From contig CP014761.1 of the NCBI GenBank assembly GCA_001647635.1, positions 1,612,001 through 1,676,000 on the forward strand: a stretch of 64,000 nt of DNA, read 5' to 3'. Of this stretch, positions 1 through 64,000 are shown in pieces. Below the pieces are notes generated by a model. It saw only the letters and a list, made by a program, of their open reading frames with translations, did not search any database and was not told where the DNA came from. Source of the stretch: Leifsonia xyli. GTDB taxonomy: Bacteria > Actinomycetota > Actinomycetes > Actinomycetales > Microbacteriaceae. Made by a program: the position numbers and the translations under genes. Numbering within the stretch: the first letter of the stretch is position 1; each line of letters begins with the position of its first letter.

Positions 1-632
1 GCAGCTTCACCGAGTCCATCCGGGCCCAGCAGCACGAGTTCTCGAACCGGATGCACGCCCTCTCCGGGCTCCTCGAGCTGGGCCGCTCGGACGAGGCGTT
101 GAGCTATCTGACCGAGATCCGGGGCACCACCGCAGACCTGGACAACACCCTGCGAACGCACATCGGCGCGCCGATGGTGATCGGGCTGCTGCTGGGCAAG
201 GCGGCGGAGGCGAACGAGCGCGGCATCGAGCTCGTCGTCTCGCCGGATACCGACGTCTGCGAGGCACCGGACCGCGTGCAGGCGCTGACCACGATCCTCG
301 GCAACTTGATCGACAACGCCTTCGATGCCCTCGCGGGAGCTGCTGCACCGCGTCGCGTGGTCGTCGGCATCGTCGAGACGGCGCACTCGCTCACGGTGCG
401 GGTCTCCGACAACGGACCCGGGGTGCCGAGCGCCGATATCCCGCGGATCTTCGAGAACGGCTATACGACCAAGCGCGGTTCTCTGGTGCGGCACAGCGGT
501 CTCGGCCTCTCGCTCGTGCACTCCACGGTGACGAAGCTCGGCGGCACGGTCACGGTCTCCGGCGACGGCGGCGCGACCTTCGAGGTCGTCGTCCCGCGAT
601 CCGCGCCCACGGTCACCGAGGTGCGCTCGTGA
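1..632 (+). CDS. Sensor histidine kinase, CitA/DcuS type (5' partial)
   Basis: This is the C-terminal part of a membrane-sensor histidine kinase. The reading frame is open from the first bases, so the gene begins outside the window. The start shows the degenerate H-box typical of the CitA/DcuS family, with RAQQHEFSNRMHALSG holding the phospho-accepting His. After it come an N-box (LGNLIDNAFDAL), a G1 box (VSDNGPGVP) and a G2 region (HSGLGLSLVHS), which together form the HATPase domain. The stop overlaps the start of the response regulator gene by 4 bp (GTGA), so the two are translationally coupled. In this family the usual signals are C4-dicarboxylates or citrate. The sensor domain lies outside the window, so the ligand cannot be judged. 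Confidence 0.93.
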   Translation, partial: SFTESIRAQQHEFSNRMHALSGLLELGRSDEALSYLTEIRGTTADLDNTLRTHIGAPMVIGLLLGKAAEANERGIELVVSPDTDVCEAPDRVQALTTILGNLIDNAFDALAGAAAPRRVVVGIVETAHSLTVRVSDNGPGVPSADIPRIFENGYTTKRGSLVRHSGLGLSLVHSTVTKLGGTVTVSGDGGATFEVVVPRSAPTVTEVRS

Positions 633-1321
633 GCGAGAAGGAGCTGACGGTGCTGGTCGTCGACGACGACTTCCGGGTGGCGAGCGTCCACGTCGGCTTC
701 GTCGAGGCTGTTCCGGGGTTCCGGGTAGTCGGCGAGGCGCATACCGCGTCCGAGGCGCTGACGCTCGCCGAGTCACTGCACCCGGACGTGGTTCTGATCG
801 ACATCTACCTGCCCGATGGAGATGGTCTTCAGGTGGTGAGGAAGCTCCTCACCGCTCCGGCCCCTCCGGCGGTGATCGTCATCTCGGCGGCCAACGACAT
901 CCCCACCGTCCGGCTCGCCGTGCAGCTCGGCGCGCTCCACTATCTGGTCAAGCCGTTCGGCTTCGCGGAGCTGTCCGAGCGCCTGACGACGTTCCGAAAG
1001 GCGCACGAGAGCATCTCCGAGTTCGGCGTCGAGGCGACACAGCACGACATCGACCGCATCTTCGAGTTGATGCGTTCCAGCCCCGCCGCTCAGACCGAGG
1101 CGTTGCGCCGCCTGGCCCCCACGCTTCAAGCCGTCTACGACGCGGTGGCGTCACGATCGGAGAGCAGCTCAGCCACCGAGGTCGCCGCCGCGATCGGCGT
1201 GAGCCGGGCCACCGCGCAGCGCGCACTGTCACAGCTGGAGCAGAGCGAAGTCCTCAAGCTCGAACTGCGCTACGGGGCGACCGGTCGCCCCGAGCACCGC
1301 TACGCCGTCCGTCGGCGCTGA
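629..1321 (+). CDS. Response regulator, CitB/DcuR type
   Basis: A 230-residue response regulator that partners the upstream kinase through a GTGA overlap. The N-terminal receiver domain shows the acidic pocket (VVDDD near residue 11), the phospho-acceptor Asp58 in LIDIYLPDGDG and the conserved Lys in LVKPF. The C-terminal third holds a helix-turn-helix of the CitB/DcuR type (TEVAAAIGVSRATAQRAL). The whole layout matches DpiA/CitB regulators, which normally control uptake and use of citrate or dicarboxylates. No target transporter gene is visible downstream. The next gene starts 123 bp later and is functionally different, so the operon probably ends here. Confidence 0.93.
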   Translation: MSEKELTVLVVDDDFRVASVHVGFVEAVPGFRVVGEAHTASEALTLAESLHPDVVLIDIYLPDGDGLQVVRKLLTAPAPPAVIVISAANDIPTVRLAVQLGALHYLVKPFGFAELSERLTTFRKAHESISEFGVEATQHDIDRIFELMRSSPAAQTEALRRLAPTLQAVYDAVASRSESSSATEVAAAIGVSRATAQRALSQLEQSEVLKLELRYGATGRPEHRYAVRRR

Positions 1322-1444
1322 GCAGTCAACCTTTCGCCGCGACGCTTACCGCCGTTGTGCAGGAGTCGAGGAGCGAACGCATGATCAACGCCCAGGTAGG
1401 CTTCGTACCTTCGCCTGACGGATGCCGGTGGAAGGAGGCTCACA

Positions 1445-2017
1445 ATGCGCAAACTCGTCGTCGGCATCCTCGCGACAGGAGCCTTGGCGATCGGCGGTTG
1501 GCTGGCTGCGCCCAGCATCGTGGCGACGACGATGGCGGCGACCACGCCGTCGTCGAGTCCCACACCGGCCTGCCCGGCCGCGGCACCTGTCACCGTGGGG
1601 ACCATCGTCGTCCCCGCCGGTCCAGTCGCCGGCTTCTGCCAGTCCCAGCTGGTCATGGCCGCTCACATCATGAACGCGGCCCGCGACCAGGGGATCGGCA
1701 TGCACACTCAGGCGGTCGGCGTGATGACCGCGATCGGTGAGACGGGACTCCGCAACCTCGACTACGGCGACGCTGCCGGCCCGGACAGCCGTGGCCTCTT
1801 CCAGCAGCGTGACAACGGGGCGTGGGGTTCACTCGCCGACCGAATGGATCCTTATACCGCCGCGACGAACTTCTTCTCCAAGCTCACCACCATCGACGGA
1901 TGGCAGACGATGGAACCCTCCGCGCTCGCTCACGCTGTCCAGGTCAACTCCGACGCCGGCTACTACGCCCAGTACTGGGATCGGGCACAGACGATCGTCG
2001 CTGCCCTCGGCGGCTGA
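1445..2017 (+). CDS. Secreted lysozyme-like (transglycosylase-fold) protein
   Basis: A 190-residue exported protein. Residues 1-31 form a Sec signal sequence (MRKL, then a hydrophobic run). A short Ser/Thr/Pro linker and a roughly 125-residue domain follow. That domain contains MTAIGETGLRNLDYGD and SRGLFQQRDNGAWGS, which resemble the catalytic-Glu region and the GLFQQR/GLMQ-type motif of lysozyme-like domains in actinobacterial wall hydrolases. Glu in AIGETGL is the likely catalytic acid. An excellent ribosome binding site (GGAAGGAGG) sits just before the ATG. The protein probably cleaves or binds peptidoglycan. The exact family was assigned by motif memory and not by a search. Confidence 0.78.
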   Translation: MRKLVVGILATGALAIGGWLAAPSIVATTMAATTPSSSPTPACPAAAPVTVGTIVVPAGPVAGFCQSQLVMAAHIMNAARDQGIGMHTQAVGVMTAIGETGLRNLDYGDAAGPDSRGLFQQRDNGAWGSLADRMDPYTAATNFFSKLTTIDGWQTMEPSALAHAVQVNSDAGYYAQYWDRAQTIVAALGG

Positions 2018-2060
2018 GCGGCTTAGTGGCGTCTTATCGGTCGAAGGTAGGTTTGGCCTC

Positions 2061-2726
2061 ATGGTTTCCGACCGTCTCCGCGTGCTCCTCGTGGAGGACG
2101 ACCCGCGCCTCGGGCCGCTCATCGAGGACGTCCTCGCGGAGACCTACGACGTCGTCCGCGAGGTCGACGGCGAGGCCGGCCTCCGCCGGGGGCTGGCCGG
2201 CGTCTTCGACGTGATCGTCGTCGATCGCCGACTGCCGGGGCGGGACGGCGTGAGTGTCGTCCGCTCGTTGCGTGACGGCCGCGTCGTCGCACCGATCCTG
2301 ATGCTGACCGCCCTCGGCGCCGTGCAGGATCGCGTCGAAGGGCTCGACGCCGGGGCCAACGACTACCTCGTGAAGCCGTTCGAGTTCGACGAGCTCCTCG
2401 CCCGCCTGCGGGCGCTCACCCGGACGTTCACCGGCGAAGGACGCGAGCTGCCCATCGGCGAATGGCGGCTCTACCCCGATAGCCGCTGCATCTACTCTCC
2501 GTACGACGGCCGCATCCAGCTGACCGAACGGGAGAGCGCCCTGCTCCGGTTGTTCGCCGAGAACCCGCGACGCATCTTCAGCAGGTCGCAGATCCTCGAC
2601 GTCGTCTTCCAAGGCGACGAGCAACCCGGCACTGTCGACACGTACGTGCACTACCTCCGCCGCAAGACCGATCAGGAGATCATCACCACGGTCCGCGGCG
2701 AAGGCTACCGGCTGGGTCAGCCATGA
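2061..2726 (+). CDS. OmpR/PhoB-family response regulator
   Basis: A 221-residue regulator. The start was placed at the ATG giving MVSDRLRVLLVEDD, because upstream in-frame sequence overlaps the preceding gene and is not protein-like. The receiver domain has the acidic pair in VEDD, phospho-acceptor Asp55 in VVDRRLPG and Lys105 in YLVKPFEF. The C-terminal winged helix carries the usual OmpR features: LTERESALLRLF, the SRSQILDVVF helix and VDTYVHYLRRKTD before a final VRGEGYRLG. It overlaps the kinase gene downstream by 4 bp (ATGA), forming a two-gene operon. Confidence 0.95.
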   Translation: MVSDRLRVLLVEDDPRLGPLIEDVLAETYDVVREVDGEAGLRRGLAGVFDVIVVDRRLPGRDGVSVVRSLRDGRVVAPILMLTALGAVQDRVEGLDAGANDYLVKPFEFDELLARLRALTRTFTGEGRELPIGEWRLYPDSRCIYSPYDGRIQLTERESALLRLFAENPRRIFSRSQILDVVFQGDEQPGTVDTYVHYLRRKTDQEIITTVRGEGYRLGQP

Positions 2727-3700
2727 CCGACTCCCGCAACTCCGCATCCCGAGACGTCCGTCGCGCCTCCCGTGTCGTCGGGATGCAGCTGACGATCGCC
2801 TCCGGCGCCCTCGTCGTCGCGGCCATCGGCATCGCCTTCTTCGTCATCCTCGACGAGTTGCGACCCTCCGAGGTGAACGAGCCACCGAAGCCCGGCGAGC
2901 ACAAGATCTACATCGACACCACCGAGGCGATGGTCGCCCTGATCTCCGTCGGCGTCCTCGCGGTCATCATCGCCGGCGTCATGAGCATGATCGTCACCCG
3001 TCGAGCAGTCCGCCCGCTCGGGCGAGCGCTTGAGTTGCAACGTGATTTCGTCGCCGACGCCAGCCACGAGCTCCGCACCCCTCTCACCGCGCTCGACCTG
3101 CGCCTGCAGACGCTGCAACGACGGCTGGCGCCCGACGACCCTTCCGCGTCCACGGTCGCCGAGTTGCGTGCCGACGCGCGCAACCTGATCGACGTCGTCA
3201 ACGATCTGCTCCTCGCAGCGGACACGACGCGGGTGGTGGAGACCCGGCCGACGCCGTTCGCCGAACCGGTAGAGCGCGCCGTCGAGTCCCTCGCCGTGCT
3301 CGCCTCGGGCGCCGGCGTCCGACTGGACTTCCGCCGCGCGGCCGATCCGGAGACACGTTTCCCCGCTGCGAGCGTCCAACGATGCGCGACCGCACTGATC
3401 GACAACGCCGTGGCGCACTCCCCGTCCGGATCGAACGTCACCGTGACCGTCGGTCGGAGGAAGGGGTACGCGCTTCTCCGGGTCGCCGACCAGGGGTCGG
3501 GAATCGTCGGCATCGATCCGGCTCGCGTGTTCGACCGTTTCGCCCGCGCCGAGCCCTCCAATCCACGACACGAACGGACCAGCTACGGGATCGGGCTCGC
3601 GCTCGTGCGCGAGACGGCCGTCGGTTACGGCGGTGACGTCCGTGTCGTGTCGACGGGACCGACGGGCACCATCCTCGAGTTCCGGGTACCCGCGAGCTGA
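2723..3700 (+). CDS. Two-component sensor histidine kinase
   Basis: A 325-residue classical kinase partnered with the overlapping OmpR-type regulator. Membrane segments lie near residues 24-43 and 70-91 with a short extracellular loop of about 25 residues between them, so sensing is probably intramembrane or by contact. The H-box DASHELRTP places the phosphorylated His at residue 115. ATP-binding motifs follow: TALIDNAVAHS (N), VADQGSGI (G1) and YGIGLALVRE (G2). The small extracellular loop and the adjacent COG4705 membrane protein gene on the opposite strand are a recurrent pairing, which suggests a functional link. Confidence 0.94.
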   Translation: MTDSRNSASRDVRRASRVVGMQLTIASGALVVAAIGIAFFVILDELRPSEVNEPPKPGEHKIYIDTTEAMVALISVGVLAVIIAGVMSMIVTRRAVRPLGRALELQRDFVADASHELRTPLTALDLRLQTLQRRLAPDDPSASTVAELRADARNLIDVVNDLLLAADTTRVVETRPTPFAEPVERAVESLAVLASGAGVRLDFRRAADPETRFPAASVQRCATALIDNAVAHSPSGSNVTVTVGRRKGYALLRVADQGSGIVGIDPARVFDRFARAEPSNPRHERTSYGIGLALVRETAVGYGGDVRVVSTGPTGTILEFRVPAS

Positions 3701-3739
3701 CGGTTTCGACTGCTCCGGGCTCATGACCTGCAAGGCACG

Positions 3740-4567
3740 TCAGTCCTCGAGTGCAGCCTCCGGCTCCGCCGTCGGCGTGGCCGTCCGCGCGACCAAGCGG
3801 GGAGTCCGCCCGTTGCCCGTGACCGTCAGGTAGATGACCACCGCCACGATCGCGGCCAGGAAGAGGAGGCTGGTGACGATCGTCCCCAACCCGAGGCCGC
3901 CGTCCGTTGTCGGCTGCGAGAGGAAGTCGCCCAGGGAGGCCCCCAGCGGCCGGGTCAGGATATACGCGAGCCAGAACGCGACGATGGCGCCCAGCCGGAA
4001 CGCGAAGTGAGCGAGCGCGACGACCCCGATCGCCGCGGCGAAGACGATGACGGAGACCAGGTAGCCGAGGTCCAGCTGCTCGGCGAGGAGATCACCGGCC
4101 GCGGTGCCGAGAGCGAAAGTGAAGAGGATGGCGAGCCAGTAGAACGCCTCACGGCGGCGCGTCACGATCTCGTGGATGGACAGGCTCCGCTCCACGCCGT
4201 ACCAGACGGCGAACGTGACGGCGAGCGCGACGGCGAACACCGTCGTCGAAACACCCAGAGGTACGCCGAGGCCGTCGGTGAGGTTGTCGGTGATGAGGGT
4301 GCCGACGACGCTGATCAAGACCACCGTGAGCCAGTAGACGGCGGGGACATAGCGAGTGGTGCGGAACTGCGCCACAAGCGCGATCAGGAACAGCGCCGCC
4401 ATGACCACCGAGGTGAGCTGCGTGCCGAGATGAAGGCTGGTCGCGAGGAGGTCCGCCGCGGTCTCCCCCACCGTCGTGGCGAGGATCTTGATGGTCCAGA
4501 AAGACGCAGTCGGTTCCGGCACCTTGTTCTCACGCAGGGCCGCACGGTCGAGCTCGGTCACAGGCAC
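3740..4567 (-). CDS. COG4705-type integral membrane protein
   Basis: A 275-residue polytopic protein with about eight hydrophobic segments. It contains four divergent copies of one repeat, each centred on a polar motif inside a helix pair. Examples are IKILATTVGETAADLL near the N-terminus, LIT..LTDGLGVPLGVS, FTFALGTAAGDLLAEQL and LTRPLGASLGDFL. Conserved acidic and Thr/Gly residues in the middle of such repeats suggest an ion- or solute-conducting core. The family (COG4705) has no proven function that I can state. The gene is convergent with the two-component operon just upstream on the other strand. Confidence 0.85.
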   Translation of the reverse strand: MPVTELDRAALRENKVPEPTASFWTIKILATTVGETAADLLATSLHLGTQLTSVVMAALFLIALVAQFRTTRYVPAVYWLTVVLISVVGTLITDNLTDGLGVPLGVSTTVFAVALAVTFAVWYGVERSLSIHEIVTRRREAFYWLAILFTFALGTAAGDLLAEQLDLGYLVSVIVFAAAIGVVALAHFAFRLGAIVAFWLAYILTRPLGASLGDFLSQPTTDGGLGLGTIVTSLLFLAAIVAVVIYLTVTGNGRTPRLVARTATPTAEPEAALED

Positions 4568-4706
4568 TCCTTGTCCATGGGTCAGTCACACGGACGTTAG
4601 GAGAACCGTCGCAAGGAGCCGCTAAGAATGAGTGGCTCTGGCGACCCAGATTTTCGTGTGTCGTGTACGCACCGATTGCTACGCTGACCTCGACCCGGGA
4701 GGACCG

Positions 4707-5606
4707 TTGGGACTTTTTCGTCGCCGCAAGGAACAGCCGCAGGCCGCAGATCGCATCGAGTGGTTGACCGCTACCGCTCGGCGACTACTGGCGGAGCGCG
4801 GTATCGAGACCACCATCCACCACGGCGATCAGCCGGAGGATGTCACGCTTGTCGCCTCCGACACGCAGTTCTACCCGCTCTTCAACGCGTTCGCCAAGAC
4901 TCAGGGCGCCAGCGCAGAGCAGGCGACGCTGATCGTCACCGATCACATCAACAGCCTGGTCGACGCCGAGAGCACCCCCTCCGCAACAGACCTGTCGGCC
5001 GACGAGCTCCGGCAGCGGGTGCGGACTCGCATCCTGCCGGGTGGAGCGGGCGGCCCCGAAGGCCCGACCTTTCACTACGCGCGCCCGTTCGCGGGCGACC
5101 TCATCCTGGCGCTCTGCGTCGACTTCCCGACCACGGTCACGTACATCCACGATGACCAGGTCGACCAGCTCGCCCTGGGTCTGGAGGAGTTGTACGCCTT
5201 CGGTCAGTTGAACACCGACCAGGAGCCGATCGACGAGCGTATCGAGCCGTCGCCCGGCATCCACGTCGTCGCCGGTCAGTCGCTGTTCATCGCGTCCAAA
5301 GCGGCGAATCTTGCCGCGGTGCTCGGAGCTGCGCCGCTGGGGACGCTCTTCACCGTGCCCTACCGTCACATGATCATCGCGGTACCCGTCACTGGGCCGG
5401 CAACACTGGCCGCCGTCGAACAACTCGTCGGCCTGACGCAGCATGTGCTCAGCGAGGGACCACCGCCCGGCGGCGTGATCTCAGCCGACGTGTTGTTCTC
5501 GCGGAATCAGCAGGTCAGCCGAGTCTCATCGATGGATGAGAACGGCACGGTGTCGATCGTGGTCGACGACCGCCTCCAGGAAGCACTCGAGGAAGCGATC
5601 GGCTGA
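4707..5606 (+). CDS. Conserved hypothetical protein, possibly DUF1444-like
   Basis: A cytoplasmic protein of about 299 residues with no membrane segments. The start is taken at a TTG preceded by GGGAGG four bases upstream, giving MGLFRRRKEQP. An upstream GTG at 4632 would add 25 unconvincing residues. A central region with TYIHDDQVDQLALGLEELYAFGQLN resembles the part of DUF1444/YtpQ-like proteins in which a Tyr-Asp segment is followed by a helix ending in an Asn-Leu pair. I do not assign a function. The gene stands alone between two oppositely oriented genes. Confidence 0.75.
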   Translation: MGLFRRRKEQPQAADRIEWLTATARRLLAERGIETTIHHGDQPEDVTLVASDTQFYPLFNAFAKTQGASAEQATLIVTDHINSLVDAESTPSATDLSADELRQRVRTRILPGGAGGPEGPTFHYARPFAGDLILALCVDFPTTVTYIHDDQVDQLALGLEELYAFGQLNTDQEPIDERIEPSPGIHVVAGQSLFIASKAANLAAVLGAAPLGTLFTVPYRHMIIAVPVTGPATLAAVEQLVGLTQHVLSEGPPPGGVISADVLFSRNQQVSRVSSMDENGTVSIVVDDRLQEALEEAIG

Positions 5607-5634
5607 GCGGCCTCTGCCGCACTGTGCGGGCGAC

Positions 5635-5799
5635 CTACTGCTTGCGAATCGTGTAGAAGAAGGACAGCGCCGCACCGGCAATACCGAAGGGAAGCGCCAC
5701 CGGGAACAGCTGGGCCTCCGGATTTGCCAGCTGCACCAGGAGCAGCGCGAGGAACACCGCACCGCAGCCGCCGGCGATCCAGAGCACCCAGGAAGGCAT
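5635..5799 (-). CDS. Small two-helix membrane protein (54 aa)
   Basis: This short minus-strand frame encodes 54 residues beginning MPSWVLWIAGG and ending in FFYTIRKQ. Two hydrophobic helices (about residues 5-23 and 30-49) are joined by a short polar turn (ANPEAQ), and the C-terminus is basic. Codon choice is typical of the genome (strong third-position GC). It is too small for family recognition. It lies 17 bases behind the start of the next minus-strand gene region and may be cotranscribed with it. Confidence 0.6.
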   Translation of the reverse strand: MPSWVLWIAGGCGAVFLALLLVQLANPEAQLFPVALPFGIAGAALSFFYTIRKQ

Positions 5800-5836
5800 G
5801 GCCGGCCTCAGGACCGAAAGTCGCGGTCGCGGATCG

Positions 5837-6118
5837 TCACTCGACGCCCAACAAGCTCATGACCGCTTGCGCCGCGACGACGATCCCGATCACGGCGACC
5901 CCGCCAGCGACCGAGGCGCCGAACGCGATCAGGCCACGGCGGCTCCGGCGGCCGGCAACCGTCCCCCGATCGAATGACAGTCCGGAAACTTTGTCGATGT
6001 TGGGAGCAACGATCGCCACGAACGGTTCCTGCGGGTCGTCCGGCAGACCATATGGCAGAGGGCGGTCCCGACCGTCGGCTCGGAAGATTCCGTCCTTGTC
6101 TTCGCGCATCTCGATCAT
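5837..6118 (-). CDS. Hypothetical protein with C-terminal membrane anchor (93 aa)
   Basis: A 93-residue protein read from the ATG at the right end, which has a good Shine-Dalgarno (GGGAGGG) just upstream. The first 60 residues are soluble and acidic to neutral (MIEMREDKDGIFRADGRDR). The last 30 form one transmembrane helix (GLIAFGASVAGGVAVIGIVVAAQAV). The larger open frame extending further upstream on this strand is not protein-like and is ignored. Function is unknown. Confidence 0.6.
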   Translation of the reverse strand: MIEMREDKDGIFRADGRDRPLPYGLPDDPQEPFVAIVAPNIDKVSGLSFDRGTVAGRRSRRGLIAFGASVAGGVAVIGIVVAAQAVMSLLGVE

Positions 6119-6183
6119 GACGCCCTCCCATCCCCAGATGCTCGGAGCATAGGACAAGGCTGGGCGCGGCACCAGAAGCGCGG

Positions 6184-6575
6184 ATGATCGGCTCAACGGA
6201 GCTGACCGCGATGCTGGGCGTCGAGCCGTCCGAGCAGCATGAGGGCGGCGACCTGATGGCACCCGACGACCCGTCGTTCGGAACTTATGACCTGGCCATC
6301 TGGAACCTCTACCCACCGAGGAGCGAGCTTGACGACGATCCGACGGGAGTTGCGGTCCTTCGCTGGGTCGTCGAGCGGCTGGTAGGGAAAGGGGACATCC
6401 TTCGAGCCCTCCGACCCGACTACGAGTTCGACCTGAGCTGGTGGGACAATCCACTGACTGGAGAACCGATGTGATGTTGCCTATCGATCTTCTCCAGCAC
6501 ATCGCAGCCCTGGGTGTCGATTTAACGATTGGCTTCGGTCCGGCCAATGACCGGTCCGAAGACATCATCGACTGA
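6184..6575 (+). pseudogene. Broken DUF4279-like gene
   Basis: The first frame (6184-6474) encodes 96 residues with ELTAMLGVEPSEQHEGGDL, then a W-x-L segment (LAIWNLYPP) and a C-terminal WWDNPLTGEPM. This matches the core of DUF4279-like domains, in which T-ELL-G-xxPT is followed by GD and a W-S/L strand. The expected last helix and strand are missing. They are encoded in another frame from an ATG at 6474 to a stop at 6575 (MLPIDLLQHIAALGVDLTIG). The usual first beta strand upstream is also absent. I therefore read this as a gene truncated at its start and frameshifted near 6472. Two overlapping small genes is the alternative. Confidence 0.55.
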
Positions 6576-6644
6576 CGTGTGGGATGACGGCCCAACCTAC
6601 CCCCATCCGGCGCGGGCTTGGTTGTACTCGGTAGAGTCAGCGCC

Positions 6645-6899
6645 ATGAAGGAGCCTCGAAGCGACCGGCGCTGGTATCGCGTGCTCTTCGGGAAGCCTCG
6701 CATCCGCCATGGTGTCGTTTGGCTGGCCATGGCCGTGGTCGGACTGTTTTGGGCGATCACTGGCGACGGGAACCTGTTGAGGTATCTCCTCGTCGCCCTG
6801 TGGACTGTGGGCGGAGCGACAATGCTCACGATCGCGGTGCGGGACCTCCGCCATGGCCGGGGCGCGTACGCTAGCCCCACCTTCGACCTGCAGGACTGA
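6645..6899 (+). CDS. Small membrane protein (84 aa)
   Basis: An 84-residue protein from the ATG giving MKEPRSDRRWYR. A basic N-terminus is followed by two hydrophobic helices (about residues 24-40 and 45-63) and a basic/polar tail (RDLRHGRGAY). An earlier in-frame GTG is possible but lacks a ribosome binding site. I do not recognise the family. It sits in the cluster of small genes bordering the tRNA-Ser integration site and may belong to an older island remnant. Confidence 0.55.
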   Translation: MKEPRSDRRWYRVLFGKPRIRHGVVWLAMAVVGLFWAITGDGNLLRYLLVALWTVGGATMLTIAVRDLRHGRGAYASPTFDLQD

Positions 6900-6901
6900 G
6901 C

Positions 6902-6991
6902 GCTACGGCCCTCTGCGGCCGCGATGAGGATGCGCAGACGCAGCCCGATGCCGTTTCAGTTGCCGCGCGGGTCGTCGGCTACGCGGTCTGA
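6902..6991 (+). pseudogene. Possible C-terminal tail of a lost integrase (left copy)
   Basis: The frame ending at 6991 reads DEDAQTQPDAVSVAARVVGYAV before a stop. Its last residues GYAV, the stop and the following hairpin match the end of the integrase remnant at 9548. This suggests that an earlier element with a related integrase once occupied the left side of the same tRNA site. Only about 30 codons are visible and the catalytic region is gone, so the call is weak. Confidence 0.35.
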
Positions 6992-7074
6992 CCCGCACGC
7001 GAAAGGCCCCGACCTCTCAGTGTTCACGCGAGAGTCGGGGTCTTTGCGTTGGCGGTACCGGTGGGATTTGAACC
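6977..7074 (+). repeat. Left 98-bp direct repeat with attachment core
   Basis: This 98-bp stretch recurs at 9534-9631 with about 10 mismatches. The last 25 bases (7050-7074) are identical to the 3' end of the intact tRNA-Ser gene and are the likely attachment core. The rest holds the end of an integrase frame and a terminator-like hairpin. It is the classic arrangement left by site-specific integration into a tRNA gene. Confidence 0.85.
7002..7044 (+). terminator. Terminator-like hairpin in left repeat
   Basis: AAAGGCCCCGAC pairs with GTCGGGGTCTTT, extended by CTCTC/GAGAG with one bulge. A flanking T-rich end suggests an intrinsic terminator behind the lost integrase. The right copy at 9559-9601 keeps the hairpin despite several substitutions, although not all of the pairing is Watson-Crick. 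Confidence 0.55.
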
Positions 7075-7309
7075 TAAAAAGTGAGCGCGGGAACAGCTGA
7101 GAGCGCCCATGGAATCCCTGATCAAGAGCGGGATTTGCTCAAGGGTGGACCAGGATGGGCTGGGATGTTTCCGGATCAAACGGGGAGAAAAGGGGGAGCG
7201 AGATCCGATCACGTCGGCGGACCCCACGCTGAACGAGGCGGCGCAGCGCACCTTCTCGGGCTGCGGAGGACAGTCGGTGAATCGCGTTGATGGCGGATAC
7301 TGTTTGGTC

Positions 7310-8472
7310 ATGATTCAGGAGAAGGCCCTGGAGGTGTACGCCTACATCGAGAACTGGTGGGGCGAACCTCTCACGCCAGCTCTCGTGTCACGCATAGCGG
7401 AAGCTCCGTGGCAGCATCTCCTCGCCTTCAGAGATCAATGGCCCGACCTCTACTACTTCTATCGAACCGGGCATCTGGACGAACTGGGGCCGGGCCAGTT
7501 GAGACCAACCTTCGGCCGGCTAGGAGCAAAAACCGCACTGAGCGCCGCCACCCAACTGCTCCTATACGTGGACGAACAGGTGTTGGACGCGAGCTTTCTT
7601 TCACCCCTCGATCCGATCTCGGAGCGCGATGACTCACCCGAAGCCCGTTTCGCTGTAGAACAGCTGCTCCTATGGATGGTTGAAACCCGACCTCTTGTCG
7701 AAAACGGATCAATACTGTTTTCTGGCAAACACCGTGCGCGACATCCCTCGGTAAGTGAGAAGGCGAACTGGGGTGTGCGCAACTCCCGAATCGCAGACTG
7801 GGAGGACTCCGAACTCGGGGTTTGGATCCCGAGATGCTTGGCGAAGAGCTCTATCGGCTCTCCTGGGACCTCGGCGGCAACGTGCTGGCTGTTCTCGACA
7901 GGGGAGCCAACCCTCTCGCCCTATCGAGAGCCGAAGAGACCTATTACAGACTTACCCTCGGAGACCTGCCGGTCGGGGACAACCGTGTGACGCAACTGAC
8001 AACCCTTGCGAGGTTCGATGTGCCGAACCTTCGAACGAATATCGGCGCAGTCGTTGCACTACGCCGCGATGAGGAAGCGTTCGCCACCTGGCGATCTACC
8101 CTGAAGAGCGCAATGCTCATGGTCGACGGCATCCCGGAAGATGCCAACGCAATCCGTGCCGCTCAGGCAAACCTCGCTGAAGAACTAAACGATGCCCTTG
8201 CTGTAGTTGAAGGCAGGACGCGCCGTTCCCCTGCCCTCGGGGCGCTGGTCGAAGGGTCGAAGGGACTTGCCTTCGCCGGAATAGGCGTAGGGGTAGGTGC
8301 CAGCGTCTCCCTGGCAGCGGGGAATCCAATCCTCGGAACAGCGGCCGGCCTGGCGAGCACGATTAGCTCGAAGGCCGCGGAAACCGTGGCAGCTTACGTG
8401 AAAAATCGGAGGGAGCAGAGGCGCTCTCGCGCCATCTGGGATGTGACGATGAGCTTCCGAGATCCATCGTGA
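7310..8472 (+). pseudogene. Unrecognised island gene, frameshifted near 7820
   Basis: The frame from ATG 7310 (MIQEKALEVYAYIENWWGE) runs to about 7820 and loses its protein-like character there. A second frame continues from TTG 7822 to a stop at 8472. Joined across the ggggttt run they give roughly 387 residues. The N-terminal 170 residues are alpha-helical and soluble. The middle is a helical region rich in Arg and Glu. Near the C-terminus a Gly/Ala-rich hydrophobic segment (GLAFAGIGVGVGASVSLAAG) precedes a basic tail. Third-position GC is lower than in neighbours, which fits recent acquisition. I recognise no family. Cargo of this kind on small tRNA islands is often defence-related, but nothing here proves it. 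Two separate overlapping genes is the alternative. Confidence 0.5.
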
Positions 8473-8663
8473 TTCGAATCACAGGGACCGCTCTCTTGAT
8501 GGTCACGGCGGCCGAGAACGCCTCCTGATGGGGGTGGAGCGGCCCTTCCGGGGGAGAGGATCACTGTCGGGAGGAGTGCGCCGCTGCTCGTCAACGCCGC
8601 GATCTTGACTGCCCTTCGCCAGCGATGGCACTCGAAAAGACCGAGGCCGGATGCTTGGCTGAC

Positions 8664-9026
8664 TTACCTGCAGGCCCATTCCTTGATCGCGTAGGACGCC
8701 TTCACCCGCTGCTCCGGAGCAGGGCGATACTCGTCCAAGCACATCTGCGTTTGGTCGGCGTAGTTGCAACCGTCGAACTCGTTGGCCGAACCAATGAAGG
8801 TCACGGCCTTCGTCTCTCCCGGCAGCATCGTCTGATCGCCACCCGTGCATCCCCAGGTAATGGTGTGGCCGGTGTCGTTGGTGATTGTTTCTTTGAAGCC
8901 GAGCCCCAAGGTGCTGTCCCACCATGGCCGCGCTGCCAGAGCAACCATGAAGAGCAGGCCCACTCCGAGGACGCTGAAGATTACGATCATCCCGATGTCA
9001 GAGCGGGATCGTCGCGCGTGAGGCAT
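8664..9026 (-). CDS. Single-pass membrane protein with outer domain (120 aa)
   Basis: A 120-residue protein whose N-terminus is basic (MPHARRSRSD), followed by a transmembrane helix at about residues 12-32. The remaining 85 residues form a small domain with four Cys (positions about 60, 87, 96 and 119) that could make disulfides if it is exported. Phrases such as NDTGHTITWGC suggest a beta-sandwich fold. It lies inside the tRNA-Ser element, opposite in direction to its neighbours. No family was recognised. Confidence 0.6.
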   Translation of the reverse strand: MPHARRSRSDIGMIVIFSVLGVGLLFMVALAARPWWDSTLGLGFKETITNDTGHTITWGCTGGDQTMLPGETKAVTFIGSANEFDGCNYADQTQMCLDEYRPAPEQRVKASYAIKEWACR

Positions 9027-9083
9027 CCCCAAATCGTAGCGGCCGAACCCCCTTAGGACGCCATCGCCCAATAGAGTGCAGCC

Positions 9084-9293
9084 ATGACGTACGACCGCTT
9101 CGTGATGACGATCAACGGTGAAGAGCACTGGGCGATTGATGACCTCAGCCGAGTCCAACATGACGTGATGGAAGCGATCCGGCTTGGAGGCCGAACGGTC
9201 ACCGTGAACACGCGGCAGGACAGCCCGCAGGTCGAGCCCGCACAGTTTTACATCGACGGCGCTACCAAGTTCGACATTCGCCAGATCGAGTAG
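9084..9293 (+). CDS. Small hypothetical protein (69 aa)
   Basis: A 69-residue soluble protein, MTYDRFVMTINGEEHWAIDD, ending FYIDGATKFDIRQIE. The pattern of alternating hydrophobic and polar residues predicts a small alpha/beta fold. It sits inside the tRNA-Ser element directly before the integrase remnant. The function is unknown, and its size and position would fit an accessory or regulatory gene of the element. Confidence 0.5.
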   Translation: MTYDRFVMTINGEEHWAIDDLSRVQHDVMEAIRLGGRTVTVNTRQDSPQVEPAQFYIDGATKFDIRQIE

Positions 9294-9295
9294 CG

Positions 9296-9548
9296 CGCTT
9301 CCGTCGCGGCTAGGCCTCTGTTCCCACGCCTCACCCTCCACGAACTGAGGCACACAGCTGCGAGCCTCGCGGTCAGCGCCGGGGCGAACGTGAAGGCGGT
9401 GCAGCGCATGGTCGGCCACAAGAGCGCCGCCATGACCTTGGACGTATACGCGGACCTGTTTTAGGACGACCTCGACGCCGTGGGCAGCGCCCTGGACCAG
9501 GCCCGCGCTCTCGCAAAGAGGGGGCAAATGGGGGGCTACGCGGTCTGA
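9296..9548 (+). pseudogene. Tyrosine recombinase (integrase) remnant
   Basis: A frame with no start encodes the C-terminal catalytic region of a phage-type tyrosine integrase. RLTLHELRHTAASLAVSAGA holds the box II HxLRH motif with catalytic Arg, MVGHKSAAMTLDVYADLF has the GH motif, and the Tyr is the nucleophile. An in-frame TAG at 9462 interrupts the tail, after which DDLDAVGSALDQARALAKRG continues to a stop at 9548. The N-terminal two thirds are missing. The gene points at the tRNA-Ser next door, as expected for the integrase that used it as its target. It is clearly inactive. Confidence 0.88.
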
Positions 9549-9631
9549 CCCGCATGCGAAAGGCCCCGACTTCCCAGTGTTTACGCGGGAGTCAGGGCCT
9601 TCGCAATGGCGGTACCGGTGGGATTTGAACC
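9534..9631 (+). repeat. Right 98-bp direct repeat with attachment core
   Basis: Partner of the repeat at 6977-7074, exactly 2,557 bp away. Its last 25 bases are part of the functional tRNA-Ser gene. It also includes the last codons of the integrase remnant and a hairpin at 9559-9601. Confidence 0.85.
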
Positions 9632-9696
9632 CACGGTGGGCTTTCACCCACACAACTTTTCGAGAGTTGCACCTTCGGCCGCTCGGACACGGTACC
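9607..9696 (-). tRNA. tRNA-Ser (anticodon CGA)
   Basis: Read on the minus strand, the acceptor stem GGTACCG pairs with CGGTACC, followed by a discriminator G and an encoded CCA (TGG at 9607-9609 on the plus strand). The anticodon stem CAACT/AGTTG encloses the loop CTCGAAA, giving anticodon CGA. A long variable arm (GTGGGTGAAAGCCCAC) and a T-arm with GGTTCAAATCC confirm a serine tRNA. The mature body is 9610-9696. The 3' half is the integration target of the neighbouring element. Confidence 0.96.
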
Positions 9697-9784
9697 GCGG
9701 ACTATCGTACGCGATTCCGTCGGACGACTCCAATCGGGCGGCCCCGGCTTTCCGCGTCGCTGGTCGGGGGTTACTGTTCCGTCC

Positions 9785-10579
9785 ATGAGAGCTCTCCGCC
9801 GCCTGATCGTCACCGTCGCGAGCGTGGGCGTCACCGCCGCCCTGGCCGCCGTCGGGTGGCAGCGCGTCCAGGCCAAGCGGGCGTCGGTCGCGGAGGGCCG
9901 GGTCCGGCTCAACGAGCTGCTGCCCGTGCATTCGAAGTGGTGGCGGGATGCGGCGAAGGATCCGGGCGAGCTGCTGTACGTCGCCATCGGGGACAGCGCC
10001 GCGCAGGGCATCGGCGCCTCCGCGCCCAGGAACAGCTACGTCGGCGTCATCGCCGACCACCTCCGGGCGGTGACTGGCCGCACGGTCCGCACCGTCAACC
10101 TGTCCGTCTCGGGCGCGACTGTAGCACTGGCGGTGGCCGATCAGCTCCCGCGGTTCGCGAGCCTGCAGCCCGACATCGTGACAGTGTCCATCGGCGCCAA
10201 CGACATCGCCGCGTTCGACCCCGCGCGCTTCCGGGAGGGGATGCGGAAGGTGTTCGCCGCCGTTCCCGACCACACCATCGTTGCCGACCTCCCCTACTTC
10301 TACCTGCCGTGGAACGAACGGAAGGTCGCCGAGGGCAACCGCATCCTCCACGAGGAGGCAGCCTCGCGCGGCCTGACCGTCGCCCCGCTGCACGAGACGA
10401 TGCGCCGGGAGGGGCTGCGCGGCGCCTTCACGCAATTCGCCGAGGACCTCTTCCACCCCAACGACCACGGCTACCGCGTGTGGGCGTCGGCCTTCCTCCC
10501 GGCGGTCACGACGCGGGCGCGCGCGCTGTACCCGCGCACCGGTGAGGCGGCGGAGCAGGAGGAGGCGCTCAGCGCCTGA
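9785..10579 (+). CDS. SGNH/GDSL-family hydrolase
   Basis: A 264-residue protein with an N-terminal hydrophobic anchor or signal (residues 8-26). Its catalytic domain has all SGNH blocks. Block I is VAIGDSAAQG with nucleophile Ser71, block II a Gly in NLSVSGAT, block III SIGANDI with the oxyanion Asn, and block V FHPNDHGY with the Asp/His pair. These enzymes are esterases or lipases, and secreted members often act on cell-envelope acyl groups. The gene reads away from tRNA-Ser. Its end overlaps the convergent alpha/beta hydrolase gene by 11 bp. Confidence 0.92.
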   Translation: MRALRRLIVTVASVGVTAALAAVGWQRVQAKRASVAEGRVRLNELLPVHSKWWRDAAKDPGELLYVAIGDSAAQGIGASAPRNSYVGVIADHLRAVTGRTVRTVNLSVSGATVALAVADQLPRFASLQPDIVTVSIGANDIAAFDPARFREGMRKVFAAVPDHTIVADLPYFYLPWNERKVAEGNRILHEEAASRGLTVAPLHETMRREGLRGAFTQFAEDLFHPNDHGYRVWASAFLPAVTTRARALYPRTGEAAEQEEALSA

Positions 10580-11504
10580 CGGTCGCCGGCGCCAGGTGCG
10601 AGAGGATGCGTCCCCACATCGGTACGACGGCCAGGTGGCCCGCGCCAGGGACCATCTCCATCCGCGCGTCCGGCAGTGCGTTCTTGTACCAGGCGGCGTG
10701 CGCATGCCCCGCCAGTGGGTCGGCCTGGCCCGCGAGGATGAGCGTCTTGGCCGCGACGTCGCCCAGGTCGAAACCCCAGGGACGCGCGGTGTAGCTGAGG
10801 ATGTCGCCTGCTACTCCCCCGGTGCCCTGACGGAACGCGTCCTTCAGCATCATCCCGAGCCGGTCGCGCACCCCGGGACCGCCCAGCGCCTGTGCGTCTG
10901 CCGCGCCGATGCGGAGCATGTCGAGCGGCACGTCGGCCGGCTCGTCGGCGGCGGCGACGGCGTCCGCCTGGGGCTGGAGCATCTCACTGAGCTTCGCCAT
11001 CGCCTCCGCCGGGGACATGGCGGCGAGCTGGTCGGAGAGCTCCTGCTGCGCAGGGGCGATCCACGGCACCGCCTCGTTCGGAGCGGGCGTGCCGACGATG
11101 GCGACCCGATCGACCAGCTGCGGATGGCGCGCGGCGACGGCGAGCGCGACCCGTCCGCCCGCGGACCAGCCGGCGACGCCGACGGTGCGGGGGCGGCTCA
11201 CCCCGATGACCGACTCGGCGACGACGACCGAGCGCAGGTACTCGGCGATGTCGTCCGCGGCCTGCACGATGCTCGGCCAGCTCCCGACGGGCCACGGGTC
11301 GCTCGAGCCGTAGCCCGGGCGGTCGAGGCCGACGATGTGGGCGTTGCGCTCACTGGAGGCGTCCGGGTCGGGATCGAAGATCGAGGACCCCGGGGCGGCG
11401 TGGCAGAGGATCACGATGCGTTCGGCATCCGGGTCGCCGAGGGCGGTGATGCCGACCTTCCGGCCAGTACGGAGAGTGAACATGCGATCGGCCATGCGGC
11501 CCAT
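10569..11504 (-). CDS. Alpha/beta hydrolase
   Basis: About 311 residues with the alpha/beta hydrolase fold. The oxyanion-hole region is CHAAPGSS, the nucleophile elbow is GWSAGG (Ser), the acid is Asp in AGQADPLAGH, and the catalytic His is in GAGHLAV near the C-terminus. The chosen ATG gives MGRMADRMFTL and has GAGAG a few bases upstream. A second ATG nine bases later is equally plausible. No signal peptide is seen, so it is cytoplasmic. The substrate is not predictable from sequence. Confidence 0.88.
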   Translation of the reverse strand: MGRMADRMFTLRTGRKVGITALGDPDAERIVILCHAAPGSSIFDPDPDASSERNAHIVGLDRPGYGSSDPWPVGSWPSIVQAADDIAEYLRSVVVAESVIGVSRPRTVGVAGWSAGGRVALAVAARHPQLVDRVAIVGTPAPNEAVPWIAPAQQELSDQLAAMSPAEAMAKLSEMLQPQADAVAAADEPADVPLDMLRIGAADAQALGGPGVRDRLGMMLKDAFRQGTGGVAGDILSYTARPWGFDLGDVAAKTLILAGQADPLAGHAHAAWYKNALPDARMEMVPGAGHLAVVPMWGRILSHLAPATVRR

Positions 11505-11634
11505 TGTGCTCTCGGGAGGAGCCGGGCAGAAGTGGTCACATCGCTGGGTGCCGGCCCGATGTCCACAGGTCGCCGCGATCCTTCCTGGGATGACGGTGGC
11601 TCGCCGTAGGGTGGAGCACGATCCAGGAGGTTCT

Positions 11635-12996
11635 GTGCCCAAAGCGTCTGTCACCTACCGCTGCTCCGAGTGCGGCTGGAGCACGGCCAAGTGGGTGGGG
11701 CGCTGCTCCAACTGCGAGGCGTGGGGCACGGTCGAAGAAGCGGCTCAGCCGACCGGCGTGCTCCGTGCGCTCAAGCCGGTGACGATCGCGGCGGGGCGCG
11801 AGGCGCGGGCGATCACCGACATCGAGGCGGATCGGGTGCCACGGCGTCCGAGCGGCATCGGCGAGTTCGACCGCGTGCTCGGGGGCGGGATCGTGCCGGG
11901 CGCGGCCATCCTGCTGAGCGGCGAGCCCGGGGTCGGCAAGTCGACGCTGCTGCTCGAGGTGGCGTCCCGGGCAGCACACGCCCGCAACCGCGTTCTCTAC
12001 GTCAGTGCCGAGGAGTCGGTGAGCCAGGTGAGGATGCGCGCCGAGCGCACGGGGGCGGTCCACGACGAGCTCTACCTCGCGTCCGAGACCGACCTCGCGA
12101 CCATCATCGCGCAGATCGACGCGGTGCAGCCGTCGCTCGTCATCGTCGACTCGGTGCAGACCGTGTCCAGCAGCTCGGCAGAGGGCATCGCGGGCGGCCC
12201 GAGCCAGGTGCGCGAGGTCGCCAGCACGCTCATCCGGGTGGCCAAGGAGCGCGACCTCCCTGTGCTGATCGTCGGCCACGTCACCAAGGACGGCTCCATC
12301 GCAGGCCCCCGGCTGCTCGAGCACCTGGTCGACGTGGTCTGCCAGTTCGAGGGCGACCGGCAGACCGCGCTGCGGTTCGTCCGGGCGCTGAAGAACCGAT
12401 TCGGACCGACGGACGAGGTCGGCTGCTTCGAGATGGCCGGCGACGGCATCGCCGAGGTGCCCGACCCGAGCGGGCTGTTCCTCAGCCGCACCACGACGCC
12501 GGTGTCCGGCACGTGCGTGACAGTCGCCATGGAGGGCCGCCGGCCGCTGCCGGTCGAGGTGCAGGCGCTCGTCGTCGGCACGACGGCGCCGAACCCGCGC
12601 CGCGTCACCAACGGGGTGGATGCGTCCCGCGTCGCGATGCTGCTGGCGGTGCTCGAGCGCCGGGCGGGCATCAAGCTCGGCGACAAAGACGTCTACGTCT
12701 CGACCGTGGGCGGCGTGCGGCTCACCGAACCGGGAGCCGATCTGGCGATCGCGCTGGCCATCGCGTCCGCCGCGACCGACCGGGCCATCCCGCACACCCT
12801 CGCAGCGTTCGGCGAGATCAGTCTGGCCGGCGAGATCCGCCCGGTGGTCAGCGGCAAGCAGCGCACGTCGGAGGCGGCTCGCCTCGGCTTCGCGACCCGG
12901 GTGGACGACCGCAGCGCGTCCATCCGCGAGGCCCTCCGACTGGCGTTCAGCGCGGCTTCGACGGAACGGGAGCGGGAGCTCGACGCGGCCTTCTGA
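11635..12996 (+). CDS. radA: DNA repair protein RadA
   Basis: A 453-residue RecA-like branch-migration protein. The GTG start is supported by CAGGAGG four bases upstream and gives VPKASVTYRCSECGW. Features in order are an N-terminal C4 zinc finger (CSECGW, CSNCEAWG), Walker A GEPGVGKST, a Walker B strand (LVIVDSVQT), the RadA-specific KNRFG motif (ALKNRFGPTDEVG) and a C-terminal Lon-protease-like domain. Family members process recombination intermediates during repair. Length and order match RadA/Sms exactly. Confidence 0.97.
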   Translation: MPKASVTYRCSECGWSTAKWVGRCSNCEAWGTVEEAAQPTGVLRALKPVTIAAGREARAITDIEADRVPRRPSGIGEFDRVLGGGIVPGAAILLSGEPGVGKSTLLLEVASRAAHARNRVLYVSAEESVSQVRMRAERTGAVHDELYLASETDLATIIAQIDAVQPSLVIVDSVQTVSSSSAEGIAGGPSQVREVASTLIRVAKERDLPVLIVGHVTKDGSIAGPRLLEHLVDVVCQFEGDRQTALRFVRALKNRFGPTDEVGCFEMAGDGIAEVPDPSGLFLSRTTTPVSGTCVTVAMEGRRPLPVEVQALVVGTTAPNPRRVTNGVDASRVAMLLAVLERRAGIKLGDKDVYVSTVGGVRLTEPGADLAIALAIASAATDRAIPHTLAAFGEISLAGEIRPVVSGKQRTSEAARLGFATRVDDRSASIREALRLAFSAASTERERELDAAF

Positions 12997-13064
12997 CGAT
13001 GTCGATCGCGGCGGCCGCCGTTCGACGCACGCGTGAGAACACTCCGAAGACGGGAGAACCGACC

Positions 13065-13442
13065 ATGCCGCAGTACGCGATCTTCATCTACTCCGACCCG
13101 ACGGCCGAGCACGACGACGCCGAGCTCGCCGAACACCAGAAGCACTCCGACGACCTCATCGAGGCGGGAGCTCTCACGGCTGCCTACGCCCTGAGCGAGC
13201 CGGCGGCCGCCAGGTCGATCCGGGGCAGCGGCGAGATCGACGGCCCGTACACCGAGACAAAGGAGCTCATCGCCGGGATCGGCGTCGTCGAAGCGCCGGA
13301 CCTCGAAGCGGCCCTCTCGCTCGCCCGGCAGAACCCGGCCATCCGCCACGGCGCCGGCGTCGAGGTGCGCGAGATCGTGGGCGCCTACACGCGCGCCGAC
13401 GGCGGCAGCGGCGAGGGCGTCACCGCGGTCACTTCAGGATGA
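13065..13442 (+). CDS. YCII-related domain protein
   Basis: A 125-residue protein with a single YCII/dimeric ferredoxin-like domain: MPQYAIFIYSDP at the start, GPYTETKELIAGIGVVEA in the middle and ALSLARQNPA later. The DGPYxETKE segment is the hallmark of the group often encoded beside ECF sigma factors. The function of these proteins is poorly known. No sigma-factor gene is nearby. Its end overlaps the convergent gene downstream by 14 bp. Confidence 0.88.
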   Translation: MPQYAIFIYSDPTAEHDDAELAEHQKHSDDLIEAGALTAAYALSEPAAARSIRGSGEIDGPYTETKELIAGIGVVEAPDLEAALSLARQNPAIRHGAGVEVREIVGAYTRADGGSGEGVTAVTSG

Positions 13443-14064
13443 ACTGCTTCGTCTCGGAGCTCTTCACTCCCGAGACGCTCGTCTCCAGGTGATATGACGC
13501 CCCCGCCGCCGGCACCTGTTCGCGCTTCGCCTGACAGGTCGACGGGTCGGACCGGGTCCGGTCCCACGTGATCGGCGCCTGGGACGAGATGGTCTTGCCG
13601 GGCTGCAGGAGCACCTCCGCATCCACCTTGTCGCTCTGGCAGTCCGTCGACTTCCAGTAGACCTCCGAGCCGCTGGTGATCGTGAACACCTGCTGCGCCG
13701 TGCCTGCGTCGATGGTGCACGCGGCGGACCCGGTGTTCGTCAGCGCGACCGAGAGCTGCGGCAGCTCGCCCGAGGCGTACTGGTCCTTGTCGGTGACCGC
13801 CGCGACCCGCACGTCCGCGGGCTTGCAGGGCTGTCCGTCCGCCGACGCGCTGCTGGTCGGGATGCTCGTCGAACCGGCGGCCGGGGTGTTCGTCGCCGCG
13901 GGCGCCGGCTGCTTCTTCGCGGGCTCGCCGCCTGCGGAGCCCGGACGCACGACGATCAGGACGACGACGACCACGACGGCGATGACGCCGAGGAGGACGA
14001 TGAGCCGGCGACGCCAATAGACGCTGCTCGGCTGGGGGCCGACCGGGTTCTTGAACGTCGACAT
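13429..14064 (-). CDS. Membrane-anchored protein with extracellular beta domain
   Basis: 211 residues. A cytoplasmic N-terminus of about 20 residues (MSTFKNPVGPQPSSVYWRRR) is followed by one transmembrane helix (residues 21-42) and a Pro/Ala/Thr linker. The C-terminal outer domain has several Cys and reads like an immunoglobulin-type beta-sandwich (QLSVALTNTGSAACTID). Such proteins are common in Microbacteriaceae and have no assigned role. The start was chosen because the upstream extension is not protein-like. Confidence 0.8.
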   Translation of the reverse strand: MSTFKNPVGPQPSSVYWRRRLIVLLGVIAVVVVVVLIVVRPGSAGGEPAKKQPAPAATNTPAAGSTSIPTSSASADGQPCKPADVRVAAVTDKDQYASGELPQLSVALTNTGSAACTIDAGTAQQVFTITSGSEVYWKSTDCQSDKVDAEVLLQPGKTISSQAPITWDRTRSDPSTCQAKREQVPAAGASYHLETSVSGVKSSETKQFILK

Positions 14065-14127
14065 GCCCGCATGATAGCCAGCGGGCGGTCGGGCGCCGGA
14101 CAGGCGCGCCCGGCGGTCAGGCGGCAC

Positions 14128-14643
14128 TCAGAGACGCTTGAGCATCCGCGTGTTGCCGAGGGTGTTCGGCTTCACGCGCGCGAGGTCGAGGAACTCGGCG
14201 ACGCCCTCGTCGTGCGAGCGCACGAGCTCGGCGTACAGCTGCGGGTCGACGGTCTCAGCGCCCATGTCCTCGAACCCGTTACGGCCGAAGAAGCCCACCT
14301 CGAAGGTGAGGCAGAACAGGCGGTTCAGCCCCAGCTCGCGCGCATCCGTCTCCAATCGGGCGAGCAGCGCGTGGCCGACTCCCTTGCCGAGCCAGTCGTC
14401 CGAGACGGCGAGCGTGCGGACCTCGCCCAGGTCGCTCCACATCACGTGCAGCGCACCGCAGCCGATGAGCTCGCCGTCGGCATCCTCCGCCACCCGGAAC
14501 TCCTGCACGGCCTCGTAGAACGTGACCGTCTCCTTGCCGAGCAGGATGCGTCGCTGGACCAGAGGCTCGACCAGTTGCTGGATGCGCGGGACGTCACCCG
14601 TCCGCGCGCGCCGGATGCTGAATCCTGGACCGCTGTCGCTCAC
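14128..14643 (-). CDS. GNAT amino-acid N-acetyltransferase (ArgA-like)
   Basis: A 171-residue GNAT enzyme. It has the acetyl-CoA pyrophosphate loop region (VSDDWLGKGVGHALLARLE), preceded by a strand with EVRTLAV and followed by GLNRLFCLTFEVGFFGRNGF. The latter is typical of the short stand-alone ArgA-like enzymes of actinobacteria that acetylate glutamate or related amino acids at the start of arginine synthesis. No arginine genes are adjacent, so the assignment rests only on these motifs. Confidence 0.82.
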   Translation of the reverse strand: MSDSGPGFSIRRARTGDVPRIQQLVEPLVQRRILLGKETVTFYEAVQEFRVAEDADGELIGCGALHVMWSDLGEVRTLAVSDDWLGKGVGHALLARLETDARELGLNRLFCLTFEVGFFGRNGFEDMGAETVDPQLYAELVRSHDEGVAEFLDLARVKPNTLGNTRMLKRL

Positions 14644-14708
14644 CCGTCAACCCTACCGAGTCGGCGCGCCCCCCCGGCTCAGGGCTGCGTGATCAGCGCG
14701 GGGAACGC

Positions 14709-14745
14709 GGAACGGCCGGCGCCCGTGGTGGGCGCCGGCCGTTCC
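14709..14745 (-). terminator. Perfect 16-bp stem hairpin behind clpC
   Basis: GGAACGGCCGGCGCCC and its exact complement GGGCGCCGGCCGTTCC flank a 5-base loop (gtggt). It lies between the stop of clpC and the start of the acetyltransferase gene, so it probably ends clpC transcription. It lacks a T-tract, as many high-GC actinobacterial terminators do. Confidence 0.7.
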
Positions 14746-14757
14746 GTTGGGACGAAC

Positions 14758-17280
14758 TCAGTCGTTCGCGGCGAGGTCCGGGGTCGCAGGCCCGGTGCCG
14801 ATCGCGGCAGTCGAGTTGATGCCGGCGCCGATCGGCTCCTTGCGGGCCGTCGTCGTGAACACGAAGTCGTTGTCGGCGAAGTCGACGTGGACGTGGTCGC
14901 CCGCGTTCAGCTCGCCGTGCAGGATCCGCTCGCTCAGCCGGTCCTCGATCTCGTGCTGGACCGCGCGGCGCAGCGGGCGGGCGCCGAGCGTCGGGTCGAA
15001 CCCGACCTCGATCAGCCGCTCCTTCGCCGGGACGGTCAGCTCGATGGTCATGTCGCGGTCGAGCAGGCGCGTCGACAGGCGCTTGATGAACAGGTCGACG
15101 ATCTGCAGGAGCTCGCTCTTGTCCAGCTGCGGGAAGACGATGATCTCGTCGACGCGGTTCAGGAACTCGGGCTTGAAGTTCTTCTTCAGCTCCTCGTAGA
15201 CCTTGCCGCGCATCCGGTCGTAGCCGGTCTGCGGGTCGCCCTCGATCTGGAACCCGACGGGGCCGCCGGAGATGTCCTTCGTACCGAGGTTGGTGGTCAT
15301 GATGATCACGGTGTTCTTGAAGTCGACGACGCGGCCCTGGCCATCCGTGAGACGTCCCTCCTCCAGGATCTGGAGCAGCGAGTTGAAGATGTCGGGGTGC
15401 GCCTTCTCGATCTCGTCGAACAGCACGACGCTGAACGGCTTGCGGCGGACCTTCTCGGTCAGCTGGCCGCCCTCCTCGAAGCCGACGAACCCGGGAGGGG
15501 CGCCGAACAGTCGGGAGACGGTGTGCTTCTCGCCGTACTCCGACATGTCGAGCGAGATCATCGCCGACTCGTCGTCGAACAGGAACTCGGCGAGCGCCTT
15601 GGCCAGCTCGGTCTTACCGACACCGGTGGGGCCGGCGAAGATGAACGAGCCGGAGGGACGCTTCGGGTCCTTCAGGCCGGCACGGGTGCGGCGGATCGTC
15701 TTGGAGAGGGCCGCGATGGCCTCCTCCTGGCCGATGACGCGCTCGTGCAGCGCCTTCTCCATGTAGACGAGCCGAGCCGACTCCTCCTCCGTGAGCTTGA
15801 ACACGGGGATGCCGGTCGCCTGGGCCAGCACCTCGGCGATGAGGCCCTCATCGACCTCGGCCGTCGTCTTCACGTCGCCCGAGCGCCACTGCTTCTCGAG
15901 TCGGAGACGCTCGCCGAGGAGGTTCTTCTCCTCGTCGCGCAGGCTGGCGGCCTTCTCGAAGTCCTGGTCCTCGATCGCCGCCTCCTTCTGGGAGCGCACA
16001 GCCGCGATCTTGTCGTCGAACTCGCGCAGCTCCGGCGGAGCGGACAGGATCGACAGACGCAGGCGGGCGCCGGCCTCATCGATCAGGTCGATGGCCTTGT
16101 CCGGGAGGAAGCGGTCCTGGATGTAGCGGTCGGCCAGGTTGGCCGCCGCGACGATCGCGCCGTCGGTGATGGACACCTTGTGGTGCGCTTCGTAGCGGTC
16201 GCGCAGCCCCTTGAGGATGTTGATCGCGTGGGGCAGCGACGGCTCGGCCACCTGGATGGGCTGGAAGCGACGCTCGAGGGCCGCATCCTTCTCGAAGTGC
16301 TTGCGGTACTCGTCGAGCGTGGTCGCGCCGATCGTCTGCAGCTCACCGCGGGCAAGCAGCGGCTTGAGGATGCTGGCCGCGTCGATCGCGCCCTCGGCGG
16401 CGCCCGCGCCGACCAGGGTGTGGATCTCGTCGATGAAGGTGATGATGTCACCGCGGGTGCGGATCTCCTTGGTGACCTTCTTCAGGCGCTCCTCGAAGTC
16501 ACCGCGGTAGCGGGAGCCGGCGATGAGGGAGCCGAGGTCGAGCGTGTAGAGCTGCTTGTCCTTCAGCGTCTCGGGGACGTCGCCGCGCACGATCGCCTGC
16601 GCGAGACCCTCGACGACGGCTGTCTTGCCGACGCCGGGCTCACCGATCAGCACCGGGTTGTTCTTGGAGCGGCGCGACAGGATCTGCATGACGCGCTCGA
16701 TCTCCTTCTCGCGTCCGATCACCGGGTCGAGCTTGTTGTCGCGCGCGGCCTGGGTGAGGTTGCGGCCGAACTGGTCGAGGATCTGGCTACCGGCCTGCGC
16801 GGTCTGCTGATCGTTGCCGCCGACCTGAACCTGCTCCTTGCCCTGGTATCCCGAGAGGAGCTGGATGACCTGCTGGCGGACGCGGTTGAGGTCGGCGCCC
16901 AGCTTCACGAGGACCTGGGCGGCGACGCCCTCGCCCTCGCGGATGAGGCCGAGCAGGATGTGCTCGGTTCCGATGTAGTTGTGGCCGAGCTGCAGCGCCT
17001 CGCGGAGGCTCAGCTCGAGCACCTTCTTGGCGCGCGGGGTGAACGGGATGTGGCCGGTCGGCTGCTGCTGACCCTGGCCGATGATGTCCTGCACCTGCTC
17101 GCGCACGGCGTCGAGCGAGATGCCGAGCGACTCGAGCGCCTTGGCGGCGACGCCCTCACCCTCGTGGATCAGGCCGAGCAGGATGTGCTCGGTGCCGATG
17201 TAGTTGTGGTTGAGCATCTTGGCCTCTTCCTGGGCCAGGACGACAACGCGACGGGCGCGGTCGGTGAATCTCTCGAACAT
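14758..17280 (-). CDS. clpC: ATP-dependent Clp protease ATPase subunit ClpC
   Basis: An 840-residue AAA+ unfoldase. It has two N-terminal Clp repeats ([20 protein letters not shown] and the repeated [15 protein letters not shown]), a first AAA module with [13 protein letters not shown], a UVR-like middle region ([17 protein letters not shown]) and a second AAA module with [13 protein letters not shown]. Its partner ClpP is not in the window. In actinobacteria ClpC-ClpP degrades damaged and regulatory proteins and is usually essential. The start follows a GTCTACTCC-containing upstream region at 17281, and the longer open frame was rejected. Confidence 0.98.
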
Positions 17281-17410
17281 GTCTACTCCTCGTACGACAC
17301 CGGGCAGGTTCGGCGTCGATACAAAGAGAGTAACCACCGCTCCCCCGCCTTCGTGGCCCTGTTCGCCGTGGGCGTGACGCGGTTGCGCGGGCTGGGCGGA
17401 TCGCCCGGGA

Positions 17411-17833
17411 TCAGCCCTGGCGGGCGGGCAGCGTGAGCGTCGTGTCGGGGAAGACGACCTTCACTTCGCCGGTCTTGGTGATGCGATCCGGGGTGCCGAA
17501 GACCGTGGTGTGCGGCACGAAGTCGCGGGTGCAGATCCCGCCGGGAGCCGGCGCGAGCGTCGCCGTGATCTGCGTGCTGCTGGTGGCGGTCACGTTCTGC
17601 ACCTTCGGCGGGCAGGTCGAGCTGCCGTAGAGCACGATGGCGAGCTGGTCGCCGTCCTCGAGCCACACGGCCCAGGAGGCGCCTCCCGCGCTGCTCGCGG
17701 GCGGCTGCACGCCCTTCGGCTCGCCCGAGTAGTCATCGACTGGGCGGTTCGGGGAGCCGGTGCATCCGGCGAGCGATGCGGCGGCCACGACCGCTGCGAT
17801 GGCGGGGAGGAGGCGGGCGGCGGTCCGGTGCAC
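17411..17833 (-). CDS. Putative lipoprotein
   Basis: 140 residues with a classical lipoprotein signal: basic start (MHRTAARLLP), hydrophobic core and lipobox LAGC near residue 24. The mature part starts with a Ser/Pro-rich linker. It continues as a small beta-rich domain with two Cys (STCPPKV and GGICTRD) that may form a disulfide. No known family was recognised. The gene is single, upstream of clpC on the same strand. Confidence 0.8.
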   Translation of the reverse strand: MHRTAARLLPAIAAVVAAASLAGCTGSPNRPVDDYSGEPKGVQPPASSAGGASWAVWLEDGDQLAIVLYGSSTCPPKVQNVTATSSTQITATLAPAPGGICTRDFVPHTTVFGTPDRITKTGEVKVVFPDTTLTLPARQG

Positions 17834-17889
17834 GTGACCATTCTAGGAAGGCCCGCTGTGGATCGGCGCAGGACGCCTAGGATGCCGCT

Positions 17890-18864
17890 ATGAGCAACCT
17901 GGAGCGCGACCCGGCGGAAGTCGTGGCGGACACCGCCGTGCTCGAGGACGCGCGGGTCGAGATCCTCGAACCGCGCGATGTGCCGCTCGGCGGCCCGCGC
18001 GCGATGACCGTCCGCCGTACGCTCCCTCAGCGTCGCCGCTCCCTGATCGGCGGCTGGTGCTTCGTCGACCACTACGGCCCGGACGACGTGTCGTCCTCGG
18101 GCGGGATGCGCGTGCCGCCGCATCCGCACACCGGTCTGCAGACCGTCAGCTGGCTCTTCGAGGGCGAGATCGACCACCGCGACAGCGTCGGAAGCCATGC
18201 GCTCGTGCGGCCCGGCGAGCTCAACCTCATGACCGCGGGGCACGGGATCAGCCACTCCGAGGTGTCGACGCCCGGCACCGAGCGGCTGCACGGCGTGCAG
18301 CTGTGGGTCGCGCTGCCGTCGGTCTCGCGGGATATCGCGCCCTTCTTCGAGCATCACGCGCCGGTCGCTGCGCCTCTCGGCGCGGCGACCGTTCGGACGT
18401 TCGTCGGCTCCCTGGCCGGGAGCGGAACCTCCGCGACCGTGTTCTCGCCTCTCCTCGGAGCGGAGATCGTGGTCCCGGCAGGGGCGACGATCGAGGTGCC
18501 GGTCGAGGAGTCGTTCGAGCACGGCGTCCTGGTCGACACCGGCGAGGTGATCGTGGACGACGTGGAGGTGCCGCTGTGGCACCTGGCGTATCTCGCGCCC
18601 GGCCGCGGCGTGCTGACGCTGCACGCGTCGTCGGACGCCCGGGTCGTGCTGCTCGGCGGCGAGCCGCTCGGCGAGCAGATCGTCATGTGGTGGAACTTCA
18701 TCGGGCGCAGTCACGACGAGATCGTCGCCTTCCGCGCCGACTGGCAGGGCGACGTGATCGCCGGCGACGACGCGGACGGGAGGTTCGGTACCGTCGAGGG
18801 GTACGAAGGGTCGCCGCTGCCCGCGCCGGAGCTGCCGACGGTGCGGTTGCGCCCGCGCGGCTGA
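17890..18864 (+). CDS. Pirin family protein
   Basis: A 324-residue bicupin. The N-terminal cupin has the pirin metal-site signature PHPHTGLQTVSWLFEGEIDHRDS, with His ligands and later Glu, followed by GHGISHSE. The C-terminal cupin ends with GEPLGEQIVMWWNFIGRSHDE, a typical pirin_C region. Pirins bind iron and some act as quercetinases or redox-responsive regulators, but the role here cannot be told from sequence. Divergent from the lipoprotein gene with only about 55 bp between starts. Confidence 0.94.
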   Translation: MSNLERDPAEVVADTAVLEDARVEILEPRDVPLGGPRAMTVRRTLPQRRRSLIGGWCFVDHYGPDDVSSSGGMRVPPHPHTGLQTVSWLFEGEIDHRDSVGSHALVRPGELNLMTAGHGISHSEVSTPGTERLHGVQLWVALPSVSRDIAPFFEHHAPVAAPLGAATVRTFVGSLAGSGTSATVFSPLLGAEIVVPAGATIEVPVEESFEHGVLVDTGEVIVDDVEVPLWHLAYLAPGRGVLTLHASSDARVVLLGGEPLGEQIVMWWNFIGRSHDEIVAFRADWQGDVIAGDDADGRFGTVEGYEGSPLPAPELPTVRLRPRG

Positions 18865-18957
18865 CGTCGTCCGTCCACAGGTCGGCTGTCACGCCGGTTC
18901 TCTACAGATTTCCTCTGCGCTGCTTCGCTCCTGTTTCCGGATGCCAGGATTTCCGTA

Positions 18958-18986
18958 TGCATGCAGATCCATTGCATCTGCATGCA
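18958..18986. promoter_or_regulatory. Palindromic operator upstream of vapBC
   Basis: TGCATGCAGAT and ATCTGCATGCA form a perfect 11-bp inverted repeat separated by 7 bases, ending 21 bases before the antitoxin ATG. Antitoxins of this class bind such palindromes to repress their own operon. Confidence 0.82.
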
Positions 18987-19007
18987 GCATTCATCTATCC
19001 TCGAGCC

Positions 19008-19283
19008 ATGGGAGTCACCGTGCAAGTAAGAGACCTGGACCCAGCTGTCGACGACCGCCTCAAACGAGCTGCCGCAGACAAGGGGCTGTCGTATTCGGAG
19101 TTCCTCCGGCGGGAGCTCACCCGGATGGCTGAGAAGCTGCGGATCGAAGACCGGTGGAGCGAGGCGAAGGCAGCACACGATGCGCGCGTCGCCGCCGCAC
19201 AATCCGCAGAGCCGCTCCCGCGCTTTGACATCACCACCGACGAGATCATCCGCGCGATCCACGAAGGGAGGAAGGGCCGGTGA
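19008..19283 (+). CDS. vapB: Antitoxin of a VapBC pair (FitA/RHH type)
   Basis: 91 residues. The N-terminal beta strand and helices (MGVTVQVRDLDPAVDDRLKR, then GLSYSEFLRRELTRMAE) are a ribbon-helix-helix DNA-binding fold. The C-terminal tail (DITTDEIIRAIHEGRKGR) is the toxin-neutralising segment of FitA/VapB proteins. The start was chosen next to the operator. The stop overlaps the toxin start by 4 bp. It likely represses the operon through the palindrome just upstream. Confidence 0.93.
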   Translation: MGVTVQVRDLDPAVDDRLKRAAADKGLSYSEFLRRELTRMAEKLRIEDRWSEAKAAHDARVAAAQSAEPLPRFDITTDEIIRAIHEGRKGR

Positions 19284-19693
19284 TCGCCGCGGTGATCGAC
19301 TGCAGCGCGCTCGTCGAGTTGATGTCCCAAGGTGGGCTCGCAGCGATCTGGGACAACCCGGAACTCTCGGGATGCATGCTCGCTGCGCCCCATCTCGTCG
19401 ACGCGGAGTTCGTGAACGCCGTGAGGGGACTCTCCCGTCGGAATCCCGAACTCGGCGAACGGTTCGAACAGTTGCTGGCCGAATACCATCGGCTCGATCT
19501 CACGCGTTTCGAGCACGCCCCGTTGACCTGGGAGGCGTGGCGGTTGCGAGATCGCATGACCGCCTACGACGGCATGTACGTCGCCCTTGCCGCCGACCTC
19601 GGCCTACCGCTCATCACCGCGGACAGGAGGCTCGCTCGCGGCGCTCGCGGCGTCTGCGACGTCCGGCTGCTCGAGGAGCTGACAGCCGCCTGA
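19280..19693 (+). CDS. vapC: PIN-domain toxin VapC
   Basis: A 137-residue PIN ribonuclease starting from a GTG that overlaps the antitoxin stop. The acidic site is intact: Asp7 (VIDCSALVEL), Glu43 (DAEFVNAV), Asp97 (AYDGMYVALA) and Asp115 (ITADRRLAR). Toxins of this family cut tRNAs or rRNA and are held inactive by the VapB partner. Nothing suggests that the pair is broken. Confidence 0.95.
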   Translation: MIAAVIDCSALVELMSQGGLAAIWDNPELSGCMLAAPHLVDAEFVNAVRGLSRRNPELGERFEQLLAEYHRLDLTRFEHAPLTWEAWRLRDRMTAYDGMYVALAADLGLPLITADRRLARGARGVCDVRLLEELTAA

Positions 19694-19711
19694 GCGGGCG
19701 ACGCCCCGCAC

Positions 19712-21175
19712 TCACTGCAGGGCGGAGGTCAGCCGCGCGAGATTGTCGAGCACGGTGGAGCGCAGCGGCTGCTTCATCCACTCCTCGAGCGTCAGCTCGC
19801 GGCTGTCCTTGCGGTAGCCGTCTTCGACCCTGCGCATCTCCTCGACGAAGGAGCGTCCGCGCACCATCAAGGAGACCTCCATGTTGAGCTGGAAGGAGCG
19901 CATGTCCATGTTGCTCGAACCGATGACCGCGACGTCGTCGTCGATCGTGAAGTGCTTGGCATGAAGGATGTAGGGGGCCTTGTACATCCAGATGCGAACG
20001 CCCGCCCGCAGCAGCGCCTCGTAATACGACCGCTGCGCGTGGTAGACGAGCGCCTGGTCGCCGATCTCCGAGACGAACAGGTCGACTTTGATCCCCCGCT
20101 GCACGGCCGAGGTGATGGCCATCAGCATCGACTCGTCCGGCACGAAGTACGGCGACGTGATGACGATGCGCTCCTGGGCGTAGTACAGCAGCGCCAGGAA
20201 GAGTCGCAGGTTGTTCTCGCCGGCGAACCCGGGCCCGGACGGCACGACCTGGGCGTCGAGCTCGTTGTCGTCGATCTCGTCCGTGATGGGCTCGGTCTCG
20301 CGACGCAACAGCTCGTCGGTCTCGCTGTACCAGTCGGTGATGAAGATGGCGTTCAGACCGGCGACGATCGGGCCCTCGAGCCGGACGATCAGCTCCTTCC
20401 ACTTGAGCCCGCGCCGGATGTTCGACTTCTTGTTGTAGCTGCGATCGATGATGTTCTGGGAGCCCATGAAGGCCACACGGCCGTCGACGATGAGCAGCTT
20501 GCGGTGGTTCCGCAGGTCGGGCCGCTGGTACTTGCCCTTCAGCGGCTGCACGGGCAGCATCAGCTGCCACTTGGCGCCCATGGCGGTGAGCCGTTTGAGG
20601 GTCGCCTTGTAGTCGGGGGTGCGCAGCGACGCGATGTGGTCGAGCAGGACGCGCACGATCACCCCGCGCTTCACCGCGGCCTCGAGCTCGTCGAACAGCG
20701 GCGCCGTCGTCTTGTCCAGGGTGAGGATGTAGAACTCGACGTGCACGTAGCGACGCGCCTTGGCGATCTCCGCGGCCATCGCGTCGAGCGAGCCCTGGTA
20801 GTCGCCGTTCAGCGAGGCGCGGTTGCCGCCCACGAGCGGCATGGCGCCGAGCTTGCGATTGAGCTCGACGACACCCTCCAGCCACGGCGGCCACGGGTGA
20901 TCGCGGCGCACCCGCTCGATGCCCTCGGTGCTGTCGATGATGAACCGGTTGATCTCGTCCTGCTTCTTGCGCCGGCCCTTCGGGAGCTTGTAGCTGCCGA
21001 TGAGCAGGAAGAACAGGATGCCGATGTACGGGATGAGGAAGATCGCGAGAAGCCACGCAGTCGCCGACGTCGGCTTGCGGTTGCGCGGGACGATGATGAT
21101 CGCCAGCACGCGGATCACGAAGTCGACGAACAGCGCCAGCCAGAAGCCGACCGTGAGCCAGAAGCCCGTCTCCAT
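19712..21175 (-). CDS. cls: Cardiolipin synthase
   Basis: 487 residues. Two N-terminal transmembrane helices (residues 4-25 and 38-61) precede two phospholipase-D modules. The first HKD motif is NHRKLLIVDGRVAFMGSQNI and the second is LHAKHFTIDDDVAVIGSSNM. Membrane-bound bacterial cardiolipin synthases join two phosphatidylglycerols, and this layout and length match them. It is a single gene, convergent with vapBC. Confidence 0.95.
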   Translation of the reverse strand: METGFWLTVGFWLALFVDFVIRVLAIIIVPRNRKPTSATAWLLAIFLIPYIGILFFLLIGSYKLPKGRRKKQDEINRFIIDSTEGIERVRRDHPWPPWLEGVVELNRKLGAMPLVGGNRASLNGDYQGSLDAMAAEIAKARRYVHVEFYILTLDKTTAPLFDELEAAVKRGVIVRVLLDHIASLRTPDYKATLKRLTAMGAKWQLMLPVQPLKGKYQRPDLRNHRKLLIVDGRVAFMGSQNIIDRSYNKKSNIRRGLKWKELIVRLEGPIVAGLNAIFITDWYSETDELLRRETEPITDEIDDNELDAQVVPSGPGFAGENNLRLFLALLYYAQERIVITSPYFVPDESMLMAITSAVQRGIKVDLFVSEIGDQALVYHAQRSYYEALLRAGVRIWMYKAPYILHAKHFTIDDDVAVIGSSNMDMRSFQLNMEVSLMVRGRSFVEEMRRVEDGYRKDSRELTLEEWMKQPLRSTVLDNLARLTSALQ

Positions 21176-21259
21176 CCGCGCGCAGATCCCTCCGAAACCA
21201 CAAGGGTCGCGTGCACGCCCTCCGGAGTTACGGTAGCGGAATGTGCGGCCGTGGGCCGG

Positions 21260-21433
21260 TTAGGGCTTGGGGGCGAGCCCTCGCCGAGCCCGCTCTTCGG
21301 CCTCCAGGCGCGAATACGCCTTGCGCTCATTGCGGTCAGCCCGCACGATCGCGCGCATGATCGCCCAGAACAGCAGCCCGACCAGCACGGTCGGTGCGAG
21401 TGCCCAGACGATTCCGCCGATGACGTCGTTCAT
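21260..21433 (-). CDS. Small membrane protein (57 aa)
   Basis: A 57-residue frame, MNDVIGGIVWALAPTVLVGL at the start and GLAPKP at the end. One transmembrane helix spans residues 5-29. A basic amphipathic tail (RADRNERKAYSRLEAEERARR) follows and should lie in the cytoplasm. Its position, 33 bases downstream of lysS on the same strand, suggests that it is the last gene of the lysS operon. No function is known. Confidence 0.75.
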   Translation of the reverse strand: MNDVIGGIVWALAPTVLVGLLFWAIMRAIVRADRNERKAYSRLEAEERARRGLAPKP

Positions 21434-21466
21434 AACGCCTCCATGCTAACCCGCGCCCGCTGGGAG

Positions 21467-22993
21467 CTACTTGACCAGCGGGAAGAGGATGGTCTCGCGG
21501 ATGCCCAGGCCGGTGAGCGCCATCAGCAGGCGGTCGATGCCCATGCCCATGCCTCCGGTCGGCGGCATGCCGAACTCCAGCGCACGCAGGAACTCCTCGT
21601 CGAGTCGCATGGCCTCGTTGTCGCCGGCCGCCGCGAGCTTGGCCTGCTCGACGAACCGCTCGCGCTGGACGACGGGGTCGACCAGCTCGGAGTAGCCGGT
21701 CGCGAGCTCGAAACCGCGCGTGTACAGGTCCCACTTCTCCACGACGCCGTCGCGCGAACGGTGGGCGCGGACGAGCGGGCTCGTGTCGACGGGGAAGTCC
21801 ATGACGAAGGTCGGGCGCACGAGGTCGGTCTTGACGTAGTGTTCCCACAGTTCCTCGACGTACTTGCCCGCCAGTGGGTGCTCGATCTCGATGCCGGCGT
21901 CGGCCGCCAGCTCGCGCAGGCGCTCGATCGGGGTCTCCGGGGTGATCTCCTCGCCGATGGCCGCCGACAGGCTGTCGTACATCCGGATGCGGTCCCATTC
22001 GCCGCCGAGGTCGTACTCGGTGCCGTCGGCCCACGTCACGACGTGCGAACCCGAGATGGAGAGAGCTGCGTCCTGGATGAGCGTCTGCGTCAGGTCGGCG
22101 ATCGAGTTGTAGTCGCCGTAGGCCTGGTAGGCCTCGAGCATCGCGAACTCGGGCGAGTGCGTCGAGTCGGCGCCCTCGTTGCGGAAGTTCCGGTTGATCT
22201 CGAACACCCGGTCGATACCGCCGACGACAGCGCGCTTGAGGTAGAGCTCCGGCGCGATCCGCAGGTACAGCTCGGTGTCGAACGCGTTCGAGTGCGTCAC
22301 GAACGGCCGCGCAGAGGCACCGCCGTGCATCACCTGCAGCATGGGGGTCTCCACCTCGACGAACTCGCGCTCGGCGAAGGTGCGACGCAGGCTCGCCACG
22401 GCGGCCGCGCGGTCGAGGACCGTCTTGCGCGCCTGCTCGCGGGCGATGAGGTCGAGGTAGCGCGCGCGAACGCGCGTCTCCTCGCTGAGCTCGTTGTGCA
22501 GGTTCGGAAGCGGCAGCAGCGCCTTGGCGGCGATGCGCCACTCCTGTGCCATCACAGAGAGCTCACCGCGACGGCTCGACACGACCTCGCCGGAGACGAA
22601 GACATGATCGCCCAGATCGACGAGCTCCTTCCAGGCGACGAGCGACTCCTCGCCCACGGCGGCGAGCGAGACCATGACCTGGATGCGCGAACCGTCGCCG
22701 GCCTGCAGGACCGCGAAGCAGAGCTTGCCCGTGTTGCGCAGGTGGACGACGCGGCCGGCGATGCCGACGACCTCGCCGGAGCCCTGGTCCGGCTCGAGGT
22801 GGTCCCACTTCGCGCGCACGGCGGGAATTGTCGTGGTGACCGGAACGTGCACCGGGTAGGCGCCGCCACCCGCGTTCTCCGCCTCGGCCAGGAGGCGGTC
22901 GCGCTTGCTCAGCCGGACCGCCTTCTGCTCGCTGACGTCCTCTTCCGTCGGGTCGAGTGCCAGGTCGTCGGCGGTGGTCTGCGCGTCGGTCAT
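21467..22993 (-). CDS. lysS: Lysyl-tRNA synthetase (class II)
   Basis: 508 residues. An N-terminal extension is followed by the OB-fold anticodon domain ([20 protein letters not shown]). The class II catalytic core has motif 2 ([20 protein letters not shown]) and motif 3 ([13 protein letters not shown]) near the C-terminus. This charges tRNA-Lys with lysine. It ends the minus-strand block that starts with tilS, directly downstream of panC. Confidence 0.97.
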
Positions 22994-23035
22994 CGCTGTC
23001 TTTCCGTTCCGGGTGGCGGGGTCGTGCTTCTCAGG

Positions 23036-23908
23036 TCACGTCGTGATGCGCTTGTTGTCGATCAGCCGGGTCGTTCCGACCCGCGCGGCGATCAGCACCA
23101 GTGCGGGGCCGTGATGGTCCGGCGACGCCTCCCGGAAGGACTCCGGCTCGACGATCGCGAGATAATCCAGCTTAACGGCTGGCTCGCCACCTATGCGCGC
23201 GTGCGCCGCCTCCAGCGCCGCCGGGATGCCGCCTGGGGCGGCCGCGGCGGCCGCGGTCAGCGCCTGCGACAGGGTGACCGCGGCGACCCGGTCCTCCTCG
23301 CCGAGGTAGCGATTGCGGCTCGAGAGCGCGAGGCCGTCCTCCTCGCGGACCGTGTCGATGACGGCGATCGTCACCGGGAGATTGAGGTCGTCCACCATGC
23401 GGCCGATGACATGGACCTGCTGGGCGTCCTTCTGCCCGAAGACGGCGACATCCGGCTGCACGATGTGGAAGAGCTTGCTGACCACGGTCAGTACGCCGTC
23501 GAAGTGGCCCGGCCGGGAGGCGCCCTCGAAGAGGGTGCCCGACTCCCCGGCGGTCACCCGGGTCTCGCTCGGGCCAGTGGGATACATCTCCGCGGCGGTC
23601 GGAGCGAAGACGACATCGGCCAAGCCCTCGAGGGCCGCCACATCGGCGTCGAGTGTGCGCGGATAGCGGTCCAGGTCCTCACCGGGCCCGAACTGCAACG
23701 GGTTCACGAAGATCGACACCACCACGAAGCCGCCGAGATCGCGGGCGCTCGACACCAGTCGCAGGTGGCCCTCATGGAGGGCTCCCATTGTCGGCACGAG
23801 CACGACGCGGCCCGTGGGCGCGTCGACCGGCCCCTCCTGCCGGGCGGACCGCCGGGCGTCGGCGATGCGCTCGCGCAGCGCGGCGATGGTGGTGATGATC
23901 TCAGGCAT
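23036..23908 (-). CDS. panC: Pantothenate synthetase
   Basis: 290 residues with the pantoate-beta-alanine ligase signatures: VPTMGALHEGHLRLV (HIGH-like), VSIFVNPLQFGPGEDLDRYP, FGQKDAQQVHVIGRMV and the KMSKS-like LSSRNRYL. It makes pantothenate for coenzyme A from pantoate, beta-alanine and ATP. It lies between the DUF2520 gene and lysS. In many actinobacteria the DUF2520 protein precedes panC in the same order. Confidence 0.97.
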   Translation of the reverse strand: MPEIITTIAALRERIADARRSARQEGPVDAPTGRVVLVPTMGALHEGHLRLVSSARDLGGFVVVSIFVNPLQFGPGEDLDRYPRTLDADVAALEGLADVVFAPTAAEMYPTGPSETRVTAGESGTLFEGASRPGHFDGVLTVVSKLFHIVQPDVAVFGQKDAQQVHVIGRMVDDLNLPVTIAVIDTVREEDGLALSSRNRYLGEEDRVAAVTLSQALTAAAAAAPGGIPAALEAAHARIGGEPAVKLDYLAIVEPESFREASPDHHGPALVLIAARVGTTRLIDNKRITT

Positions 23909-23944
23909 TCGCGTCCCTCCGGCCGGTCGTCGGCCCCGACCAGG

Positions 23945-24802
23945 CTACTCGCCGCGGAGGTACCACCCGCGCCCGTCGTCGCCAGGGTCACCTGTGCCCG
24001 GCCCGCCGGCGCCGGGGCCACCAGGGCCGCGACCGCCGGCACCGGGACCGTCGTCGGCGAGGGCGTCCAGCACCTCGTCCAAGTCCAGCCGCGTCGGCGC
24101 GCCCGCACGGGTGAGGGCATTGTCGACCGACGATCGGATGAGCGAACTGAGGAAGGAGCCGGGGTTCTCCACGCCGATCCCCTGCAGCAGGCCGGTCGAC
24201 TGCTCCACGATCGAGCGCGAGAACGAGGTGGCGGTGGCGATCGCCTCGGCGTACGCCCGCCGATCGGCCTCCGCGACGACGACGGGCTCGCCGCCCATCT
24301 CGACGACCAGCGCCTGCGCGATCGGGAGTACAGGAGCGGGAGCGGTCACGGCGAAGTAGCTCTCCGCGAGGCGGGTGAGGTCGAGGCTGGTCCCCGTGAA
24401 CTCCAACGCGGGGTGCACCGCCAACGGGATGGATCCCGCGGCGGAGGCGGGCTGGAGCACGCCGATGCCGTAGCCGGGAGCAGTGTGCAGCACGATCTGC
24501 CCTGGCTGCCAGGTGCCCGTCGCGGCCAGACCGGCGACGAGCTGAGGCAGCTCGGCGTCGGGGACGGCGAGGATGACGAGTTCGCTGCGCTCGACGATGG
24601 TCGGAATGTCGAGGATAGGAACGCGCGGCAGCATGGCCTGTGCGCGCTCCCGGCTGGCCTCCGACACCGCGGAGATGCCGACGATCGCATGGCCGGCCCC
24701 GGCGAGCGCCGAGCCCAGTACGGGTCCGACTCGCCCGGCTCCGACGATGCCGAGTCCGAGCCGGCCGGAACGTTGCGACGGCGGACGGGCGGACGGCAGC
24801 AT
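23945..24802 (-). CDS. DUF2520 Rossmann-like protein
   Basis: 285 residues. An N-terminal Rossmann fold has LGIVGAGRVGPVLGSALAGAG, and the C-terminal all-alpha DUF2520 domain contains HPALEFTG and an AT-rich helix bundle. The last 40 residues are a Gly/Pro/Asp-rich low-complexity tail ending in WYLRGE. Its ATG overlaps the stop of the upstream PH-domain gene by 4 bp (ATGA). Members are probably NAD(P)-dependent reductases linked to pantothenate synthesis, inferred from gene order. Confidence 0.9.
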   Translation of the reverse strand: MLPSARPPSQRSGRLGLGIVGAGRVGPVLGSALAGAGHAIVGISAVSEASRERAQAMLPRVPILDIPTIVERSELVILAVPDAELPQLVAGLAATGTWQPGQIVLHTAPGYGIGVLQPASAAGSIPLAVHPALEFTGTSLDLTRLAESYFAVTAPAPVLPIAQALVVEMGGEPVVVAEADRRAYAEAIATATSFSRSIVEQSTGLLQGIGVENPGSFLSSLIRSSVDNALTRAGAPTRLDLDEVLDALADDGPGAGGRGPGGPGAGGPGTGDPGDDGRGWYLRGE

Positions 24803-26487
24803 CAGCGCTCCTCCTCGTGGCGGGTGGGGACATCGCGCGCGCCGCCGTCGCCCCAGCGGTGGCTTCGGTCTGCCGCGGCGGCCGCGACCGCTCGTGCGGA
24901 GACGTCTTCGAAAAGACGGGCGGCGGTCGGGGCGTCGATCGCGCCCAGCCGGGGACGGACCGGGCCCGAAACCGTGTGGAACCGGGTTTTCGCGAGCCGG
25001 AGGGCCGCGTCCAGGGGTCCCTGCTGCAGTTCGAGGCTCTGCAGGCGAGCGAGCGGCACGACGGCGAGGCTCCGCCAGACGAAACCGCGCCGGAGGACGA
25101 CCGCGTCGTCGACGACCCTGAAGCCGGTGCGCCGCCACGACAGCGGGCGGATCCAGATGGCGCGGTGCGGGCTGCCGATGTAGTCGTCGTCGCCGCGCGA
25201 GGACATGCCCGCTTCGATGAGGGACTGGTGCTGCTCGGTCGCGAAGCCGGGGAGCACCAGCGAGAGGACGCGCGACACGTCCGCCGCGTCCCCCACTGGC
25301 AGCATGGTCGTGTTCGGCTGGCCCGCCGCGCCCTTCTCGCGCGAGTGACCGGCGGTGTCGATCCGGATCTGCCACCAGCCGAACGACCGCCACAGCAGCG
25401 GCTGCAGCACCTCGACCGCGTGGATGCGCCCCGGCGGCAGCGTCTCGTTACTGGTGGTCAGCAGGCCGAAACCGACGCGGACGCCGTCCGGCGTTCCGGC
25501 GATCGAATAGCGGAGTGACTTGGTGAACCGGCGGATGTAGAAGCTCGCGGAGCCGATCAGGCCCGGCAGCACGACGATCAGCAACCAGGCGGATCCTGTG
25601 GAGGCTCCCCAGATCAGGAAGGCGACGACGACCAGCACGAAGACGGTGAAGCCGCTGAGCAGCAACGAGCCGAACAGCCGCAGTGGCGGGATCTTGACCA
25701 CGGACTCCGGCGGCGCGGCGTTCGGGTCGAGTTCGGGCGCGAGGAGTTCGTTGACCCGGCGTCCCACGAGGTCCCCGACGGCGGCGGTGCGCGACATCCC
25801 GGCAGGCGCGCTGGGGTCGAGGGAGGCTGTCGCCGCAGCGGACTCGGCCGCCTCCGTTTCCGCAGCGCGCACCCCGGACGCGAGCCGCAGCACGTCGCCG
25901 CGCAAGCCGTCCGCGAGCGCCGAGCCGAGGTACGCCAACTGAACGTTCGCATCATGGCCGGCGACCGAGATATCCAGCTTCGCCGCGCCGAACAGTCGGG
26001 CGAACAGAGGCCGGACGATGTTGATGCCCTGAATGCGGTCCAGTCGCGCCTTGCGCTGCGTCCGGAACAGCAGGCCGCTGCGCACCTCGACCGCGTCGCC
26101 CGTGATCCGGAAGCTGTGCATCCGCCACGACAGGTAGAACGCGCCCAGGCAGAGCAGCAGCACCACGGCCACGCCGAGCAGCGCCCAGCCCTCCCAGCCG
26201 TGGTTGTAGATCGCATCCAGCGGGTCCCCGCCGTACTCCGGCGTCCCGACGAAGAAGCCGATCAGCCGCTCGCGCAGATTCGACAGCACGAAACCGAAGA
26301 TGGCGATGAACACGATGCCTCCGCGCAACAGCGGGGTCGCCGGGTGCAGGCGGTGCCACTCGCCATCCGTGTAGCGCTCGGCCGCCCGCTCCGCCGACGA
26401 CAGCGCCGGGCCCGGCAGCCGCACCGACGGTGTCGACGGCGGCGGTGTCGACGCGGGATCGGGTCCGGGCGGGTGAGGCGTGCTCAC
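24802..26487 (-). CDS. PH-domain membrane protein (YdbT-like)
   Basis: 561 residues. Three bacterial PH-like (bPH2) units are separated by pairs of transmembrane helices, with the first pair at about residues 53-75 and 95-117. The SWRMHSFRITGDAVEVRSGLL and RTQRKARLDRIQGINIVRP pattern is the usual bPH2 signature, and similar units recur in the C-terminal half. It overlaps the small PH-domain gene and the DUF2520 gene by 4 bp or less. The YdbS/YdbT pair has no settled function, though a role in membrane-envelope homeostasis is likely. Confidence 0.88.
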   Translation of the reverse strand: MSTPHPPGPDPASTPPPSTPSVRLPGPALSSAERAAERYTDGEWHRLHPATPLLRGGIVFIAIFGFVLSNLRERLIGFFVGTPEYGGDPLDAIYNHGWEGWALLGVAVVLLLCLGAFYLSWRMHSFRITGDAVEVRSGLLFRTQRKARLDRIQGINIVRPLFARLFGAAKLDISVAGHDANVQLAYLGSALADGLRGDVLRLASGVRAAETEAAESAAATASLDPSAPAGMSRTAAVGDLVGRRVNELLAPELDPNAAPPESVVKIPPLRLFGSLLLSGFTVFVLVVVAFLIWGASTGSAWLLIVVLPGLIGSASFYIRRFTKSLRYSIAGTPDGVRVGFGLLTTSNETLPPGRIHAVEVLQPLLWRSFGWWQIRIDTAGHSREKGAAGQPNTTMLPVGDAADVSRVLSLVLPGFATEQHQSLIEAGMSSRGDDDYIGSPHRAIWIRPLSWRRTGFRVVDDAVVLRRGFVWRSLAVVPLARLQSLELQQGPLDAALRLAKTRFHTVSGPVRPRLGAIDAPTAARLFEDVSARAVAAAAADRSHRWGDGGARDVPTRHEEER

Positions 26488-26969
26488 AGTCCCGCCCGCC
26501 TGCTCTCCGCCAGCTCCACCAGCCGGTCCCGCAGCTCGGCCGCCTCCGGCTCCGGCAGGCCGGGCACCATCACCCCGGTCGATGCCGCCGCGGTCACGAA
26601 CTTGAGGTCCGCCAGGCCGAGCAGACGGCTGACCGGTCCGCGGTTGATGTCGATCAACTGCATCCGGCCGTAGGGCACCGACACGAACCGCTGGAACATG
26701 ATGCCCCGACGGAACAACAGGTCGTCCTCACGCAGCCGATAGCCGATCGACCGCGCGCGGCGCGGTGCGATGATCAACGCGATCACGGTGACCACAACCA
26801 CGACGGTCAGCGCCACCCAGCCGAACGGCCACCCGCCGACCAACCACAGGAACAGGCTCGCGGCGGACAGCACCAGTCCGGTGATCACCGTGCTGGCGAT
26901 CACGACCAGCACGTACTTCGGCGAGACACGTCGCCACTCGCCGACGCCGAGGTCAATCCGTTCGGGCAT
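26484..26969 (-). CDS. PH-domain protein (YdbS-like)
   Basis: 161 residues. Two transmembrane helices (about 22-42 and 47-68) are followed by one bPH2 unit: LREDDLLFRRGIMFQRF, then VSVPYGRMQLIDINRGP. It is the small partner of the larger PH-domain protein immediately downstream. The start gives MPERIDLGVGEWRRVSPK, which overlaps the DUF3180 gene end by 17 bp. Confidence 0.88.
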   Translation of the reverse strand: MPERIDLGVGEWRRVSPKYVLVVIASTVITGLVLSAASLFLWLVGGWPFGWVALTVVVVVTVIALIIAPRRARSIGYRLREDDLLFRRGIMFQRFVSVPYGRMQLIDINRGPVSRLLGLADLKFVTAAASTGVMVPGLPEPEAAELRDRLVELAESRRAGL

Positions 26970-27432
26970 GGACGCTCTCCGTACGCTCGTCGTCGTCGCC
27001 GGGCGGGAGGGTGCAGAACAGCTCGGCGAGCAGCCCGGCCACGAGCAGCACCACCGCGCCGACGGTCGCGAGCGCGGTCAGGAGGATGCTGTTGTTGCCG
27101 GGGAGGACATCCCGGGTCAGGAGGTAGGCGCCGATCCCGACGCCGGCGCCGACGAGCAGCGCCCCGCTCAGAGCGCACGCCTTGGCCAGCACCACGATCC
27201 GGGTCGCCTGGAACGGGTCGATGCGCCGCACGTTGCGCCCGCGCACCGCGCGACGGATCGGCACGGCGAAGGCCACCACGATGATCGCCACCGCCAGCAG
27301 GGTGATCGGAAGCGTCAGCGGCGGGATGAAGACGGGAGCGCCCATGCTGGCGGCCGCCAGCTCCGCGAGGAAGCCGACGACGAGACCGGCGACCCCGAGC
27401 CCGATCAACGTGGTGGGACGGGTGCGCTTCAC
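26953..27432 (-). CDS. DUF3180 membrane protein
   Basis: 159 residues with four transmembrane helices and a GTG start that overlaps folK by 4 bp. Features: a start with VKRTRPTTLIGLGVAGLVVG, the DUF3180-type central loop IRRAVRGRNVRRIDPFQATR and a Cys-containing helix near LLAELFCTLPPGD. This family is almost always found just downstream of folK in actinobacteria, as here. Its function is unknown. Confidence 0.9.
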   Translation of the reverse strand: MKRTRPTTLIGLGVAGLVVGFLAELAAASMGAPVFIPPLTLPITLLAVAIIVVAFAVPIRRAVRGRNVRRIDPFQATRIVVLAKACALSGALLVGAGVGIGAYLLTRDVLPGNNSILLTALATVGAVVLLVAGLLAELFCTLPPGDDDERTESVHARTD

Positions 27433-27983
27433 GAGGCGTCCGATCCGGGCTCGGCCCACACGCGCACGGGGTCGTCGACCGTCGCGACGAGGTCGGCGAC
27501 TGGCCCGTATCCGACGAGGTACGCCTGCGGGTCCGCGTCCAGCCACGGGACGAGCACGAACGCCCGCTCATGCGCGCGCGGATGCGGCAGCACGATCCGA
27601 GGGTCGTCGTCCGAGACGATGCGGTCGTAGTCGACGACGTCGATGTCGATGGTGCGGTCCCCCCAACGCTCTTCGCGAACCCGCCCCAGGCCGTCCTCGA
27701 TCGCGTTGACCACACCGAGCAGGTCGAGCGGCTCCAGCAGGGTCCGGACGACGGCGACGGCGTTGAGGTACGCAGGCGCCTCGTCGTCGATGCCGTCGAG
27801 CTTCAGCGCCGGTGTCTCGTACAGGCGCGACACGGACTGCACATCGATGCCCGGCTCACCGCGGACGGCGTCGAGCGCCGCCCGGATGGTCGCCGCACGA
27901 TCCCCGAGGTTGCTGCCGAACGCGAGCACCGCCGGGACGCCGACGCGCATCCGGACCGGCTTGCCGATCGGCGCCGCGTTCAC
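27429..27983 (-). CDS. folK: 2-amino-4-hydroxy-6-hydroxymethyldihydropteridine diphosphokinase
   Basis: 184 residues. The folate enzyme HPPK has AFGSNLGDRAATIR at the N-terminus and DIDVVDYD...LPHPRAHERAFVLVPW near the C-terminus, which hold the metal- and ATP-binding residues. It transfers pyrophosphate from ATP to hydroxymethyl-dihydropterin. The gene starts with GTG inside the end of folB, so translation is coupled. Confidence 0.96.
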   Translation of the reverse strand: MNAAPIGKPVRMRVGVPAVLAFGSNLGDRAATIRAALDAVRGEPGIDVQSVSRLYETPALKLDGIDDEAPAYLNAVAVVRTLLEPLDLLGVVNAIEDGLGRVREERWGDRTIDIDVVDYDRIVSDDDPRIVLPHPRAHERAFVLVPWLDADPQAYLVGYGPVADLVATVDDPVRVWAEPGSDAS

Positions 27984-28363
27984 GGCCGGCTCCGCAGGAT
28001 GCGCACGGCGACGTCGCCGAACGGCACGGAGATGGGCGCCTGCGGCTTGTGCACGGTGACCTCGACCGCGTCCACCGGCTCATGGGCCAGTACGGTGGCG
28101 GCGACGCGCTCGGCGACGGTCTCGATGAGGTCGACGGGGTCGCGCTCGACGGCCCCTACGACCTCCTCGGCCAGCTCGCCGTAGTGGACGGTCGCCCCGA
28201 GGTCGTCGCCGGCGGACGCCTGCGACAGGTCGAGCCAGGCCGTCACGTCGACGACGAACTCCTGGCCCTGCTCGCGCTCGAAGTCGAAGACCCCGTGATG
28301 GGCGCGCACGCGCAACCCGGTCAGGATGATCGAGTCCGTCTGCCGTGACTGGATGCTATTCAT
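27980..28363 (-). CDS. folB: Dihydroneopterin aldolase
   Basis: 127 residues. FolB with VRAHHGVFDFEREQGQEFVVDV at the start, LAEEVVGAVE in the middle and AVEVTVHKPQAPI near the end, the last holding the conserved KPxAP motif. It cleaves dihydroneopterin for folate synthesis. It overlaps folP by 8 bp and folK by 4 bp. Confidence 0.96.
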   Translation of the reverse strand: MNSIQSRQTDSIILTGLRVRAHHGVFDFEREQGQEFVVDVTAWLDLSQASAGDDLGATVHYGELAEEVVGAVERDPVDLIETVAERVAATVLAHEPVDAVEVTVHKPQAPISVPFGDVAVRILRSRP

Positions 28364-29159
28364 CGCGTCCAGCTTGCCACGAGCGCACCACGTCGAGAGC
28401 CATCCGCGTCGACGGCACGTCGTGCACGCGCACCGCCCACGCTCCCGCCTGCGCGGCCAGCGCGGAGATGACCGCGGTCGGGGCGTCCCTGTCCTCGGCG
28501 GGCGCGCCCTCCGGCAGCAGCGCGCCGAGGAACCGCTTCCGCGAGGCGCCGATGAGCACCGGGTAGCCGAGCGTCTCGAACTCGTGCAGCCCGGCGAGCA
28601 CCTGCCAGTTGTGGCGGGCGTTCTTCGAGAAGCCGAGACCGGGGTCCAGGATCAGCTTGGCCGGGTCGACGCCGCGACGGACGAGGTCGGTCACTCGCGC
28701 CGACAGCTCCGACCGCACCTCGGCGACCGTGTGCTCGTACACCGCGCGCGAGTCCGCGGCGTCGAGCCGGCCGCGCCAGTGCATGACGACGTACTGCGCG
28801 TCCGTGTCGAGGACCGCATCCGGCATCCGGGGGTCGGCGAGGCCGCCCGACACGTCGTTGATGATGGCGGCACCGGCTTCGACGGCGGCGCGCGCGGTCG
28901 AGGCGTTGAGGGTGTCGACGCTCACGGTCACACCCCGCGCCGCGAGCTCCTGGATGACAGGGACGACGCGGGCCTGCTCCTCCTCCGGCTCGACGCGCAC
29001 AGCCCCCGGCCGGGTGGACTCACCCCCGACGTCGATCATGTCCGCTCCCTGGGCGACCAGGTCGAGGCCGTGCGCGATCGCCGCCTCCGGCTCGAGCCAG
29101 AGCCCGCCGTCGCTGAACGAGTCCGGCGTCACGTTGAGGACGCCCATGATGAGGGTCAC
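28356..29159 (-). CDS. folP: Dihydropteroate synthase
   Basis: 267 residues with the pterin-binding barrel signatures MGVLNVTPDSFSDGG, DVGGESTRPGA and the Lys/Asp region LILDPGLGFSKNARHNW. GASRKRF near the C-terminus is the product-site motif. It condenses dihydropterin pyrophosphate with p-aminobenzoate and is the sulfonamide target. The GTG start overlaps the folE stop by 4 bp. Confidence 0.97.
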   Translation of the reverse strand: MTLIMGVLNVTPDSFSDGGLWLEPEAAIAHGLDLVAQGADMIDVGGESTRPGAVRVEPEEEQARVVPVIQELAARGVTVSVDTLNASTARAAVEAGAAIINDVSGGLADPRMPDAVLDTDAQYVVMHWRGRLDAADSRAVYEHTVAEVRSELSARVTDLVRRGVDPAKLILDPGLGFSKNARHNWQVLAGLHEFETLGYPVLIGASRKRFLGALLPEGAPAEDRDAPTAVISALAAQAGAWAVRVHDVPSTRMALDVVRSWQAGRDE

Positions 29160-29734
29160 GCGTCGCCACGCCCGATCAGCGCCATGAGCTCGGCGCGCGC
29201 GGCGGGGTCGGCATACGTGCCGCGCGTGGCGACCGTGACCGTCGTGCTGCCGGTCTGCCGCGGGCCGCGGGTGGTCACGCAGCTCTGCGACGCATCCAGC
29301 ACCACCAGCACGCCACGGGCGCCGGTGCCCTGCTCGATCGTGTCGGCGATCTGCTCGGTCAGCCGCTCCTGCAGCTGCGGTCGCGCGGCGAGGGTCTCGA
29401 TGACGCGTGGGATGCGGCCGAGGCCGACCACGGTGTCTCCCGGCAGGTAGGCGACGTGCGCGACGCCGGTGAACGGCAGGAGGTGGTGCTCGCAGACCGA
29501 CCGGAAGGCGATGTCGCGCATCAGGACCGTCTCGGCGGTGCGGCCGTCCTCCAGCGGGATCGCGTCGCCCAGCTCGCCTGCCGCGTCACGGCCGACGCCC
29601 GCGAAGAACTCCGCGTAGGCGTCCGCTACGCGCGACGGCGTGCTCTGCAACCCCGGACGCGCCGGATCCTCGCCGATGGCGGCGAGGATCTCGGCGACGG
29701 CCGCTTCGATGCGCGGACGATCGATTCCGGCCAT
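29156..29734 (-). CDS. folE: GTP cyclohydrolase I
   Basis: 192 residues. Zinc- and substrate-site motifs are intact: SVCEHHLLPFTGVAHVAYLP, then GLGRIPRVIETLAARPQLQE and CVTTRGPRQTGSTT. It opens GTP to dihydroneopterin triphosphate, the first folate step. The start lies 13 bp after the ftsH stop, consistent with one long ftsH-folEPBK operon. Confidence 0.97.
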   Translation of the reverse strand: MAGIDRPRIEAAVAEILAAIGEDPARPGLQSTPSRVADAYAEFFAGVGRDAAGELGDAIPLEDGRTAETVLMRDIAFRSVCEHHLLPFTGVAHVAYLPGDTVVGLGRIPRVIETLAARPQLQERLTEQIADTIEQGTGARGVLVVLDASQSCVTTRGPRQTGSTTVTVATRGTYADPAARAELMALIGRGDA

Positions 29735-29747
29735 GCGCGCGGCGGCC

Positions 29748-31751
<2,004 letters not shown>

Positions 31752-31827
31752 GGTGCGACCACAGTACCGCCTGGCCGCTGTGGGCCGCCTGCGTGTTCGC
31801 TCTGGGCGGTCTGGGGGCGCCGTGGCC

Positions 31828-32379
31828 TCAGCTGTAGACGGCGGGCGCGAGGATCCCCACGCCGCGAAGCGTGCGGTAGCGCTCGTCGTAGTCGAGCCCG
31901 TAGCCGACCACGAACTGGTTCGGGATGTCGAAGCCGACGTACTTCACGTCGATCTCGACGCGCGCCGCCTCCGGCTTGCGCAGCAGGGTGAAGATCTCGA
32001 TCGACTCGGGGCCGCGGCTGCGCAGGTTCGACAGCAGCCAGGACAGCGTCAGACCGGAGTCGATGATGTCCTCGACGATGAGCACGGTCTTGCCGCCGAG
32101 GTCGGTGTCGAGGTCTTTGAGGATGCGCACCACGCCGCTCGACTGGGTGCCGCTGCCGTACGAGCTGACGGCCATCCAGTCCATCGTGACCGGGATGCGG
32201 AGCTCGCGGGACAGGTCGGCCATGATCATGACCGCGCCCTTCAGCACGCCGATCAGCAGCACGTCCTTGCCGGCGTAATCGCGCTCCACGTCGCGCGCCA
32301 GCTCGGCGATCCGGGAGCGGATCTGCTCCTCGGTGATCAGAATCTCGGTCAGGTCGTTCTCGACGTCCGTGAGTTCCAT
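31828..32379 (-). CDS. hpt: Hypoxanthine phosphoribosyltransferase
   Basis: 183 residues. The PRPP-binding motif [20 protein letters not shown] is complete, and the start [20 protein letters not shown] and the strand [20 protein letters not shown] fit the family. It makes IMP and GMP from hypoxanthine and guanine. The tilS-hpt-ftsH order is widely conserved in bacteria. Confidence 0.96.
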
Positions 32380-32396
32380 GGGGGAGGCGCTGTCCT

Positions 32397-33487
32397 TCAG
32401 GTGGTGGGATGGAAACTGAGCAGCCCGTTCTGCCTGACCACTCTAACGCCTGGCAGATCGAGCGGGCCCTGCCCGTGCCAGTCGGTGATGAGGGCGGCGA
32501 CGGCGAGGGTGTGGGCGCGGGTGAGCGAGACCCCGAACTCGGCCGAGACGACCAGGCGGATGATGCGCTGACGCAGCGCGGCCGGGTCGGCGGCGAGGCC
32601 GCGGACGTCGAGCGTGACCGCGCCGTCGTCCGCCTGGCCGACCAACTCCTGCGCCCACTCGAGGGCGAGGCCGTCGAGAGCATCGTCGTCCTCGCGCAGC
32701 TGCTCGGCGGTGCGGGCGAGCGCCTCGGCGACCCCGGGCCCCAGCTCGCGTTCCAGGACGGGGAGCACGGCGTTCCGCACGCGCACGCGCGTATAAGAGG
32801 GGTGGTCGTTGTGCGGGTCGTCCCACGGCTCCAGGCGGCTGTCGCCGCAGAATGCGCGCGTCTCGGAGCGGCGGAGACCCAGGAAAGGACGCAGCAGGCG
32901 GCCGGTGTCGGGGCGCATCCCCTGGAGGCTGGAGGGGCCGGAGCCGCGGGCGAGGCCGAGCAGGACGGTCTCGGCCTGATCGTCGAGAGTATGAGCGAGC
33001 AGGATGCGCTCGGCGCCGGTCTCGGCGAGCGCGCGATCGAAGGCGGCGTGGCGGGCGGCGCGTGCCGCGCCCTCGGGGCCGCCGCCGTCAGGGACCCCGA
33101 CCCGCCTGACGAGCACGGGGTCGAGGCCGAGCGCGGTCGCCTGTTCGGCGGCGCGCGCGGCGACGGCGTCGGAGCCCGGCTGCAGGCCGTGGTCGACGAT
33201 GACGGCGCCGGCGCGGAAGCCGCTGCGCGGGCCACGAACGCCGTCGCGGCGGCGAGCGCCAGCGAGTCGGCTCCCCCGCTCAATCCCACCAGCACCAGGG
33301 CGCCCAGACCGAGGGGTGCGGGGAGGGCGGGGCCGTGGTCGTCGTGCGGGTCGACGGGCGGGAGGGACGCGGCGGCCGCGAGCGCCGTGCGGACCGCGCG
33401 GCGCGCATCCGCGATCGGCGGCGTGAGCCGGGGCCGGCGCGGGCCGTCAGGGGAGCCCGGGGAACCGGGCGAACCGTTGAGGGGCAC
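32397..33487 (-). pseudogene. tilS: tRNA(Ile)-lysidine synthetase, frameshifted
   Basis: The N-terminal frame (GTG at 33487) encodes the PP-loop ATP pyrophosphatase motif VGLSGGADSLALAAATAFVA. Around 33222-33234 the protein moves to another frame, where AVIVDHGLQPGSDAVAARAA, ILLAHTLDDQAETVLLGLARGSG and the TilS C-terminal part follow to the stop. Joined they give a roughly 360-residue TilS that converts the CAU anticodon of tRNA-Ile to lysidine-AU. Because that reaction is normally essential, an indel in the assembly within a GC-rich run is the likelier reading than true decay. A working suppressor or a second tilS elsewhere cannot be excluded. Confidence 0.85.
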
Positions 33488-33530
33488 CTAGTAACGTTAG
33501 TGCGGAATCACGACCACAAAGGAGCACGGC

Positions 33531-34022
33531 ATGGCCGAATACGACGTCGTCATCGAGATCCCCAAGGGGAGCCGCAACAAGTACGAGGTGGACCACGAGA
33601 CGGGTCGCGTGTACCTCGACCGCGTGCTGTTCACCAGCTTCGTCTACCCGACCGACTACGGCTTCTTCGAGAACACCCTCGGCGACGACGGCGACCCGCT
33701 GGACGCCCTCGTGCTGCTCGAGTACCCGGTGTTCCCGGGCGTCGGCGTGAAGGTCCGCCCGGTCGCCGTGCTGAACATGAGCGACGAGGCCGGCGGCGAC
33801 GCGAAGATCATCGCCGTCCCCTACAAGGACCCGCGCTGGCAGCACATCCAGGATGTGAACGACATCCCCGAGCAGACCCGCAAGGAGATCGAGCACTTCT
33901 TCGCCCGCTACAAGGACCTCGAGCCGGGCAAGTTCGTCAACATCGAGGGCTGGGGCGACGCCGCGGAGGCGGACTCCCTCGTCCAGAAGGCCATCGCGAA
34001 GCTGGCCGCCGAGGGCCACTGA
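33531..34022 (+). CDS. ppa: Inorganic pyrophosphatase
   Basis: 163 residues. A family I soluble pyrophosphatase with [22 protein letters not shown], then [22 protein letters not shown], which includes the DxDPxD metal motif, and [15 protein letters not shown]. It hydrolyses PPi to drive biosynthesis. Divergent from tilS, with a ribosome binding site AAAGGAG just upstream. Confidence 0.98.
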
Positions 34023-34043
34023 CCCTCAGCCGCCGAGCACAGG

Positions 34044-34080
34044 AAAAACGCTCCCGATCATCTCGATCGGGAGCGTTTTT
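34044..34080. terminator. Bidirectional intrinsic terminator
   Basis: AAAAACGCTCCCGATC pairs with GATCGGGAGCGTTTTT around a short loop. It sits between the convergent ppa and NlpC/P60 genes, with A- and T-tracts on the two sides, so it can end both. Confidence 0.93.
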
Positions 34081-34103
34081 CGTGTGCTCGCGAGCTTGTG
34101 GGG

Positions 34104-35408
34104 TCAGGCGCTTGGGCGCGCGACCAGGTACCAGGGTGAGCCCCAGACGGACTGGATCTTGACCACGTCGCCCTCGGTGGGGGCGGCTATCATCCTGCCG
34201 CCGCCGATGTAGATGCCCACGTGGTAGAAGTCGCCGGGACCGTCGCCCCAGAAGATGAGGTCGCCCGCCTGCTTGGCGTTGTACGAGACCAGCTGACCCC
34301 GGTTCGCCGCCGTGTAGTACTGGTTGTTGACCGAGTGGGAGCCGATGTACAGGCCGGCGTAGGCGTACGCCTTCATCGTGAGGCCCGAGCAGTCGTAGCC
34401 GACCGGACCCTCTCCGCCGAAGATGTACGGCTTGCCGAGCTGGGCGCGCGCGTAGGCGATGGCGGTGTCGACCACGTTGCCGTTCGGTGCCGCGGGGGCT
34501 GCGGGGGCCGATCCGCCGCCGGACGCGGGCGCGGAGCCGCCTCCGCCGGACGACACGGGGGGCCGGTTCGCGGCGGCAGCGGCGGCCGCAGCGGCAGCTG
34601 CCTCGGCGGCCTTGCGCGCCGCCTCCTGCTGCGCCTTCACCTGCTCGCCCTGGAGGTACGCCGCCTCGGTCTGCGCCGAGGTGTTCTTGAGCGTCGCGAG
34701 CTGCGCGACCAGCTCGGTGGACTTCTGCTGCTGGGTCGCGAGCGCCGCCTGCGCCTTGGCCTGCGCATCCTGTGCCGCCGCGAGCGCCTTGTCGGCCTCG
34801 TCGGCGAGCTTCGTGCGCTCGGTCTTGGCCGCCTTGGCCTGCGCGGTCAGCGCGTCGGCAGTGTTCTTGTCCTTCGTGGCCTGGTCGTAGACGGCCTTGG
34901 ACTGCTCGGTGAGCTTGCTCATCGTGCCGAGCTGGAACAGGAGCTTGTCCGCCGCCGAGCCCGAGCCGCCGCCCTTGAGCATGAGGTCGGTGGTGACGTC
35001 TCCCCCGCCCGACTTCGCCAGGTGCGAGGCGAGCAGGCCGGCGCGCATCTTCGACGTCTTGGCCTTGTCGGCGGCCTCGGCGGCCTGCTTCTGCAGGTCG
35101 TCGGCCTTCGCGGTCGCCGCGGACAGCGCATCCTTCGCCTGGAAGTAGGCCTCCGCCGCCTTCTCGGATGCGACGCGCGCCGCATCCACGCTGGACTGCA
35201 GGCCGCCGATCAGCTGGGTGATGTTGTCGATCATCGCCTGCTGGTTTGCGACGTTGTTCTTCGCCTGCTGCACGTCGTTCCACGACGGATAGTCGACCGC
35301 CTGCGCGGGCGCGACGATGCCGATGGATGCGGTGACCGCGCCCATCACGCCCGCGCCGATCGCGAGGCCCGGGCGCACCCGGCTGGTCTTCTCGTTGTCG
35401 CTAGCCAA
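34104..35408 (-). CDS. Secreted NlpC/P60 endopeptidase with coiled coil
   Basis: 434 residues. A signal sequence (about 1-37) is followed by DYPSWNDVQQAKNNVANQQ and a long coiled coil of about 220 residues rich in Ala, Lys, Gln and Glu. A Pro/Gly/Ser linker leads to a C-terminal NlpC/P60 domain with Cys340 in YDCSGL and His396 in FYHVGIYIG. Such RipC-type proteins cut wall peptides and are activated at the division site by FtsX-like partners. It overlaps the upstream M23 gene by 8 bp. Confidence 0.94.
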   Translation of the reverse strand: MASDNEKTSRVRPGLAIGAGVMGAVTASIGIVAPAQAVDYPSWNDVQQAKNNVANQQAMIDNITQLIGGLQSSVDAARVASEKAAEAYFQAKDALSAATAKADDLQKQAAEAADKAKTSKMRAGLLASHLAKSGGGDVTTDLMLKGGGSGSAADKLLFQLGTMSKLTEQSKAVYDQATKDKNTADALTAQAKAAKTERTKLADEADKALAAAQDAQAKAQAALATQQQKSTELVAQLATLKNTSAQTEAAYLQGEQVKAQQEAARKAAEAAAAAAAAAAANRPPVSSGGGGSAPASGGGSAPAAPAAPNGNVVDTAIAYARAQLGKPYIFGGEGPVGYDCSGLTMKAYAYAGLYIGSHSVNNQYYTAANRGQLVSYNAKQAGDLIFWGDGPGDFYHVGIYIGGGRMIAAPTEGDVVKIQSVWGSPWYLVARPSA

Positions 35409-36663
35409 GGGGTGCCTGCCGATCTCTCATGAACGGGATGCCGTCGATCTTGACGTCGTTGATGCGGACCTCGTAGTGCAGGTGGCAGCCGGTCGAGGCG
35501 CCGGTCGTGCCGACGCGGGCGATCGGCTGGCCGGCGCCGACGTGCTGGCCGATGCCGACGAGGATGCCGCCGTTGCGGATGTGCGCGTAGCCGGTCTTGA
35601 CGGCGCTGCCGTTGTCGAGCAGCACGAAGTTGCCGTAGCTGCCGTTCGGGCCCGCGTAGATGACGGTGCCCTCGTGGGCGGCGTAGATGGGCGCGTTGCA
35701 GGAGGCGCCGATGTCGATTCCGAGGTGGTACGTGCTGCCCACGCCGCCCGGGGACGGACGCGCGCCGAAGCCGTCCGTGATGGGACCGGCGGCGGGCACC
35801 GCCCAGCCCTGCGGTCCGACGTAGCCGCCGGGCAGGCCGCCCGAACCGCGCGCCGCAGCTGCGGCCGCGGCGGCGGCGACGCCGGCCTCGTAGCCGGCCA
35901 CCGTCTTGGCGGTGGCGTCCTTGAGGGCGGCGAGCTGCGCCTGCATGATGACGATCTGCTTCTGCTGCTCGGCCAGCTTGTCCTGCGCGGCCTTCGCCGC
36001 CGCGATCGCGGCCTGCATGGCGGCCTCGGCGGCGACGCGCAGCTTCTCGCGCTCCGCCTTCTTCTCATCGGCCTGCGCGGCCAGGGCCTTGGCGGTGTTC
36101 TGCGCGGACTTGGCGTCCGTGTAGACCTTGTTGGACTGCTCCACGAGCTTGGACATGCTGCCCAGGTCGTTGAGCAGCTTCTCCGGGCTCGTCGAGGTCG
36201 CGTGGTTGCCGCTGAGGAAGAGATTGGCGGTCAGATTGCGGCCACCGGTGCGGTAGAGCTGTGCGGCGAGCTTGCCCGCCTGGGTGCTCGCGTCGTCCGC
36301 CTTCTTCTTGCTCGCGGCGGCCTGGGTCTCGAGGTTGAGGAGCTCGATGGTCGCGTTGTCGAGCGCAGCCTGCGCCGCCTCGAGCTCCTGGCCGCGCTTG
36401 ACGGCGGCGGCCTGCGTATCCGCGACCTCCTGCTTGAGCTGCGCGATGAGGCCGTTGATGCGGTTCACCTGCGCGGACGCGGCCCCCTCGTTCGCCTTGG
36501 CGTTCTGCACGTCCTGCCAGGACGGGTAGTTGTCGGCGTAGGCGGGGGCGGCGACGGCGCCGACGGCGGTGACGACCGCCACGGCCAGGCCGGCGAGGGC
36601 AGCGCGCACCGCCCGGCGGCGGGGGCCGCTCGGGGAGGTCGGGGGGCTCGTTTCGCGTCTCAT
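35401..36663 (-). CDS. Secreted M23 metalloendopeptidase with coiled coil
   Basis: 420 residues. The signal sequence ends near residue 44, followed by NYPSWQDVQNAKANEGAASA and a coiled coil closely parallel to that of the downstream gene. The C-terminal M23/LytM domain carries the zinc ligands His313 and Asp317 (STYHLGIDIG), His361 (GYAHIRNGG) and the catalytic His394 and His396 (CHLHYEV). It is active-looking, unlike EnvC-type regulators that lack ligands. The two genes look like duplicates of one coiled-coil module with different catalytic ends. Confidence 0.94.
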   Translation of the reverse strand: MRRETSPPTSPSGPRRRAVRAALAGLAVAVVTAVGAVAAPAYADNYPSWQDVQNAKANEGAASAQVNRINGLIAQLKQEVADTQAAAVKRGQELEAAQAALDNATIELLNLETQAAASKKKADDASTQAGKLAAQLYRTGGRNLTANLFLSGNHATSTSPEKLLNDLGSMSKLVEQSNKVYTDAKSAQNTAKALAAQADEKKAEREKLRVAAEAAMQAAIAAAKAAQDKLAEQQKQIVIMQAQLAALKDATAKTVAGYEAGVAAAAAAAAARGSGGLPGGYVGPQGWAVPAAGPITDGFGARPSPGGVGSTYHLGIDIGASCNAPIYAAHEGTVIYAGPNGSYGNFVLLDNGSAVKTGYAHIRNGGILVGIGQHVGAGQPIARVGTTGASTGCHLHYEVRINDVKIDGIPFMRDRQAPLG

Positions 36664-37036
36664 AGGGTTACCGACCCGCTCGCTTCCGCTTCCACTCTGG
36701 TCGCACAAGTCACACGGGTCCCACGGTCAACATGCGCCACTCTAGCAACATGGGGCCCGGATCGCCCCGAGAGAAGGCGGCCGGACGGTGGTCGGGGGCG
36801 TGCGCTCACGCGGGCGGCCGGGGGACCGCCTGGCCCGCAGACTACGGGGCGAACGCGGCCGTCTAAGGGATTTCCGGGTGGCGTTGCGTGAACCGGAAAG
36901 CGGCCCGAAACCGGCCGATCAGCGGCCAGACGGCGTCGACCCGCCCGGGATCCGAGCCCGATTCGCATTAACGATGAACCTTCCGTATGCTTGTTCGTCG
37001 GTGGTCAACGGGAGCGAAAGCCCTCCGAGACGATCC
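36664..37036. other. Intergenic region between wall hydrolases and tRNAs
   Basis: About 370 bases with no supported gene on either strand. It must hold the promoter for the M23 gene (left end) and for the tRNA transcripts (right end). No operator or riboswitch was recognised. Confidence 0.5.
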
Positions 37037-37109
37037 GGCCCCATCGTTTAGCGGCCTAGGACGCCGCCCTTTCACGGCGGTAGCACGGGTTCGAATCCCG
37101 TTGGGGTCA
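37037..37109 (+). tRNA. tRNA-Glu (anticodon TTC)
   Basis: GGCCCCA pairs with TGGGGTC, with discriminator A. The anticodon stem CCGCC/GGCGG encloses a loop with TTC, and the T-arm is GGTTCGAATCC. CCA is not encoded. Confidence 0.97.
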
Positions 37110-37154
37110 CGGTCCAACGGGTCGTCCACTACAATTCAAAAAGCAACACATCGA

Positions 37155-37231
37155 GGCCCTGTAGCGCAGTTGGTTAGCGTGCCGCCCTGTCACGGCGGAG
37201 GTCGCGGGTTCAAGTCCCGTCAGGGTCGCCA
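37155..37231 (+). tRNA. tRNA-Asp (anticodon GTC)
   Basis: GGCCCTG pairs with CAGGGTC, with discriminator G and an encoded CCA. The anticodon stem CCGCC/GGCGG encloses the loop CTGTCAC, giving GTC. It lies 45 bases after tRNA-Glu and is probably cotranscribed. Confidence 0.97.
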
Positions 37232-37291
37232 CGGCGACAAGCCCTTCCGAACGGAAGGGCTTCCGTCTAGGTGGATGCGAGAGCATCCCCT

Positions 37292-37367
37292 GGCTCTGTA
37301 GCTCAGTTGGTAGAGCGTTCGACTGAAAATCGAAAGGTCACCGGATCGATGCCGGTCGGAGCCACCA
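37292..37367 (+). tRNA. tRNA-Phe (anticodon GAA)
   Basis: GGCTCTG pairs with CGGAGCC, with discriminator A and an encoded CCA. The anticodon arm contains TGAAAAT with GAA as anticodon. It is the last of the tRNA cluster. Confidence 0.97.
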
Positions 37368-37374
37368 GAGGAAA

Positions 37375-37397
37375 CCCCCGGTCAGCCGGGGGTTTTT
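37375..37397 (+). terminator. Intrinsic terminator of the tRNA cluster
   Basis: CCCCCGG and CCGGGGG pair around TCAG, followed directly by TTTTT. It ends the Glu-Asp-Phe transcript. Confidence 0.94.
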
Positions 37398-37442
37398 CTT
37401 CTCGGCGTACTGCCAACCCGCCCGCGACGCTCTGCGGGCTCT

Positions 37443-37560
37443 AGAGCAGGGCCCGGATCGCAGACGCGGCGTCCTCCGCGGCCTGGCCGGGGCCGCGCGT
37501 GCCGGACGACAGCAGGAGCGCCCAAACGGGGGTGTTTACACACCCTGACGCATCCGCGAG
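37443..37560 (-). other. Possible remnant of a minus-strand gene end
   Basis: Read on the minus strand, the frame that stops at 37443 gives a gene-like C-terminus (TPVWALLLSSGTRGPGQAAE, then AIRALL). It runs back toward the start of the surface-protein gene, where the frame becomes unconvincing. It may be the tail of a truncated gene or a chance open frame in high-GC DNA. No family was recognised. Confidence 0.2.
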
Positions 37561-37571
37561 TATGAGCGTCC

Positions 37572-39800
37572 GTGCGCTCGGCCGAGCGCTTCGAGGAACG
37601 AGCGCACTTGATCCGAATCGCGTCGGGACACCGCCGTGTTCTCACCCCTCTGATCGCGAGCGCAAGTGCGCTGGCTGCCCTCACCGCCCTGCTCGGGTTC
37701 GCGGCACCTGCATCTGCCTCGATCTCGGTGGGCCTGGTCCCCACGAACCCCATCACGCCCGCTGCAGGCTCGATGTCCGTCGCCGTCGACAGTTCGACCG
37801 GAATCATCTACTCGTCGGGTTACAGGTCCGAGGAACTGGACGTGATAAACGGCGCCACGAACGCACTGATCGCGGCCATCCCGCTCGGGTTCCCAACCGG
37901 CTCCCTCCGCCAAGAATCTGTTGCCGTCGACCCGGTCACGCACGCCGTCTACGTCATCAGCCCGTCGAGCGCCCAGGTTGCGGTGATCGACGGTTCCACG
38001 AACACGATCACCGCGACGATCGCTCTGCCGGCGGTGGCGACGGGGGTCGCGGTCAATCCGCAGACTGGCCGCGTGTACCTGGCGTCGGCAGGTGCCGTGT
38101 TCGTCCTGGACGGCGCGACGAATGCTGTGACGTCCATCGCGGTGCCGGCGACGGCGTGGGTGTCGGTGAACAGTGTCACGAACACGGTATACGCGACATC
38201 CAGCACGGGTCTGGCCGTCATCGACGGCGCCACCGCCACCGTCCGGGCAAGCGTCCCGATCAGCGGCACGGTGTACGGCGTCACAGCCGACGAGGCGAAC
38301 AACGATGTGTATACGTGGGGTCAACCGCCGAACGTCGCGGGTGGCCTGCTGGTCGAGACGATCGTCAGCGGAGCGACCGACACGATCATCGGGACGATTC
38401 CCAATGGCGGGAAAACCGCCGTGAACACCGCCACGGACCAGGTGTTCATCGCCGCATTCCCGAGCGACCTCGTCGACGTGGACGGTGCCACGAACACCGT
38501 CGTCGGCGATGTTCTAGATTCTACAGCCGGTTCCGGAGAGCAACTCGCCGTCAATCAGTCGACCGGCAATGTGTACATGCCGACCGCGCTCGACATCCGT
38601 GTGTACTCTGCACCGATCGCCATCACCTCCGCTGCACCCTCGGCTTCACTGGTGCAAGGCGTGGAGTACTCGGAGCGGCTCGCCGCTAGCGGGGTCGGCG
38701 CGATCGCCTACGCCGTCACCAGCGGGACCCTCCCCACGGGCATCGCACTCGACGGCGCGAGCGGCATCCTTTCGGGCGTGCCGGCGGCCGGTGGCACGTT
38801 CTCGTATTCGATCACCGCCACCGATGCCATCGGCGGGGCTGTCACCAAGGCGTACTCGCAACGGGTGATCGGCATCGATCGCGTTGCAGGCGACGACCGG
38901 TACAGCACATCGGTAGCGGTGTCCGAGCAGGAGTATCCGGCCGGTGCGCCTGTCGTGTTCATCGCGAACGGGCAGAACTTCCCGGATGCCCTCTCGGCCG
39001 GGCCCGCGGCGGCTGCGATGGGCGGCCCGGTTCTGCTGACCGCGCCCGGCTGGCTCCCCGCTCAGGTCTCGGACGAAATCTCCCGGCTGAAGCCGAGCAA
39101 GATCGTCGTCGTCGGCGGGACGGCATCCGTGAGCACGTCGGTGTTCAGCGCACTGCGCGGTCTGGTGTCCGACACGGTGCGCTGGGCGGGCGCCGACCGT
39201 TACGCCACAAGCCGCGCTGTCGCCGCGAACGCCTTCCCCGATGGCTCCGACGGCGTGTTCATCGCCACCGCCATCAACTTCCCGGATGCACTGGCTGCAG
39301 GAGCGGTCGCGGCATCGTTCCGGGAGCCCATCCTCCTCCTCGACGGGCGCGAGCCGTGGCTCTCGGACGCCGACGTCACCGCGCTGAACGCGCTCGGTCC
39401 GTCCCGTGTCGACATCGTAGGCGGCCCGGCGAGCGTCTCGAGCGGTGTCGAGGCCGACCTCAGCACCGGCGGAGCGGTCGTGTCGCGCTGGGCCGGTCAG
39501 GACCGTTACGAAACGGCAGAGCGGCTCAATGAGGGGTTCTACAACACCAGCGGGACCAACGGAGCCCAGCCGGGGTCCACCACCGTGTTCCTCGCGACCG
39601 GGACCAATTTCCCCGACGCGCTCAGCGCCGGGCCGTGGGCCGGAGGGATCGCTGTGGCACCGCTCTACTCGGTGCCGCCCGGGTGCGTCCCGCAACAGGT
39701 GCTCTCACAAATCAACGGCCTCGGCGCGACGCAAGTCGTCCTCATCGGAGGGACGGCGACGCTCACATCGGACGTCGCTGCGCTCACGCCCTGCGGGTGA
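37572..39800 (+). CDS. Surface protein: beta-propeller plus CWB2 repeats
   Basis: 742 residues. A signal sequence (about residues 22-49) is followed by a beta-propeller of YVTN/NHL type with repeats such as VAVDPVTHAVYV, VAVNPQTGRVYL and VSVNSVTNTVYA. An immunoglobulin-like putative-Ig domain comes next (LAASGVGAIAYAVTSGTLPTG). Three C-terminal cell-wall-binding type 2 (CWB2) repeats follow, each with an R-xxG-xDRY start, FPDALSAGP-like centre and VVGGTASVS-like end. CWB2 repeats anchor proteins non-covalently to the wall. The GTG start is tentative because no strong ribosome binding site is seen. Confidence 0.9.
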   Translation: MRSAERFEERAHLIRIASGHRRVLTPLIASASALAALTALLGFAAPASASISVGLVPTNPITPAAGSMSVAVDSSTGIIYSSGYRSEELDVINGATNALIAAIPLGFPTGSLRQESVAVDPVTHAVYVISPSSAQVAVIDGSTNTITATIALPAVATGVAVNPQTGRVYLASAGAVFVLDGATNAVTSIAVPATAWVSVNSVTNTVYATSSTGLAVIDGATATVRASVPISGTVYGVTADEANNDVYTWGQPPNVAGGLLVETIVSGATDTIIGTIPNGGKTAVNTATDQVFIAAFPSDLVDVDGATNTVVGDVLDSTAGSGEQLAVNQSTGNVYMPTALDIRVYSAPIAITSAAPSASLVQGVEYSERLAASGVGAIAYAVTSGTLPTGIALDGASGILSGVPAAGGTFSYSITATDAIGGAVTKAYSQRVIGIDRVAGDDRYSTSVAVSEQEYPAGAPVVFIANGQNFPDALSAGPAAAAMGGPVLLTAPGWLPAQVSDEISRLKPSKIVVVGGTASVSTSVFSALRGLVSDTVRWAGADRYATSRAVAANAFPDGSDGVFIATAINFPDALAAGAVAASFREPILLLDGREPWLSDADVTALNALGPSRVDIVGGPASVSSGVEADLSTGGAVVSRWAGQDRYETAERLNEGFYNTSGTNGAQPGSTTVFLATGTNFPDALSAGPWAGGIAVAPLYSVPPGCVPQQVLSQINGLGATQVVLIGGTATLTSDVAALTPCG

Positions 39801-39823
39801 CTCAGGACGCGGGGATTCGTCGT

Positions 39824-42091
39824 TCACCCCCTCGAGAACACCAGCCAGTTCACGTTGACGAATTCGTTCGCGGTCCCCGTGCCTGCGCCGACGAAGCGGA
39901 GGTACACCCGCTGCGACCCCGTCGGCGCGAGGGCGAGGCGGGTCGTCCTCGTCACCCAGTTCTGCCATCCACCCGTCGACGAGACGGGGATGCGGGCGAG
40001 CACCGCTCCGGCGGGAGACCCCGTGCGCACCTCGATGGTCCCCGTCGCGGTGGCGCCGGAGGCGAGGCGCACGGACACCGATGCCGGGGCGGTGCTCCCG
40101 AAGTCCACGTCGAACCAGCCGGCGAAGTCGCCGTCGGCGAGGTGGGCGAGGGCGCGGCCGCACGCCGTGTCTGCGCAGTTCTCGGTGGCGGTGCCGCGCT
40201 GGTCGTCGTAGTAGACGGCGCCGATCGTGTCGTACGCGGACTGGCCGGTCGTGGGATGGAGTCCGTAGCCGGCGGAGAAGAGGGCGTTCTGCCCGTCTCC
40301 CGCGTTGATGGGCTGCTGGCCGGCGTCGTGCATCCACGTCACCGGCAGCGTTCCCGTCGCCGGGACCGCGCCGTAGAGGACGTCCGCGATGCCGGCGCCC
40401 TCCGTGCCCGGCAGCCACGCCTCGACGGCGGCGCGGACGGACCCGAGCAGCTCGTCGATATCGAGCGGGCGTCCGCTCAGCATCACCAGCGTCACCGGGA
40501 CGCCGGACGCGCTGACCCGATCGATCAGGGCCCGGTCGATCGCACTCAGCCGCATATCGCCGGTGTCGTCGCCCTCGTACTCCGCGTACGGTTTCTCGCC
40601 GACCACGACGACGGCATCGTGGTAGCTCTGGTCGATGCCGGACCCGTCGGGCGAATAGGTGACCGTGGTGCCCGGGGACACGGCGGCGCGGATCCCGCCG
40701 AGGATCGTCGTCCCCGGCTCGATCGGACCGAGCGAGCCCTGCCACCCCATGGTCCAGCCGCCGGACTGCTGGCCGATGTCGTTCGCGCCGCTTCCGGCGA
40801 CGAAGACCTTGCTCGCGCTCCTCGGCAGCGGCAGGAGCCCGCGGTCGTTCTTCAGCACGACGGTCGATTCGGCGACGGCCTGGCGGGCGAGTGCGCGGTG
40901 CGCGGACGAGCCGACCTGACCCGCGAGGGATCGGTCCGCGTACGGGTGCTCGAACAACCCCTTCTCGAACTTCTTGGTCAGGATGCGGGAGACGGCGTCG
41001 TCGATGCGCGCCCTCGAGACCCGGCCGGCGTGCACCTCGGCGACGAGTTCGGCGTGGAAGTACGAGTACTCGTCGGGCACCATCACGAGGTCGATGCCCG
41101 CGTTGACGGCCGTGCGCACGTCGTAGGCCGACAGGGTGGTCTTGTCGCCGTCCAGATAGTCGACGCCGCCGTAGTCGGAGACGAGGATGCCGGAGAAGCC
41201 GAGCTCCTTCTTCAGCACGTCGGTGAGGAGGTACTTGTCGCCGTGGAGGCGAGCGCCGTTCCAGCTCGAATAGCTCACCATCACCGCCGAGACGCCGCGG
41301 CGAACGGCCTCCTGGAACGGCGGCAGGTGGATGGCCCGCAGTTCGGCCTCGCTCAGCTGGGTGTTCCCGCGGTCGTCGCCACCGGTCGTCCCGCCGTCGC
41401 CGACGAAGTGCTTGGTCAGCGCCAGGATGGAGTCGGGGGCCGACAGCGACGAGCCCTGCTCCCCGGTCACCATGGTCGTCATCGACGAGACGAGCGCGGG
41501 ATCCTCGCCGAACGACTCGTAGGTGCGCCCCCACCGGTCGTTCCGGACCACGGCCACGGTCGGCGCGAAGTTCATGTCGATGCCGAGCGCGCTGACCTCC
41601 TGGGCGACCGCGTGCCCGATCCGCTGGACGAGCGCGGGGTCGTGCGTCGCACCGAGGCCGATGTTGTGCGGGAAGATCGTTGCTCCGTGCACGTTGCCCG
41701 CGCCGTGCACGGCATCCATCGCGTACAGCATGGGGATGCCGAGGCGGTTGCGCAGGGCGGCCCGCTGGAAGCCGTCGTACATGTCCTCCCAGCCGGCGAC
41801 GGTGTTGCTCGCCGGTGCCGAGGTCCCCGCCGAGAACCCGGCGCCGACCATTCCGCTCGCGAGCCCGTCGTCGGACAGCCAGCGCCGCTCGATGAGGGTC
41901 ATCTGGCCGATCTTCTCGTCGAGCGTCATCCGGCCCAGGAGGTCGGCGACCCGCGTCGGAACGCTCTCGGTCGGATCCTGATACGGAAGGGGCGCCGCGT
42001 TCGCCGACGTGGGGACTCCCACGATGAGGGCGGCGCCGACGAGAGCGGCGGCCGTGGCCGCGATCGTGCGGGGATGCATCCGGATGTTCAC
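39824..42091 (-). CDS. Secreted glycoside hydrolase family 3 enzyme
   Basis: 755 residues from a GTG with AAGGAG six bases upstream. A signal peptide (about 1-33) precedes a GH3 catalytic barrel with GGTTGGDDRGNTQLSEAEL and the nucleophile region FSGILVSDYGGVDYLDGDK. The following alpha/beta sandwich has AVAESTVVLKNDRGLLPLP. The last 130 residues form a carbohydrate-binding-like beta-sandwich (AGWFDVDFGSTAPASVSVRL), a type often found as CBM6. It probably removes beta-linked glucose from glucans outside the cell. It diverges from the glycosyltransferase operon. Confidence 0.92.
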   Translation of the reverse strand: MNIRMHPRTIAATAAALVGAALIVGVPTSANAAPLPYQDPTESVPTRVADLLGRMTLDEKIGQMTLIERRWLSDDGLASGMVGAGFSAGTSAPASNTVAGWEDMYDGFQRAALRNRLGIPMLYAMDAVHGAGNVHGATIFPHNIGLGATHDPALVQRIGHAVAQEVSALGIDMNFAPTVAVVRNDRWGRTYESFGEDPALVSSMTTMVTGEQGSSLSAPDSILALTKHFVGDGGTTGGDDRGNTQLSEAELRAIHLPPFQEAVRRGVSAVMVSYSSWNGARLHGDKYLLTDVLKKELGFSGILVSDYGGVDYLDGDKTTLSAYDVRTAVNAGIDLVMVPDEYSYFHAELVAEVHAGRVSRARIDDAVSRILTKKFEKGLFEHPYADRSLAGQVGSSAHRALARQAVAESTVVLKNDRGLLPLPRSASKVFVAGSGANDIGQQSGGWTMGWQGSLGPIEPGTTILGGIRAAVSPGTTVTYSPDGSGIDQSYHDAVVVVGEKPYAEYEGDDTGDMRLSAIDRALIDRVSASGVPVTLVMLSGRPLDIDELLGSVRAAVEAWLPGTEGAGIADVLYGAVPATGTLPVTWMHDAGQQPINAGDGQNALFSAGYGLHPTTGQSAYDTIGAVYYDDQRGTATENCADTACGRALAHLADGDFAGWFDVDFGSTAPASVSVRLASGATATGTIEVRTGSPAGAVLARIPVSSTGGWQNWVTRTTRLALAPTGSQRVYLRFVGAGTGTANEFVNVNWLVFSRG

Positions 42092-42329
42092 GTTCGGCTC
42101 CTTGCGGGGATCGGAACTCGTGCACTCAGCGCCTTCGCCGGATTGCGGCGAGATTAGCAGCCGCGCCGGCCGCGCGGTAGTGGGTGAGGCCGGCCGGCAC
42201 CGGGCGACGTTTCCTGAACGGATGGAGGAGACGCGTAAGGCGAGGGGGCTGCGCAACGTCTCTATTGATGAGCGGCAACGTCGAACCCACCTGACCCGAA
42301 CAGGCCAGCGCGCGGCTGCGACCCGATGA

Positions 42330-42347
42330 CTCATTCGCCCGAATGAG
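42330..42347. promoter_or_regulatory. Palindrome before the glycosyltransferase-exosortase operon
   Basis: CTCATTCG and CGAATGAG form a perfect 8-bp inverted repeat with two bases between, directly before the AAAGGA ribosome binding site at 42348. It could be an operator or a leader hairpin that hinders ribosome access. Confidence 0.5.
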
Positions 42348-42359
42348 AAAGGAAACCCG

Positions 42360-43706
42360 ATGTTCCTCCTGGTGAGTGCCATCTCGACGATCCTCGTCGT
42401 CTCGTTCTGCGTTTACGTGATCACGATCCTGATCCCGTTCCTCCGCCGTCGCCGCCAGCCGGCAGGCGACCCGACCGTGTTCGGCTGGCACTTCTTCGTG
42501 CCGTGCCGCGACGAGGAGGCTGTCATCGCCGAGACGATCGAGCGGCTCCGCGGCGACTTCCCCGACGCTCACGTGTGGGTGATCGACGATGACAGCGACG
42601 ACGCCACTGCAGCGATCGTCAGCGAGGCCGCATCCACCGACGACCACGTGCACCTGGTGCAGCGACGCCGCCCGCACGCCCGAACGGGCAAGGGCGACGC
42701 GCTGAACGCCGCCTACGCGCACCTCGACGCCTTCCTCCCCGCCGACGCCGATCGTTCGGCGATCGTCGTCACCGTCATCGACGCGGACGGCCACCTCGCG
42801 CCCAACGCGCTCGCCCAGGTCGCCGGCGACGACGTCTTCGGCAACCCGAAGGTCGGCGCCGCGCAAGTCACCGTGCGGATGCGCAACCGCAACGATCGCG
42901 CGCCGTACCCGCACCGCGGTCGACTGGTCAACGCGGCGGCGCGGTTCCTCATCCGGATGCAGGACATCGAGTTCCGCACCATGATCGCGGCCATGCAGTC
43001 GCTGCGCGAGCGCACCGGCACCGTGGGCCTCGGCGGCAACGGACAGTTCACCCGGCTGTCGACCCTGGATGCGATCAAGGAGTCCTACGGCCAGCCCTGG
43101 CACGGCTCACTGCTCGAAGACTACGAGCTCGGCGTGCACGTGCTGCTCGCCGGCTACGAGAACCGCCATGTCCACGACACGTACGTGTCGCAGGAGGCGC
43201 TCCCCAACTTCCGCCGGTTCGCCACCCAGCGCACGCGGTGGTCGCAGGGCAACATCCAGTGCGTCCGCTACGTGCGCGACATCGTGGTGTCCCCGCACAT
43301 CTCGAGCGCCGGCGTGCTCGAGAGCAGCTACTACCTGATCCTGCCCTTCATCCAGCTGATCGGCTTCTTCACCTGGATCTACCTCACCGTCACCGGCTTC
43401 GCCTCCTTCCTGAACGGCACGACCACCGCACTGTTCACGGACAACTGGGGGCTCGCCATCCTGTTCGCGCTGTTCGGCGTCGGACCGTTCTTCCTCTGGG
43501 GGCCGGTCTACCGCAAGACGTGCGAGCCCGACGCCCCGCTGTGGAAGGGCGTCCTGTGGGGCCTCGGCATGTGGCTCTACGTCTTCTACCTGTACGTCTC
43601 CCTGTCCCGCGCCTTCTTCCGAGTGATCACCGGAAAGAAGGGCTGGGCCAAAACCCGTAGGAACGCCGAAACCATCCGCATCGGCGTCGTCGCAAAGGAG
43701 TGCTGA
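42360..43706 (+). CDS. Processive family 2 glycosyltransferase
   Basis: 448 residues. One N-terminal membrane helix (5-28), then a GT-A domain with FFVPCRDEEAVIAETIERL, VIDDDSDD (about 74-81), the DAD motif at 141-143 (VIDADGHL), ED at 253-254 (SLLEDYELG) and the Q-xx-RW motif at 290-294 (QRTRW). At least three C-terminal membrane helices follow. These are hallmarks of processive synthases such as cellulose, hyaluronan or poly-N-acetylglucosamine synthases. It is the first gene of an operon with an exosortase-family gene three bases downstream. Confidence 0.92.
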   Translation: MFLLVSAISTILVVSFCVYVITILIPFLRRRRQPAGDPTVFGWHFFVPCRDEEAVIAETIERLRGDFPDAHVWVIDDDSDDATAAIVSEAASTDDHVHLVQRRRPHARTGKGDALNAAYAHLDAFLPADADRSAIVVTVIDADGHLAPNALAQVAGDDVFGNPKVGAAQVTVRMRNRNDRAPYPHRGRLVNAAARFLIRMQDIEFRTMIAAMQSLRERTGTVGLGGNGQFTRLSTLDAIKESYGQPWHGSLLEDYELGVHVLLAGYENRHVHDTYVSQEALPNFRRFATQRTRWSQGNIQCVRYVRDIVVSPHISSAGVLESSYYLILPFIQLIGFFTWIYLTVTGFASFLNGTTTALFTDNWGLAILFALFGVGPFFLWGPVYRKTCEPDAPLWKGVLWGLGMWLYVFYLYVSLSRAFFRVITGKKGWAKTRRNAETIRIGVVAKEC

Positions 43707-43709
43707 ACC

Positions 43710-44339
43710 ATGACCACCGCAACCACCGACCTCACTGCCCCGCGCCCCGCCGGAAAGCAGCGCTGGTTCACCCCGATCCGGGCCCTCCGGCTCCTTATCG
43801 CGGCCGCCCTCGCGGCCGTGGTGGCCGGCCTGATCGTCTTCGGCTACGCCACCCGCGTCGCCGAGGCGTGGATCGCATCCACCGTCGCCAACCTCTTCAT
43901 GGACGGGGGCGCGAGCCCACTGCAGGACAGCATCTTCTTCCCGTCGGCGGACGGCCCCTACCATGTCGCCCTCCAAGTCACCGAGCAGTGCGCGGTGTAC
44001 GTGCTCCTGGCACCGTTCCTGCTGCTCATGGCGGTCATGCTCGGCTTCACCCGCGTGAGCTGGCGCCGCTGGGCGGGTGCGACGATCGTAGGCGCTGTCT
44101 TCCTGGTCGTCGTCAACATGCTTCGCCTCGTCTTCATCGCCTTCTCCACCCGCACGTGGGGACTCCACCCGGGCTACGAGCTGAGTCACGGGGTGCTGGG
44201 ATCCGCCTTCGGCATCATCGGCTTCGCGGTCGCCAGCGTGGTCGCGCTCATGGTCCTCTCGCCGAGGAAGCAGCGCCAGGCGCGCAAGCTCGCGAAGGCC
44301 GCGGCCCGCGAGTCGGCCCGGGAGGGAGAGGAGCGATGA
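43710..44339 (+). CDS. Exosortase/archaeosortase-family membrane protein
   Basis: 209 residues with about five membrane helices. The triad typical of this family is intact: Cys94 in VTEQCAVYVLLAP, Arg139 in VNMLRLVFIAF and His160 in YELSHGVLGS. Exosortases are thought to cut and re-anchor proteins with a C-terminal sorting signal as they leave the membrane, coupled to a polysaccharide system. Pairing with a glycosyltransferase is known for XrtG-type loci in Firmicutes. The exact subfamily here was not determined. No substrate with a PEP-CTERM-like tail was noticed in this window. Confidence 0.85.
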   Translation: MTTATTDLTAPRPAGKQRWFTPIRALRLLIAAALAAVVAGLIVFGYATRVAEAWIASTVANLFMDGGASPLQDSIFFPSADGPYHVALQVTEQCAVYVLLAPFLLLMAVMLGFTRVSWRRWAGATIVGAVFLVVVNMLRLVFIAFSTRTWGLHPGYELSHGVLGSAFGIIGFAVASVVALMVLSPRKQRQARKLAKAAARESAREGEER

Positions 44340-45016
44340 TGCGCATCCACGACAGCCTCCGCGCCGTCGCCCCCGCTCTCCGATCGCGGCTGGTCGGCAA
44401 CCCCGAGACTTCTTTCCGACTCGACGCGATGCGGACCGCCGGAGTGATTCTCGTCGACCTGGCGATGATCCTCGTCGGCGCGAGCCTCCTCTGGCTCTAC
44501 CCGACCGGCGAGAGCCTTGCCAGCGTGAGCCCTCTCGGCGCGCTGCTGTTCATCCTGGCCACAGCCGGCTTCCTGTTCGTGCGCAACCGGCTGCATCTCA
44601 GCCCGGCGGCGGACGGCGGCGGCCGGCCCGAGCCCCGCCGACCCCTGCTGGCGGTGGAAGTCGGGCGCACGCTCATCCTGGTAGCCGCCGCCCTCGCTTC
44701 CCTCGGGTGGGGCTCGTACTTCGCACAGTGGGTCGCCGCCTACGCGACGGTCGCCGCGGCGACGCTCGCGGCCATCTCGCTCATCTCCTCCATCGCGGTG
44801 GGGAGCCGTGGGATGCGGCTCGCCGGCGGGACGGTGACCTTCGTCGGCAGCCTCATCGGCATCGTGCTCACCAGCGGTGTGCACGGATTCGACCCGCACA
44901 TCTTCGGAACCGTCGCCGTGCTTCTGCTCGCCTCCCTCTTCCTCAGCCGGATCATCTCCTTCTGGTTCGAGGTCACCGTCAACCCGCGGGCGACCGCGGA
45001 CCGGACGGCATCATGA
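44336..45016 (+). CDS. Unknown multi-pass membrane protein
   Basis: 226 residues with six to seven hydrophobic helices, starting at an ATG that overlaps the exosortase stop (ATGATG) and preceded by GGAGGGAGAGGAG. The N-terminus MMRIHDSLRAVAPALRSRLV is cytoplasmic and amphipathic. No catalytic motif or family was recognised. Its fixed place between exosortase and sortase-like genes with 4-bp overlaps at both ends argues that it is part of the same machine. Confidence 0.72.
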   Translation: MMRIHDSLRAVAPALRSRLVGNPETSFRLDAMRTAGVILVDLAMILVGASLLWLYPTGESLASVSPLGALLFILATAGFLFVRNRLHLSPAADGGGRPEPRRPLLAVEVGRTLILVAAALASLGWGSYFAQWVAAYATVAAATLAAISLISSIAVGSRGMRLAGGTVTFVGSLIGIVLTSGVHGFDPHIFGTVAVLLLASLFLSRIISFWFEVTVNPRATADRTAS

Positions 45017-45681
45017 GCACCCGGCGCACGACGACAGGCGCGCCGTCCCGGCGGCGGCGCGCCTGGCCGCAGCTGCTTGCCGGGGTTGCACTCATCCTCG
45101 CAGCGGTCGGAGTGATGACACTCGTGCTGACGCCCCACGGCACAGCCGAGGGAACGGTCGATCTGCGGGGCAACCCCGTCTCGACCGACGACGCGACACT
45201 CTCACCGGAAGCGGTCGCGGCCGCCGCGCCGGAGCCGGTCGCCGGTGTCCGCTTCGCTGTGCCTTCGGTCGGCCTCGACGTCGCCATGGAGGAGCTCACG
45301 GCGACCGCCGCCGATATCGAGCCACCGGGCTTCACTTCTGTGTACCACCTGCGGAACCACGGCACGGCGCTCGACAAGCCGGAGGCGGGGACGCTCTTCC
45401 TGCTGACCCACTCCATCCGAGGCGGCGGTCTCGCTCCCGGCAACGCCCTCATCGACGTGAAGAACCAGCGCTCGGCCGTCTCGATCGGCGCGACGATCTC
45501 CGTCGGCGCGGACACCTACCGGGTGACAGGCACCGAGGTCATCTCGAAGCCCGATCTCGCACACCGAAGTGACGTATGGTCGGACACGCCTGGTCGACTC
45601 GTGCTCATCACCTGCCTGCAGAACCCGCAGGGAACGCCGTCGCAGAACAACCTCGTCCTCACCGCCCAGCTCGAGCAGTGA
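45013..45681 (+). CDS. Sortase-like protein
   Basis: 222 residues. A basic N-terminus and one membrane helix (about 21-40) precede a class E/F sortase-type beta barrel. His133 in TLFLLTHSIRGG and Cys201 in RLVLITCLQNPQG are in the catalytic places. The usual Arg before the last strand seems to be Asn (QNNLVLTAQ, residues 211-219). It may use another residue, act on a different donor or be a regulator. Start ATG overlaps the upstream stop by 4 bp. Its presence beside an exosortase-family gene is unusual. Confidence 0.8.
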   Translation: MSTRRTTTGAPSRRRRAWPQLLAGVALILAAVGVMTLVLTPHGTAEGTVDLRGNPVSTDDATLSPEAVAAAAPEPVAGVRFAVPSVGLDVAMEELTATAADIEPPGFTSVYHLRNHGTALDKPEAGTLFLLTHSIRGGGLAPGNALIDVKNQRSAVSIGATISVGADTYRVTGTEVISKPDLAHRSDVWSDTPGRLVLITCLQNPQGTPSQNNLVLTAQLEQ

Positions 45682-45827
45682 GGACCGGGCCTTCGGCACT
45701 CCCCCCTGTCAGAGCCGAGTCCGGCCGCGGACCACGGGGGGCCGATCCTGAAAAGGCTCTCAATGATCGGCGTCGAGCGTCATGGCCGGCAGCCGTCACA
45801 CGTCTGCGAGGGTGAAGGAGGACTTCC

Positions 45828-46133
45828 ATGCCATCGATGCCTCGCCCCGCCACGTCCACCACCGGGTTCCTCAGCGCTCGGGACGTTATAGGCCCGCGCC
45901 ATCGCGCAACGGCCTCTCCCACTCGCTTCCGGCGCGGTCACGCGGCATGGGCCCCGGCAATACTCATCTACCCGGGCCGGAGGACAGCAGCCTGGGATCG
46001 GGTGCCCCTCGACAACGGACGCGCACCCGCCGAATTCACCCGCGAAGGGTTCGGCGGCGAGCCCGAACTCTTCCGTCTCATCGGATGGTGCGACGAGACC
46101 CTGGAGTACGCCCTGGTCACCGACCCCGAATAA
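45828..46133 (+). CDS. Hypothetical protein (101 aa)
   Basis: A 101-residue protein from an ATG with a strong Shine-Dalgarno (AAGGAGG seven bases upstream). The first half is basic (MPSMPRPATST, then ARDVIGPRHRATASPTRFRR). The second half is acidic, EFTREGFGGEPELFRLIGW followed by DETLEYALVTDPE. No membrane helix and no family are recognised. The initiation signals are better than the protein itself, so it may be a recently born or eroded gene. Confidence 0.5.
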   Translation: MPSMPRPATSTTGFLSARDVIGPRHRATASPTRFRRGHAAWAPAILIYPGRRTAAWDRVPLDNGRAPAEFTREGFGGEPELFRLIGWCDETLEYALVTDPE

Positions 46134-46562
46134 GGGTGATCGCAGCCTGAGGGATGGTTCATCACCGTCTTCTAGCGCTGGTTCAACTCGAAGCGCGCGA
46201 GGCCGGGATCATGTGTGCCGTCGATGACACCGAATTCATCACCGCACTGCCGGCGTGGCAGCCGAATGCTTCCACGCAGCCCGCGCCAAGCCCATCACTC
46301 CACATCTCTACCGCCTCTCCGCGAGACTCGGCCCGGCCCCGATCATTGTTTGACGCAAGAATCAGACTCTTGAGCGACACGCCTCAGGCGGAGGGCGCGG
46401 ACGGGAGCGCCCGCGACTCCCTCACCATCCGCACGAGCCTGTCGTCTACACAGCCGTGGGGGCGTGCGGTAGTGCCATGCGCTCAGGCCGAGCGACGGGT
46501 GCGCCAACCCGGCAGGTGATGGAGGGACGCGCGGCGCGGACGTACGTCGTTAGCATCAGGAC
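46134..46562. other. About 430 bases without a convincing gene
   Basis: The longest frame (46154-46519) has poor codon bias and no ribosome binding site and is not called. Base composition is somewhat lower in GC than around it. I see no tRNA, repeat or clear insertion sequence. Confidence 0.4.
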
Positions 46563-46863
46563 ATGGGGATGGACGCCGACGATGCGCCGCTACCGCGCCG
46601 TCGCTCGGGATCGGCGGTAGGCCGGCTGCTCCTGGCGCATGCCGTCATCGCTGTCGCCCTGGTGGCGACCGCCTTCACCCATGCGCTGAGCCTCGACGCG
46701 ACCATCGGGCGCGACGAGCTGTACCGGCTCCGCCACGTGGCTCCTCGAACTGTTCCGGCCCGGCCGCGCGTGGGTGGCCCCGGTGGTCGGGATGTGCGTC
46801 AGCATCACGTTGTGCGTCGCGATGCTGCCGTTCATCCATCCCGAGTCGGTCATCGGCAGGTGA
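46563..46863 (+). pseudogene. Small membrane protein, frameshifted
   Basis: The first frame (MGMDADDAPLPRRRSGSAV, then a helix VIAVALVATAFTHALSL) is protein-like up to about 46728. Another frame continues with ATWLLELFRPGRAWVAPVVG and a second helix CVSITLCVAMLPFI to a stop at 46863. Together they give a roughly 100-residue two- or three-helix protein with one extra base near 46728-46735. No family name can be given. Confidence 0.55.
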
Positions 46864-46864
46864 G

Positions 46865-47434
46865 CTACGGGCGCACCGCGATGCCGGCGGCCACCGCGAC
46901 CTCGCGGTAGGCCGTCGCGAGCGCGTCGAGCGTCGCGTGGGCGTTGAGGCCGCTGGGGTTCGGCACGACCCAGACCTGCGAGTCGCCCCAGTCGCCCTGT
47001 CGGCCGAGGGTGGCCGTGGGGGCGTCGAAGGCGATGCGGTAGGCGCTGATCCCGAGGATCGCGACCACGGTCGGGCGGAGCTCGGCGACCCGTTCACGCA
47101 GGGCGACCCCGCCCTGCGTGAGCTGCGCGGCCGACAGTTCGGCGGCCCGCGCCGTCGCCTCCGTCACGATGCAGGTGATCCCGATCCCCAGCTCCTCGAG
47201 CTGGCGCACGTCGGCCGGGTCGAAGCCGTTCGAGGCGTCGATCACATGGTCGGTGATGCCGGCGAGGTGGAGCGCCTTGTAGAAGCGGTTGCCCCGGCGG
47301 GCGAAATGCGCCTGCACCGCCACCGTGAGGAGTCCCGGGTTGATGCCCACGATCAGCAGCCGCGTCGGGTGCGGGATCAGGTCGGGGAGCGTCGCTCCGG
47401 TGAACGCGGCGAGCTGATCGCGGGTATAGCTCAT
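46865..47434 (-). CDS. mug: Mismatch-specific uracil/thymine DNA glycosylase
   Basis: 189 residues with the MUG/TDG fold. Motif I is GINPGLLTVAVQAHF (the Asn that activates water), motif II VVPNPSGLNAHA, and the region FYKALHLAGI and GITCIVTEATARAAEL fits the family. It excises uracil or ethenocytosine opposite G. Its stop abuts the frameshifted membrane gene, which is convergent. Confidence 0.94.
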   Translation of the reverse strand: MSYTRDQLAAFTGATLPDLIPHPTRLLIVGINPGLLTVAVQAHFARRGNRFYKALHLAGITDHVIDASNGFDPADVRQLEELGIGITCIVTEATARAAELSAAQLTQGGVALRERVAELRPTVVAILGISAYRIAFDAPTATLGRQGDWGDSQVWVVPNPSGLNAHATLDALATAYREVAVAAGIAVRP

Positions 47435-47464
47435 GCCCTCACTCTGGCATCGCGGCGAGCGACT

Positions 47465-47713
47465 TCACACCTCGATGCTGACCTCGTAGACCTGGTCGGT
47501 CGGGTGGCCGGCGCGCTCGTGGATGCTCATGAGCGCCTCCTTCGACGGGCCGGTGGACAGGCAGAACACCTTGCCGCTGACCGGGTCGAGCCACGCCCGC
47601 TCGATGTGCATCCCCTCCTCCCCCTCGATGGCGGCGTCGGCGTCGTGCGCCTCCTGCAGTTGATCCCGGGTGACGCCCACGAATCCGTCGTGGATGTCGA
47701 TGAACTGTGCCAT
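47465..47713 (-). CDS. SCO4226-family nickel-binding-like protein
   Basis: 82 residues, one DUF4242-type domain: MAQFIDIHDGFVGVTRDQLQ, then GMHIERAWLDPVSGKVFCLSTGPSKEALMSIHERAG. Conserved His and Cys residues lie where the SCO4226 protein binds nickel. GGAG lies 7-8 bases before the ATG. The role of the family is not known. Confidence 0.88.
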   Translation of the reverse strand: MAQFIDIHDGFVGVTRDQLQEAHDADAAIEGEEGMHIERAWLDPVSGKVFCLSTGPSKEALMSIHERAGHPTDQVYEVSIEV

Positions 47714-47824
47714 GATCGGCTCCTTTCCTCCCATCCACTGTGCTCGCGGAGACGGCGCGCGGCATCCGTCATCCTGCCGATCCCGGGAGGCCCACGGGCG
47801 CCGGAGCACGGCTAGGCTGCGGCC

Positions 47825-50652
47825 ATGCGCGCGGCGTCGCCGCCGGGTGGGACCGCCCGGGTATGCCCACTGCTCGTCGGCCGCGACGACGAGCTGGACT
47901 TCGCCGTGCGGCGGCGGGATGAGGCTGCGGCCGGACACGGCGGCCTGCTGCTGCTCGGCGGCGAGGCGGGGATCGGCAAGTCCCGGCTGCTCGATGAGCT
48001 GACGACCCGTGCCGGCGGCCGGGTCGTGCGCGCGGAGGCGTTCGCGGGCGACCGGGACACGCCGGGCCTCCTGCTGGGCGGGCTGGCCGCCGGGTTCCGC
48101 GCGGCGGGCGACGACGAGACGGCCGAGCGGGTGCAGGCGCTGGTCGCCGAGGCGGTGTCGGCGACGACCTCCGATTCAGCCCGGCGCCGGCTCCTGGTGG
48201 CGGAGCTCGCCGACGCGCTGACCCGGGCGCTCGCGACGCCCTTCCTCGTGCGCCTGGAAGACCTCCACTGGGCCGACCAGCTGAGCCTGGACGCCCTCCG
48301 TCGGGCCGCTGCGGCGCTCGACCGGCTGCCGTCCCTCATCGTCGCAACCCACCGGACCGACGACCCGGCGGCGGACGCGAGCTTCACCTCGTGGCGGCTG
48401 GAGCTCCTCGCCCACCGGCAGGCCGAGGAGCTGCTGCTGACCCGGCTCGGCCGCGAGGGCACGCGCTCGATGCTGGCCTCGATCACCGGGGAGCAGCCCG
48501 CGGAGGAGGACGTGGACCGGCTGTATGCGGCCGCCGACGGCATCCCGCTGCACGTGGAAGAGCTGGTGGCGGTCGGGGTGGACGCGGTGCCTGACACGGT
48601 CGGCGACGCCGTGGTCGCGCGGACAGCGGCCCTCGACCCGCACGCGCGCGCGGCGATCGCGGCGGCGGCGGTGATCGGGCGCGAGTTCGACGCGGAGACC
48701 CTGACGGCGGTCGTCTCGGACGACGACGGGACACCCGGCGAGGTGGATGCGGCGCTCGACGAGCTGGTGCGCCTGCACTTCGTGGTCCCCGCGGGCTCGG
48801 GCTACGACTTCCGCCACGCCCTCATCCGGGACGCGGTGTACGCCGACCTGCCCGGGCCGTTGCGGCGGAGGCTGCATGCTCGCGTCGTCGAGGTCGCCCC
48901 CGGACTGTCCGACGCGGTGCGATCCGCCCACCTGGAGCGGGCGGGCCGGGCCGATCAGGCGTACCGCGCCGCCCGCACCGCCGCCCAGCGCGCCTCCGCC
49001 CTGTCGGCGCACCGCGAGGCGGTCGGCCTCTACCGCCGCGCCGAACGGACCGTGCCGTCGGGCACCGCCGTCGGCGAGCGCGCGGAGCTCCACCGCCTCC
49101 TCGGGTCGGAGCTGGCCGCCTCCGACGCCAACGAGGACGCGGAGCGCGAGTTCGCCCGTGCGATCGAGCTGTACCGGGAGGCCGGCGACGAGGTGGAGGC
49201 TGCGGCGGTCGTCCCGGCGCTGGTGGCGGCGCGCCATCTGCTCGGCGCCGATTACGCCTCGCGGGCGGCGACGCTGGAGGACGCGCTCGCGCGCCTGAAC
49301 CCGCGGCCACCGGCCGCACGGCGCTCGTCCGCGGGAGCCTGCTCGCCGCGCTGGCCGCCGCCGCGATGCTCGACCGGCGGCTCGACGACGCGCTCGCCTT
49401 CGCGACCGAGGCGCGACCGCTGCTCGAGGACGACGTCGCCGAGCGCCTCGCGGTGGACGTGACCCGCGGCGCCGTGCTCGTCTTCGCCGGCCGAGAGGAG
49501 GGCTGGGACCTCCTCGACTCGTCCGCGCGGGAGGCCGCGTCGCTCGGACTGGAGGCGACGGCCGCGCGCGCCTACCGGATGGCGGGCTCGAGCGCGTCCG
49601 TCCTGCTCGTGTACAGCCGCGGGATGGAGTGGCTGCGGGAGGGCATCGCCTACGCGTCGCGGATCGAGCGGTGGAACGACGCTCACTATCTCCAGGCGCA
49701 CCTCGCCCACGTCGAGTGGGCGACCGGACGGCTCGACACCGCGGTGACGCGCGCGGAGCGGGCGCGCGCCGACGGCCGCGGCGGCATCACGACCGAGGTG
49801 ACCGCGCTGCACGTGCTCGGCTACGTCGCCCTCGCGCACGGCGACCTGACGACGGCGCACGAGCTGCTGGGCGAGGCGGCGGCGATCGGCGAGCGGATGC
49901 GGGAGCTGCAGCGGCTCTCGCCCGCCCTGTGGGGGCTGGCGGAGGTCGCCCTGGCCCGGGGTGACGACGCGACCGCGATCGAGCTGTCGGAGCGGGGGTA
50001 CCGGGAGTCCGCGCGCATCGCGGACGCCGCGTACCTGTTCCCGTTCCTGGTCACGGCGACGCGTGCGCGGGTCGCCGCAGGGGACGTCACGGGCGCGCGG
50101 GAGTGGGTGGAGCGCGCGGGGGCGCTGGTGGGCGAGCGCGGCATCCCGGGCACCGAGCACGCCGTCGCGCACGCGCAGGGCCTCGTCGCCCTATCGGAAC
50201 GCGGAATCAGCCGGGCGAAGGAGCTGCTGGGGTCGGCCTCCGCCGGGTGGGATGCGCTGGGCCGCTGGTGGGAGGGGACGCAGGCGCTGCTCGACCTCGC
50301 CGAGTGCGCCCGGCGCAGCCGCAGCCCCGCGGAGGCGGCGTCGCTGGTCGCCGAAGCGCGTCGCCGGGCCGAGGAGTGCGGCGCCGGGGCGGTGCTCTCA
50401 CGGGCCACGGCCCTGGAGGAGCGGCTGGCGGACGGCGCGGAGACCAGCGTGCTGAGCGCCCGCGAGCGCGAGGTGGCGACGCTGGTCGCGACGGGTGCGA
50501 CCAACCGCGAGATCGGGGACGTGCTCCACATCTCGTCCCGGACGGTCGCGACCCACGTCGAGCACATCCTCGCCAAGCTCGGCGCGACGCGCAGGTCGGA
50601 GATCGCCGCGTGGTCGGCAGGAGAACGAGTCGGAGGAAGACGGGATGTCTGA
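47825..50652 (+). pseudogene. Large LuxR-family ATP-binding regulator, frameshifted
   Basis: The N-terminal frame carries GGEAGIGKSRLLDEL (Walker A) and VRLEDLHWADQLSLDAL (Walker B) of a MalT/LuxR-type STAND ATPase and a helical repeat region. Near 49301-49309 the protein changes frame and continues with TPR-like helices. It ends in a LuxR helix-turn-helix: LSAREREVATLVATGATNRE, then HISSRTVATHVEHILAKLGA. The joined protein has about 940 residues. It ends 8 bp inside the exporter gene, so the two are coupled and the regulator probably controls it. Confidence 0.85.
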
Positions 50653-52243
50653 ACGATGGGGTGCGGTGACGGTGCTCGGCGCCGCCCAGTTCGTGATGGT
50701 CCTCGACAGCACGGTGATGAACGTGTCCATCTCGACGGTGGTGAAGGACCTGGACACCACCATCGCCGCCATGCAGACGACCATCACCTTCTACACGCTC
50801 ACCATGGCCGCGTTCATGCTGCTGGGAGCCAAGCTCGGCGACATCTGGGGCAGGCGCCGCGCCCTGGTGATCGGCTCCATCGTCTACGCGATCGGCTCGG
50901 GGACCACGGCGGTCAGCCCGAATATCGCCGTGCTCTTCGTCGGCTGGTCGGTGGTGGAAGGCCTCGGGGCGGTGCTGGTGATCCCGGCGATCGCCGCCCT
51001 GATCGCCGACAACTACACCGGCCACGCGCGGGTGACGGCGTTCGCCGTGATCGGTGCCGCATCGGGGGTCGCCGTCGCGGTCGGTCCTCTGATCGGCGGG
51101 TTCCTCACCACCTACGCGAGCTGGCGGTACGTCTTCGCCGGCGAGGTCGTCATCATGGCCGTGGTGCTCCTGTTCAGCCGGGTGGTGCGTGACAGCGGCG
51201 AGCGCGAGAGAGTGGCCATCGACGCGCTGTCCGTGCTGCTCTCCGCCGTCGGCCTGGTGCTGGTCGTCCTGGGCCTGCTGCAGACGAAGACGTGGGGATG
51301 GGTCCTCCCGTCGACCGACGTGTCCGTGCTCGGCCTCTCACCCGTCCCGTTTCTCGTCGCAGGAGGGTCGGTCGTGCTGTGGCTGTTCTTCGTCCGCCAG
51401 CGCTCCCTGATCGCACGCGGGCGAGCGCCCCTGCTCGATCCGGGCCTGCTGCGCATCCGACAGTTGCGCGCTGGGGTGGGAAGCCTCGGCCTGCAGTACA
51501 CCGTGACCGCGGGGCTGTTCTTCGTCGTGCCGATCTACCTCCAGCTCACCCTCGGCCTGGATGCGCTCACGACCGGGCTGCGGATCTTCCCTCTCTCCGT
51601 CGCCTTGGTGCTCTTCTCGATCGTGGGGACGGCGCTCGCCCGGCGGATGCCGCCGCGACGCATCGCGCGCATCGGACAGCTCGCGCTCGTCGGCGCCAGC
51701 CTGGTGCTCCTCGCCGCCGTGACACCCGACCTCAACACCTGGCAGTTCGGGGCGGGCATGTTCATCGCCGGTGCCGCCCTCGGCCTTCTGGCGTCGCAGC
51801 TCGGGAACGTGACGATGTCGTCGGTCGGGCCTGACCAGCTGAGCGAGGCCGGAGGCATCCAGGGCGTGTTCCAGAACCTCGGCTCATCGCTCGGGACGGC
51901 CCTGGTCGGATCCGTCATGATCGCCGCGCTGTCCAGCTCGTTCGCTGCGAATGTGGCCGCGAGCGAGCTGCCGCAGGATGTGCAGACACAGGTGCAGCAG
52001 GAGAGCCGGGACGGCGTCGGCGTGGTCGCCGTCGCGGACGTCCCGCGCATCGCCTCCGAGCATGGACTGTCGGAGCAGGACAGCGCGACGTTGCAGCACC
52101 TCTACTCGGAGTCGCAGCTTTCCGCGCTTCGGCTCTCCTTCGTCACCGTCGCGCTGATCTCGTGCGCCGCGCTGTTCTTCTCCCGCAACCTGCCGAAGAC
52201 CGTTCCGAAAGCGGACCCGGTCGCGCAGCGACGGGCAACCTGA
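50645..52243 (+). CDS. MFS drug exporter, EmrB/QacA type
   Basis: 532 residues with 14 predicted membrane helices. Motif A is GAKLGDIWGRRRALV, motif C is VAVGPLIGGFLTTY, and the start VMVLDSTVMNVSI is the D1 motif of the 14-helix DHA2 family. A large extra loop with LPQDVQTQVQQESRD lies near the C-terminus. These are proton-driven drug exporters. The LuxR gene just upstream is the likely regulator. Confidence 0.94.
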   Translation: MSERWGAVTVLGAAQFVMVLDSTVMNVSISTVVKDLDTTIAAMQTTITFYTLTMAAFMLLGAKLGDIWGRRRALVIGSIVYAIGSGTTAVSPNIAVLFVGWSVVEGLGAVLVIPAIAALIADNYTGHARVTAFAVIGAASGVAVAVGPLIGGFLTTYASWRYVFAGEVVIMAVVLLFSRVVRDSGERERVAIDALSVLLSAVGLVLVVLGLLQTKTWGWVLPSTDVSVLGLSPVPFLVAGGSVVLWLFFVRQRSLIARGRAPLLDPGLLRIRQLRAGVGSLGLQYTVTAGLFFVVPIYLQLTLGLDALTTGLRIFPLSVALVLFSIVGTALARRMPPRRIARIGQLALVGASLVLLAAVTPDLNTWQFGAGMFIAGAALGLLASQLGNVTMSSVGPDQLSEAGGIQGVFQNLGSSLGTALVGSVMIAALSSSFAANVAASELPQDVQTQVQQESRDGVGVVAVADVPRIASEHGLSEQDSATLQHLYSESQLSALRLSFVTVALISCAALFFSRNLPKTVPKADPVAQRRAT

Positions 52244-52250
52244 CCCGTCC

Positions 52251-52693
52251 TCAGTCGCGTCCGTCGCCGTCAGCGGCGTTGTAGCGCTCGAGCATCGCAG
52301 CGAATGCGGCGATCTCGGCTTCGCTCCATTCCCGCAACCGGCCCGTCATGGTGACCCGCAGGGCGTCGTCCGCCGCGTCGAGCACGCCGACGCCGCGTTC
52401 GGTGATGCGCAACGCCTGGCCGCGTCCGGCGTGCTCCTCCGGAGCGCTCACGACGTAGCCGCTCTCCGTGAGCGCCGCCAGCTGGCGGGACACGGTGGAG
52501 CGGTTGAGCTCGTAATGGGCGGCGATCTCGACCGCGCGGCATCCGGGTGCTCGCGGATGTACGCGAGGAGCGACCGGTCGACGATCGACAGCCCCTCGTT
52601 CTCGCGCCGCACGCGCGCGGTGCCGCGGCGGCCGATGGTCGTCAGCTCGCGCTGGACGCGGGCGATGGAGGCGGTGCGCGCATCCCGGGTCAT
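52251..52693 (-). pseudogene. MarR-family regulator, frameshifted
   Basis: The first frame (ATG at 52693, MTRDARTASIARVQRELTTI) runs to LLAYIREHPDA. A second frame near 52530-52542 resumes as AVEIAAHYELNRSTVSRQLA, with the winged-helix wing (LTESGYVVSAPEEHAGRGQ) and a final dimerisation helix. One base is missing. The joined 147-residue protein is a standard MarR repressor. It diverges from the membrane-protein gene, with two matching palindromes between them. Confidence 0.85.
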
Positions 52694-52712
52694 GGTCCGA
52701 GTCTAGCGCCGA

Positions 52713-52754
52713 GTTGCGTTCTGCAACATATAGTCGTAGGTTGCATTACGCAAC
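52713..52754. promoter_or_regulatory. Twin MarR-type operators
   Basis: Two copies of GTTGC-N5-GCAAC, at 52713-52727 (spacer GTTCT) and 52740-52754 (spacer ATTAC), with centres 27 bases apart. They lie in the divergent promoter region between marR and the membrane-protein gene, where dimers could repress both. Confidence 0.85.
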
Positions 52755-52773
52755 TTGAGAGGATCCCTCCCGT

Positions 52774-53849
52774 ATGTCGACGCATCGCATCACGCCCCTT
52801 CCCGCCGCAGCCGCCCGTCCGCGCTTCTGGCCGCCGGCCGCCTTCTGGAAGGCGCTCGGCTCGCACATCGTGATCCCACTGTTCCTCGCGGTCGGGATGG
52901 CGCTCGCCTACCTCGGCGCCTTCCACGCGCCGCAGCCGCACGACCTCCCGGTCGCCATCGTGGGACAGGGCCCGGCAGCCGAGGTGTTCGCGCAGACGAT
53001 GAACGACAAGGCGCCGGCCGCGCTCGACGTGACCACCGTCCGACCGTCAGTGCCGCACGCGACCAGCTCGCGCACGGCACGATCGCCGCCGCCTACGAGC
53101 CGGGGACGACGCAGGCCGTCATCCACATCTCCACCGCCTCGTCGGAGACCGAGGCGTCGGCCGCCGAGAAGCTGTTCCTCCCGATCGCCTACCAGCAGCG
53201 CCTGCCGGTCACGATCGACGACGTGCGGCCGGTCCCGACCGACGACGGCACCGGGCAGGGCCTGTTCTTCCTCATGGTGGCGCTCAGTGTCGGCGGCTAC
53301 TCCAGCGCGATCGCCATCGCGGCGGTGACCGCCAAGCTGGCGATCGGGTGGCGCATCGCGGTCTCGGCCGCCGCGTCCCTCCTGGTCGCCGGGCTCTGCG
53401 CGGTGGTCGCCGGTCCGGTCTTCCACGTGCTGAGCGCCAACGAGTGGAGCATCTGGCTGCTCGCCTCGCTCTACGTGTTCGGCATCGTCACCATCGGCGT
53501 CGGGCTGCATCCCCTCATCGGGCGGTGGACCACGCCCGCGCTGACGCTCCTGTTCGTGATGCTCAACGTGACCAGCAGCGGCGGCATCTTCCCGCAGAAC
53601 CTCATGCCGTGGTTCTTCGCCGGGCTCAACACGTTCTGGAACGGGGCGGCCTGGCTCGACGCGGTCCGGGCGCTGACGTACTTCCCCGGCCAGGCCTTCG
53701 GCTTCGACGGGCTGCGCCTCGCCCTCTGGGCGACCGTCGGGCTCGGGCTGATCGGCGTGAGCCACCTGCTGACCCTCCGCCGCCGCCGCGCGGCCGACGA
53801 CACCGTCGCGGCGACGCCCGCGGAGGAGGAGGCGGTCGTCGCCGCCTGA
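52774..53849 (+). pseudogene. YhgE/DUF3533-like membrane protein, frameshifted
   Basis: An N-terminal helix (IVIPLFLAVGMALAYLGAF) and an outer domain (APQPHDLPVAIVGQGPAAEV) are in one frame. Near 53034-53044 it changes to a second frame: SAARDQLAHGTIAAAYEPG and then at least five C-terminal helices (LFFLMVALSVGGYSSAIAIA and others). The architecture is that of YhgE/Pip or DUF3533 proteins, ABC-2-like membrane proteins of unclear function. It is probably repressed by the divergent MarR regulator. Confidence 0.75.
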
Positions 53850-53882
53850 CGACCGCTTGCCGCGCTCAGCGCGCGGTCCCGC

Positions 53883-54407
53883 TCAGGACGACGCTTTGTC
53901 GAGATCCTCCTGGGACTTCTGGATCGCCTTCTGCAGCTCGTCGTAGTCGCCGGAGTCGATCGCCTTCGAGATGCGCTTCTGGGCCTTCACCAATGCGTTC
54001 TCGACCCGGTCGGCCCACTGGTCGTCGACCACCGCGATGACGGCGGACGAGCCCTTCGGGAGGTACTCGTCGACGTCGACGCCGATCTGCTTCTCGTCGT
54101 GGCGCTTGCGGAACGCGCCGATGACAGCGCCGATGCCGGCCCCGACCGCGGTCGCCGCCAACAGCGGAGGCGCGAACAGCCCGACCACGACGCCCGCTCC
54201 GGCGCCCCAGGCCGCACCCTTCCCGACGGTGCCGGACTCGTGCTCCTTGACCTCCACCTTGCCGTCGTCGTCGCGGCTCATCACGACCGCCCCGACGATG
54301 TCGAACTGCCCTGCGGCCTGGTCGTCCTTCAGGGACTGGTAGTCGGCCTCGGCCGCGCTCTCGTCGTCGTAGGCGCCGACCACGAGCACCAGATTCTTGT
54401 CAGCCAT
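53883..54407 (-). CDS. DUF1269/DUF6325-like protein
   Basis: 174 residues. An N-terminal ferredoxin-like half (VLVVGAYDDESAAEADYQSL) is followed by a Gly/Ala-rich hydrophobic segment (GAGAGVVVGLFAPPLLAATAVGAGIGAVIGAF), another alpha/beta unit and a charged helical tail (RISKAIDSGDYDELQKAIQK). This is the DUF1269-type membrane-associated fold, of unknown function, often stress-induced in actinobacteria. Confidence 0.85.
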   Translation of the reverse strand: MADKNLVLVVGAYDDESAAEADYQSLKDDQAAGQFDIVGAVVMSRDDDGKVEVKEHESGTVGKGAAWGAGAGVVVGLFAPPLLAATAVGAGIGAVIGAFRKRHDEKQIGVDVDEYLPKGSSAVIAVVDDQWADRVENALVKAQKRISKAIDSGDYDELQKAIQKSQEDLDKASS

Positions 54408-54518
54408 CTCCCACTCCTCTCACTCGACCGCACCTGCGGTCGGTCGGACTATGGCACTCGAGGGGAGGAGCCGGGAAGACAGTGGTGCGCCCCCGATCGA
54501 CCGGTGCAGGATGTGCGC

Positions 54519-54923
54519 ATGGTCTCCCTCACCGTCGAGCGCACCTTCCCCGTCCCGCCGGAGCGCGTCTGGCGCGGGTTCACCGATCCGCAAGAGCTGA
54601 GCGCGTGGTTCTGGCCGCCGCGGATGGAGCCGACGGCGCGCATCGATCCGGTGCCGGACGGCGCCGTACGCATCCGCTCCGCCATCGCCGATCTCGGCGT
54701 GGCCGGCCGGGTCACCGAGGTGGACGCGCCCCGGCTGCTCGCCTTCACCTGGCGGTGGGACGGCGAGGACCGCGCGACCCGAGCGACCCTCCGGTTCGAC
54801 CCGGTGGGCGGCGGCACGCTCCTGACGGTCCAGCACGACGGCTTCGCCGACGAGGAGGCCGCGGCGAATCACGTCGACGGCTGGAACGACTGCCTCGACC
54901 GCCTCTCGGCGACGATGACGTGA
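54519..54923 (+). CDS. SRPBCC-family (AHSA1-like) protein
   Basis: 134 residues, one START/AHSA1 domain: VERTFPVPPERVWRGFTDPQ, the WFWPPRM pocket loop, GRVTEVDAPRLLAFTW and LTVQHDGFADEEAAANHVDG ahead of a final helix. Members bind hydrophobic ligands or assist Hsp90-like chaperones. It overlaps a short downstream frame whose reality is doubtful. Confidence 0.88.
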   Translation: MVSLTVERTFPVPPERVWRGFTDPQELSAWFWPPRMEPTARIDPVPDGAVRIRSAIADLGVAGRVTEVDAPRLLAFTWRWDGEDRATRATLRFDPVGGGTLLTVQHDGFADEEAAANHVDGWNDCLDRLSATMT

Positions 54924-55159
54924 CCGCCGACCGGGCCGCCACGGGCGCATCCGCGACGCCTCCGCTGGTGTGGGACGCGCGCCGCAACCTGGCCGCGCTC
55001 GGGATCGCCGTCATTCCGACGATCGTCGCCTTCGCCGTACACCACTTTGGGCCAGCGGCTGAGCGGCGTCACGCCGTGCGACGGGCCTCCTGCTTCTGCC
55101 CGACCGGCGCGAGCCCGAGGTTCTCGCGGAGGGTGTCGCCCGCGTACTCGGTCGGGTAG
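54920..55159 (+). other. Possible truncated gene overlapping the monooxygenase end
   Basis: A GTG overlapping the SRPBCC stop starts a frame whose first 45 residues look genuine (ATPPLVWDARRNLAALGIAVI and a hydrophobic stretch). After about 55068 it runs antiparallel into the monooxygenase gene and loses character. It may be the head of a gene cut by the insertion of the neighbouring cluster. Confidence 0.25.
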
Positions 55160-56430
55160 ATGCCGCGCTCCTGCAGCAGCGGCACCAACGTGTCCACGAT
55201 GTCGTCGAGTCCCGAGGGGATCAGCCACGGCGTGATGTTGAAGCCGTCGACTACATGGGCGTCGGCGTAACGCTGCAGGGTGGCGGCGACGCTCGACGGG
55301 CTGCCGACGAAGCCGCGGCCCGAGTTAAGGCGGATGACCAGCTCGCGGATGCTGAGCCTCTCGGCCGCCGCGCGCTCGCGCCAGGCGTCGGCGGTGGCCT
55401 TGGCCTGGGCCGCGCGGAAGCCGGCGCCGCGGGTCTCGCCCGAGACCTCCTGCACCGGGTCGATCGCCGGCAGCGGGCCGTCCGGGTCGTAGGCGGAGAG
55501 GTCGGTGCCCCAGATGTTCTCGAGGAACGCGATCGCCGTCTGCGGGGTGACCTGTTTGCGGCGCACCCAGCGCGCCTTCTCCTCCGCCTCCGCGTCGGTG
55601 TCGGCGAGGATGAACTCCTGGCCGGGGAAGATCTTCACGTCGCCTGCCGGGCGTCCCGCCTTGAGCGTGCGCTGGCGGATGTCGTCGGCGAACGCCTTGG
55701 CGTCGTCGAAGGCGCTGTGCGCGGAGAAGATCACATCGGCTTGGCGCGCGGCGAAGTCGCGGCCCTCGGCGGAGTCGCCGGCCTGGAAGATGACGGGGCG
55801 GCCCTGCGGGCTCTGCGGGAGGCGGCTGCGGCCGGTCGCGCGGTAGTGGCCGGTGTCCACCTCCACGAGCTCCGACGGGGTGTCGGCGGTCCAGGCGTCG
55901 GCGGCGGGGGACTCAGCGAGCTCCGCATCCCACGCGTCCCACAGCTTCTTCGCGGCCACGACAACGGCCTCGGCGTGCCGGTAGCGGTCGGCGTGGTCCA
56001 GGTAGCCGCCGCGGCGGAAGTTCTCGCCGGTCCACGCGTTGTCGGTGGTCACCACGTTCCAGGCCGCGCGGCCCCCGGAGATGAGGTCGAGGCTTGCGAG
56101 GCGGTGCGCGAGGTCGAGCGGGTCGTTGTAGGTGGTGTTCTGGGTGGCGACGAGGCCGATGCGGTCGGTCACGGCGGCGAGTGCGGCCAGCTGGGTCTGC
56201 GCGTCGGGGCGGCCGGCCACATCCAGCTGGTGCAGGGCGCCGAGGTGCTCGCAGAGGCGGAGGCCCTCGCCGAGGAAGAACGCCGAGAACAGGCCGCGCT
56301 CGGCGGTCTGCGCGACGCGTCGGAACGACTCGAAGTCGGTCTGCGAGCCGCTCTCGGGCTCGGTCCAGACGGTCGAGAAGTTGACGCCCTGGAAGAAGAC
56401 GCCGAAGCGGAAGACGGTCGGGCCGGTCAT
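55069..56430 (-). CDS. FMN-dependent monooxygenase, NtaA/SnaA/DszA type
   Basis: 453 residues, a luciferase-like barrel. Features: FRFGVFFQGVNFSTVWTEPE at the start, WNVVTTDNAWTGENFRRGG, ESPAADAWTADTPSELVEVD and the NtaA/SnaA-type C-terminal ELVIRLNSGRGFVGSPSSVA. Such enzymes use reduced FMN to oxidise sulfur compounds, nitrilotriacetate or similar substrates. It starts 4 bp inside the second monooxygenase gene (overlapping ATGA). It is the last gene of the sulfur-type operon. Confidence 0.92.
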   Translation of the reverse strand: MTGPTVFRFGVFFQGVNFSTVWTEPESGSQTDFESFRRVAQTAERGLFSAFFLGEGLRLCEHLGALHQLDVAGRPDAQTQLAALAAVTDRIGLVATQNTTYNDPLDLAHRLASLDLISGGRAAWNVVTTDNAWTGENFRRGGYLDHADRYRHAEAVVVAAKKLWDAWDAELAESPAADAWTADTPSELVEVDTGHYRATGRSRLPQSPQGRPVIFQAGDSAEGRDFAARQADVIFSAHSAFDDAKAFADDIRQRTLKAGRPAGDVKIFPGQEFILADTDAEAEEKARWVRRKQVTPQTAIAFLENIWGTDLSAYDPDGPLPAIDPVQEVSGETRGAGFRAAQAKATADAWRERAAAERLSIRELVIRLNSGRGFVGSPSSVAATLQRYADAHVVDGFNITPWLIPSGLDDIVDTLVPLLQERGIYPTEYAGDTLRENLGLAPVGQKQEARRTA

Positions 56431-57497
56431 GCGGACTCCTGGTAGCGGTTGACGGCGGCGGGGAGGCCGAGCGCGTCGCGCAGGGTCCCTCCGGGGTGGG
56501 ATGCGGCGAGCGCGGTGCTCACGCGCAGCAGCGGGAGGACGGCGAAGGCCAGCTCGGGCAGGTCGACGTCGAGGACGGCCGGGTGGACGCGGACGCCGTC
56601 GGTCACGGCGGCGAGCTCCGCGAGGAGGGCGGCGAGCGGCTCGGCCGCGCCGACGTAGCGGGCGCGGGACCCGGCCCACGGGGTGTGCGCGTCGAGTGCG
56701 GCCACACGGTCGGCGGCGGGGACGCCCGCGGCGTCGAGCGCGACCTCGAGGTCGAGCACGGCGAGCAGCCCCAGCCTCTGCAGGCGGGAGGCCTCGGCCG
56801 CGGCACGCGCGACGAGGTCGTCGCCGTCGGCGTCGAAGAGCGCCACGTCGAGCTCGGCGTCGCCGGCGAGCGCCGCCGGACCGAACACCGGCAGTGCGCC
56901 CTGCGGCGGCCGAGGCACGATGGAGGGTCCGACGACGGAGTAGTCGTCGCCCTCGAAGCGGATGTGGTGCACCCGGTCGCGGTCGAGGTAGCGTCCGGTC
57001 GGGACGTCGCGGATGACCGCGTCCGTCTCCCACGAGTCCCAGAGGCGGCGCGCCACCTCGACGGCGTCGGCCGGTCGTCCCGGCTGACCGACGCGTCCGT
57101 AGAGGGATGCGGTGCCCGCGTCGTCGTCGGCGCTCACGACCCAGCCGGCGCGGCCGCGCGCGGCGTAGTCGAGGGAGGCGAGCTGCGTCGCGACGTGGAA
57201 CGGCTCGGTGTAGACGGTCCCGGCCTCCGGCACCAGGCCGATGCTGCCGCTGAGCGGCGCGGCGAAGGCGGCGCGCTGGATGGCATCGAGCCGCGCCCGG
57301 ATCCCGCCCGGCTCGGCCGGCGGCACGGCCGCATCGGCGAAGGTGGCGAACACGAACCCGGCACGCTCGGCGGCCTGCGCGCGCTCGGCGTGCAGCCGTC
57401 CGGTGAGCAGGGCGGACGGCGCGTGTGCGGCCGCACGCCAGGCGGCCGGGTGGGCGCCGTCGCCGTCGAGCTCGATTCCGAGGATGAAGCCGGTCAT
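56427..57497 (-). CDS. Second luciferase-like monooxygenase
   Basis: 356 residues, a shorter luciferase-like protein (LGIELDGDGAHPAAWRAAAH; later HVATQLASLDYAARGRAGWV). It lacks the long insert of the NtaA/SnaA type. Coupled to both neighbours, it probably works with the downstream monooxygenase on the same imported compound. Confidence 0.85.
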   Translation of the reverse strand: MTGFILGIELDGDGAHPAAWRAAAHAPSALLTGRLHAERAQAAERAGFVFATFADAAVPPAEPGGIRARLDAIQRAAFAAPLSGSIGLVPEAGTVYTEPFHVATQLASLDYAARGRAGWVVSADDDAGTASLYGRVGQPGRPADAVEVARRLWDSWETDAVIRDVPTGRYLDRDRVHHIRFEGDDYSVVGPSIVPRPPQGALPVFGPAALAGDAELDVALFDADGDDLVARAAAEASRLQRLGLLAVLDLEVALDAAGVPAADRVAALDAHTPWAGSRARYVGAAEPLAALLAELAAVTDGVRVHPAVLDVDLPELAFAVLPLLRVSTALAASHPGGTLRDALGLPAAVNRYQESA

Positions 57498-58314
57498 CGT
57501 GAGGTCCTCTCGTGCGGGAGGCGCTCCCCGGCCTCCACCGGGAAGGGCAGCCGGTTGCCGGCGGGCGGCAGCGGGCAGGTGGCGAACTCGGTGTAGGCGC
57601 ACGGCAGGTTGACCGCGCGGGTGAAGTCCAGGACGACGCGACCGTCGGCGTCCGGGGCAGCGACTGACAGCGAGCGGTTCGCGGGGTAGGTGGTCACGCC
57701 GCTCGTCGCATCCGTGAAGAGCACCAGCAGCGAGCCCGGCCGGAAGCCGTTGAAGGCGATCAGCCGGTGCACGTCGCCGTCGTGACGGAACTCGATCTCG
57801 CCGGGCGCGGCGTAGACGTGCTGCAGACCCTCGGCGACCGAGCCGACCGTCACCTCGACGGGCGCGTCGTAGGGGACGAAGCGTCCCTCGATCACCCAGC
57901 TCTCGGAGGGCACGTAGGCCGGGGTGCCGCGGTAACCGGCTCGGGTGGGATGCCCGGGGTGCCGCGGCCGCAGCAGGTCGTACCCGCCGCGCTTGGCGAT
58001 CTCGATGAGGGTGTCCCCGAATGCGGCGGTTCGTCCGCCGCGTTCGGGGATCGGGCCGAAGACGATACGGCCGGTGACCTCCGCGCCGTCCACGAGCAGC
58101 GACTCCCCGCGTCGAGCAGGGCGACGACGCCCTCCTCGCCGGTGGACCAGCGGCCGGGCAGCCCGTCGAAGCGCGTGGGCTCCGCGGTCAGCCAGTGCTG
58201 GGCCGTGATGGCGAGGAAGCCGTGCGCGGAGGCGCGGTCGGCCTCGTGCGCGTCGTGCCAGGCCTGCCATTCGGTCGCGAAGGCGGGCGCTGTCGTGTCG
58301 GATGCGATGGTCAT
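57494..58314 (-). pseudogene. DUF1684 protein, frameshifted
   Basis: The first frame (ATG at 58314) has EWQAWHDAHEADRASAHGFL and AITAQHWLTAEPTRFDGLPG. Near 58105-58109, in a CCCCG run (GGGG on the coding strand), the protein shifts to a second frame with GRIVFGPIPERGGRTAAFGD, RHPGHPTRAGYRGTPAY and FTRAVNLPCAYTEFATCPLPP, the DUF1684 C-terminal signature. One base is missing. The joined protein has about 270 residues. The family has no known reaction. Confidence 0.8.
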
Positions 58315-58338
58315 GTTCTCAGCCGTTCGTCTCGTCGG

Positions 58339-59358
58339 TCACTGGTTGTCGAGCGGGAGCCCGGGCGGGTTGATCTCCGACTTCGGCAGACCCTCGTTGG
58401 TGAGGTTGTAGGCCTTCAGCCACTTCGCGTACTGGCCGCCTTCGATGAGGTGGTTGATGGCGTCCGCGATCGGCTTGTCGAGACCGCTGTCCTTCTTCAC
58501 GGTGGCGGCGATGAGGCCCTGGAGGGTCTCCCCGGCTCCCGAGAAGGTGCCCGCGGTGCGGGTCGGATTGGCCGACGACGCGCTCTGCGTGTTCTGGTAC
58601 GCGGCGGTCGGGTTCGGGCCGAAGTAGGCCTCGATCTTGCCCGAGTTCAGTGCGAGCCAGACGGAGTTGGCGTCCGGGTAGTACTTGAGGTCGAGCGACT
58701 TGCCGGCGGCCTCGAGCTTCGCCTTCCACTCGAGCAGGATCTTCTCCTGGTTGGTGCCTGCGCTCACGGCGACGGTCTTGCCGGCGAGGTTCTGGTAGTC
58801 GCCGTCGAACTCCCACTTGTCCTTCTTGAGGACGGTGAAGGCGAGCTCGTCTTTGCGGTACGAGGCGAAGTCGTACTTCTCCTTGCGCTGCTCGGTGTCG
58901 GTGATGTTCGAGAAGCCGACGTCGGTCGCGCCGGTGTCGATCCCGACGAACAGGTTGTCCCAGGTCGCGTTCTTGACCTCGGGCTTGAGGCCGAGGACGG
59001 CGGCGACGAGGCGGCCGAGGTCGGGCTCGGAGCCGGTCAGCGTCTTCTGGTCGTCGCCGGTGAAGGCGAGGGGCGGGAAGCCGGCGGGCAGGGCGCCGAC
59101 GCCGATGACGAGGGTGCCGCGCTTCTTCACGGCGTCGGGCACCTCGGCGGCGATGGAGTCGACCTTGTCGACCTTGATCGACGTCTCGGTGCCGGCGCCG
59201 TTGGTGTGCGCGGCGATGGTGACGCTGCCGGCGGTGGATGTGCCGTCTTCGGCTGACGCCTGCCCCGAGCAGGCCGCGAGAGAGACGACGAGGGCGGCCG
59301 ACGCGAGGACCGCGCCCGGGACGCCGAGCCGGCGTCGGAGCGAACGAGGGGATGACAT
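58339..59358 (-). CDS. Amino-acid-type ABC transporter substrate-binding lipoprotein
   Basis: 339 residues. A lipoprotein signal with lipobox LAAC (LVVSLAACSGQ) is followed by a type II periplasmic-binding fold. GTLVIGVGALPAGFPPLAF, VGIDTGATDVGFSNITDTEQ, VAVSAGTNQEKILLEWKAKL and GKIEAYFGPNPTAAY are the usual signatures of the polar amino-acid family. It should capture a cysteine- or sulfur-amino-acid-like ligand outside the membrane. Confidence 0.93.
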   Translation of the reverse strand: MSSPRSLRRRLGVPGAVLASAALVVSLAACSGQASAEDGTSTAGSVTIAAHTNGAGTETSIKVDKVDSIAAEVPDAVKKRGTLVIGVGALPAGFPPLAFTGDDQKTLTGSEPDLGRLVAAVLGLKPEVKNATWDNLFVGIDTGATDVGFSNITDTEQRKEKYDFASYRKDELAFTVLKKDKWEFDGDYQNLAGKTVAVSAGTNQEKILLEWKAKLEAAGKSLDLKYYPDANSVWLALNSGKIEAYFGPNPTAAYQNTQSASSANPTRTAGTFSGAGETLQGLIAATVKKDSGLDKPIADAINHLIEGGQYAKWLKAYNLTNEGLPKSEINPPGLPLDNQ

Positions 59359-59411
59359 GCGGGTTCTCCTTGGTGGGTGGGATGGTGCGATTGCGTTCAG
59401 AGACCGTGCCC

Positions 59412-60170
59412 TCAGAGGACGCGGCTCAGGAACTCTCTGGTGCGCTCCTCGCGCGGGTCGTCGAGCACGTCGGCGGGGCTGCCCTGCTCGACGATCCGGC
59501 CGTCGTCGAGGAACACGACACGGTCGGCGACCTCGCGGGCGAAGCCGATCTCGTGGGTGACGACGACGAGGGTCGCGCCGGAGCCCGCGAGCGAGCGGAT
59601 GACGGCGAGCACCTCGCCGACCAGCTCCGGGTCGAGGGCCGACGTCGGCTCGTCGAACAGCAGCACGTCCGGTCGCAGGGCGAGCGCGCGGGCGATGGCG
59701 ACGCGCTGCTGCTGTCCGCCCGAGAGCTGCCGCGGGTAGGCGGCCGCCTTGTCCGAGAGGCCGACCCGGGCGAGCAGCGCGAGCGCCTCTTCGCGGGCGA
59801 CCGCGGCGGGCGTGCCCTGCGCGATCGGGGCCTCCGACACGTTCTCGAGGATGGTGAGGTGCGGGAACAGGTTGAAGTTCTGGAACACGAATCCGATCCG
59901 GGCGCGCTGCCGCAGGATCTCCTTCTCGCTCCGCTCCTTCAGCCGGCCGCGATGCACGCGCACGCCGATCAGCTCGCCACCGACGACGACGTAGCCCTCG
60001 TCGAGCGGCTCCAGGTGGTTGATCGCGCGCAACAGGGTCGACTTGCCGGAGCCGGACGGGCCGAGGACGACGGTGACCGTCCCCGCCTCGATGGTCAGGT
60101 CGACGCCGCGCAGCACGGGCTTGTCGCCGAACGATTTGGTGGCGTTCGCGATCTCGATCCCGGCGGTCAC
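59412..60170 (-). CDS. Amino-acid-type ABC transporter ATPase
   Basis: 252 residues, a complete ABC ATPase with Walker [11 protein letters not shown]-loop [18 protein letters not shown], signature [15 protein letters not shown], Walker [15 protein letters not shown] and the switch His in [13 protein letters not shown]. The GTG start overlaps the permease stop by 4 bp. The HLTILENV and ALDPE segments are typical of the polar amino-acid family (GlnQ, TcyC-like). Confidence 0.97.
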
Positions 60171-61147
60171 GCGGCACCGTCCAGACGGTTGTTCGACCAG
60201 CCGGCGAGCCGACGACGGACGCGCTGGAGCGGCGTCGGCGGCAGCGACCGGACGGCGCCGCGCGCGTAGAACCGCTCGACGTAGTACTGGATGACCGACA
60301 CGACACTGGTCAGCACGAGGTACCAGATGGTCGCGACGACGAGCAGCGGGATGATGTCCGTCGGGTAGGTGCTGCCCAGGTTCTGGACGACGCCGAACAG
60401 GTCGAGCAGCGACACGTAGAAGAGGAGGGAGCTGGCCTTCAGCAGACCGATGATCTGGTTCACGTAGGCGGGGACGATCGAGCGCAGGGCCTGCGGCAGC
60501 ACGATCCGCCGGAACTGGCGCCCGCGCGGGATGCCCAGCGCCTTCGCCGCCTCGTGCTGCCCCTGGTCGACCGAGAGCACACCGGCTCGCACGATCTCGG
60601 AGCTGTACGCGATCTCGCTCAGGCTCAGGCCGATGACGCCGAGCGTGAGCTCGGACAGTACCGACACGGTCTTGACCTCGAACTGCGGACCGAACGGGAT
60701 GCCGATGCCGATGGTCGGGTACAGGTTGCCGAGGTTGTAGAGGAAGATCAGCACCAGGATCAGCGGCACCGAGCGGAACAGCCAGACGTAGAGCCAGCTG
60801 ACGGAGCTCAGGACCGGATTCGCCGAGAGCCGGCCGAGGGCGACGACAATGCCGCCCGCGAAGCTGACGACCGCCGAGATCGCGGTCGCGACCAGCGTGA
60901 GCTGCAGCCCGGTGAGGATGGCCGGGCTGAACAGCCACTTCCCCACCTTCGCCCACTCCCACGACGGGTTGGTGAAGAGCGTCTGACCGAAGTTGAGCAG
61001 CAGGACGAGCACGAGGGCGGCGGCGATCCAGCGGCCGGGGTGGCGGAGCGGGAGGATGGGGCGCTCGGCCAGGCGGCGCAGGTCGATCCCGTCGGGGACG
61101 GCGGGGGCGGTGACCGCGCTCGCCTCCACGGTCGTGGCGGCGCTCAT
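60167..61147 (-). CDS. Amino-acid-type ABC transporter permease
   Basis: 326 residues with an N-terminal extension and six or so transmembrane helices. The EAA loop has [20 protein letters not shown], typical of the HisMQ family. A long cytoplasmic N-terminus precedes the first helix ([14 protein letters not shown]). It is coupled by 4-bp overlaps to the ATPase and GNAT genes. Confidence 0.95.
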
Positions 61148-61653
61148 CGTTCCACCCCCAGCGTCTTCTCGAACGGATGGATGCCGACCTGCTCAGGCTC
61201 GAGCGCCGTGTCGTACAGGGGGCGGTATCCCGCGGCCAGGTACAGCGCCTTCGCCTCGGGCTGGCGCGGGCCGGTCGTGAGGTAGACCTTCGTGTAGCCC
61301 TGGCGCACCGCCTCGGACTCCAGCTCGTTCACGATCCGGCGGGCGAGGCCCTGGCGGCGGTGGCGCGAGCTGGTCCAGATGCGCTTCAGCTCGGCGGTGT
61401 GCTCGTCGAGCCGCTTGAACGCGCCTCCGGCGATGGGCTCCCCCGCGCGCAGCAGCAGCACGAACGCGCCGCCCTGGGCCGGTGCGAACAGCTCGGCCGG
61501 GTAGCGGTTCAGCTCGGTCGAAGCGCGCTCGCCGAAGAAGTCGCCGTAGCGGGTGTCGTACTCGTACTCGAGCTCGTCCAGCAGCGGCCGGGCCAGCGGA
61601 TCGGTCGCTTCGACATAACGGAACTCGTCGGCGTCGACGTTCGTGACGGTCAC
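61144..61653 (-). CDS. GNAT acetyltransferase of the sulfur cluster
   Basis: 169 residues. GNAT fold with the acetyl-CoA loop [20 protein letters not shown], then [20 protein letters not shown] and GYRPLY. The GTG start overlaps nothing upstream and is the first gene of the minus-strand operon. In Bacillus S-modified cysteine salvage operons an acetyltransferase protects the amino group before oxygenation, which fits here. Confidence 0.88.
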
Positions 61654-61723
61654 CGGATGCCTCCTTCTCGCGGGGTGGGAGCGGATGTTTCGGATGACCG
61701 TAGAGGGCATCTCGCGCGCCGCG

Positions 61724-61737
61724 GTAACGATGGTTAC
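61724..61737. promoter_or_regulatory. Inverted repeat between divergent sulfur-cluster genes
   Basis: GTAAC-GATG-GTTAC, in the 156-bp gap between the GNAT gene and the FAD-binding gene. It may bind a regulator that controls both transcripts. Confidence 0.45.
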
Positions 61738-61809
61738 GGTTTGCGACGCCCGCGAAACACGGCGTCACGGACGCTTGCCCGGACCGCGCTCGCGATGCAG
61801 GGTGACCCG

Positions 61810-63732
61810 ATGCCCACCACGTCCCCGACCTCGTCCATCGCCGTCGTCGGCGCCGGTCCGCGCGCCGTCGGCTGGCTGGAGCGGTTCGCGGCGGCGCGGT
61901 CGGCCTCCGCGGAGAGGCCGCCGGTCGTGATCCACCTGATCGACCCGTTCCCGGCCGGACCCGGACGGATCTGGCGTCACGACCAGTCGCCACTGCTCAA
62001 GCTGAACTCGATGGTCGAGCACGTCACGATGTTCACGGACGACACGTGCGCGGTCGACGGGCCCGTCGTCCCCGGGCCGTCTCTGCTGGAGTGGGTGGAG
62101 GGCGTGCGCGACGGCCGCATCGCGGACGCGGAGGTCGGCGATCCGGGCGTCGCGGCCGAGCTGGCGCGCCTGCGCCGGGGAGACTTCCCGACCCGGAGGC
62201 TGCAGAGCCGCTACCTTGACTGGTTCCTACGCCGGGCCATCGCCGCGCTGGATGCCGACGCGACCGTCGTGCGGCGGACCGGGGAGGTCGTCGCGGTGAC
62301 GGACGACGGGGAGCACGAGACGGTCCGGCTCGCCGACGGCACGGTGCTCCGCGCCGACGCCGTCGTGTACGCGCTGGGGCACACCGGCAGCGAGCCGTCG
62401 GGAGAGGCCGCCACCCTCGCCGCCTTCGCCGACCGTCACGGCCTGCACTACCAGCCGCCCGCGTTCACCGCCGACGCCGAGCTGTCCGGCATCCCGGCCG
62501 GCGAGACGGTCGCCGTGCGCGGGATGGGACTGGCCGCCGTCGACCTCGTCGTGCTCCTGACGCAGGGACGCGGTGGACGCTTCGAGTGGCACCACGACGG
62601 CCTCCGCTACCGGCCGAGCGGGCGCGAGCCGCGCATCCTCATCGGGTCGCGGCGGGGCGTGCCGTATCGCTCGAAGATCTCCTCGACCCTCGCGGGCGAG
62701 GCGCCGTCGCTGCGGTACCTCACGCCCGAGGTGGTCGCGCGGCTGACGCGCGACCCCGGGACGCTCGACTTCCGCCGCGACGTCTGGCCATTGGTCGAGA
62801 GAGAGCTGCTGCACGGCTACTACCGCGAGCTGTTCACCGGGCATCCGGAACGGGTCGCCGTGGCCTGGGAGCGCTTCCGGGCGGAGCTGGACGGGGTCGA
62901 CCCGCGGTCGGCGGCGTACCGCGACCTGCTGGCCGCATCCCTCCCGGACCCGTCCGACCACCTCCACCTCGGCGCGTTCGACCGGCCGCTCGCCGGGGAG
63001 CGCTTCGCGTCGCGCGAGGCGCTGCAGCGCCGCCTGCGGGAGCACCTGCGCGACGACCTGCACCGGCGCACCGCGGCGGAGCACAGCGAGACGCTGGGGC
63101 TCTTCCTCGCGCTGCTGCAGACGATGTTCGCGCTGGCGCCGGTGGGCGCCTCCCCCGCCTGGACGGACGAGTCGCGCACGCGCGACCTCCACGGCTGGTG
63201 GCCGGCGTACTTCAGCTACGTCGCCTCCGGGCCGCCCGGGCACCGGCTGGAGGAACTGCTTGCCCTCTCCGACGCCGGGGTCGTCGAGTTCGCGGGGGCT
63301 GACCTCGTTGTGACCGCTGACGAGGAGGCCAGGGCGTTCCGCGTCTCCAGCCCATCGGTCGACGGGTCGGTGCTGACGCGCACCCTCGTCGACGCCTGGC
63401 TGCCCGCCGCGCACGCCGACCGCACCGACAACCGCGCGCTCCGCGACCTGGCGGTCAGCGGCGCCGGATCGTTCCGGCACGGGATGCTGCGCGTGCACCC
63501 CGACGACGCGCGGGTGCTCGACGCGACCGGCGCACCGCATCCCCGCCGCTGGGCGATCGGGCCGTTCACCGACGCGCCCTTCGCCGGGGCCTTCGCGCGG
63601 CCGGGCACGAACGCCCTGTCGTTCCGCGAGAACGACCGGGTCGCGCAGGCGGTGCACCGGCTGGTCGCTGACCGTGCGGCGACGCACAGCGCAACATCGC
63701 CTGGCACGTCGCCGGTGCTGTCACTACAGTGA
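61810..63732 (+). CDS. FAD/NAD(P)-binding protein
   Basis: 640 residues. Starts with the dinucleotide-binding IAVVGAGPRAVGWLERFAAA. Typical of FAD-NAD(P)-binding proteins (PF13454-like), it then shows HDQSPLLKLNSMVEHVTMFT, TLDFRRDVWPLVERELLHGY and a C-terminal PGTNALSFRENDRVAQAVH. An ATG 15 bases earlier is also possible. The role is probably redox support or oxygenation in the sulfur pathway, shown only by its place between the two transcripts. Confidence 0.85.
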   Translation: MPTTSPTSSIAVVGAGPRAVGWLERFAAARSASAERPPVVIHLIDPFPAGPGRIWRHDQSPLLKLNSMVEHVTMFTDDTCAVDGPVVPGPSLLEWVEGVRDGRIADAEVGDPGVAAELARLRRGDFPTRRLQSRYLDWFLRRAIAALDADATVVRRTGEVVAVTDDGEHETVRLADGTVLRADAVVYALGHTGSEPSGEAATLAAFADRHGLHYQPPAFTADAELSGIPAGETVAVRGMGLAAVDLVVLLTQGRGGRFEWHHDGLRYRPSGREPRILIGSRRGVPYRSKISSTLAGEAPSLRYLTPEVVARLTRDPGTLDFRRDVWPLVERELLHGYYRELFTGHPERVAVAWERFRAELDGVDPRSAAYRDLLAASLPDPSDHLHLGAFDRPLAGERFASREALQRRLREHLRDDLHRRTAAEHSETLGLFLALLQTMFALAPVGASPAWTDESRTRDLHGWWPAYFSYVASGPPGHRLEELLALSDAGVVEFAGADLVVTADEEARAFRVSSPSVDGSVLTRTLVDAWLPAAHADRTDNRALRDLAVSGAGSFRHGMLRVHPDDARVLDATGAPHPRRWAIGPFTDAPFAGAFARPGTNALSFRENDRVAQAVHRLVADRAATHSATSPGTSPVLSLQ

Positions 63733-63736
63733 CCCC

Positions 63737-64000
63737 ATGCCGGACGAACCCCGCCGCCCGCTCGATTTCGAGACCCGCCAGATCCACGCAGGAGCCGTCG
63801 TCGACTCCGAGACCCGGTCCCGGGTGACGCCGATCTACCAGACGGCGGCGTACGTCTTCGACAGCTTCGACGACGGCGAGGAGCGGTTCGCCGGCCGCAG
63901 CGCCTACCGGGCCTACTCGCGCAACGAGAACCCCACCAACGCGGTCGCCGGGCGCCGCATCGCGGACCTCGAGGGCGGGGTCGACGGGATCGTCGTGGCC
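63737..64000 (+). CDS. Cys/Met metabolism PLP enzyme, MetY-like (3' partial)
   Basis: The first 88 codons of a PLP-dependent enzyme: PLDFETRQIHAGAVVDSETR, then VTPIYQTAAYVFDSFDDGEE, SRNENPTNAVAGRRIADLEG. These are typical of O-acetylhomoserine sulfhydrylase and cystathionine gamma-synthase. The ATG lies 4 bases after the FAD gene stop, so the two are cotranscribed. The active-site Lys lies beyond the window. Confidence 0.9.
   Translation, partial: MPDEPRRPLDFETRQIHAGAVVDSETRSRVTPIYQTAAYVFDSFDDGEERFAGRSAYRAYSRNENPTNAVAGRRIADLEGGVDGIVVA

Follow-up and report, generated by a model that had tools for sequence, protein, structure and literature searches.

Which proteins do an exosortase and a sortase act on when both are encoded in one operon with a glycosyltransferase (GT), and to what are those proteins attached? 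The question is raised by four genes within a 64,000-nucleotide stretch of the Leifsonia xyli genome (the window); the genome is a single 3.6-Mb contig, and its GTDB genus also holds Leifsonia sp. CL147 and L. shinshuensis DP-L11. The genes lie on the forward strand in the order GT, exosortase-family protein, six-helix membrane protein (MP3) and sortase, with a 3-base gap between the first two and 4-base overlaps at the next two junctions, which bears out the tight linkage claimed in the first-pass annotation. Judged by sequence, the GT is a processive-type GT2 enzyme accompanied by a membrane partner, and the other two products are an exosortase and a sortase of a VxTGG-associated family. We propose that the operon probably supplies the enzymes of a split surface-assembly system, whose substrates are encoded elsewhere in the same genome; as the first-pass annotation inferred, the system may synthesize a glycan and couple proteins to it.

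Glycosyltransferase, membrane partner and exosortase

The GT (42360..43706, 448 aa) is a member of the XrtP-associated type, with 664.3 bits against NF053846 (cut-off 520, residues 3–437), a cut-off that was reached in none of 14 control genomes; in the Pfam search, both PF13641 and PF13632 are also over cut-off. The DAD, ED and Q-xx-RW motifs described for it earlier were located at residues 141 (with a second DAD at 129), 253 and 290 (QRTRW), respectively. The exosortase gene is retained near the GT in relatives: in 28 genomes of the genus, an exosortase is present on the fetched stretch around 10 of 11 over-cut-off GT genes, the exception being a second GT in the window genome, and in a family sample of 398 genomes the same holds for the fetched stretches of 7 of 10 further genes (exceptions G163, G317 and G165).

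A profile search of all four proteins, suggested in the first-pass annotation, places the GT and the exosortase in families and finds no credible Pfam or NCBIfam family for MP3 (44336..45016) or the sortase. MP3 is predicted to be all-helical (pLDDT 79), and a fold search with the model gave no informative match. Eight MP3 homologues occur in the fetched loci, seven of them adjoining an over-cut-off XrtP-type GT and the eighth, in Microbacterium mangrovi, adjoining an unscored GT that is 74% identical to the window GT. The seven include a second GT-MP3 pair of the window genome, without an exosortase. MP3 is therefore a probable partner of the GT. WecB-type epimerases recur in the loci of relatives, which points to a ManNAc-type sugar there; none was seen adjoining the window operon.

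The exosortase (43710..44339, 209 aa) belongs to superfamily TIGR04178 (41.4 bits, cut-off 23) and carries Cys94, Arg139 and His160, as noted at first pass; these residues are conserved in 12, 12 and 11 of 12 aligned exosortases, respectively. It falls in an unnamed subfamily near XrtS and XrtR, scoring below every named subfamily cut-off (XrtS 85.4 of 145, XrtR 71.5 of 150 and XrtP 54.5 of 200 bits); the Curtobacterium exosortase of L175 passes XrtS with 193.7 bits. PF09721 gives 18.3 bits, below the cut-off of 25.7, and a scan of the window genome with this family returned zero matches, missing the window exosortase itself. With the window sequence as query, no second exosortase was detected in the genome at E 0.001. 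Phylogenetically, the window exosortase forms one clade with those of G008, a genome of the same genus, and M. mangrovi (support 100/98).

In XrtG loci of Firmicutes (exosortase TIGR03110, GT TIGR03111), an exosortase likewise adjoins a GT in bacteria with a single membrane, and the first-pass annotation named them for this pairing. The NCBIfam models for the actinobacterial XrtP, XrtR and XrtS systems are closer, however: the window exosortase attains 16 of the 102.75 bits needed for TIGR03110, and the families listed for the window GT do not include TIGR03111. We know of no sortase in XrtG loci.

The sortase family and its links to exosortases

The product of the fourth gene (45013..45681) has one N-terminal helix and a catalytic domain at about 72–222, for which a fold search found the sortase beta-barrel, in support of the earlier sortase-like call. 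His133, Thr200 and Cys201 are invariant among 21 aligned sequences, and the fold together with the TC motif suggests that His133 and Cys201 are the catalytic pair. Asn213 is nearly invariant and stands where sortases presumably have an Arg. PF04203 does not match the protein at E 1 (cut-off 26.6), and a search of the window genome with this family returns two other sortases and misses this one; a distant relative in L128 passes with 67.9 bits.

Relatives of the window sortase occur in 31 of the 398 family genomes, including the window genome, and were collected in 56 named loci. Of 73 distinct family members, 38 have an open reading frame (ORF) ending in V-x-T-G-G, a helix and a basic tail no further than 1.5 kb away, and 46 have any x-x-T-G-G tail at that distance, the same scan finding none for the remaining 27. 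Over all loci, 271 called proteins end in a helix and basic tail, and 53 of these carry V.TGG; the set includes the sortase neighbours and is no independent background. VxTGG is thus the likely motif of the window sortase, going by its relatives' neighbours, and since most loci of the family lack an exosortase, the motif is independent of the exosortase.

An exosortase match is found near the sortase in 3 of the 56 named loci, i.e., in M. mangrovi and two Curtobacterium genomes. Furthermore, the sortase adjoins the exosortase in G008 (identities 51 and 52%). M. mangrovi repeats the GT-exosortase-membrane protein order (74, 43 and 37% identity) within a run of sortase, regulator, two more genes, exosortase target, a small protein referred to below as the mini, GT, exosortase, MP3 and WecB-type epimerase; the Curtobacterium run reads target, mini, GT, exosortase, two more genes, epimerase and sortase. 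In the sortase tree, the window protein pairs with that of G008 (100/99) and M. mangrovi groups with L. shinshuensis, G026 (99/87), with Curtobacterium apart. No bootstrap tree (0%) gives the exosortase-linked sortases a single origin, but the AU test does not reject one (p 0.071); this tree left out 11 loci (long branches, a distant group and one duplicate), further duplicates, and rows below 60 bits.

Candidate substrates outside the operon

A profile built from ten exosortase-target tails was applied to the window genome and found two exosortase-type targets, both with bacterial Ig domains. One (L196:7822-9069), itself a member of the query, ends in SPVVEPAGLLL-helix-RRRR and adjoins the mini gene of the window genome. 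The other, with its tail at 170,316-170,423, ends in GPIVEPGGLAL-helix-RRRRR and lies outside the query; the match at 170,316 has E 3.9e-6 and the tail GGPIVEPGGLALAG-helix-RRRRR. The following match (E 0.026) is an LPFTG-tailed protein adjoining one of the two PF04203 sortases of the genome. The PVV-CTERM model NF051874 (cut-off 27) gives no match to the L196 target at E 1, and 18.4 and 23.2 bits for the targets of L311 and M. mangrovi. We consider it very probable that the exosortase acts on both PVVEP-type proteins.

The sortase, by contrast, most likely has as its substrate a separate 55-residue protein rather than the exosortase targets. This protein represents the mini, a protein of 50–75 residues found in many relatives' exosortase loci and built from a Met-Tyr start, a short glycine-rich segment, a sortase-like motif, one helix and an Arg-rich tail. 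The outside segment comprises about 12–26 residues (12 in the window-genome mini), and the Met-Tyr start is present in all but two minis read, two in the family sample starting with Met-Ser-Gly; genes of relatives were called by a purpose-built caller that misses or truncates genes, and the minis were read again directly from their frames. Usually the motif is LAxTG, which PMC5148588 gives as the experimentally established class E sortase signal. In loci with both sortase and exosortase, the motif reads SVATGG (M. mangrovi) or SVMTGG (both Curtobacterium genomes). A search of the window genome, made after VxTGG had been seen in these minis, gave one strong match to the mini profile (E 7.5e-20; next best 0.0018) at 3,272,099-3,272,260, 1.6 Mb from the operon. 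It contains GVMTGG and keeps a near-LAxTG (MASTG) as well. Against the LAXTG small-protein model NF058583 (cut-off 65) it scores 20.8 bits (E 2.2e-4), and the mini of G235 37.5 bits, both below the cut-off. In G119, the mini reads PSVLTGG and a sortase homologue is found on a different contig.

If the sortase acts on the mini, motif and enzyme should go together. Among 30 genomes with a mini, in a table compiled by hand and counted among the matches listed, VxTGG minis occur in 5 of 10 genomes with the close sortase family and in 0 of 20 without it (Fisher 0.0018). Three of these five genomes were found through the sortase; with genomes so found removed, the counts are 2 of 5 versus 0 of 20 (Fisher 0.033). 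Genomes with distant sortase homologues only (G002, G015, G025 and G166) were scored as lacking the sortase, and counting them as sortase-bearing gives 5 of 14 versus 0 of 16 (one-sided p about 0.014). Matches inside larger frames (e.g., G059, G048, G294, G459 and G474) were not counted as minis. The counts are not independent, the two Curtobacterium genomes being close kin; on the exosortase tree, the VxTGG-mini genomes occupy two separate regions, with one origin in 0% of 200 bootstraps.

The other five sortase-bearing genomes, G008, G010, G019, Arthrobacter bambusae (G493) and M. testaceum (G470), have an LAxTG mini. Three of these sortases (G010, A. bambusae and M. testaceum) have a neighbouring VxTGG protein of their own, so an LAxTG mini is no surprise there, and in G010 and G019 the sortase lies near large proteins with VNTGG and LPLTG signals. 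G008 is a counter-example: its sortase adjoins the exosortase, the mini reads VMAGGALAVTG and the scan finds no VxTGG neighbour.

Such neighbours lend some weight to the idea that the substrate of the window sortase is an ordinary large surface protein with a VxTGG signal, encoded at another site in the genome; the sortase gene would then share an operon with the exosortase incidentally or only for joint regulation. The V.TGG-tailed ORFs near 38 of the 73 sortases are as a rule large surface proteins, and the family usually occurs without a mini, a mini-profile match at E 1e-6 being present in 7 of 49 named sortase genomes (five minis and two partial matches to larger frames). However, no ORF with V.TGG or L[AP].TG followed by a helix and basic tail is found within the window, M. 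mangrovi, Curtobacterium and G008 also link the sortase to an exosortase, and the window-genome mini carries VMTGG. We regard this explanation as unlikely, and action of the sortase on the mini as likely.

Proposed assembly and relation to known systems

In the split system that we favor, the GT and MP3 would make and export a surface glycan, and the exosortase would cleave PVVEP-type tails and attach the proteins to an acceptor on the membrane side, either the glycan or something else. Cutting the mini between T and G, the sortase would anchor the exposed 12-residue segment in the cell wall, so that the mini could be the wall tether of a glycan-protein structure. Where a dedicated sortase is absent, the mini keeps LAxTG, and the wall step would fall to the housekeeping class E sortase. 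A tether role for the mini, be it of the glycan or of the targets, is the most tentative part of the scheme, and we hold it at slightly less than even.

Alternatively, the two enzymes could act as a relay, in which the exosortase joins the newly formed C-terminus of a target to the outside Met-Tyr N-terminus of the mini before the sortase attaches the mini to the wall. The short outside segment and the near-constant Met-Tyr start make a linker role plausible, and the mini gene lies within 6 kb of the exosortase in 26 of 28 loci, most of which were fetched for their exosortase or GT match, and overlaps it in several. In L063, L065 and L072 the mini overlaps the exosortase gene and the stretch contains no GT, which ties the mini to the exosortase over the glycan. 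Pointing the opposite way, the minis of G235, G106 and G441 adjoin PgaC-like GTs on 18-kb stretches in which no exosortase was detected, which suggests that the mini is tied no less to the glycan than to the exosortase. In G025 it adjoins a GT, with no exosortase on the 16-kb stretch, in G002 neither lies alongside, and only one of five loci fetched for the mini alone contains an exosortase. To our knowledge, no exosortase has been shown to use a peptide amine. The relay is accordingly rather improbable, and we give the same low standing to a broader reading of two unrelated transpeptidases acting in series, in which the exosortase puts PVVEP-tailed proteins either on the mini N-terminus or on a mini-borne glycan, and the VxTGG sortase joins the mini to peptidoglycan. 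Least probable is that the mini serves the GT or exosortase as a small subunit or regulator and that its motif is a by-product of helix-flanking sequence: it is very short and closely linked to both genes, and only one of the three minis first scanned passes the LPXTG model TIGR01167, but LAxTG is an established class E motif and VxTGG minis are seen only with the sortase family.

Compared with the actinobacterial XrtP, XrtR and XrtS systems (NF012139, NF012138, NF033767 and NF053846), the window operon and its relatives share the over-cut-off GT family, the wider exosortase family, PVV-type tails and, in relatives, the small LAxTG protein. They differ in that the window exosortase is under all three cut-offs, a dedicated sortase is part of the operon, the mini of the window genome reads VMTGG, and the substrates are unlinked to the operon. 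Unlike the class E sortase SrtE of Streptomyces, the window sortase is missed by PF04203, goes with VxTGG and has an Asn where an Arg is presumably the rule. The tripartite C-terminal tail, the Cys-Arg-His enzyme and the linkage to polysaccharide genes recall the PEP-CTERM/EpsH and archaeosortase A systems (PMC1569441 and PMC9263693), which belong to outer-membrane bacteria or archaea; here, the host is an actinobacterium with a cell wall, and a true sortase accompanies the exosortase.

The novelty asserted at first pass stands in one respect, as titles and abstract openings in the open-licence literature contain no description of a sortase in such an operon; the exosortase-GT pairing, on the other hand, is already in NCBIfam. 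The same literature yielded nothing on exosortase with XrtP, exosortase with LAXTG, or PVV-CTERM. We claim as new only the sortase coupling and the motif switch, the GT, exosortases, PVV-CTERM tails and small LAXTG protein being known to NCBIfam curators.

These findings point to a sortase family that has its own motif and is unnamed by the Pfam and NCBIfam models used here. For archaeosortase A, the reaction is described as ending with a lipid; for a Gram-positive exosortase, no end point was found in the literature examined. If the series reading were true, the mini would be the missing acceptor of the Gram-positive exosortase. The mini, its motif matching the sortase present, offers a small, mass-spectrometry-sized handle on that end point, and the operon with its unlinked substrates provides a concrete way to ask what exosortases and sortases attach proteins to.

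A second glycosyltransferase–membrane protein pair

The genome that contains the window carries, at ~2.476 Mb, a second XrtP-type glycosyltransferase (NF053846 score above the cut-off of 520) followed by a homologue of MP3, the six-helix membrane protein of the operon (L051:6739-10198). A DUF4434 protein (PF14488, 79.5 bits) is encoded upstream of this pair, and exosortase is absent from the surrounding 18-kb stretch.

Mini-proteins and exosortase loci in other genomes

Mini-proteins, in which a sorting motif precedes a helix and an Arg-rich tail, occur in several settings. One group of LAxTG minis, with sequences beginning MYQ..., adjoins or overlaps exosortase on stretches L063, L065 and L072; an epimerase-like gene is also present there, but no glycosyltransferase. 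In three genomes, an LAxTG mini lies immediately 3' of a PgaC-like glycosyltransferase (L307:9031-10524, L308:6784-8547 and L309:7639-9135) on stretches without exosortase; near two of these pairs lies a gene for a secreted protein that matches the ZirU family weakly, at scores below the cut-off. The Arthrobacter bambusae mini (L284, L289), LTTGGAVAGGGTLAVTG, contains both a TTGG stretch and LAVTG.

Exosortase loci L053, L058, L067 and L134 adjoin large proteins of about 830-860 residues with C-termini that appear LuxR-like by eye. The small 2.6-Mb genome G017 has several exosortase/glycosyltransferase loci (L054-L057); stop codons interrupt some of the glycosyltransferase genes, which suggests decay.

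Genes flanking the operon

The protein encoded at window positions 37572-39800 (+) is secreted; it weakly matches YncE-type beta-propeller repeats and has three wall-binding stretches of the CWB2 type as well as an Ig-type domain. Next to it, and divergent from the operon at a distance of ~268 bases if its start is taken as called, lies a GH3 + CBM6 glycosidase (39824-42091, -), which could have as its substrate the glycan that the operon is proposed to make.
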